DNA of 27,468 nucleotides, taken from a virus. The position numbers and the translations under genes were made by a program. Under the pieces are notes generated by a model. The model did not search any database. It was not told where the DNA came from and worked only from the letters and a program-made list of their open reading frames with translations. Where the stretch lies: the IMG/VR virus record IMGVR_UViG_3300042484_001988, positions 1-27,468 of that record; one strand, 5' to 3'. Positions 1 through 27,468 of the stretch are shown here, piece by piece; position 1 is the first letter of the stretch; the number at the start of each line of letters is the position of its first letter.

Positions 1-138
1 GAGGCCGGCCAGGGCGTCGGGTGCGACGTCGAGCATGCTTGCGGCAAGCTCGCCGGTCGTGACGTCTGGGAAGTTGTGGGACACGACGATGCGGTCCATG
101 ACTGCGGCGAGCTTGAGGATCGCCGAGCTGTCGTCGTC
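1..138. repeat. Terminal direct repeat, left copy (circular overlap)
   Basis: Bases 1-138 match 27331-27468 except for base 12 (G here, A at 27342). Because a gene reads through the joint in frame, this is best explained as a closed circle read past its starting point, giving a unit genome of 27,330 bp. It is compatible with circularly permuted or cohesive-end DNA; it is not evidence of true phage terminal repeats. Confidence 0.9.
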
Positions 139-282
139 CGAGATCCCGGCGAGCTCGCCGTAGATCCGGGCCGGGAGGTCCTTAGCGGACCGGGTCTCGG
201 CCCAGTAGCCGGCGAAGTCGCCGGTCAACTCGACGCGAATGTTGCTTGGGGTGCGCCGCGCGGCGGCCTTGATCTGTGACAT
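1..282 (-). CDS. Tail assembly chaperone, upstream frame (5' part; runs over the circular junction)
   Basis: This gene starts with ATG at 282 behind a good ribosome site (GGAGGGGAGACCCA) and is open to base 1. In the circle it continues at 27330 and stops with TAA at 27288-27286, giving 108 residues. It sits directly after the major tail protein, the usual place of the lambda G / G-T type tail assembly chaperone, which coats the tape measure during tail assembly. A second frame, -1 relative to this one, stays open past the TAA and ends at 27086 with a typical chaperone C-terminal region. The gene is therefore probably read both as a short form and as a frameshifted long form. The assignment rests on position and frame structure, because the sequence itself is weakly conserved. 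Confidence 0.8.
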   Translation of the reverse strand, partial: MSQIKAAARRTPSNIRVELTGDFAGYWAETRSAKDLPARIYGELAGISDDDSSAILKLAAVMDRIVVSHNFPDVTTGELAASMLDVAPDALAGL

Positions 283-321
283 TGGGTCTCCCCTCCTATG
301 CTATCCCCCCCGAGTCCCGGA

Positions 322-1344
322 TCAGTCCGGAACTGGGAGGCTGCTGAGCTCGTTGACGATCTCGATCTCGACTGCCTTGTCGGCGGCCGGATCGTAGGCG
401 ACCGCCACCTCGATGGCGTAGGTCGTTAGACCGTCGACATCGCCGGTGATCGGCTCCACGCTGCGGACAATGCCCGCGACGTAGATGTCGACCGAGTGCG
501 CCGGGCTGCCGGCGTCGGCGAAGGCAAGGCGGAGCCAGACGGTCCCGCCGAGCTTGTCGTAGAACTCGCTGATCGCGGCCGGGTTCGAGCCGACCGTGAG
601 CGAGAGCGTGCCGCCGAAGGCGGTGGCGAACTGGTTGTAGCCGGCGTTGACCGTCGAGCCGACCTGGCTGAAGATCGGGCCGAGGCCGCTCGAGAGCTCG
701 AGTGACCAGTCGTAGAGGTAGTCGAAGGCGGTGTCGCCGGTGGCGAACGCGGTCTCCGTGTAGGCGGTCCAGGTGCGTCCGGCGATCGAGCGCGGCGTGA
801 CCGTTGGAAGGCCGGCGGTGACTGCGGTGGCCGTCTTGGCGACGTCCTTCGCGAAGCCGGCGAGGCCGAACGAGGTCAGGCCGCCCGACTCGGCGGAGAG
901 GGTGACGGACGACGGAAGGATACCGGTGACGTGGTAGCCCTGGTTGCCGTCGGTGACGAGCGCGTGCAGGGAGACCGGCGCCGTGGCGCTGCCGTCCATA
1001 CCCGGGGTCCAAGTCCAGGTCCATGAGCCGTCCTCGTTGTCAACGGGGGTAATCTCCTGGATGGCGCTGAGGTAGATTGGAAGCTCGTCGGTTGGGACGG
1101 CCGGGGCCTCGAGGCTGAACTCGGGCGACGTCTCAGTCAGGGTCGAGCGGCCGGTGATGACAGGGGTGCGGACGCCGACCGTGCGGTCTTCGCCGATGTC
1201 CCACGTCTGGCCGAGGTTGATCACGCCGGTCGGGGAGACCATGAGGCGGCGGCCGTACTCGGCGACGTTCGCCGCGTTGCCCGTGCCGTAGGCGGGCTCG
1301 GTCTGGACGACGATCTTGCTGAAGAGGGTGGTGCCGTTAGCCAT
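322..1344 (-). CDS. Major tail (tube) protein
   Basis: A 340-residue protein that starts MANGTTLF. The ATG at 1344 follows a clear AAGGAG ribosome site; the frame is open further upstream, but that extension is arginine-rich shadow sequence. The protein is rich in Thr, Ser, Val, Ala and Gly with short alternating hydrophobic stretches, as in beta-sandwich tail tube subunits. It lies between the tail completion gene and the frameshifted tail chaperone, the standard place of the major tail protein in siphoviruses. It would polymerise around the tape measure to form the tail tube. At 340 residues it is longer than a minimal tube protein, so an added surface domain is possible. Family placement is by synteny and composition, not by a diagnostic motif. 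Confidence 0.82.
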   Translation of the reverse strand: MANGTTLFSKIVVQTEPAYGTGNAANVAEYGRRLMVSPTGVINLGQTWDIGEDRTVGVRTPVITGRSTLTETSPEFSLEAPAVPTDELPIYLSAIQEITPVDNEDGSWTWTWTPGMDGSATAPVSLHALVTDGNQGYHVTGILPSSVTLSAESGGLTSFGLAGFAKDVAKTATAVTAGLPTVTPRSIAGRTWTAYTETAFATGDTAFDYLYDWSLELSSGLGPIFSQVGSTVNAGYNQFATAFGGTLSLTVGSNPAAISEFYDKLGGTVWLRLAFADAGSPAHSVDIYVAGIVRSVEPITGDVDGLTTYAIEVAVAYDPAADKAVEIEIVNELSSLPVPD

Positions 1345-1361
1345 TGTGGGTCTCCTTCTGT

Positions 1362-1793
1362 TCAGCTGATGCTGACGTGTTCGGCCTTGGTGATCTCGAC
1401 GGTTGCTTCTGCGTAGATGAAGGGCTCGCCTCCGTAGTCCTCGTTGTCGATCCGCGTCTCGGTTACCCGAGCCAGATCGCAGCTCCCGCCAAGAGTGAAG
1501 TCCGAGAGGACTGCATCCCGGAGGCGGCTCCGCCACGCCATCAGCGTGCTAAACCGTCGCGTATTGTCGCTGGTTGGCCGGAGGTAGACCCTCGCGGCCG
1601 CCCGGATCGTCGTGACGCGGTTGGCTGCTCCGTAGGTGATCGCGTCGGACGAGGGGAGCACGCAGAGGGCGGGGTTGGCGCTGATGGAATCAGGGGGCAC
1701 GATGTAGGCCACGCGGATCGGCTCGTAGCCCTGGGGAGGACCGAAGTTCTGGATCGCGTCGGCAAGCTTCTGGTGGAGGAGTAGGTCGTTCAT
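1362..1793 (-). CDS. Tail completion / tail terminator-like protein
   Basis: A 143-residue protein starting MNDLLLHQKLADAIQ. It begins inside the stop codon of the connector gene (TAATG overlap at 1791-1795), so the two are probably translationally coupled. Length, an amphipathic N-terminal helix and a following mixed alpha/beta region, plus its place immediately before the major tail protein, fit the minor tail/terminator proteins that cap the tail and join it to the head. No catalytic motif is visible. It could alternatively be called a head-tail adaptor; the role comes from gene order. Confidence 0.62.
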   Translation of the reverse strand: MNDLLLHQKLADAIQNFGPPQGYEPIRVAYIVPPDSISANPALCVLPSSDAITYGAANRVTTIRAAARVYLRPTSDNTRRFSTLMAWRSRLRDAVLSDFTLGGSCDLARVTETRIDNEDYGGEPFIYAEATVEITKAEHVSIS

Positions 1794-2386
1794 TAGTAGG
1801 CGAGCCCGGTGCGGCGGCGGTACGGCTCGAGCAGGAGGGCAGCCTCGGGGTGGAGGCGGGCACCGAGCCGGATGATTCCGGTCTCCGCGCTGCCGATCAC
1901 GCCGAAGGGGGCTTCCTTCGCACGATAGAGCATCATCACCTGAATGAGGCAGGCGATCTTGACCGGCTCCGGCACGGCCGGGAAGCCCCAGGTGCCGACG
2001 ACTCGGAGGCCCTTGAGGGTCCCGACCGGGAAGCTCTTCGTCCCCCAGGGGGTCGTCGAGACGTGATTGAAGGGGAGTCCGTCGGTGCTGGCGTTCTCCG
2101 GGAGCGACACGTAGTCGGTGCCGGCGGTCCAGGTAGTCTCGTAGGAGCCGTCCGCGTTGTCGTCGGTCTTGACCTCGGTCGCGCTGACCAGGTCGTCGAT
2201 CCGAACGATGCCGGCGTCTTCCGGAGTGTAGTAGCGGGTCTCGACCGCGCTATCGAAGCGGCGGTTGGTGTAGCTGTCAATCAGCGCGCTGGTGGCCGTG
2301 ATCAGTCGCTCGAGGATAGCGTCGTCGGCAGCGTCGGCAATGTCGAGCTGGCGCTTGGCGTCCGCGAGGCTGATGTAGGTGGCCAT
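1793..2386 (-). CDS. Head-tail connector protein (HK97 gp6-like adaptor)
   Basis: A 197-residue protein. The N-terminus is the helical pattern typical of gp6/YqbG-type connectors: MATYISLADAKRQL, then a helix ending in SALIDSYTNRRFD. This is followed by a beta-rich middle with repeated Tyr/Trp positions and a helical end with YRAKEAP. Such proteins form a ring below the portal to which tail completion proteins bind. It starts one base after the stop codon of the 89-residue gene, and its own stop overlaps the start of the tail completion gene. The N-terminal helical repeat makes this the best supported of the small head-tail genes here. Confidence 0.8.
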   Translation of the reverse strand: MATYISLADAKRQLDIADAADDAILERLITATSALIDSYTNRRFDSAVETRYYTPEDAGIVRIDDLVSATEVKTDDNADGSYETTWTAGTDYVSLPENASTDGLPFNHVSTTPWGTKSFPVGTLKGLRVVGTWGFPAVPEPVKIACLIQVMMLYRAKEAPFGVIGSAETGIIRLGARLHPEAALLLEPYRRRTGLAY

Positions 2387-2387
2387 G

Positions 2388-2657
2388 TTAGACGTTCCCG
2401 ATGATCAGGATCTGGATGCTTGGGGTGCCCGCGCTTGCGATGCCATAGAGCTTGTCGTTCGCGCCGAGGGTGATTGCCGTGGGACCGGCTCCGGTATCAA
2501 GGCCCATGCCGTTGGAGGCGGTGACGTTCGAGCCGCCGAGGTAGACGGTGCCGGCGCCCTGGTGATGAACGATCAGGCGGCATCCGTCGACGTCCGCAGT
2601 GACCAGAAGGGTGGCGGTGGAGGCGTTGGTTGCGACCTGTGTGCTGGTAACTGCCAT
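2388..2657 (-). CDS. Small beta-rich head protein (possible decoration protein)
   Basis: An 89-residue protein starting MAVTSTQVATNASTATLL behind a GAGGAG ribosome site. It is almost entirely short beta-type segments separated by Gly/Thr/Asn turns (YLGGSNVTASNGMGLD, then AITLGANDKLYGIAS). This pattern is common in small phage proteins encoded between the capsid and the connector. The most economical reading is a capsid decoration or small structural protein, but no motif proves it. It ends one base before the connector start and follows the 74-residue gene closely. Confidence 0.62.
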   Translation of the reverse strand: MAVTSTQVATNASTATLLVTADVDGCRLIVHHQGAGTVYLGGSNVTASNGMGLDTGAGPTAITLGANDKLYGIASAGTPSIQILIIGNV

Positions 2658-2658
2658 G

Positions 2659-2883
2659 TTAGCTCCTCTTCCCGCGGGCCTTGCGGACCGTCGGAATCAT
2701 AGCGACCTCGATGGTCGCCGGTGCTGCTTCGGCCAGTTCGACCGGAGCGTCGATGTGGACTGCGAGTCCTTGTGCGATGAGGTTCTTCGCCTCGCTCGCT
2801 GGGAGGTCGATGAGTCCGCCGCGCTTCGGCCAGGGCTGCCCGTTGCGGGTCCCTGTGATCTCGAAGAGCATCCGGATGAACAT
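2659..2883 (-). CDS. Small head-region protein of unknown function
   Basis: A 74-residue protein. The first ATG (2883) follows a strong AAGGAGGGGGAAG ribosome site; a second ATG lies four codons later. The N-terminal half reads as a short beta segment followed by IDLPASEAKNLIAQGLA, a helix pattern seen in many small proteins next to phage capsid genes. The C-terminus is basic (KARGKRS). It is the first gene after the strong hairpin that follows the major capsid gene, so its level may be lower than that of the capsid. Likely structural or assembly related; I cannot name the function. Confidence 0.55.
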   Translation of the reverse strand: MFIRMLFEITGTRNGQPWPKRGGLIDLPASEAKNLIAQGLAVHIDAPVELAEAAPATIEVAMIPTVRKARGKRS

Positions 2884-2907
2884 CTTCCCCCTCCTTGCTT
2901 CTGCTGC

Positions 2908-2935
2908 CGGGGGCCGGGCCGAAGCCCGACCCCCG
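2908..2935 (-). terminator. Strong UUCG-loop hairpin after the major capsid gene
   Basis: On the mRNA a 12-base-pair stem (one G-U pair) closes on a UUCG tetraloop: left arm CGGGGGTCGGGC, right arm GCCCGGCCCCCG. It lies 20 bases after the capsid stop codon and before the ribosome site of the next gene. No U run follows. It likely reduces read-through or protects the capsid mRNA end, raising capsid relative to downstream proteins. Confidence 0.65.
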
Positions 2936-2955
2936 AACAGTCAGGGTGTCAACGA

Positions 2956-4095
2956 TCAGACGTTGGCGCCCTTGAAGCTCTTGACCGCGTTCGGGTCGAC
3001 GAGACCGGTCACGCCGCGGACCTGGACCCGGAAGGTCACAAGGCCGTTAGCGAACGCAAAGTCCGTCGAGCTGGCGATCTGAACGCCACCCACGAGGGCA
3101 GTCTTCACGGCACCGAGGTCACCGAAGACAAGGCTCAGGGCCTCGTCACCGTTGTCCGCGAGTGCGGCCGAGTAGACTGGGATCCCGAGGATCGTGTCTG
3201 GCTGACCAACGTTGCCGGCTTCGAAGATTGGCCGGTCGTTGCCGTCCAGGATCTTGCGAAGGCCCGCGAGCGTCGCGTCGTTGCACAGGAAGCCGCGCTT
3301 TGGGGCTCGGCGGTACTGCTGCTTGACCGAGTATACGAGATCGATGAGATCCGCGTACGCTGGGGTGATGGCAGCGCCCTGCTTGCCGACCGTTGCGGCA
3401 GCTGCGACGGCTGGGCCAGCAACTGCGCCATGGGCAACAGCGACTTCGGCTCCGGCCTTCTCAGCCACGTAGGCCGAGACGTCCCAGGCTGCGTCCTGGA
3501 CGATCTCGTCCGTGAGCTGCAGCAGGGTGGCGTACTTGGCCGCGGTGAGGTTAAGGGTTGAGTTCGTGCCGTCCGACTCGCCGATCGAGCCAGCCTCGGC
3601 TACCGCTGCGGCAGTGCCAAGAGCGGTAACGCGTGGGAAGCTGATTTGATTGCCGGTCGACAGGGTGATCACGTCAACAACCGCTGGGTTGAGGAACGGG
3701 TTCACCTGGCCTGCAGTGACCCAGACACGGTCCGCAACCGACACCGGATTGGTGAAGGTCGAGCGGGAGATGTCGCGGTACTCAATCGTACCACCCTCGC
3801 GGGCGATTCGGCGGAGCTCCGTGTTGTCGTCAGTTGCTGGCTTTGGCTTGGCTGGGGTGAGCACCGACGCGAACTTCGCGCGGACTTCCTCGGCGGCAGC
3901 CGCTGCGTCGGCCTGGGCCGACAGTGTCTTGATGGAGGCGTCGAGCTCGTCGATCTTGGCCGTGTTGGCCTCGAATGCGGCGGTCTCTTCCTGGGTGAGC
4001 TCGCGCTTCTCAGCAGCGGCCGTCTCGGCGAGGGTCTTAGCCTCGGTCCAGAGGGCGGCACGTGCCTCGGCGCGGGCAGCGATGACCTTGTCCAT
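2956..4095 (-). CDS. Major capsid protein, HK97 fold
   Basis: A 379-residue protein. The ATG at 4095 follows a strong AGAAGGAG ribosome site. Residues 1-75 form a charged, alanine-rich coiled coil (delta/scaffold domain), which in HK97-type phages is removed by the prohead protease during maturation. The rest has the usual HK97 landmarks: a Ser/Thr-rich transition near residue 110, a long region with LLQLTDEIVQDAAWDV (spine helix) and a C-terminal beta segment with TFRVQVRGVTGLVDPNAVK. It directly follows the protease and precedes the connector genes. The upstream extension of the open frame is arginine-rich shadow and was excluded. Confidence 0.92.
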   Translation of the reverse strand: MDKVIAARAEARAALWTEAKTLAETAAAEKRELTQEETAAFEANTAKIDELDASIKTLSAQADAAAAAEEVRAKFASVLTPAKPKPATDDNTELRRIAREGGTIEYRDISRSTFTNPVSVADRVWVTAGQVNPFLNPAVVDVITLSTGNQISFPRVTALGTAAAVAEAGSIGESDGTNSTLNLTAAKYATLLQLTDEIVQDAAWDVSAYVAEKAGAEVAVAHGAVAGPAVAAAATVGKQGAAITPAYADLIDLVYSVKQQYRRAPKRGFLCNDATLAGLRKILDGNDRPIFEAGNVGQPDTILGIPVYSAALADNGDEALSLVFGDLGAVKTALVGGVQIASSTDFAFANGLVTFRVQVRGVTGLVDPNAVKSFKGANV

Positions 4096-4198
4096 TGTAG
4101 GACTCCTTCTTGCTATCCGGTTGGATTGATCCGATCTCCGGGGAGCCGCTGCGGGGAGCTCGCGCTGAGCCGCTTGGCCGGGCCTCGACCGTTGTTGA

Positions 4199-5527
4199 TT
4201 ACTTGCGCCGCGCCTCAATGGAGGCGAGGTAGGCAAGCGTCGAGGGCGGCACGACGGGTGTCAATGCTTCCTCTTCGATGATCGCGGTGAGGGCCGGTTC
4301 GTCCGCGACTGGTGCGACGACTGGCTCCTCCTCATTGTCGGCGCCAAGGGCGCGGACGAGGATCGCGGTGCGGGTGACGTCGCCCGAGAGAAGTGCGTCG
4401 ACTGCGTCGCGTGCCTCCTCCGGTGAGACGTCGAGGCGGGCGGCAAGGGCGCGCACGGAGCCGAGGCCGATGGTGGCAGGATAGGCTGGGGTCTGGCCGC
4501 CAGATAGGAGGCTGACCTCGTGGAGACGGATCTCGCGCAGCTCGCGGACCGCGCCGTCCTCGTCCCACTTCTCGCCGTTCTTGGTTGGGATGCTGAAGCC
4601 GAAGCTCATGCCCATCGAGACGGCCTCGCCGGCGTCGAAGAGGGCGGCAAGGTCGTTGCCGCGCTGCGTGGCTGGGAGCGAGAGCTCGGCGATGAGACCG
4701 GTCTCGTCGGTGCGAAGGGTGAGGTTCCCCGCGGCGGTTGAGCCGAGGAACTCCATCGGGTCGTGCCCGTAGAGGGCGACGATGTTGGCCTCGCCGCGCT
4801 CGGCGCGGGAGAGGGTACGGTTGAAGGCGGTCGGCTTGATCACCTCGGTGAAGCCGAGACCCTCCGAAGGGCTGTCGAAGAGCGCGACGTAGCCGGAGAA
4901 GGTCCGACCGTCATCGCGGACGGTGAGGGCGGATGTCTTGGTCGTGCGGTACTCCATGCCGACCGGTAGGGCGGCGGGCTTCTGGGTCATGGGGCGCTTC
5001 TCCTCTCGGGTGTCTTCGTCTTCTGCTTCGCCTTCCTCGGATGCCTGATAGCGCTCGACCCATGCGAGCACACGATCAGCGTCCTCGGCGTCGGTCGGGT
5101 CTACGGCCCAGAGGTAGGCGGCCACGGCGCCGGGGCCGGGGAACCGCTCGTCGGCGGGGTCGCTGTTCTGTGCGACGCCTTCCCAGTCGGCGCGGTGTCG
5201 CGCGATCCAGGCGGCCATGCGGTTGACCTTGTCCTCGGTGATGCGGCCGGCGGCGATGTCGCGGGCCTCTTCGACGGTCTGGTCGGTGAGTCCGTCGCCG
5301 CCCTTGCCCTCGGCGTAGAACTTGAGCCCGAGCTCGGCGCTGCGACGCATCTTGGCGAGCAGGTCGATCGAGCGCTCCTCGGCCTCGGCGATGTTGAGGG
5401 CGGTGAGTTGCGCGGTGGCCTGGGTCTCGGTGGCGTGGCAGCCGCCGGGAACGATCTCATTGGTCTCGGACTTGACCACGGCGACGCCTTCGCAGTCGTC
5501 GCGGCCTGATTGTAGTTCGTACGGCAT
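4199..5527 (-). CDS. Prohead maturation protease with long N-terminal extension
   Basis: A 442-residue protein in at least three parts. Residues 1-50 hold a small Cys/His segment (GGCHATETQATAQLTAL) seen at the start of some actinophage capsid proteases. Residues about 55-160 are a separate helical domain (EGKGGDGLTDQTVEEARDIA, then RMAAWIARHRAD). Residues about 190-355 are the HK97 prohead protease (S78-type): likely catalytic His255 in YGHDP, Ser308 in MSFGF and Glu337 in LHEVS. An acidic/proline-rich tail follows. It would cleave the capsid delta domain in the prohead. Typical members are 180-250 residues, so this one is unusually long. An internal ATG at codon 180, just before the protease domain, could make a shorter form. 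Confidence 0.9.
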   Translation of the reverse strand: MPYELQSGRDDCEGVAVVKSETNEIVPGGCHATETQATAQLTALNIAEAEERSIDLLAKMRRSAELGLKFYAEGKGGDGLTDQTVEEARDIAAGRITEDKVNRMAAWIARHRADWEGVAQNSDPADERFPGPGAVAAYLWAVDPTDAEDADRVLAWVERYQASEEGEAEDEDTREEKRPMTQKPAALPVGMEYRTTKTSALTVRDDGRTFSGYVALFDSPSEGLGFTEVIKPTAFNRTLSRAERGEANIVALYGHDPMEFLGSTAAGNLTLRTDETGLIAELSLPATQRGNDLAALFDAGEAVSMGMSFGFSIPTKNGEKWDEDGAVRELREIRLHEVSLLSGGQTPAYPATIGLGSVRALAARLDVSPEEARDAVDALLSGDVTRTAILVRALGADNEEEPVVAPVADEPALTAIIEEEALTPVVPPSTLAYLASIEARRK

Positions 5528-5537
5528 TGGGTGCTCC

Positions 5538-6797
5538 TTACAGTCCGGAGAGGCGTCGCGCCTCAGCTGGATCGATGCCGGCGTCGATGAGGCTCGCGTA
5601 GAGCGACGCCTTCGCCTGGATCTCGGCGGTGGCTACCGGCGCGAGGTTCAGCGGACGGAGATACTCGTCGCCGCCTTCGTAGGGCGGAACGTCTTCGAGC
5701 TTGCGCACGTCGTTCGGCGAGGCCCACCCGTTACTGATCGCCACCGCGTGCGCCTGGTAGCGCTCGAGGGTGGTCGGTCGGAGCAGGGCGTCCGGGTTGA
5801 AGCGGATGAAGGTGGTGTCGCCCACGACGAGGCGCTGAAGGCCGGCCTCGATGCGAACGATGAGCGGATAGAGTCCGGTCCGGAGCCAGGCCGAGAGCTG
5901 GGCCTCGACCGAGGCGTAGCTCTGCGCACCGGGGGTCGAGACGCTCAAGAGGGCCAGGGGCACGGCGTAGATGCGCGCGACCTGTTCCACAGTCCACCCA
6001 AGTTGCTCGATGAGGGCGAGCTCGCTGACGCGGATCGGGAGCGTCTCGAACTTCGCGCCACCGGAGAGGACCGCGACGCGGTGCGCCTTGGCGACACCTT
6101 CATGGCGACCGGCGAAGCCTTCGCGGATCTCGGCGGCCTGCTCGGGGGTGAGCTCGCCGGGGACCTCGACCACGCCGCCAACTGTGGCGCCCTGGCTGAA
6201 GAACTTCTCGGAGAACTGCTCGCCGGCGATGGCGATGCCGAGGGTGCGGGCGTGATGCTGGATTGGTGAGAGGCCCCGCTGATCGTCGCCCGTTGCGAAC
6301 AGCGTCATGTGGACGATCTCGTCGGCGGTGAGGCGGCTGGTGCCGGTGCCGGCGAGGATGTTGTAGAACGGCGAGCGGTCTGGGTTCAGCCCGACCTCGA
6401 CGTTGCGGGGGTCGAGCGCGTGGACCTCGGTGATCTCACCGCGCTCGTCGCGGATGGTCAGGAGGAAGGCGTTGCCGTCGGTGAGCAGGCTCGTCACGAT
6501 GCGGTGGCGCAGGTCGAAGCCGGTGAAGTTGGGGTTCTGCGGGACCGGGTTGTCGAGCCAGGCCGGGCGCGGGAAGTAGGGGCGGCGCTCGCCGTTGACG
6601 CGCACGTAGGCGCCAACCGGAAGGCTGGCGATGGTGTCAGCGTAGAGGCGGACCGCCGCGTAGACTGCGGCGATGCCGAGGGCGCTATCCTGGGTCACGC
6701 GACTGTTGTCGCTGCTCCAGGCGGTAGAGGTGACGAATGCCTGGTTCGGGGTGATGGCCCGGGTGGACCCGGAGAGCGCGCGGCGGATGATGCTCAC
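5538..6797 (-). CDS. Portal protein, HK97 family
   Basis: A 419-residue protein starting with GTG, which overlaps the stop codon of the small membrane protein (GTGA). Typical portal features are the N-terminal VYAAVRLYADTIASLPVGAY segment, LLTDGNAFLL, and AEIREGFAGRHEGVAKAHR, followed by the clip/wing regions and WASPNDVRKLEDVPP near the C-terminus, common in HK97-type portals. Twelve copies form the ring at one capsid vertex through which DNA is pumped by the terminase and to which the connector binds. Gene order terminase-portal-protease-capsid is canonical. Confidence 0.93.
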   Translation of the reverse strand: MSIIRRALSGSTRAITPNQAFVTSTAWSSDNSRVTQDSALGIAAVYAAVRLYADTIASLPVGAYVRVNGERRPYFPRPAWLDNPVPQNPNFTGFDLRHRIVTSLLTDGNAFLLTIRDERGEITEVHALDPRNVEVGLNPDRSPFYNILAGTGTSRLTADEIVHMTLFATGDDQRGLSPIQHHARTLGIAIAGEQFSEKFFSQGATVGGVVEVPGELTPEQAAEIREGFAGRHEGVAKAHRVAVLSGGAKFETLPIRVSELALIEQLGWTVEQVARIYAVPLALLSVSTPGAQSYASVEAQLSAWLRTGLYPLIVRIEAGLQRLVVGDTTFIRFNPDALLRPTTLERYQAHAVAISNGWASPNDVRKLEDVPPYEGGDEYLRPLNLAPVATAEIQAKASLYASLIDAGIDPAEARRLSGL

Positions 6798-6934
6798 TTA
6801 GTGCTCCTATCGGCTGCGAGTCCGGTGAGGACCAGGAAGGCCCCGGTGACGAACAGTCCCAGGGTTGGGCCGACGGTCCAGGCCGCGGCGGCGATCAGTA
6901 GGAGGCCGGCGGCCTCGAGGACGGTAGAGAACAT
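6794..6934 (-). CDS. Small membrane protein between terminase and portal
   Basis: A 46-residue protein starting MFSTVLEAAGLLLIAAAAW. The ATG at 6934 has one of the strongest ribosome sites in the window (AAAGGAGGAGCAAC). It is nearly all hydrophobic, with one or two membrane spans separated by a Gly/Pro turn (TVGPTLG), and ends with a short charged tail (ADRSTK). Its stop overlaps the GTG start of the portal gene. The open frame extends upstream, but that part is proline/arginine-rich shadow. Function unknown; a membrane protein here could affect DNA entry, superinfection or assembly, but that is speculation. Confidence 0.7.
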   Translation of the reverse strand: MFSTVLEAAGLLLIAAAAWTVGPTLGLFVTGAFLVLTGLAADRSTK

Positions 6935-6993
6935 GTTGCTCCTCCTTTGCGCTGGCCTCGTAGGTGATCGCGGGGGGCTCGTGCTCGCCGCGG

Positions 6994-8493
6994 TTAGTCG
7001 AGGAAGGTAACCCGAGGGATCGCCCTCGGTGGTGTCTTGAGCTTCTCGGAGGCGTGCCATCGGGCACGGTCCAGGGCCATGACGGCGGCCACTGCTGCGT
7101 CAATGCGGCGCCCGGACGACTTCGACTCCTTGGCCAGACGGGCGCCTCGGTTGTCCTGCCGGATGACCGCGCTTGCGACGTGGCGCTCGAGGGCGGCGGC
7201 AAGGCGGCGCTCGCCGCCCCAGGTCATGGTCTTGCTGGTGACTGAGTCTCGGAAGCCGCCGGTCGCCGGGATCATCCGGCTGCCGGACTGCGGGAATGAG
7301 ACGACCGGAAGCCCCTCGGCCTCGAGCTGCTGCAGGCTCTTCGCCCAGCGGAACGGATCGGCTGCGATCTCGACGACGTTGAAGCTTGAGCAGAGCTCGC
7401 GCAGGCGCTCTTCAACTTCGGCGATCGGGACCTGGAAGTCGAGGTCCTCGGGCCGCTTCTCCCAGAGGGCGAGCAGCTCGATGTGGCCGTCCATGCTGAC
7501 CCCGACGATCACGGTGCTGTCGTGCTGCCAGGATCCGTCGAAGCCCAGGACGATCGGCTCCTCGGCGGTCAGGCGGCGATCGCTCCGGCAGGCCAGGAAG
7601 GAGTTGCGTGGAAGCCATCCCTCGGAGCCCGACGGCCACACGTTGAGACGACGGGAGAGGAAGTCGGACCAGGGCACGCCGCCCTTTGCGTCAGACTCGA
7701 ACGCCTCGGGTGGGACGAGAATGCCGTACGCCGGGTTCGCCTTCGCCCATACCTTCGGATCCGCCGGGTCGTCCCCTCCGTCGAGATCAGCGCCCCACCA
7801 ACGGAAGTAGAAGTCCTTGAGGTCCTCGCGTTCGCCCGACTCAATCTGCCGACCGAGTTGGAAGAGACGATAGGCGAGTGAGTCGTTGCCGGAGCTGTCA
7901 GTCTTGCGGCCGGCGGTGGTGATCCCGACGAGCAGGGAGTTGCGGCGCTTGGAGGCGCCAAGGGCGAGGACCGACCAGAGGGCGTCGGACTTCTGGACGT
8001 GGACTTCGTCGACGATCCCGAGCGAGATCGAGAGGCCCTCGGCGCGAGGGGCGTCGGCCGAGAGGACGCGGAAGGTGCCGCCGCGGATCGGCTCCTCGAT
8101 GTAGTTGCGGAACACCTTCAGCCGCTGCGAGAGAACCGGATCAAGCTCGACCATGCGCCGGGCTGCGTCGAAGATGATGCGGGCCTGCTGCCGGTCGCCG
8201 GCGCCGACCACCACCTGGGCGCCGACGTGGAGCGGATCGAACAGGCCGAAGAGGGCCATCGCGGCGACGAGGCCGGACTTGCCGTTGCCTCGAGGCATCC
8301 CGATGAACGCGCGGCGGTAGCGCCGAATCCCGTCGGCCCCGACCTCGAAGAGGGAGTCGACCAGCTCGCGCTGGAAGGGGAGGAGGCTCATCGTCTGACC
8401 GGCAAGCTCTCCGGCCGGGACGCGGCAGAAGGACTCGACGAACTCGACGAGGAGGTGGCCGTGGGTTGGCGGAGTGGTTGGGCGCTTAGCCAT
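6994..8493 (-). CDS. terL: Terminase large subunit
   Basis: A 499-residue protein from MAKRPTT; a GTG nine codons upstream at 8520 is an alternative start. The N-terminal ATPase has a Walker A-type loop at residues 65-73 (GMPRGNGKS) and a Walker B/catalytic acid near 160-163 (GIVDEVH). The C-terminal nuclease domain has LGFDGSW, ADPF and RRIDAAVAAV, which carry the acidic metal ligands expected of the RNase H-like terminase nuclease. It drives DNA packaging through the portal and cuts the concatemer. It follows the small subunit and precedes the portal. The family resembles the phage terminases found with HK97-type heads and P27-type small subunits. Confidence 0.95.
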   Translation of the reverse strand: MAKRPTTPPTHGHLLVEFVESFCRVPAGELAGQTMSLLPFQRELVDSLFEVGADGIRRYRRAFIGMPRGNGKSGLVAAMALFGLFDPLHVGAQVVVGAGDRQQARIIFDAARRMVELDPVLSQRLKVFRNYIEEPIRGGTFRVLSADAPRAEGLSISLGIVDEVHVQKSDALWSVLALGASKRRNSLLVGITTAGRKTDSSGNDSLAYRLFQLGRQIESGEREDLKDFYFRWWGADLDGGDDPADPKVWAKANPAYGILVPPEAFESDAKGGVPWSDFLSRRLNVWPSGSEGWLPRNSFLACRSDRRLTAEEPIVLGFDGSWQHDSTVIVGVSMDGHIELLALWEKRPEDLDFQVPIAEVEERLRELCSSFNVVEIAADPFRWAKSLQQLEAEGLPVVSFPQSGSRMIPATGGFRDSVTSKTMTWGGERRLAAALERHVASAVIRQDNRGARLAKESKSSGRRIDAAVAAVMALDRARWHASEKLKTPPRAIPRVTFLD

Positions 8494-8535
8494 AGGGGCC
8501 CCCAGTCTGAAGAGTAGCACGGGTGGTCATACCGA

Positions 8536-9078
8536 TCAACCCCCTGGCTTTGGCTTGGTGGCCCGGACCTTGCGCACCTTACGCGGCTGCGGGATCTCCC
8601 GGGTCGCGATGAAGGCGGCGCCGAGGATGGCCTCGAGCTTGGCGTTCGCACCGGCGTGCTGACCGCTCTCGAGGTTCTGCTGAAGACCGACGCGGCTTGC
8701 CGGAGTGAGGCCGAGCTCGCGAGCCCAGGCGCGCATCTGCTCGCCCTGCTGCTTCATCACGATCGCGGCAGGATTGCGGACGAGATCGCCGTTGCGCCCC
8801 TTGATGAGCGGACCACCGCGAGCGACCAGGGCGGTGGCCTTGCGCCAGGCGGCAGCCGACTCCGCGTAGGCGCGAAGGCCCTCGAGGTCGACGGCGGTGA
8901 TGACACCCGTGTGGCCGATTGCGGCAGCAGTCTCGACCCAGATGATCCGGGCGTCGTCGCTAATGTCGTCGGGCGGCGTGAGGTGGGCCGGTGCCGGCAC
9001 TGGCTCCTTCTTGTCGATGTGGCCGCCTTGCGCCTTGACGATGGCAGACGGTGTCGGGCGTGGTCCGCGGCGGCCCAT
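8536..9078 (-). CDS. terS: Terminase small subunit, P27 family
   Basis: A 180-residue protein starting MGRRGPRPTPSAIVKAQGG, the characteristic N-terminus of P27-type small terminases. A helical middle region follows (WRKATALVARGGPLIKG, then RNPAAIVMKQQGEQMRAWAR), ending in a basic C-terminus (RKVRKVRATKPKPGG). It would recognise the packaging site and load TerL. Its ATG at 9078 overlaps the TGA of metK by one base (TGATG), so translation is probably coupled to metK. The much longer upstream extension of this reading frame lies inside metK and is shadow. Coupling of a metabolic enzyme to terS is unusual. Confidence 0.9.
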   Translation of the reverse strand: MGRRGPRPTPSAIVKAQGGHIDKKEPVPAPAHLTPPDDISDDARIIWVETAAAIGHTGVITAVDLEGLRAYAESAAAWRKATALVARGGPLIKGRNGDLVRNPAAIVMKQQGEQMRAWARELGLTPASRVGLQQNLESGQHAGANAKLEAILGAAFIATREIPQPRKVRKVRATKPKPGG

Positions 9079-10193
9079 CAGCGGAGATCCTTGACCTTCT
9101 CCCACGGGAGGTGGGAGCGGCCGAAGTGGCCGAAGGTTGCGGTAGGGAGGTAGAGCGGTCGGCGCAGGCCAAGGCGTTCGATGATTGCCGCGGGCCGGAA
9201 GTCGAAGGAGGCGGCAACAATAGCGGCAATCTCTTCGGCGCTCTTGGTGCCGGTGCCGAAGGTGTCGACGTTCACAGCCAAGGGCTGGGCGACGCCGATA
9301 CCATAGCAGAGCGACACTTCGCAGCGCGTAGCCAAACCCGAGGCGACCACGCTCTTGGCCGCTTGCCGGGCGGCGTAGGCGGCCGAGCGGTCTACCTTGG
9401 TGGCGTCCTTGCCGGAGAAGGCTCCGCCTCCGTGGCGGGCCGCTCCCCCGTAGGTGTCCACGATGATCTTGCGGCCAGTAAGACCGGCATCGGCGGCGGG
9501 TCCACCCAAGACAAAGCGGCCGGCCGGATTGAGATGGTAGACGGTATCGCTGCCAAGGAACTGTGGCGGGATGGTGGCGATGGCAAGGCGGCGCAGCTGT
9601 GCGCGGAGGGAATCGAGTTCGACCCACTCCTCGTGTTGCGTGCTGATGACGACCGAAGACACGCCAACCGGGCGCCCATCTTCGTACACGACGCTGACCT
9701 GTGTCTTGCCGTCAGGGCGCAGGCCGCGGATTGTCCCGGTGGTCCGGGCGTTGGTCAACGCAGAGGCAAGGGCGTGGGCAAGGCTGATCGGGAGCGGCAT
9801 CAGCTCAGGGGTCTCGTTGCAAGCATAGCCGAACATGACCCCCTGGTCACCGGCGCCAAGCTCGGCCCCGGCAATACCGGCCGCGATGTCGGGCGACTGC
9901 TGCCGCACAGTGACAAGGATCTCGGCGGTGGCTGGGTCGATCCCCTCGTCTGCCGAACGGTAGCCAGTGGCACGGATGACGCCGCGGGCTACGGCCTCGA
10001 GGTCGACGGTGGCCGTGCTGGTGATCTCGCCGAAGATCCAAACCCGGTTGCCGGACGCGGCCGTCTCGCAGGCGACCCGGGCGGCCGGGTCCTGCGCAAG
10101 GTAGGCGTCGAGAACCGCGTCGCTGATCTGGTCGCACAGTTTGTCGGGGTGTCCGCCCGTGACGCTCTCGCTGGTAAGGATGGTGGTCGTCAC
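9078..10193 (-). CDS. metK: S-adenosylmethionine synthetase (methionine adenosyltransferase)
   Basis: A 371-residue, full-length MetK; bacterial enzymes are about 380-400 residues. It makes S-adenosylmethionine from methionine and ATP in the cytosol. All signature elements are intact: GHPDK at 14-18 with His15 and Asp17, the ATP-binding GAGDQG at 113-118, STQHEEW at 184-190, GRFVLGGP, GLTGRKIIVDTYGG, the phosphate-binding GGGAFSGKD at 255-263 followed by KVDRSAAYAAR, and GHFGR near the end. No frameshift or lost residue is seen, so it should be active. The start is GTG at 10193 after AAGGAGG and overlaps the methyltransferase stop (GTGA). Its stop overlaps terS. The probable role is to supply the methyl donor to the adjacent methyltransferase or to offset SAM depletion; the role is inference. 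Confidence 0.96.
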   Translation of the reverse strand: MTTTILTSESVTGGHPDKLCDQISDAVLDAYLAQDPAARVACETAASGNRVWIFGEITSTATVDLEAVARGVIRATGYRSADEGIDPATAEILVTVRQQSPDIAAGIAGAELGAGDQGVMFGYACNETPELMPLPISLAHALASALTNARTTGTIRGLRPDGKTQVSVVYEDGRPVGVSSVVISTQHEEWVELDSLRAQLRRLAIATIPPQFLGSDTVYHLNPAGRFVLGGPAADAGLTGRKIIVDTYGGAARHGGGAFSGKDATKVDRSAAYAARQAAKSVVASGLATRCEVSLCYGIGVAQPLAVNVDTFGTGTKSAEEIAAIVAASFDFRPAAIIERLGLRRPLYLPTATFGHFGRSHLPWEKVKDLR

Positions 10194-11524
10194 TCTTCGT
10201 CCTCCTTGTTGTAGTGGGCGATCCGGGCCTCGGCGATGTTGGCATACTCCGGGGTCATCTCGATCCCGATATAGTCGAAGCCCTCGAGCACGGCGGCGCA
10301 GGCGGTTGTGCCGGAGCCAAGGAATGGGTCGAGGACAACGCCACCCGGAGGGGTGACCAGTTTGATGAGGTAGCGCATGAGGGCGATCGGCTTGACGGTA
10401 GGGTGGATGTTGGCTGCGCCCCCCGCGTTGCGCTCCTTCTTGCCTGGCTTGGCAACGTAGAAGAAGCGGGAGGGCTGGGCCGTCGTCGAGGCGTCAAGCA
10501 CTGCCGCAGCCTCCTCGTCCCAGAGTGTGTTGGCCGGCCAGCGGCCGGCGTCGTGAGCCTCGCTTGCCGGAATCATCTCGGTGCTTGTGATTCCAACATA
10601 GCCCCGTGTCTTGGGTCGAACTCCGCCGCGCCCTTGGTAGTCGCCTTCAATCCGGCTTGCGTCGATGTTGATCGCCCCGGTCCCGTGGGCCAACACGTTC
10701 TCGGCGACTGTGCCGATCAGCGGCTTGCGGGCAAGGACGATCGGCTCGTGCGAAGGCTTGAGGGCGGTGCCCCAACCCTCCCAGCGCTTGGCATCTTCGG
10801 TCGCCGGCTTGTCGCGCTGCTCCTTGGCATTCAAATCGGCGGCCTCGCCATTGTTCGCCTTCCACTGCTGGGCGGCTGCGGGGCGTGTATGTGCCCCGGT
10901 TACTTCCCGCTCGGCCCACGCTTCGCCCGGCGTGCCCTTGCGGCCGTTGAGCTCGAGGACAGTCTGGTCCATCTCCGTACCGAAGTCGAGGAGGCGCTGG
11001 AGCTCGAGCCACTGGTCCCAAGTGGGGCAGGCAGGCTGGCTGGTGTTGCTCGTCCAATGGCCGGCCATTCCGGCAAACTCGAAGTGGGCGTCGATATCTC
11101 GGTTGCTCTTGCCGACTGCATCCCTGGCCGCCCGGACGAAGGCGGTGACGGCGTAGACGGCCGCGCGGTCGTTGCGGCGCTTGTCCATCGACTTCGACAC
11201 GTCCAGGCTCTTCGGGAACCCCGAGCCATAGATCCACATCAGCGAGTCTCGGATCTCGAAGCCGGCGTCCTCAATCGCTACGGCGATCCGGTGGTAGGTG
11301 CGGGAGCCGCCGAAGGCGAGGAGGTGGCCGCCCGGCTTGAGGACGCGGAGCGCCTCTGCCCAGGTGGCGGGGTCGTAGGAGACGCCGGCGCTGTCCCAGC
11401 TCTTCCCCATGAAGCCGAGCTCATAGGGCGGGTCGGTGACAACGGCGTCGACCGAGTCGGCCGGGAGGCCGCGCATGACCTCGAGGCAGTTGCCACGAAG
11501 GACGACGTTGCGGGGGGCGGTCAC
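10190..11524 (-). CDS. DNA methyltransferase, beta class (N6-adenine or N4-cytosine)
   Basis: A 444-residue methyltransferase. The catalytic motif IV DPPY is at 31-34, and the SAM-binding motif I DPFLGSGTT is at 399-407 near the C-terminus, followed by FDYIGIEMTPEYANIAEARI. This order, catalytic motif first, defines the beta class, as in CcrM-type enzymes. HPTVKPIALMRYLI just before motif I is typical of the N6_N4 methylase family. The large middle part (about residues 90-350) probably holds the target recognition region. DPPY favours N6-adenine but does not exclude N4-cytosine. It starts with GTG overlapping the stop of the ParB-like gene and overlaps metK at its own end, so all three are likely co-translated. 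Confidence 0.93.
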   Translation of the reverse strand: MTAPRNVVLRGNCLEVMRGLPADSVDAVVTDPPYELGFMGKSWDSAGVSYDPATWAEALRVLKPGGHLLAFGGSRTYHRIAVAIEDAGFEIRDSLMWIYGSGFPKSLDVSKSMDKRRNDRAAVYAVTAFVRAARDAVGKSNRDIDAHFEFAGMAGHWTSNTSQPACPTWDQWLELQRLLDFGTEMDQTVLELNGRKGTPGEAWAEREVTGAHTRPAAAQQWKANNGEAADLNAKEQRDKPATEDAKRWEGWGTALKPSHEPIVLARKPLIGTVAENVLAHGTGAINIDASRIEGDYQGRGGVRPKTRGYVGITSTEMIPASEAHDAGRWPANTLWDEEAAAVLDASTTAQPSRFFYVAKPGKKERNAGGAANIHPTVKPIALMRYLIKLVTPPGGVVLDPFLGSGTTACAAVLEGFDYIGIEMTPEYANIAEARIAHYNKEDEE

Positions 11525-12309
11525 TTGTCCGGCTCCGGGTTTGCGAAGGGGTCATCTCCGAGTGCCTCGGCCTGACGCCAGCGCTCGAGCTCAATGATGA
11601 CGACCGCGCGGCGCTTCTCGCCCGGGGCCACGTCGTCGCCGACGATCAGGGCGCGGCCTTGTCCGACGCGGGTCGGGATCGCGGTGAGGAAGCCGTAGAG
11701 GCGCTCAGGGAAGTAGCTCTTGCCGGCCTTCGCTTGGATTGCGTAGGCGTCGGTGTCTACGTCGCGGCCACCATCGTGAGCCCCACCGGTGCGCTCGCCG
11801 TCGAGCTTGTTGGCGAGCTCATTCTCGAAGGCGGCGCCCTTCTCGTTGTTGGTCTTGCCGCGGTTCTCGGCAGTGCCCTCAATGTCGGAGGCGGCCCACC
11901 GGTCGACCTGCTGGAGGAACGTGGCAAGCTCGTCATCGGTCACGGTGACCTGTTCGATCAGCTCGCGCAGGCCGGCGGAGTCGCGCCGGGCAAGGTCACC
12001 GAGTGGATCAATGGAGGCAAGGGCGGCAAGCTCTTCCGCCTCGGTGAGCTCGACGTAGGCGACCGGGACAGTGGGGTCGCCGCGGCCGGCGGCAAGGCTG
12101 ACCCGGAGGTGGCCGTCGACCAGTCGGCCGGTTGTGCGGTTGACGATGACGGGGATGAGCCAGCCGAGCTCGGTGATGGCGCCGTGAACCGCCTCGCGCT
12201 GCTTCTGCGGATGCTTCCGCCAGTTGCGCGGGTTCGGCTCGAGGGTACGCGGATCGGCCTCACCGACCTCGATGATGCGGTTCTTCCAAGCGCTTGGCGT
12301 CTTGCTCAT
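11521..12309 (-). CDS. ParB-like domain fused to a PD-(D/E)XK-like nuclease domain
   Basis: A 262-residue protein with ATG at 12309 after AAGGAGATCGA. Residues about 10-110 are a ParB/Srx-like domain: LEPNPRNWRKHP, then GWLIPVIVNRTTGRLVDGHL with the nucleotide-binding GxxxDGHLR at 61-69. Residues about 150-250 look like a restriction-enzyme-type nuclease fold: Glu162 in AAFENELANKL, Asp183 in GRDVD, and QAK at 192-194 spaced like the E...D...(Q/E)xK metal site of Holliday resolvase-like enzymes. In phages, ParB-like domains often accompany DNA methylases. No ParA is present, so a partition role is unlikely. The ParB call is firm; the nuclease call is motif-based and less certain. Confidence 0.85.
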   Translation of the reverse strand: MSKTPSAWKNRIIEVGEADPRTLEPNPRNWRKHPQKQREAVHGAITELGWLIPVIVNRTTGRLVDGHLRVSLAAGRGDPTVPVAYVELTEAEELAALASIDPLGDLARRDSAGLRELIEQVTVTDDELATFLQQVDRWAASDIEGTAENRGKTNNEKGAAFENELANKLDGERTGGAHDGGRDVDTDAYAIQAKAGKSYFPERLYGFLTAIPTRVGQGRALIVGDDVAPGEKRRAVVIIELERWRQAEALGDDPFANPEPDK

Positions 12310-12413
12310 TCGATCTCCTTCCCCCTGCCTGAGCTGTCACAGGAACAGTCAAACTCGATGTTCGCGTTTCCCCGCCTGCTGTCTGGATTGCGGGCGTATT
12401 TGCCCTCCAACAT
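12306..12413 (-). CDS. Possible 35-residue ORF upstream of the ParB-like gene
   Basis: A short frame with ATG at 12413 after a G-rich purine run (GGGGGGAGGGGGG). It ends in a TGA that overlaps the ATG of the ParB-like gene (ATGA). It encodes a small, charged product starting MLEGKYARNPDS with two Cys near the end. The tight stop-start overlap matches the pattern of the genes downstream, which favours a real leader or small protein, but the length and lack of recognisable features make this weak. A start 7 codons further upstream is possible. Confidence 0.3.
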   Translation of the reverse strand: MLEGKYARNPDSRRGNANIEFDCSCDSSGRGKEIE

Positions 12414-12433
12414 TCCGACCCCCCTCCCCCCTG

Positions 12434-12730
12434 TCATGTGCGGTCCTTCTTCGCGCTGTTGTGAGCACGACATAGGACCATGATCCCGGACGGGTCTGGG
12501 AGTAGTTCGCCGCCCTTGCCGAGCGGCCTGACGTGGTCGGCCGTCAGGTCGGTGGACCAACAGCCGAGGACTGAACACCAAGGCTGGGCCTTGCGTGCGG
12601 CCTGGCTCGTCTTCCGCCAGGCGTGGTTGTACTTGGTCTTGCGACGGGGGCGAATAGGGCGATGGGCCTCGCACCACGATGCCGGGCCGGGCTGCCCGCA
12701 GACGAGGCACGGCTTCTTGAGTCCGGTCAT
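12434..12730 (-). CDS. HNH endonuclease-like protein (98 residues)
   Basis: A compact HNH-type protein. Cys8/Cys11 with Cys20/His23 form a zinc knuckle. A second part has Cys52 and Cys57, then the catalytic-type LTADHVRPLGKGG (Asp65, His66) and MVLCRAHNSAKK (Cys87, His90, Asn91). HNH nucleases cut DNA with a single metal ion. Small phage HNH proteins act in cos cleavage with terminase, or as homing enzymes. Here it lies in the same transcription unit upstream of the ParB-like, methyltransferase and terminase genes, so a packaging role is possible though it is not next to terS. Confidence 0.85.
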   Translation of the reverse strand: MTGLKKPCLVCGQPGPASWCEAHRPIRPRRKTKYNHAWRKTSQAARKAQPWCSVLGCWSTDLTADHVRPLGKGGELLPDPSGIMVLCRAHNSAKKDRT

Positions 12731-12902
12731 CTTGTCCCTCTCTTCCCCGGTTAGTGAACGCCCGCCCCGCCTGAGAGACTGATCCCGAAGGACCGCCCGC
12801 CGGGGGATAGGCGGGTGTCGTCACTCGATCACGCCGGAGGGTGGCGGAGGCGAGAGGCGGGCGTCCGTAGTGGATCGCGCCTGCTCGCCCCCGTGCGCCG
12901 GC
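12731..12902. other. Intergenic gap between the two HNH genes
   Basis: About 170 bases without a supported gene on either strand. It contains several copies of a short GGCGGGCG/CGCCCGCC element that could pair with one another as RNA. The ribosome site of the downstream HNH gene (AGAGAGGGACAAG) lies at its low-coordinate end. No promoter-like hexamer pair is evident. Confidence 0.4.
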
Positions 12903-13373
12903 TCAGGCCACCCGACGGTGCGCCTGGGTGATCGCTGCCTCGCGCTCCGTCTGATGTGGGCAGATCCGGTCTGCCCCCTTCGCGCGGTTGCAGTTAGCGC
13001 AGAGGACCTGATACCGGTCAGGGAACCCCTGCTTGATGATGTCGCGGAGTGATGCGAGAGCTCCGCCCACTTCGCGGCGGTGGGCTGCCCCGTCGCCGTT
13101 GACGTGATCGATCTCAAGGAACTCATACCGGGCCTCGCCGCAGCATGCGCATGCCCAGCCGTAGGCTTCGAGGACCTGGTCCCGGACCCGCCGGTTGTCG
13201 GCGTTCTTATCACGGGAGTGACACGGGCGGCAGCGCAGGCCGTCGCGCTTGCCGCTGCTCCTGAAGTAGTAGTGCTCCTCGGTCTCGGGCTTGTGGATCT
13301 CACAGTCCCGGCACTGGATCATCTCGACGGCCTTGGCCTGGCGGCGCTTGCTGGTCTTGGTCTTACGGTTCAT
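12903..13373 (-). CDS. HNH endonuclease-like protein with N-terminal zinc ribbon (156 residues)
   Basis: Starts at ATG 13373 after AAGGGGATAACC. A basic N-terminus leads to a zinc ribbon, Cys21/Cys24 and Cys48/Cys51 (QCRDCEIHKP, then LRCRPCHSRDKN). The HNH part follows with Cys75/Cys78, LEIDHVNGDGAAH (Asp89, His90, His98) and YQVLCANCNRAKG (Cys125, Cys128, Asn129). This arrangement is common in free-standing phage HNH proteins. It is followed by a 172-base gap and a second, unrelated HNH gene. It may be a homing-type endonuclease or a DNA-processing enzyme; the family is clear, the role is not. Confidence 0.85.
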   Translation of the reverse strand: MNRKTKTSKRRQAKAVEMIQCRDCEIHKPETEEHYYFRSSGKRDGLRCRPCHSRDKNADNRRVRDQVLEAYGWACACCGEARYEFLEIDHVNGDGAAHRREVGGALASLRDIIKQGFPDRYQVLCANCNRAKGADRICPHQTEREAAITQAHRRVA

Positions 13374-13478
13374 GGTTATCCCCTTGTGCTGATGAGGAGC
13401 GGTTGCTCCTCTACCTACGTCGCACTGTTGTGCGATCTGCGCAGTTTTCGGGTGCGGCTCCGCAATACGTCAAGCGAA

Positions 13479-13497
13479 CGGGGCCTGGTCGGCCCCG
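13479..13497 (-). terminator. GC-rich hairpin after the 70-residue gene
   Basis: A perfect 7-base-pair stem (CGGGGCC with GGCCCCG) and a 5-base loop lie 4 bases downstream of the stop codon of the 13502-13714 gene, in the 128-base gap before the zinc-ribbon HNH gene. There is no long U run, so it would be a weak terminator or processing site separating the exported-protein genes from the HNH/ParB block. Confidence 0.4.
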
Positions 13498-13501
13498 ACC
13501 G

Positions 13502-13714
13502 TCAACAGCCGTGCCAGGGGGTGACGAGGGGGGTCTGGCTCTTGAGCGGGGCCGGGATTGGCTCGGGTGCCTCTCGGTAGTTGGCCGGCGCCTGGACCCG
13601 CTCCCACTCGTAGCAGGGCGGAGTCGAGGCCGGCAAGTGCCCGCAGATGGTGCACTCGGTGCGGTCCTGGTCGTGCTCCTCGGCTTCCATCGCCAGCTCC
13701 TTGACGCGGCTCAT
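13502..13714 (-). CDS. Small protein with Cys motif, unknown function
   Basis: A 70-residue protein. Its ATG (13714) overlaps the stop codon of the preceding gene (ATGA), which fixes the start. An acidic N-terminal helix (VKELAMEAEEHDQDRTE) leads to CTICGHLPASTPPC, a CxxC plus a third Cys that could bind zinc or form disulphides. A proline-rich tail follows (APEPIPAPLK). It is coupled to an exported protein but has no signal peptide of its own. I do not recognise the family. Confidence 0.6.
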   Translation of the reverse strand: MSRVKELAMEAEEHDQDRTECTICGHLPASTPPCYEWERVQAPANYREAPEPIPAPLKSQTPLVTPWHGC

Positions 13715-14163
13715 CGGGTCACCTCGTAGCTGTAGGCAAGGGTCACGACCGGCGAGCCGATAGGCTGCCAGACCGTGACGCGAAGCTCGTAGACGTCGCC
13801 CCGCTTGTCGGTGCGTCCGGTGCTGCCGGCGGTGCTGCCGGTGGCGTAGGAGCGGGTCGCTCCGTACACCTTGCGAAGGACGACCTTGACGTCGGCGAGA
13901 CTGATCCCGATCCCGTTCTTCAGGCCGACGGCTCGGACGACGAGGCGGTAGCCCTTCGAGCTGTTGGTCTGGACGACGATGGTCTCGGACGCGGAGCCCC
14001 ACGCGAGTGTTACTCGCGGGATGAGGCCGCTCGTCTTGGAGACCAGGCCGACGGTGACGGTGGTGTCGCTATCCCCCGAGTTGTTGGCGGCCCTAACCAC
14101 GCCGGTCCCCGTTGCGAAGAGGAGAGCGAGCGAGACGATGAGCGCGATGATGATTCGATCCAC
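13711..14163 (-). CDS. Exported protein with signal peptide, unknown function
   Basis: A 150-residue protein with a clear N-terminal signal sequence (IIIALIVSLALLFATGTG, then VVRAANN, a likely cleavage site). The mature part is beta-rich with Thr/Val/Ser and a short Gly/Ser/Thr stretch (GSTAGSTGRTD), and ends LAYSYEVTR. I chose the GTG at 14163, six bases from a G run; an ATG at 14184 with AGGAGGG further upstream is equally possible and only lengthens the N-terminus by seven residues. The 5' end overlaps the RlpA-like gene by at least 70 bases. Secreted to the envelope or outside; function unknown. Confidence 0.65.
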   Translation of the reverse strand: MDRIIIALIVSLALLFATGTGVVRAANNSGDSDTTVTVGLVSKTSGLIPRVTLAWGSASETIVVQTNSSKGYRLVVRAVGLKNGIGISLADVKVVLRKVYGATRSYATGSTAGSTGRTDKRGDVYELRVTVWQPIGSPVVTLAYSYEVTR

Positions 14164-14626
14164 GTGGTACCCCCCAGACTGCATAGGGCCAGCGGCCCTC
14201 CTGGGGGTATCGTACCACGAGGGGGCGGATCGGCGCAACGGTGACCGAGCAGATGCCTCGGCTGAGCGGACCGCAGACGGCGAGGAAGGCGGCGGGGCTG
14301 AGGTCGATGAGCTTCTCTCCCGGCTTGCCCTTGCTACAGCCGCACCAATCCACGACTTGGACCTGGATCCGGGCGCCGGTCCTCCGGTTGGTGACGATGA
14401 GGGGGTAGTGTTCATGGTAGGGGTTGGAGTCTCCGATCATCCGGCGAAGCTCCGGGCCGGCCGCGGCGTAGAACTTGACCGGCGCTCCCCATTCGCTCTC
14501 CCGGGTGTACCAGGCGATCGCGGGGGCTCCGTAGCGGGCGGGGTTGCCGTACCAGCTCGCAACGCCACTGACGTCCGGCTGCGGCCAGACGCTGAGGGCT
14601 GCGGTGAGCAGGATGGGGATCAGCAT
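14093..14626 (-). CDS. RlpA-like double-psi beta-barrel exported protein
   Basis: A 177-residue protein. The hydrophobic N-terminus (MLIPILLTAALSVW) looks like a signal peptide without a lipobox Cys. Next comes SGVASWYG at 20-27, the hallmark opening of RlpA-like domains, then LIVTNRRTGARIQVQVVDWC with the conserved Asp93, and KLIDLSPAAFLAV, matching the RlpA pattern D...IDLS..AA. Four Cys (95, 97, 118, 126) suggest disulphides. RlpA proteins are septal lytic transglycosylases, and related barrels bind cell wall glycans. The last 30 or so residues (beyond VVRYPQEG) run into the next gene and look unstructured. It could act in wall degradation or remodelling; the catalytic role is unproved. 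Confidence 0.75.
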   Translation of the reverse strand: MLIPILLTAALSVWPQPDVSGVASWYGNPARYGAPAIAWYTRESEWGAPVKFYAAAGPELRRMIGDSNPYHEHYPLIVTNRRTGARIQVQVVDWCGCSKGKPGEKLIDLSPAAFLAVCGPLSRGICSVTVAPIRPLVVRYPQEGRWPYAVWGVPRGSNHHRAHRLARSPLRNGDRRG

Positions 14627-14656
14627 AGATGAGGCAGCGCCTCACCTTGGATCGCC

Positions 14657-14869
14657 TTAGCGGAGGGTCTTCCGCCGTTTGACGCCGGTGGCGTCGGTGT
14701 AGATGGGCGGCTTCACCCGAGAAGCGCGGCGGTGCCGGCGAGGCTTAGGGGCCTCCGACCGCAGGGGCTCTCGGGTGAAGCTGTAGCCGGCCTCGTCCAT
14801 CGCCGAGAGGAACGCAAGCGCTCCGAGGCTGAAGACGAGGCCGACGATGACAATGGGGTCGGGGCTCAC
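14657..14869 (-). CDS. Small single-span membrane protein
   Basis: A 70-residue protein starting with GTG that overlaps the preceding stop codon (GTGA). One membrane helix lies near the N-terminus (IVIVGLVFSLGALAFLSAM). A strongly basic tail follows (KPRRHRRASRVK, then GVKRRKTLR). Such topology, a short outside end and a basic inside tail, is common in small phage membrane proteins, including some holins and superinfection exclusion proteins. Nothing more specific is visible. Confidence 0.65.
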   Translation of the reverse strand: MSPDPIVIVGLVFSLGALAFLSAMDEAGYSFTREPLRSEAPKPRRHRRASRVKPPIYTDATGVKRRKTLR

Positions 14870-15048
14870 TTCGCGGCAGCCTTGGCCTGGCGCTTCTGGA
14901 TCTTGCGCAGCTCGGCGTCGGTCGGGTTCAGTTCCGGGTGGCCGTTGACGATTGAGCGGATGAGGGCGCGCTTCACCTTCTCGTTCTCGCCCTTACTGCG
15001 GCCGGTGACGACGATCATGTCCCCGAGGATCTTGTGGGTGTCGGTCAT
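14866..15048 (-). CDS. Small basic protein, first gene of the leftward transcript
   Basis: A 60-residue protein starting MTDTHKILGDMIVVTG after a strong TAAGGAG ribosome site; ATG at 15048. It is helical and highly basic at its end (ELRKIQKRQAKAAAK), so nucleic acid binding is possible. It is the first gene behind a promoter-like sequence with a perfect TTGACA, so it is likely among the earliest expressed genes. No family recognised. Confidence 0.65.
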   Translation of the reverse strand: MTDTHKILGDMIVVTGRSKGENEKVKRALIRSIVNGHPELNPTDAELRKIQKRQAKAAAK

Positions 15049-15092
15049 GGTGTTCTCCTTACTTGTCCGGGCTCTTGTGGTCCGGTCCCCCC

Positions 15093-15120
15093 ATTCGCAC
15101 CGGGTCGTCGATCTTGTCAA
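15093..15120 (-). promoter_or_regulatory. Candidate leftward promoter (sigma70-like)
   Basis: On the minus strand a perfect TTGACA (15120-15115) is followed, after 16 bases, by GCGAAT (15098-15093), a partial match to TATAAT. The first leftward gene starts about 45 bases further on. No other minus-strand promoter of similar quality was noticed, so this may drive most of the genome. Hexamers were judged by eye only. Confidence 0.45.
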
Positions 15121-15234
15121 GAATCGGCCCGGGGGGGTACTCCCCACCACCTCAATGACCGAACCAAGCCCGGCCCTCGAGGTGGTCCGTCCTCGGTCCT
15201 GGTCTCCCTACTTCGCACAGGTTCCCCTCGTGGG

Positions 15235-15329
15235 TTGGTCACTTCCGTGCTCGGCTCACCCATAAAGACATAGTTGCACTCTCTCTTCTGTGTATTAGGG
15301 AGGGGGGTGCAGGGGGGAGGGGTGACCAA
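15235..15329. repeat. Inverted repeat TTGGTCAC / GTGACCAA
   Basis: Two perfect 8-base arms at 15235-15242 and 15322-15329 are separated by about 80 bases that contain the AT-rich patch and the G runs. The spacing is too long for a simple RNA hairpin but suits two operator half-regions or an origin cruciform. An 8-base match in 400 bases can occur by chance, so this is suggestive only. Confidence 0.35.
15298..15322 (+). other. G-quadruplex-forming motif
   Basis: Four G runs of 3, 6, 6 and 4 bases are separated by loops of 1, 4 and 1 bases (A, TGCA, A). This fulfils the usual G3+/N1-7 quadruplex rule on the plus strand. It sits between the AT-rich patch and the rightward operon, in the control region. 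Confidence 0.6.
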
Positions 15330-15375
15330 TCAACTGCGCCGATCAACACCCCGCGGGCTATGGGTGGCACCAAAG

Positions 15376-15404
15376 TTGACACCGGGCGCCGTCTGGTGCG
15401 ACTG
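15376..15404 (+). promoter_or_regulatory. Candidate rightward promoter with perfect -35 and poor -10
   Basis: TTGACA at 15376-15381 is 63 bases upstream of the first rightward ATG. At 17-18 bases spacing only CGACTG/GACTGG is found, a poor -10. If real, it may need an activator or a different sigma factor. Low confidence. Confidence 0.3.
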
Positions 15405-15444
15405 GGGGTACAGCGGCCGAGGTGCCGCAGCAAGGAGATCAACC

Positions 15445-15648
15445 ATGGCCTTCCTCTTCGTCACTCTCGTCTTCCTCTTCGCACTGTTCATGATCGCCGC
15501 CGCGGCTGAGGCAGTCGAGGAGCGCCGCCGCCTTCGCATTCGTGGCGTTCGGATCGCCGAGCCGCGGAAGGTTGTGCGGACCGGCGTCTCGCGGTATCTT
15601 GTATCAATGCCGAGCAAGACTCAGCGGAAGGGAAGGGGGGGTCGATGA
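15445..15648 (+). CDS. Small membrane protein, first gene of the rightward operon
   Basis: A 67-residue protein starting MAFLFVTLVFLFALFMIAAA after AAGGAGATCAACC. One N-terminal membrane helix is followed by an acidic then basic cytoplasmic part (EAVEERRRLRIRG), ending in a basic tail (KTQRKGRGGR). Its TGA overlaps the next ATG (ATGA). It may be a small regulatory or exclusion protein at the membrane; no family recognised. Confidence 0.65.
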   Translation: MAFLFVTLVFLFALFMIAAAAEAVEERRRLRIRGVRIAEPRKVVRTGVSRYLVSMPSKTQRKGRGGR

Positions 15649-15788
15649 TTGTCGGAGTTGAGGGGAAGATGGTGATCATCTCGACCCCGTTCGGAGACGT
15701 AGAGCTCACGCCACTCGAAGCGCACGCTTTGGCGCTCGCGGTGCTGGCCGCAGTCGTGGAGGTAGATCATGCCCCGCTCAGCAACTGA
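15645..15788 (+). CDS. Small protein, 47 residues, unknown function
   Basis: The ATG at 15645 overlaps the upstream stop (ATGA), and the frame ends at TGA 15788, inside the next gene. The product reads MIVGVEGKMVIISTPFGDVE followed by a hydrophobic alanine/valine-rich helix, LTPLEAHALALAVLAAVVEV. A beta hairpin plus one amphipathic helix would fit a small DNA- or protein-binding fold. Support comes from the overlaps with the genes on both sides. Confidence 0.5.
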   Translation: MIVGVEGKMVIISTPFGDVELTPLEAHALALAVLAAVVEVDHAPLSN

Positions 15789-15990
15789 GGTCGAGCGCCT
15801 GTGCCCCGAGTGCGACTCGAAGAGCTACGGCGGGGGATCAACGCCAACCGTGCGCGACGGCTTGGTCTATCGCCGACGCCTCTGCATGGGGCCGAAGTGC
15901 GGGATCGAATGGGTCACGGTCGAGGGAGCTATTCACGAGAACGCCAGGCTGGCTGATGCGCTCTCCTGGTATCACGAGGAGCCGCGCTGA
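15769..15990 (+). CDS. Small zinc-ribbon protein (Ogr/Delta- or NrdR-like pattern)
   Basis: A 73-residue protein. ATG 15769 follows GGAGGTAGATC and overlaps the end of the 47-residue gene by 20 bases. It holds LCPECDSKSYGGGSTP with a CxxC, then VRDGLVYRRRLCMGPKCGIE with a second pair of Cys, and a short helix. This spacing, with the basic RRR before the second pair, resembles the zinc-binding part of Ogr/Delta late gene activators and of NrdR. It could be a transcription factor for the leftward genes, which is attractive because no other regulator is visible, but it could be any small zinc ribbon. Confidence 0.65.
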   Translation: MPRSATEVERLCPECDSKSYGGGSTPTVRDGLVYRRRLCMGPKCGIEWVTVEGAIHENARLADALSWYHEEPR

Positions 15991-16358
15991 TGGGGTGGAT
16001 GGGCAACCCTGCCTTCAAGGACGCTGACGACGAGGGAGCAAAGTGGCTGCGCTCGCATTGGAAGACCGAGACGAAGAACGGCCGGACTGCTCTGTCCTTC
16101 CGCGCCTGGTGCCGCGAGCTTGGGGTGATCACCGCCGGCAACCCATCCGGCTGGGATGACATTCGCCGGGTCTCGATGGTGCCGCTCTCGTCGGTGATGC
16201 AGGTGGTCGGCGACTCGGGTGCGCCTGGTGCCGGACGCGAGCCGGAGATGACGTCAATCCTTCCGGTCGATGGTCCCCGTCGCCGGAAGAGCAAGCGCCG
16301 CCGACGCCGTCAGCTGCCGCCTTCGCTGCGGGTTGACAAGGGCGAGCAGGGGGCATAA
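15990..16358 (+). CDS. Basic protein of unknown function, last gene of the rightward operon
   Basis: A 122-residue protein. Its ATG overlaps the preceding TGA (TGATG). The N-terminal half is mixed and Trp-rich (MGWMGNPAF, KWLRSHWKTE, FRAWCRELGV). The C-terminal half contains a run of arginine and lysine (PRRRKSKRRRRRQLPP) that suggests binding to nucleic acid or a loosely folded tail. It lies before the convergent terminator. I do not recognise a family; a DNA-binding role is inference from charge. Confidence 0.6.
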   Translation: MGWMGNPAFKDADDEGAKWLRSHWKTETKNGRTALSFRAWCRELGVITAGNPSGWDDIRRVSMVPLSSVMQVVGDSGAPGAGREPEMTSILPVDGPRRRKSKRRRRRQLPPSLRVDKGEQGA

Positions 16359-16403
16359 CGTCGGAGCCTCGGTGGTTGTTCATGGGCCGCCGAGCTCCTT
16401 GTG

Positions 16404-16447
16404 AAGAGGCCGGATTCCCCGGAGGGTGGGGGATCCGGCTTCTTCTT
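16404..16447 (+). terminator. Rho-independent terminator between convergent operons
   Basis: A stem formed by AAGAGGCCGGATTCCCC and GGGGATCCGGCTTCTT (one mismatch, one bulge) closes around a short GAGGGTG loop and is followed by a pyrimidine run TTCTTCTTT. It lies 46 bases after the last rightward stop and 130 bases before the last leftward stop. It is best for the rightward operon; on the minus strand the trailing CTCTTC is weaker. Confidence 0.75.
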
Positions 16448-16580
16448 TGCCTGACGGCTCTACGGAGGCCCGCTAAGGGGCGCAGGAGGGCCGGAGAGGC
16501 CGCGGAGGGCTCATTGTGGGTGCTCCCCGAGGGACTTCGGCAGAATGGCCCGTAGGGGCCTTGGCGGGGATTCCGCGCAG

Positions 16581-16778
16581 TTAGATCTGGCGGCGGATCT
16601 TGTGGTCGCGCTTGGCCCAGCCGGTCCCCTTGTAGACGGTGCCGGGGAGGCCGGCGGAGTAGTCGCGACGCAGCTCGCCGCCGCAGTCTTCGTGCACCTT
16701 CGGGTGCTCGGCGTAGATGCTTACGGTGAGCTCGAGGCGGGCGGCGCACTTCTGGCAGGCGAAGTCAAGCATCGGCAT
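16581..16778 (-). CDS. FmdB-type zinc-ribbon protein
   Basis: A 65-residue protein starting MPMLDFACQKCAARLE. Cys8/Cys11, then HEDCGGEL with His29/Cys32, and the tail LPGTVYKGTGWAKRDH match the small FmdB zinc ribbons (usual ending VFKGSGFYKTD). In typical members the second knuckle is CPxC; here His replaces the first Cys, which can still bind zinc. It is the last gene of the long leftward unit, four bases after the metallopeptidase-like gene. FmdB-type ribbons are regulators in some methylotrophs and of unknown role in phages. Confidence 0.8.
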   Translation of the reverse strand: MPMLDFACQKCAARLELTVSIYAEHPKVHEDCGGELRRDYSAGLPGTVYKGTGWAKRDHKIRRQI

Positions 16779-16781
16779 CGG

Positions 16782-17183
16782 TCAGCTCTTCGCGAACTTC
16801 GGCGGGAGGGGAAGGAGTGGAGCCATCAGGCGAGCGAGCTTGTCGGTCGTCCGCTCGTGCGCGCGCTCGAAGGCCGAGTCGAAGATGTCGAAGGCAGCCG
16901 TGCCGAGCGTCTTCTCGAGGTCATCCTTGAGGTTGACCATCGCCGCGAGATGGCAGTGCAGGAGCTCGTGGACGATCACCCGGCGCTGGTCTTCAGCGGC
17001 AAGGGCCCAGAAGCCGTGAGCGATCCGGATGGTGGCCTCGGGCGCCTCGTCGTGGACGAGGATGTCGGCGTAGGTGTCGTCCGGTGCCTGCTCGTCGGTG
17101 ACCTTGATGGTCAGGTCGAGAAGCCCGAGGGTCCCCTGTGCCTCTTCGATGTAGCGGCGAATCTGGGAGATGCGTCGGCTCAT
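16782..17183 (-). CDS. HExxH metallopeptidase-like protein
   Basis: A 133-residue protein. A zincin signature is clear: VIVHELLHCHLAA with His72, Glu73 and His76. A glutamate in FERAHERTTDKLA (Glu106 or Glu110) could be the third metal ligand. The N-terminal part is mixed alpha/beta (DLTIKVTDEQAPDD, then ATIRIAHGFW), as in minimal SprT/WSS-like zincins. It lies between a membrane/coiled-coil protein and a zinc ribbon, after the lysis genes. Substrate unknown: it may process phage or host proteins, or cut wall peptides. It has no signal peptide. Confidence 0.75.
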   Translation of the reverse strand: MSRRISQIRRYIEEAQGTLGLLDLTIKVTDEQAPDDTYADILVHDEAPEATIRIAHGFWALAAEDQRRVIVHELLHCHLAAMVNLKDDLEKTLGTAAFDIFDSAFERAHERTTDKLARLMAPLLPLPPKFAKS

Positions 17184-17192
17184 GTCCCCTCC

Positions 17193-17600
17193 TTACTTCT
17201 TTGCGGCTGGCTTCCGGGGCCGCCGCGGCTTCTTGAGTACCTGCGCCGCAGCTTCCGCTGCGGGGTCTCGTGTAGTATCGAGCAGATCGAGCGCCGCGTC
17301 AATCCTCCCGGTCAACTCGGACAGGGCGTCGGTCATCTCGAGCACGCTCCGGCGGCTGTCGGCGAGCTCGGTCTCGAGCCGGTCGACGTGGCTGCGGAGC
17401 TCCCCGGTCTCTCGCTCAAGCCGGGCCAGGGCGTCCGTCATGGACGAGCTTAGCACGGCGACCGCTTCGGCGCTACTCTTGAGGGCGTCGCCGTGGGCCT
17501 TGCGGGCAACGGCGCGGCCGGTCAAGAGCGCGGTGACGAGCGCGGCAATGCCGGCGCCGCCGCCGAGCAGCCCGAGGAGGTTGACGATCTCAGGTGACAT
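17193..17600 (-). CDS. Membrane-anchored coiled-coil protein
   Basis: A 135-residue protein. A membrane helix occupies about residues 6-28 (LLGLLGGGAGIAALVTALLT). A long heptad-rich coiled coil follows (about 38-110, e.g. LARLERETGELRSHVDRLET), and then a basic, proline-rich end (KKPRRPRKPAAKK). It overlaps the preceding gene by 11 bases. Its position two genes after the holin suggests a lysis accessory, such as an antiholin or a spanin-like protein, but topology alone cannot decide. Confidence 0.65.
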   Translation of the reverse strand: MSPEIVNLLGLLGGGAGIAALVTALLTGRAVARKAHGDALKSSAEAVAVLSSSMTDALARLERETGELRSHVDRLETELADSRRSVLEMTDALSELTGRIDAALDLLDTTRDPAAEAAAQVLKKPRRPRKPAAKK

Positions 17601-17910
17601 CGTCCGGCGTCTCTGGCTGTGGCGTCGGGGCGTCGGTGAGATAGGCGCCGAGGTCAGCGCCGATTAGGGCGTCAATCTTGGTGCGGCTGCGGCGCTTGAC
17701 CTCGCGGTCGGCAAGCCGGGCCACGCGGGCAAGGGCGGTGAGCTGATCGTTCTGCCACTCCTGGCCCGGGACGATAGCACGCCAAAGCCAGGCCGGGTCG
17801 GGGCGAAGGTCGCCCTCGCCGTCCGGGCCCTGCTTGGTGCGAGTCTCGTCCAGGTGGACAATCAGCTCGACGCCGTCCGCGCCCTGATCGTAGGCCCCGA
17901 TAATCTTCAC
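17590..17910 (-). CDS. Small protein of unknown function between lysis genes
   Basis: A 106-residue protein. I chose GTG at 17910, giving VKIIGAYDQGADGVELIVHL; it lies two bases from the holin stop and after GGAG. The frame is open further upstream, but that part overlaps the holin and is low-complexity shadow. The N-terminal half is beta-type with LDETRTKQGPDGEGDL; the C-terminal half is a basic helix (LARVARLADREVKRRSRTK). It ends in an acidic, proline-rich tail. No family recognised. Confidence 0.6.
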   Translation of the reverse strand: MKIIGAYDQGADGVELIVHLDETRTKQGPDGEGDLRPDPAWLWRAIVPGQEWQNDQLTALARVARLADREVKRRSRTKIDALIGADLGAYLTDAPTPQPETPDDVT

Positions 17911-17911
17911 G

Positions 17912-18325
17912 TTAGGCTCCGGTGCTCTCGACGGTGAAGTCGACAGCCGGGATCGAGTCGGCAAGGACTGGCGTGGCTGCCTCGGCGTCCACGAAGATGC
18001 CCTTCTCGATCCAGACCGACGCCTCGATTGCCGCGGTGACGGCCTCCTCGTCGAGGCGGATGCCCTTGGCGAGGAGCGCGTTGGTGACGACTGCCCTCGC
18101 TGCGGCGAGCTTCGTCTGCCCGTCGCGGCCCTTGAGTGCCTGCTCTGATGCTCGAACCGCGGCCGATGCGAGCTGGCGAAGCAGGGCGTAATGTTCGGCG
18201 GTTGTGCGCGCCTTGATGTAGGTGACGACGGTGCGGGCTACCCAGCCGAGGGCGCCGATGGCAACGGGGACAAGCGCAATGACCAGTGCCGTGGTCAAAT
18301 CGCCGAGGAACGTGTTGGCTTCCAT
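17912..18325 (-). CDS. Holin, LLH family-like
   Basis: A 137-residue protein. One N-terminal membrane helix (LTTALVIALVPVAIGALGWV) is followed by a helical tail: ASAAVRASEQALKGRDGQTK, then NALLAKGIRLDEEAVTAAIE. This architecture, a single span followed by an AVRAxEQ...KG..LDE..V..AIEA pattern, is that of LLH-type phage holins. Holins time lysis by opening the inner membrane. It lies ten bases after the C39 peptidase gene, as expected for a lysis cassette. Confidence 0.82.
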   Translation of the reverse strand: MEANTFLGDLTTALVIALVPVAIGALGWVARTVVTYIKARTTAEHYALLRQLASAAVRASEQALKGRDGQTKLAAARAVVTNALLAKGIRLDEEAVTAAIEASVWIEKGIFVDAEAATPVLADSIPAVDFTVESTGA

Positions 18326-18335
18326 TGTGATCTCC

Positions 18336-19130
18336 TTACTTCGCGACGCGGCCGAACCGCCGGTCGATGATGCGGCGAACGGCCGCGACGATTGGCCGGA
18401 GGACCGGCTTGGCTGGCGCCGGGGTGACCGGTGCCGGGCTGATTGGCGCAGGGGTCGGAGCGACCGGCGCCGGGACTGGAACGAGCGGCTCCTTCCCCTT
18501 GGGGGGGACGTCTGGCGCGGGCTGCTTCTTCTTCGGGGCCGTGGTGATGATCACGCAGGTGCTCTGCTTGGCGCGACCCTTCCCCGAGGCCATGGCCTCG
18601 AAGTCTGACAGGGAGATGAGGAAGGCTTCCGCCTCCTTACCCTTGCCGGTCATCGTTGGGTCGGCGTACTGCCAGCCGCAGTCGTCGCAGTAGACGACCG
18701 TGACGTAGTGGCCGAAGCCCTTGGCAACCTTCTTGGGGTCCTTCTTGGTCCAGTAGGCGATCCACTTACGGGTCCAGGCGGACATCTTCCCGACCGGGTA
18801 GCCCTTCGGCCCCTGGACGTTGAGGATGATCGCGGCGCCGAGCTGGGCGGCTCGGACGACCTGCTCGAAGCTCTTCGGCCAGGTCCCCTTGGCGCCGTGG
18901 CGGGCGGCCATCTTAATGTTCTCGCCGAAGGTAGCGCCGGCGGAGCTGACCCCCTGCTTGTCCTGACGGCCGACGACCTTGGTGTACTCGGCCACGAAGG
19001 CGGTAACGTCGAGGTCCTCCCCGGTGACCCAGCCGATGGCGGCCGCAGTTGCAGCCGGGCCGCAGTCGTCGAGGATACCCTGCTGCCGGGCTTCCTTGTC
19101 GTGGATCTGACTCTTGACCTTCAGGCGCAT
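18336..19130 (-). CDS. Endolysin, C39-like cysteine peptidase
   Basis: A 264-residue protein; ATG 19130 follows AGGAGGGG. Residues about 10-200 form a C39-like papain-fold peptidase: catalytic Cys23 in LDDCGPAATAAA, His141 in GFGHYVTVVY and Asp157 in YADPTM. Similar C39 domains form the peptidase part of many mycobacteriophage and actinophage lysins, where they cut wall peptide bridges. Residues 201-245 are a proline/alanine-rich linker, ending in a short basic helix (VAAVRRIIDRRFGRVAK) rather than a known wall-binding domain. No signal peptide, so it depends on the holin next door. It is separated from the tail genes by a hairpin. A non-lytic processing peptidase is the alternative. Confidence 0.85.
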   Translation of the reverse strand: MRLKVKSQIHDKEARQQGILDDCGPAATAAAIGWVTGEDLDVTAFVAEYTKVVGRQDKQGVSSAGATFGENIKMAARHGAKGTWPKSFEQVVRAAQLGAAIILNVQGPKGYPVGKMSAWTRKWIAYWTKKDPKKVAKGFGHYVTVVYCDDCGWQYADPTMTGKGKEAEAFLISLSDFEAMASGKGRAKQSTCVIITTAPKKKQPAPDVPPKGKEPLVPVPAPVAPTPAPISPAPVTPAPAKPVLRPIVAAVRRIIDRRFGRVAK

Positions 19131-19159
19131 GGCCCCTCCTGCTGCTGTTCTTAGGGGAT

Positions 19160-19183
19160 CGCGGGGCCGGGGGGAGCCCCGCG
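19160..19183 (-). terminator. Hairpin between tail and lysis genes
   Basis: A perfect 8-base-pair stem (CGCGGGGC with GCCCCGCG) and 8-base loop lie directly after the stop codon of the upstream tail gene and 30 bases before the lysin ATG. There is no U run. It probably tunes read-through from tail into lysis genes. Confidence 0.5.
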
Positions 19184-19185
19184 GC

Positions 19186-20538
19186 TTACCAAAGGTCGCC
19201 GAGGCGAATGAGCGAGAGCTCGACCGGGGTGACGTCGAGGGCGGTGGTGGCGTCGTGACGGGCGTAGAGCTCGATCGGCTCCGAGTCTCCAACCTGCTGG
19301 ATGGTGGTGACGGTGACGGTGTAGGCGGCCGAGGCGTCGACGGTCAGGATGGTGTTCGCGACCGAGCCGCCGTTCTTGTAGAGGAAGAGCCGGCGGAAGG
19401 TGCCAGTCCCGTTCGACTCAAAGGAGGCCCGGGCGACAATCAGGTAGGTGCCGTGGCCCGCATAGACTTCGTTCGAGACGGGGGTCGTGAAACTGTGGGA
19501 TCCGCCGTCTGGGGCATTGTTGAGGGTGAGCTGCGTGGTCGTGTTCGCCGCAACCACAGTCACCCCGTCGCTGTACTTGGCGCCATCCGGCGAGATGCCA
19601 TAGGTGCCGATCGTCATATTGCCGCTCGGGGTCGAGGGGAAGGGGCTGACCTGCCAGAGGGCGTCAAGGTCCGACCACGGGTCGATGGTCGTGTTCTCGC
19701 CGCGCTTGACCTTGATGGTGAAGACCGAGGAGTCGAGATTGAGTAGCGCGTTGGCCCCAGTGGCCACCGGGAAGCTGTCGACGAACTCCTGCGAGGTCGC
19801 TGCGCGCGCGACGCGAATGTTGGTGATGTGGATCTGTTCGGTGCTGGTCGTTGCGCCGCCGAAGACGCGAACGCCCACCCGGACGCGAATCCATGCCGAG
19901 CCGGCGGGGACGGTTGTGCCCAAGTAGGGGTCGATCGTCTTGCCGTAGTTCCCAAGCTCGTCGATTCCGGAGAAGTAGACGAACGACTCCTCGACCACCG
20001 AGCTGTCGAGCAGGGTCGCGCGGTCTGCGGCGTAGTAGGCGGCCTCGGTGATGAGGTAGCACTCCCCGAAGCTGGCCCCGAGGGCGTCTACATAAGCGGA
20101 GACGAGCACGCGTGCTGCCAGACTCCCGCGTTGATCGGCCGCAATCGGGATCCAGCGCTCGATGGCGAGGGCCTCGTTCTCCGCGGCGCCGGCGCCGATG
20201 GTGAACTGTAGATCCACTCCGGCCGGGGTCGTGATTGGGCTCGGGACCACTTGCGCCGTGATATTGTCGGGGGCAAGAAGCCCCCACTCGTTGCCGGGGA
20301 TCAACGTGTAGTAGGGGAGCCCGTTGGTGTCGCTGATGTTCTCGCCCGGGTCCTCTGGTAGCGTGGAGAAGTCAGCATTGGGCACCCCGAAGACAATCTC
20401 GCGAGTCAGCTGCGGCCCGAGCGTCTGCGCCTCTCCGCTGGTCGTGTCGGTGCTGAGCAGCGCGTTGCCGAGCTCATCGGTGATGCCACCGGTTGGCTCG
20501 GAGAGGCTGCCAGAACTGGTTCCGACGCGGTCGACCAT
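19186..20538 (-). CDS. Minor tail / tip protein, possible receptor-binding
   Basis: A 450-residue protein starting MVDRVGTSSGSLSEPTGG. Composition is Thr/Ser/Gly/Val-rich with many short beta segments and almost no helices. Its middle part (about 50-260) reads like a carbohydrate-binding-type sandwich (FSTLPEDPGENI, later AWIRVRVGVRVFGG). The last 130 residues (YGISPDGAKYSDG to LSLIRLGDLW) resemble C1q/TNF-like jelly-roll heads with the characteristic GTYLIVARASFE and final LSLIRLG strands. Such heads sit at the end of receptor-binding proteins. It is the last tail gene before lysis. The fold calls are by eye. Confidence 0.65.
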   Translation of the reverse strand: MVDRVGTSSGSLSEPTGGITDELGNALLSTDTTSGEAQTLGPQLTREIVFGVPNADFSTLPEDPGENISDTNGLPYYTLIPGNEWGLLAPDNITAQVVPSPITTPAGVDLQFTIGAGAAENEALAIERWIPIAADQRGSLAARVLVSAYVDALGASFGECYLITEAAYYAADRATLLDSSVVEESFVYFSGIDELGNYGKTIDPYLGTTVPAGSAWIRVRVGVRVFGGATTSTEQIHITNIRVARAATSQEFVDSFPVATGANALLNLDSSVFTIKVKRGENTTIDPWSDLDALWQVSPFPSTPSGNMTIGTYGISPDGAKYSDGVTVVAANTTTQLTLNNAPDGGSHSFTTPVSNEVYAGHGTYLIVARASFESNGTGTFRRLFLYKNGGSVANTILTVDASAAYTVTVTTIQQVGDSEPIELYARHDATTALDVTPVELSLIRLGDLW

Positions 20539-20546
20539 GATGCTCC

Positions 20547-22670
20547 TTACTCGGCGACGAGGAGTCGCGCGACGCTGTTCTTGGGGCGGTTCTCGCAGCT
20601 GATCTGGAAGGATCGGATGAAGCCGCCGGGCTCGAACGTCTGGGTGACGCTCACGATGAGGAAGTTGGCCTTGATGCTGAGGGCGTCATTCTGAATCCTG
20701 ACGAACTGCCCAGGCTTCCACCCTGGCACATAGACGAGGCCGCCCTCGTCGGCGTAGCGCCAGCCCCCGCTGTAGCCATAGGCCAATCCGGGCTGCGACG
20801 CATCTGCTCCGCGAATCGTGAACTGGATCCCGGTCTCGGGCTTGCGGCGGGTAGTGAAGTAGGCTCGAGCAAGCCGGTCGACGGCGTTGCCGCGAGTTGT
20901 CGCGTTTGAGCTGCGGATGGTTGACGCCTCGACCGTGGCCTCGAACCGCGGGCCGCCGGGGCGCTGCTCGAACGCGCGGCCGGAGCCGGCGGAGTTCTTC
21001 AAGGCGTCGTAGCTGCGCAGGTATGGATCGGGATCGGTATCCTTGTCGGCGGCGCTGTCGGCGGTCAGGAAGAGGGCGCTCTTCACGACGCGCGAGTGGT
21101 CGAGGGTCACCCGGAAGTTGCGGGGGGCGATCCTATTGGGCTCCGGGGGATAGAACGCGGCCTGACGGATGTCCTCAACGGGAACGTCGCCGCCGCCCTG
21201 CCATAGATCGCGGGGGAAGAGCATCGTGGGGCCGACCGGCCCGCCCGTTGCGCGAACCTCGCGCGTCTTCGCCGTGGCGTCCGTGATCGAGTACTGAATG
21301 CTCTGCTCGGCGGTGCCGGTGCTTGACCACGCCTCAAGCCACAGGGTTGTCCCTTCCCGGTTGAGCATGACCATGTACCAGAGATCCGCCTCAGCCTCGA
21401 CGGTCCCGGTGTACGTTGTGCCGCCGAGACTATAGTAGAACCGATGGGATCCGGATCCCTCAATGCCGACGGCCATGCCGTTGGCGCCGCCAACTCGCAC
21501 TTCGCCGCCACGCTGGAGGAAGGTGATCAGAGTGCGGTCGCCAATGTACTGGGCGGCGCTAACATCTGTGGCCGTGAGTGTGTCGCCCGTCAGGTCGACG
21601 GCGTAGTTGCCCGGATCATAGCCGACGAAGGGCCCCACGATCTGCCACGTTGGCGTGCCGCCAGTTGTCTTGAGTGCTGCGGCCTTGTTGGTCGAGCTAA
21701 CGCTGAGCGGCTTGTTGATGGCCGGGGCGGCGGCCTCGTTCATTCGGTAGAAGAGCGAGGGGCGCAGGCCGCGAACCATATCGTCAAAGCCCTGGGTCCG
21801 GGCGACCTCGTAGTGTTCGTCGCTGGGCTGGTCGACAATCATCCAAGGAGCGGTCGCGTTGGTGGTGGTGATGTCGCTCACGGCGTAGCCGTAGGAGAGT
21901 GCGCCGGTCGCCGGGTCGACGTGGACCTGACGGCGCTTGCCGTCCTTCTCCTGGGCCGCCTCGATGACCGACTCGAGCGCGGAGCGCAGGGTTCCGGGCT
22001 GGACCTCGAGGGCCGGGAGGGCGACCCCAGTATCCTCGACGAGCGAGTAGTTCCCCGGGTTGAAGATGAGGAGCGAGCCGTACTTGCGCAGCGAGCCCGC
22101 GAGCTTGAGGATGGCCCTGATCTGGGCCTGGTCGGAGCCGGCCTTGATGGTGACCTTGCCAGCGGCGAGTCCGCGGCGGGTCGCGCCGATCGGCTTGCGT
22201 ACGACGATACGGTCGAGGATGGTGTTGGTGCTGACGCAGGTCACGTTTGCGCGTGAGCCAAGTCCGGCCCCGTTCGTCTCGATCTCGATCTGATCAACAA
22301 AGCCAACGAAGAGGCGGGTCTGCCCGAGGAGGTTTGGATCGACCGCGGCGCCCTGAGTATACTCGACGATCGCGTTGTCGGGGAGCAGGCCGTCCTCGAA
22401 CCACGCGCCGTAGTGCGGGGTCACGCCGACCTGCCCGTAGAGGGTGAGGGGCTCCTCGATGGTGAAGCTCAACGTTCCGCCGATGTTGTCCGCCGACTGC
22501 TCGAGCGTGACCGACTCCGGGAGGACATAGGGGCGTTGATACTCTGGAACGAACCCATCAAAGTCGATCCCCTTAGGCTGCAGCGCCAGGAGGTTATGCG
22601 TCAGCCGGCTGCCGCGAATGGTCAGCGAGAATGGCGCCGCGACTCCTGTGGTGAGCGTAGGGGTGCTCAC
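20547..22670 (-). CDS. Tail hub / tip protein with LamG-like inserted domain
   Basis: A 707-residue protein with a GTG start. The N-terminal 290 residues and the C-terminal 190 (FEATVEASTIRSSNATTRGN, then GWKPGQFVRIQNDAL and ENRPKN) look like two halves of a siphovirus baseplate hub protein. Between them, about 296-510, is a laminin-G/concanavalin-like sandwich: GLRPSLFYRMNEAAAPA, NYAVDLTGDTL, WYMVMLNREGTTLWLEAWSS, VEDIRQAAFYPPE. LamG-type domains bind sugars, so this may be a host-contact module set into the hub. It follows two structural genes downstream of the tape measure, as expected. Confidence 0.78.
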   Translation of the reverse strand: MSTPTLTTGVAAPFSLTIRGSRLTHNLLALQPKGIDFDGFVPEYQRPYVLPESVTLEQSADNIGGTLSFTIEEPLTLYGQVGVTPHYGAWFEDGLLPDNAIVEYTQGAAVDPNLLGQTRLFVGFVDQIEIETNGAGLGSRANVTCVSTNTILDRIVVRKPIGATRRGLAAGKVTIKAGSDQAQIRAILKLAGSLRKYGSLLIFNPGNYSLVEDTGVALPALEVQPGTLRSALESVIEAAQEKDGKRRQVHVDPATGALSYGYAVSDITTTNATAPWMIVDQPSDEHYEVARTQGFDDMVRGLRPSLFYRMNEAAAPAINKPLSVSSTNKAAALKTTGGTPTWQIVGPFVGYDPGNYAVDLTGDTLTATDVSAAQYIGDRTLITFLQRGGEVRVGGANGMAVGIEGSGSHRFYYSLGGTTYTGTVEAEADLWYMVMLNREGTTLWLEAWSSTGTAEQSIQYSITDATAKTREVRATGGPVGPTMLFPRDLWQGGGDVPVEDIRQAAFYPPEPNRIAPRNFRVTLDHSRVVKSALFLTADSAADKDTDPDPYLRSYDALKNSAGSGRAFEQRPGGPRFEATVEASTIRSSNATTRGNAVDRLARAYFTTRRKPETGIQFTIRGADASQPGLAYGYSGGWRYADEGGLVYVPGWKPGQFVRIQNDALSIKANFLIVSVTQTFEPGGFIRSFQISCENRPKNSVARLLVAE

Positions 22671-22673
22671 GAT

Positions 22674-23306
22674 TTAGACTCCGTGTTCGAGGTATACCAC
22701 GTTGATGACCAGGCCGGCGGTCGACGCGCTGCCGGAGATGGCCACGGTGATCGGAGTCGTCGAGTCGTACGGGACGCCCGGGAGCTGGCCCGGGTTGACG
22801 AAGTCGAAGGCCACCGAGGAGAGGGTTGCGGTCGTCGAGCCGAGGACGATGTTCTTGGTCTCGTAGATGTTCGGGCTTGTTGGTGCGGTGATCCCGGTGT
22901 CCGGGGTCGCGGCCGAGCTGGTGCGGATCGTGCAGCCCGAGACGCCCGCGTTCGGGTCGTAGCTGATTGGGGTGGTCGAGGTCCCGGCGGTGCCGTTTGC
23001 AGCGGCGCGGCCGATGCGGATCTCACGAGCCACGGCCGAAGAGGCGGTGCTCGTCTGCTGGACTTCGATCCGAGCGACGTAGAGGTTGAGCCCCGAGCCG
23101 CCGTTGTTCTCGATGGAGAGAAGGACACCGGCGCCGGTCGGCGAGGTTGGGACCGCGGCGATGGCGTACGTCTCCGGCCCCGCCGAGGCGAAGTTCTCCG
23201 GGATGTAGCGCTGGAGCTCGACGGTCGTCGAGTCCTGAACGATTGAGCTGGTCGCGAGGACCTTGCCGCCGTCGCCCTGGGTGATTGCGATCGTGCCGAG
23301 TGCCAT
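22674..23306 (-). CDS. Tail structural protein, unknown (possible distal tail protein)
   Basis: A 210-residue, beta-rich, Thr/Ser/Ala-rich protein starting MALGTIAITQGDGGKVLA after GTAAGGAAGGAAGAG. It lies directly between the tape measure and the hub gene, where siphoviruses encode the distal tail protein. The sequence shows a single sandwich-like core (GVLLSIENNGGSGLNLYVAR, then ITVAISGSASTAGLVINVVY). No motif proves the Dit fold. It could also be a small decoration or minor tail protein. Confidence 0.6.
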   Translation of the reverse strand: MALGTIAITQGDGGKVLATSSIVQDSTTVELQRYIPENFASAGPETYAIAAVPTSPTGAGVLLSIENNGGSGLNLYVARIEVQQTSTASSAVAREIRIGRAAANGTAGTSTTPISYDPNAGVSGCTIRTSSAATPDTGITAPTSPNIYETKNIVLGSTTATLSSVAFDFVNPGQLPGVPYDSTTPITVAISGSASTAGLVINVVYLEHGV

Positions 23307-23321
23307 AGTGCTCTTCCTTCC

Positions 23322-24824
23322 TTACTGCCGAGTACTGGTCCTGGCCCCGCGGATGCGGGTAGCCAGGCGGTTGTCGATGAGGCTGCCGACGACGTTGCCG
23401 TCCATGACCACGGTCATCCCCGAGAGGGCGCCGCGGAGATCGCCCGCGCTGAAGCCACCGGCAGAGCCGGAGGTCATCGCCGGGGCGGCGAGGCGGTGGT
23501 TTGGGATAATGCGCCCGCCGGTGGCCGGTGCGAACACCTCGGGGCCGCGCTCCCCCACGAGATAGGCGCCGTTGCGGCTGACTGGGCCGCCTCCTGCCTT
23601 GGTCCCGCTGAGAAGATCGCCGACGAAGCCCCCGACCGCGCCGATGATCTGCCCGAGGGGGCTGTCGACGATGGCCTTGACCATCTTGGCGATCAGGTCG
23701 ATGACGAAGCCGATCGCCTTACCGATGGCGCCGAGGATGGTCCCGAGGACTCCGAAGGCGCCGCCGATGAGCTTGACGGCGATGGCGAGCGGCCCCTTGC
23801 CGTCGCCCCAGAGGACGCCGACCAGGTTGCCAATCTTCCCGATGATGTCGCCGACGATGCCGATCAGGCTCTTGAAGACTGGGATCAGGTTCTGGACGAT
23901 CGGACCGACGACCTTCATCACCGACTCGGCAATGCCGCCCGGGCCGAAGAACGTCTTGGCGAGGTTCTGAAGGATGGGGACCACCGTGGTCATGACGAAC
24001 TGAACGACCTGCTGGAGGATCGGGATGACGACCCGGCCGATCGCCGCGGCGCCGTCAATGAACGACTTGCCGAAGGAGATGATGGTCGGGAGGGCTGCCT
24101 CGATAGCAGGGAGGAGGGTGTCGTTGGCCCACTTGGCGACGTCGTTGGCGATCGGGAGGAACTGGGCGCCGAGGGTCTCGGTGATGTCGTCGAAGCTGTT
24201 CTTGAGCTTGGTGAACTGGCCCTCGGTCGAGTTGGCGTAGGCGTCAGCCTGGCCGGCGACCTTGGCCTGGATCGCGCCGAGGATCTGCGCCTTCGAGGCA
24301 GTCTTCGGGAGTTGGATGCCGAGCTCCTTCGTGGCGCGGGCGCTGCCGTTCATCGCCTTGGCGATGGTGACCGACGCCTCCTCGAGCGAGATGTTCTTGG
24401 CGCGGGCGAGGTCGGCGGCGACCGACTGGATCTTGAACGCCTTGGCGGTATCCTTGGTGAACGGGAGGAGCGCCTGGAGGGAGGCGCGGATCTCGCCGTC
24501 GCTGAAGGCGAGCTTCTTCTGCTGGGCAGCGACCTCTTCCTCGACCTTGACGAGATCGGTGCGCCCCTTCACGTTGGCAGCGATGGAGGCGGTTAGCGCC
24601 TTGATGCCCTTCTCTTCGTCGGCGGCGGCCTTGGTGGCGGCGATGATCCCGCCGGCGATTGCAGCGGCGGCGGTTGCGGCAACGGCTCCGACCTTGAGCA
24701 GGGCCCCGCCAACCGCACTCGCGCCAGAACGTAGGCGCTTGAAGCCGGCCGAGACGTTCTTCAGCGTCTTGCTGACGTTGTCCTTGCCGATGAGGCTGAT
24801 GTAGACGTTCTGCTTGGCGGTCAT
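23322..24824 (-). CDS. Tape measure protein
   Basis: A 500-residue protein. A basic N-terminus and hydrophobic alanine/glycine helix (about 36-66) are followed by alpha-helical repeats (KALTASIAANVKGRTDLVKV, TKELGIQLPKTASKAQILGA), and a hydrophobic middle (about 240-400) with repeated Ile/Val/Gly segments. The end has GGGPVSRNGAYLVGERGPEV and FAPATGGRIIPNHR, a sequence pattern very common near tape measure C-termini. It sets the tail length: at about 1.5 angstrom per residue, roughly 75 nm, a short siphovirus tail. It is not directly after the chaperone frames, which is unusual. Confidence 0.92.
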   Translation of the reverse strand: MTAKQNVYISLIGKDNVSKTLKNVSAGFKRLRSGASAVGGALLKVGAVAATAAAAIAGGIIAATKAAADEEKGIKALTASIAANVKGRTDLVKVEEEVAAQQKKLAFSDGEIRASLQALLPFTKDTAKAFKIQSVAADLARAKNISLEEASVTIAKAMNGSARATKELGIQLPKTASKAQILGAIQAKVAGQADAYANSTEGQFTKLKNSFDDITETLGAQFLPIANDVAKWANDTLLPAIEAALPTIISFGKSFIDGAAAIGRVVIPILQQVVQFVMTTVVPILQNLAKTFFGPGGIAESVMKVVGPIVQNLIPVFKSLIGIVGDIIGKIGNLVGVLWGDGKGPLAIAVKLIGGAFGVLGTILGAIGKAIGFVIDLIAKMVKAIVDSPLGQIIGAVGGFVGDLLSGTKAGGGPVSRNGAYLVGERGPEVFAPATGGRIIPNHRLAAPAMTSGSAGGFSAGDLRGALSGMTVVMDGNVVGSLIDNRLATRIRGARTSTRQ

Positions 24825-24827
24825 GGG

Positions 24828-25271
24828 TTACCTCTTGCTCTTGGGGACGAGCTTGTTGGTGACGAGATCCTCGATCGTGGCTTCGAAGATGCGGATGGCC
24901 TCGGCGCCCGCGGACGCGAATGCATCATCCATGAAGGGGCGGGCCGGATAGTTGCGGGATGGGATGCCGCTGGTGACGATGTAGCGGTAGTAGGCTCCGC
25001 CCATATCCTTGCGGCTCTTGCCCGGGTTGATTGTGGCGATGGCGCCGGGGCGGTCGTAGCGGGCCTTCTTCGCCTTGATCGCGCGCTTGAGCCGGCCGCT
25101 GAGGACCGGGGCCTTGCTCTTCGCGACCTTGGCGATCGGAGCGGCCGCCTTGATCGCGGCGGTCTGGATTGCCTTGTCGATCGCCTTCGTGTCGCCGTTG
25201 GCAGCCATCGCGAGGCGGAGGGAGGTGTCCCCCTCGATCTTGATCGCGAAGTCCGAGTTGTTGCCTGCCAT
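24828..25271 (-). CDS. HK97 gp10-like tail protein in an unusual position
   Basis: A 147-residue protein starting MAGNNSDFAIKIEGD; ATG 25271 is one base past the stop of the fibre gene. A longer reading frame upstream is shadow inside the fibre gene. Helical KAAAPIAKVAKSKAPVLSGR followed by LKRAIKAKK, then GGAYYRYIVTSGIPSRNYPA, RPFMDDAFASAG and a helical end match the gp10-type neck/tail completion pattern (APxxSGRL ... YY..... ARPF...AF). Such genes normally lie upstream of the major tail protein, not after a fibre gene, so it may be a second copy or an altered role. Confidence 0.68.
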   Translation of the reverse strand: MAGNNSDFAIKIEGDTSLRLAMAANGDTKAIDKAIQTAAIKAAAPIAKVAKSKAPVLSGRLKRAIKAKKARYDRPGAIATINPGKSRKDMGGAYYRYIVTSGIPSRNYPARPFMDDAFASAGAEAIRIFEATIEDLVTNKLVPKSKR

Positions 25272-25272
25272 G

Positions 25273-26742
25273 TTATTCGTCCGCTCGAATCCAGGGCCGC
25301 GCGTTTGTGCCGACTGCCGCGGCGGAGGTGCGAGTGGCCGGCAATACGGCTGAGGAGATGCCCACATTGTCGCCCATCGGCACAACGTAGCTCATAAGCT
25401 GCGACGCTGCCGGCACGGTCAAATGGTTACCGGCCGAGGTTGTCGCGTTGGCGACAAAGGCAAAGACATAGAGGGTGCCCGCGTTGAGTGTGTATGTGGA
25501 TGGATAGCCGCCCGCAGTATCGAGCGCCGCAGTGTAGAGGCCGTTGGCGATGGTGCCCGTTCCAAACGCGGTCCCGGAGGTGCGGGCAACAAGTGTCAGG
25601 TTGTAGGCGGTGCCATTCGCCGCCGTAGTGTAAATACCAACCTGGAAGCCAGTCAAGCCGTTGGTGCCGCCGATCGCCATGGACATCTTGCTGACGGTAA
25701 GCGTCCGATGCGGACGAACATAGGCCCAGCGCAGCTGAAGGCTGCTGGTTGCCAGCTGGTTGCCGTTCGCCTGGTGCAAGCCGGCAGTGGCGATGGTGTT
25801 CGCGGCTCCGTAGTTAATGAGCTCGAATGTCTCCCAGTAGCTCGCATTGGGGTAGCGGTCATCCGAGAGTCGCGCGTCGTTCCCGGCGGCTGCGCTGGTC
25901 GAGCTGGTGCCGAGCGTTCGAAGCGAGCCGGTCGCGGCAACTGCGTCGATGGCGAGGGCGTCGGAGCCCCCGGCGTTGTGGCTCGAGGCGTGGGCGAGTG
26001 GGGTGCGGGCGTCGCTGAGGCGGGCGTCGTTGCCGGCGGCGGCGCTGGTGCCGCTCGTGCCGAGGGTGACGCCGATGGTCTGGGTCGGAGCGTCGTAGGT
26101 GGCCGGGGCGGTGGCGGTGACGACGCCCGTGGCTCCGGTCGCGCCGGTCGGGCCGGTCTCGCCCTGGATGCCTTGGATTCCCTGGATGCCCTGCTCGCCC
26201 TGGATGCCCTGGGTGCCCTGTTCTCCCTGGATGCCCTGGGCACCCTGCGCGCCGACGGCGCCGGAGAGGTTGACCTCCCAGCTGTCGTAGGTGCCGGAGC
26301 CCTCAAAGCCGGTGACCTGGGCGACAATGACGCCGGTGCCGGAGTTGTAGGTATCGACCTCGGCGTGCATGTGGTTGGCGAAGTCGTGGCTGATCAGGAT
26401 GGTCTGGTTGGTCGAGTAGGAGAGGCCGGTCCCGACAGTGAGCGTGATCTCGCCGCTCGAGACGATCTCGAGCTCGGTGTCGCTGGTGGTCTGGTAGGTG
26501 TCGCCGGCGAGGCCCTGGTCGCCCTGGATGCCCTGGATGCCTTGGGTGCCCTGGATGCCTTGGATGCCCTGGGTGCCTTGTGGGCCCTGCGGTCCCTGTG
26601 CGCCGGCCACGCCCGGGATGCCCTGCGGCCCGGAGGCCGCGATGGTGACGGGGGTCGTGACTTGGTCAACAACGATGTCGAGCGTGGTGGGGTTGATCAC
26701 CACCTCGTTCGGCTGGTCGTTGAGGACGATGCGCTGGGTCAT
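25273..26742 (-). CDS. Collagen-like tail fibre
   Basis: A 489-residue protein starting MTQRIVLNDQPNEVV; ATG 26742 overlaps the upstream stop (ATGA). Residues 38-80 and 161-206 are two collagen-like Gly-X-Y arrays rich in GIQG, GTQG and GEQG. Between them is an 80-residue beta domain (TYQTTSDTELEIVSSGEITL, then HAEVDTYNSGTGVIVAQVTG) often found with collagen repeats in phage fibres. After the second array, GTSGTSAAAGNDARLSDAR is repeated with small changes. The last 200 residues form a likely head domain (TTAANGTAYNLTLVARTSG). It would trimerise and contact the host. It lies between the tail chaperone and the tape measure, an unusual place for a fibre. Confidence 0.85.
   Translation of the reverse strand: MTQRIVLNDQPNEVVINPTTLDIVVDQVTTPVTIAASGPQGIPGVAGAQGPQGPQGTQGIQGIQGTQGIQGIQGDQGLAGDTYQTTSDTELEIVSSGEITLTVGTGLSYSTNQTILISHDFANHMHAEVDTYNSGTGVIVAQVTGFEGSGTYDSWEVNLSGAVGAQGAQGIQGEQGTQGIQGEQGIQGIQGIQGETGPTGATGATGVVTATAPATYDAPTQTIGVTLGTSGTSAAAGNDARLSDARTPLAHASSHNAGGSDALAIDAVAATGSLRTLGTSSTSAAAGNDARLSDDRYPNASYWETFELINYGAANTIATAGLHQANGNQLATSSLQLRWAYVRPHRTLTVSKMSMAIGGTNGLTGFQVGIYTTAANGTAYNLTLVARTSGTAFGTGTIANGLYTAALDTAGGYPSTYTLNAGTLYVFAFVANATTSAGNHLTVPAASQLMSYVVPMGDNVGISSAVLPATRTSAAAVGTNARPWIRADE
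26125..26262 (-). repeat. Collagen-like repeat array 2 of the tail fibre
   Basis: About 15 Gly-X-Y triplets (GAQGIQGEQGTQG and similar) are encoded by tandem 9-18 base repeats, seen on the plus strand as CCCTGGATGCCCTGG. Such arrays recombine easily and often vary in length between related phages. Confidence 0.85.
26503..26631 (-). repeat. Collagen-like repeat array 1 of the tail fibre
   Basis: About 14 Gly-X-Y triplets (GPQGIPGVAGAQG, then GTQGIQGIQG), with the same DNA repeat unit as array 2. Recombination between the two arrays would delete the domain between them (about 240 bases). Confidence 0.85.
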
Positions 26743-27089
26743 CGGGTCGCTTCTGGGCTGATGGTCCACGTGCCTTGAATGAGGCGCGTGGTCGTGCCAC
26801 CGCTGGAGAGCTCGAGGTCATAGACCCCGTCGGCCGGCGCCGTGAGGGCGGCCATGTCTGCGGCGGTGACGGTGAGGGTGATGGTGCCGGCGGCGCCACC
26901 GAGGGCGATGCGCCCGTTGGACGTGGTGAGCGTGAGGACGACCGTGCTCGAGTTGTAGCTCGGGCGGAGATCCATCTCGGCGGTGAAGCCGGTTAGGTCG
27001 ACCGGGGATCCGGCGCTCGTGTTGTAGGTGATGGTCCGGGTGAAGGTTGCGCCCTGTTCGAGGGTCACGTCATAGATGCCTGCGGTCAC
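26739..27089 (-). CDS. Small tail-associated protein upstream of the fibre
   Basis: A 116-residue protein with GTG start at 27089, overlapping the chaperone stop (GTGA). It begins TAGIYDVTLEQGATFTRTIT, then SPVDLTGFTAEMDLRPSYNS, and ends RLIQGTWTISPEATR. This pattern (xxLxQGATFTxTITY ... DLTGxTAxMxxR) is frequent in small beta-sandwich proteins next to phage fibre genes. It probably is a fibre anchor or tail accessory protein. Its stop overlaps the start of the fibre gene, so the two should be made in proportion. Confidence 0.75.
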   Translation of the reverse strand: MTAGIYDVTLEQGATFTRTITYNTSAGSPVDLTGFTAEMDLRPSYNSSTVVLTLTTSNGRIALGGAAGTITLTVTAADMAALTAPADGVYDLELSSGGTTTRLIQGTWTISPEATR

Positions 27090-27292
27090 TTGGGGCTCCT
27101 CTTCTGTCGGGCTTCCTCCCCCTTACGGATCGCTGCGGTGATGGCGAGTGCGCGCATCACCTCCTCCAGCGGTGCCTCCTGTACCTCCCACGGCGCTACC
27201 CCGAACTCCTTGGCCAGGATGTAGAAGGCCAGCTCCGCCGGCGGCGAGACCGAGTCGCCTCGGCCGTAGCGATGCGCCGCGGCGGTTAGGAG
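27086..27292 (-). CDS. Tail assembly chaperone, -1 frame extension (gpT-like part)
   Basis: After the CCC codon at 27294-27292 the -1 frame continues for 68 residues to TGA at 27088-27086. It begins LLTAAAHRYGRG and goes on with ILAKEFGVAPWEVQEAPLEE, typical of C-terminal parts of frameshifted tail chaperones. I find no ATG, GTG or TTG in this frame between about 120 bases upstream of the shift and the last 25 codons, so separate initiation is unlikely. With the upstream frame it gives a fusion of about 175 residues. The stop overlaps the GTG of the next gene. Confidence 0.75.
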   Translation of the reverse strand, partial: LLTAAAHRYGRGDSVSPPAELAFYILAKEFGVAPWEVQEAPLEEVMRALAITAAIRKGEEARQKRSPK

Positions 27293-27468
27293 GGGTCCAC
27301 CGCGAACGCCTTGCGCGACCAGCCTTCGGAGAGGCCGGCCAAGGCGTCGGGTGCGACGTCGAGCATGCTTGCGGCAAGCTCGCCGGTCGTGACGTCTGGG
27401 AAGTTGTGGGACACGACGATGCGGTCCATGACTGCGGCGAGCTTGAGGATCGCCGAGCTGTCGTCGTC
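27286..27468 (-). CDS. Tail assembly chaperone, upstream frame (3' part, same gene as 1-282)
   Basis: This is the continuation of the gene that begins at 282 and leaves the window at base 1. The segment includes the duplicated 138 bases (27331-27468) and the unique end, which reads SEGWSRKAFAVDPS and stops at TAA 27288-27286. The single difference between the copies (base 12 versus 27342) changes a leucine codon CTG to TTG, so it is silent in this frame. Confidence 0.8.
   Translation of the reverse strand, partial: DDDSSAILKLAAVMDRIVVSHNFPDVTTGELAASMLDVAPDALAGLSEGWSRKAFAVDPS
27289..27297 (-). promoter_or_regulatory. Candidate -1 ribosomal frameshift site
   Basis: On the mRNA the last codons before the stop are GAC CCC TCC TAA. 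Four consecutive C bases let the tRNA on CCC re-pair perfectly one base back, and the next base pair of codons then enters the downstream frame. It lacks the classical X-XXY-YYZ heptamer, so a slip in the P site near the UAA is inferred. No downstream structure was computed. Confidence 0.5.
27331..27468. repeat. Terminal direct repeat, right copy (circular overlap)
   Basis: Second copy of the 138-base overlap described at 1-138. The mismatch at 27342 is silent in the tail chaperone frame. Confidence 0.9.

Follow-up and report, generated by a model that had tools for sequence, protein, structure and literature searches.

A probable divergent control region and its unusual twin elements in a small tailed phage genome

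Described systems and the phage genome

Actinobacterial sigma-A/HrdB promoters combine a TTGAC-type -35 box with a TANNNT -10 box and, in the available part of a study of Streptomyces coelicolor, a TANNNT -10 stands at 80.4% of 3,570 mapped starts (PMC4895711). The locus described here is like these promoters in having a perfect outward TTGACA on both sides, with ordinary spacing to the ATG and ribosome site, but its two copies contain a shared G-rich block and no TANNNT at 16-18 nt. It is also like the Pleft operator of mycobacteriophages L5 and D29 where, according to the accessible part of the source, an asymmetric block overlaps an early-type promoter with a TTGACA-like core (PMC5712189). 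Unlike the stoperators of L5 and D29, the sites found here are confined to one gap and no repressor was recognised. In the window (the whole stretch of 27,468 nt that was analysed), the L5-type consensus GGTGGMTGTCAAG had 17 matches at 3 mismatches, against 12.8 expected, and none better than 3. A further likeness, and a resemblance only, is to mitochondrial conserved sequence block II, a G-run primer site in the part of its description that was available: both have a compact G run beside an AT-rich stretch, but the G run of the window has no demonstrated promoter reading through it and appears not to be conserved in the relative described below.

Among annotated phages, the nearest large terminases belong to phiC31-like Streptomyces phages and to Pontimonas phage phiPsal1, at 36-37% identity. 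Unlike the window, these phages are larger, have annotated replication genes and carry nearly all of their genes on one strand, and the twin motif described below is absent from them. A search of the literature on phiC31 early promoters found nothing. No terminase relatives were found in genome_contigs, and the 13 portal relatives each have at most 30% identity, so that these searches point to no host.

The window, which is classed as a virus record, is a small tailed phage genome. Its proteins include matches to terminase, portal, head protease, major head protein, connector, tape measure, tail fibre and holin, and a ParB-like protein and HNH nucleases are also encoded. An end repeat of 138 nt (1-138 = 27331-27468, with one mismatch at position 12, G vs A) indicates a circular map of ~27.33 kb (about 27,330 bp). 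On the minus strand at 9078-11524, an S-adenosylmethionine synthetase with three Pfam domains above cut-off adjoins a DNA methylase of the N6/N4 type, which looks as though the phage carried its own methyl-donor supply for DNA modification. After the major head gene, at 2884-2955 on the minus strand, an intergenic TTGACA is followed by a GC-rich inverted repeat, GGGGGTCGGGC TTCG GCCCGGCCCCC, which was read by eye; this TTCG-loop hairpin is possibly a terminator or a processing hairpin.

The divergent gap and its twin elements

According to our own gene list, in which several start codons are approximate, the largest non-coding gap of the window lies between ATG 15048 and ATG 15445 (Table 1) and is followed in size by gaps of 222, 172 and 128 nt, which confirms an earlier remark, made in the preliminary description of this DNA, that it is the only gap over 300 bases. 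By the same list, all genes run leftward except those of a short rightward operon at 15445-16358, and the gap is the sole divergence point in the window; the second-largest gap, which begins at 16359 and ends at 16580, is convergent. No DNA similarity of the locus to annotated phages was found, and the comparison with plasmids gave one weak 28-nt match (E 0.3) that was taken as chance. Rfam returned only an sR22 match, under the gathering score and located outside the gap, and the leader RNA folds no better than in shuffles. A search for relatives of the first leftward gene found none.

Table 1. Positions of the features in the divergent gap and of the genes around it
Feature	Position	Strand	Basis
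Divergent intergenic control region, largest non-coding gap, 396 nt	15049..15444	.	sequence and gene list
Left copy of the twin element, TTGACA-N11-CCGGTGCGAATGGGGG, pointing leftward; distance from the start of TTGACA to ATG 15048, 72 nt	15088..15120	-	
Right copy of the twin element, TTGACA-N11-CTGGTGCGACTGGGGG, pointing rightward; distance from the start of TTGACA to ATG 15445, 69 nt	15376..15408	+	
Possible third degenerate core CCTGTGCGAAGTAGGG, 4 mismatches, without TTGACA	15206..15221	-	self-match of 30 nt, 80%, E 0.15
AT-rich core with 56% AT in 50 nt; richest 30-mer at 15268-15297, with 63% AT	15248..15297	.	
G-quadruplex-type G run GGGAGGGGGGTGCAGGGGGGAGGGG, top G4Hunter-type score of the window	15298..15322	+	
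AAGGAG ribosome site of the leftward gene	15055..15060	-	sequence
AAGGAG ribosome site of the rightward gene	15432..15437	+	sequence
First leftward gene, 60 aa, without accepted family match	14866..15048	-	
First rightward gene, 67 aa, hydrophobic N-terminus, no function assigned	15445..15648	+	
Zinc-ribbon protein, 73 aa, weak NrdR-type N-terminal ribbon, candidate regulator	15769..15990	+	Pfam, fold
Last rightward gene, 122 aa, with a conserved counterpart of 44% identity in the relative, no function assigned	15990..16358	+	

The two perfect outward TTGACA boxes that had been noted previously are indeed present, on the minus strand at 15120 and on the plus strand at 15376, with 6/6 positions of the -35 hexamer matched in both. 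Each box stands at the 5' end of a 33-nt element, TTGACA-N11-CYGGTGCGAMTGGGGG, whose two copies diverge and are each followed downstream by an AAGGAG ribosome site. TTGACA occurs 7 times on both strands of the window (3.9 +/- 2.1 in 100 shuffles), and the next best match to the 33-nt element in the window has 7 mismatches. The 16-nt cores of the two copies agree, in register, at 14 of 16 positions. When the two 110-nt flanks were shuffled by mononucleotides, at least 14 identities in this register and place were reached in none of 20,000 shuffles, and in this register anywhere in 1 of 20,000, while the best local match of the core at any offset was equalled in 14 of 2,000 dinucleotide shuffles of the 110-nt flanks. 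A scan of the window with the twin pattern is circular, since the pattern was built from the same two copies, and the flank shuffles are the fair tests; the in-register TTGACA on both sides comes in addition to these core-match statistics. The pairing of the twin elements is well beyond chance.

The 11-nt spacers of the two copies differ freely, with 1 of 11 positions identical when counted by eye, and both ends of the element are kept. When a laxer penalty is applied, the similarity of the two leaders extends from the core to the ribosome site. The degenerate third core is not significant on its own, and the window scan showed no array of block sites outside the gap. We also considered that the twin elements might bound an invertible segment, but rejected this for want of any recombinase match. 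Upstream of the terminase ATG (~8495-8550, minus strand), a promoter-like TTGATC-N17-TACTCT is followed by GACTGGGGG, and the terminase upstream site of the related fragment L001 has TTGACC and the same TACTCTTCAGACTGGGGG as the window. The window contains 3 occurrences of GAMTGGGGG (15400 on the plus strand, 15096 and 8507 on the minus strand), against 0.6 expected.

At 16, 17 and 18 nt downstream of TTGACA, where the hexamers are GCGAMT, CGAMTG and GAMTGG, a TANNNT -10 is absent. When 12000-18500 was scanned for canonical sigma-70 promoters, the sole match was at 17302 and none fell in the gap, and a genome-wide promoter list made at a different cut-off has no site within the gap either. Since neither copy has TANNNT, and with the 80.4% frequency in Streptomyces as the guide, plain sigma-A alone is unlikely to be sufficient at these sites. 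The lack of a canonical -10 suggests that the shared block would be read by another factor.

Three observations support the proposal of a divergent control region: genes diverge nowhere else in the window, the spacing of the paired element to both ATGs is matched, and the one relative that covers the locus has the same layout. We regard 15049-15444 as a real control region of this kind, ordinary except for its unusual pair of elements. That it controls the whole genome, as had also been suggested, is plausible from gene direction. It need not be the only start, because a promoter-like pair also precedes the terminase gene.

A related locus and a candidate regulator

Relatives were sought via the terminase, portal, ParB-like and coiled-coil proteins and the zinc ribbon, and only one other contig covering the locus was found, IMGVR_UViG_3300034108_001812 (L002, the same as L005 and L119). 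The fragments L001, L003, L006 and L009 do not reach the locus, and neither does L084, judged by match position; in the whole record of L007 no comparable gap stood out from a rough ORF list, and there was no zinc-ribbon match. The gap of the relative is 497 nt long, with the same two transcription directions and homologous neighbours, identity to the window being 63% for the zinc ribbon and 46% for an RlpA-like gene (the last rightward gene is given in Table 1). On its rightward side, TTGACA-N16-TATGCT stands 75 nt before the ATG and is like sigma-A/HrdB promoters, with sigma-70-like matches at chance number in the scan of the relative (2 vs 2.3 expected). On its leftward side the only comparable box is a TTGACC at 57 nt, and a clear -10 is lacking.

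The twin block is absent from the control region of the relative and from every other locus compared. Loose matches to the twin motif number 5 in the 1.3 Mb of loci searched, 2 of these lying in the window, and viral_contigs had no match to an exact pattern that was a little shorter. The gap of the relative holds the AT maximum of the contig stretch examined, at 87% over 30 nt (next 73%), and its positions L002:5364-5515 contain a TA run and an 18-nt repeat that is present three times, at spacings of 50 and 54 nt, a better candidate for an origin or operator than anything in the window. The layout and an AT-rich core are thus common to the window and its relative, the block is not, the G run appears not to be, and among the loci compared the twin motif itself has no evolutionary conservation.

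The rightward operon encodes a zinc ribbon with CxxC...CxxxxC spacing, a Cys4 layout. Its predicted fold is of moderate confidence (mean pLDDT 71.6), and in a fold search with this protein PDB ranks 1-12 were all NrdR, with a best E of 0.21 and none at or below 0.001. The Pfam NrdR ribbon matched the window protein at E 0.0059 and 17.0 bits, below the cut-off of 27.2, and the better of the two members (window and relative) at 2.9e-4; one of these two members also had a weak Pfam match to Ogr_Delta (E 0.039). In its Cys4 layout and its top fold match, the protein is like the Ogr/Delta and NrdR zinc-ribbon factors. Unlike NrdR, it stays below cut-off, and no match to the NrdR ATP-cone domain was found in its 73 aa. 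NrdR boxes are AT-rich, unlike the shared block of the window. A literature search on NrdR, phages and zinc ribbons found nothing. The 73-aa protein is possibly a regulator of the twin elements, and we offer it as a lead only. A second small zinc-ribbon protein, Zn_ribbon_8/FmdB-like (E 1.2e-6, below cut-off), lies at 16581-16778 on the minus strand, at the end of the leftward transcription unit.

Replication and competing readings of the region

The preliminary description had further pointed to an AT-rich patch, a four-run G motif and an 8-base inverted repeat enclosing both, and had named the region as a candidate replication origin. The AT maxima of the window at 30, 50 and 100 nt (63%, 56% and 47%), although not the one at 200 nt, all lie in the gap. 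The patch is the AT maximum of the genome, but it is mild and its height is at chance level, 63% AT over 30 nt being reached somewhere in 85 of 100 shuffles. The G run has four runs of at least three G with short loops and is exceptional in score and compactness, its G4Hunter-type score of 2.92 lying above the maximum of 2.84 in 200 whole-window shuffles and being reached in 2 of 1,000 gap shuffles. Such motifs are nevertheless no more frequent in the window than by chance (3 vs 4.0 expected), and the gap of the relative has no comparable top G site. The inverted repeat TTGGTCAC/GTGACCAA (15235-15242 / 15322-15329) does enclose the patch and the G run, but 8-mer inverted repeats in the gap number 3 against 2.1 expected, with at least one in 79% of shuffles, a chance-level and non-significant result.

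GC skew has no sign switch, as 53 of 53 one-kb windows and 26 of 26 two-kb windows are positive. The coding strand of the leftward genes is C-rich at third codon positions (skew -0.335) and, because this bias can explain the sign of the skew, the skew test that had been put forward for the origin is uninformative. The gap contains no iterons and no repeat family with at least three copies, and polymerase, primase, helicase, initiator, integrase and repressor had no accepted match among the proteins scanned. A match to phrog_22681, labelled DNA polymerase, was dropped because it involves a collagen-like tail protein matching through its repeats, and helicase-labelled matches of the terminase and the methylase were dropped as weak (E about 0.04).

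Our preferred reading, which we regard as fairly probable, is that the gap is a divergent transcription control region with two outward promoters made from the same element. Each promoter would consist of a perfect -35 TTGACA and the CYGGTGCGAMTGGGGG block, placed where the -10 box and start site should be; one would drive the short rightward operon and the other the long leftward one, in which most of the genome lies. With TANNNT missing from both copies, initiation would probably depend not on plain sigma-A alone but on a DNA-binding factor, or an RNA polymerase modified in some other way, to read the shared block. Reading of the same block would switch both operons together, and the best candidate for the factor is the zinc-ribbon product of the rightward operon. 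The paired element, its spacing, the divergence, the missing canonical -10 and the same layout in the relative are observed; that the copies are promoters, that they are regulated together and which factor reads them is our inference.

The shared block could also be the operator of a phage repressor lying over weak ordinary promoters, with three sites of which one is degenerate, by analogy with L5 Pleft. The two copies with their degenerate third would suit such an operator, and L5/D29 are known, from the accessible part of PMC5712189, to have asymmetric operators that lie over an early promoter, yet no repressor or integrase was recognised among the scanned proteins, the L5-type stoperator consensus is not enriched, no site array was found elsewhere in the genome and there is no -10 box to cover, and we consider this reading unlikely. 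A recent inverted duplication of the leaders, or a G-rich coincidence, without regulatory role and with the real promoters elsewhere, is quite unlikely in our judgement: a spacer with so few identical positions between two preserved ends is unlike recent duplication or drift, and TTGACA is present in both copies and at a similar distance in the relative. What speaks for duplication or coincidence is the extension of similarity to the ribosome site under the laxer penalty, together with the result of the core-only dinucleotide test and the lack of conservation of the motif in the relative.

That the region is also, or mainly, a replication origin, with an AT-rich unwinding patch beside the G run at which the host replisome would be loaded, seems doubtful. 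It agrees with the position of the AT maxima in the largest non-coding gap, with the far stronger maximum of the relative and with the TA run and spaced 18-nt repeats found there; the window, however, has a patch of chance-level height, a G run apparently not common to the relative, no iterons in its gap, a skew switch nowhere and no replication gene recognised among the scanned proteins. An origin in the gap is thus possible but unsupported. It is highly improbable that transcripts of the divergent region start DNA synthesis in the manner of mitochondrial CSB II, in which case a phage zinc-ribbon factor would read a promoter class with a perfect -35 and, instead of a -10, a dedicated G-rich block, and an RNA:DNA hybrid priming the host replisome would be stabilised by the exceptional G run next to the AT patch.

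Returning to the gap as a divergent transcription control region, if the twin elements are promoters they would form a compact pair under common regulation, each with a complete -35 but lacking a canonical -10, for which a phage-specific activator is conceivable. The region is also an obvious starting point for asking how a phage of 27 kb, in which no replication genes were recognised, replicates its DNA and times the expression of its genes.
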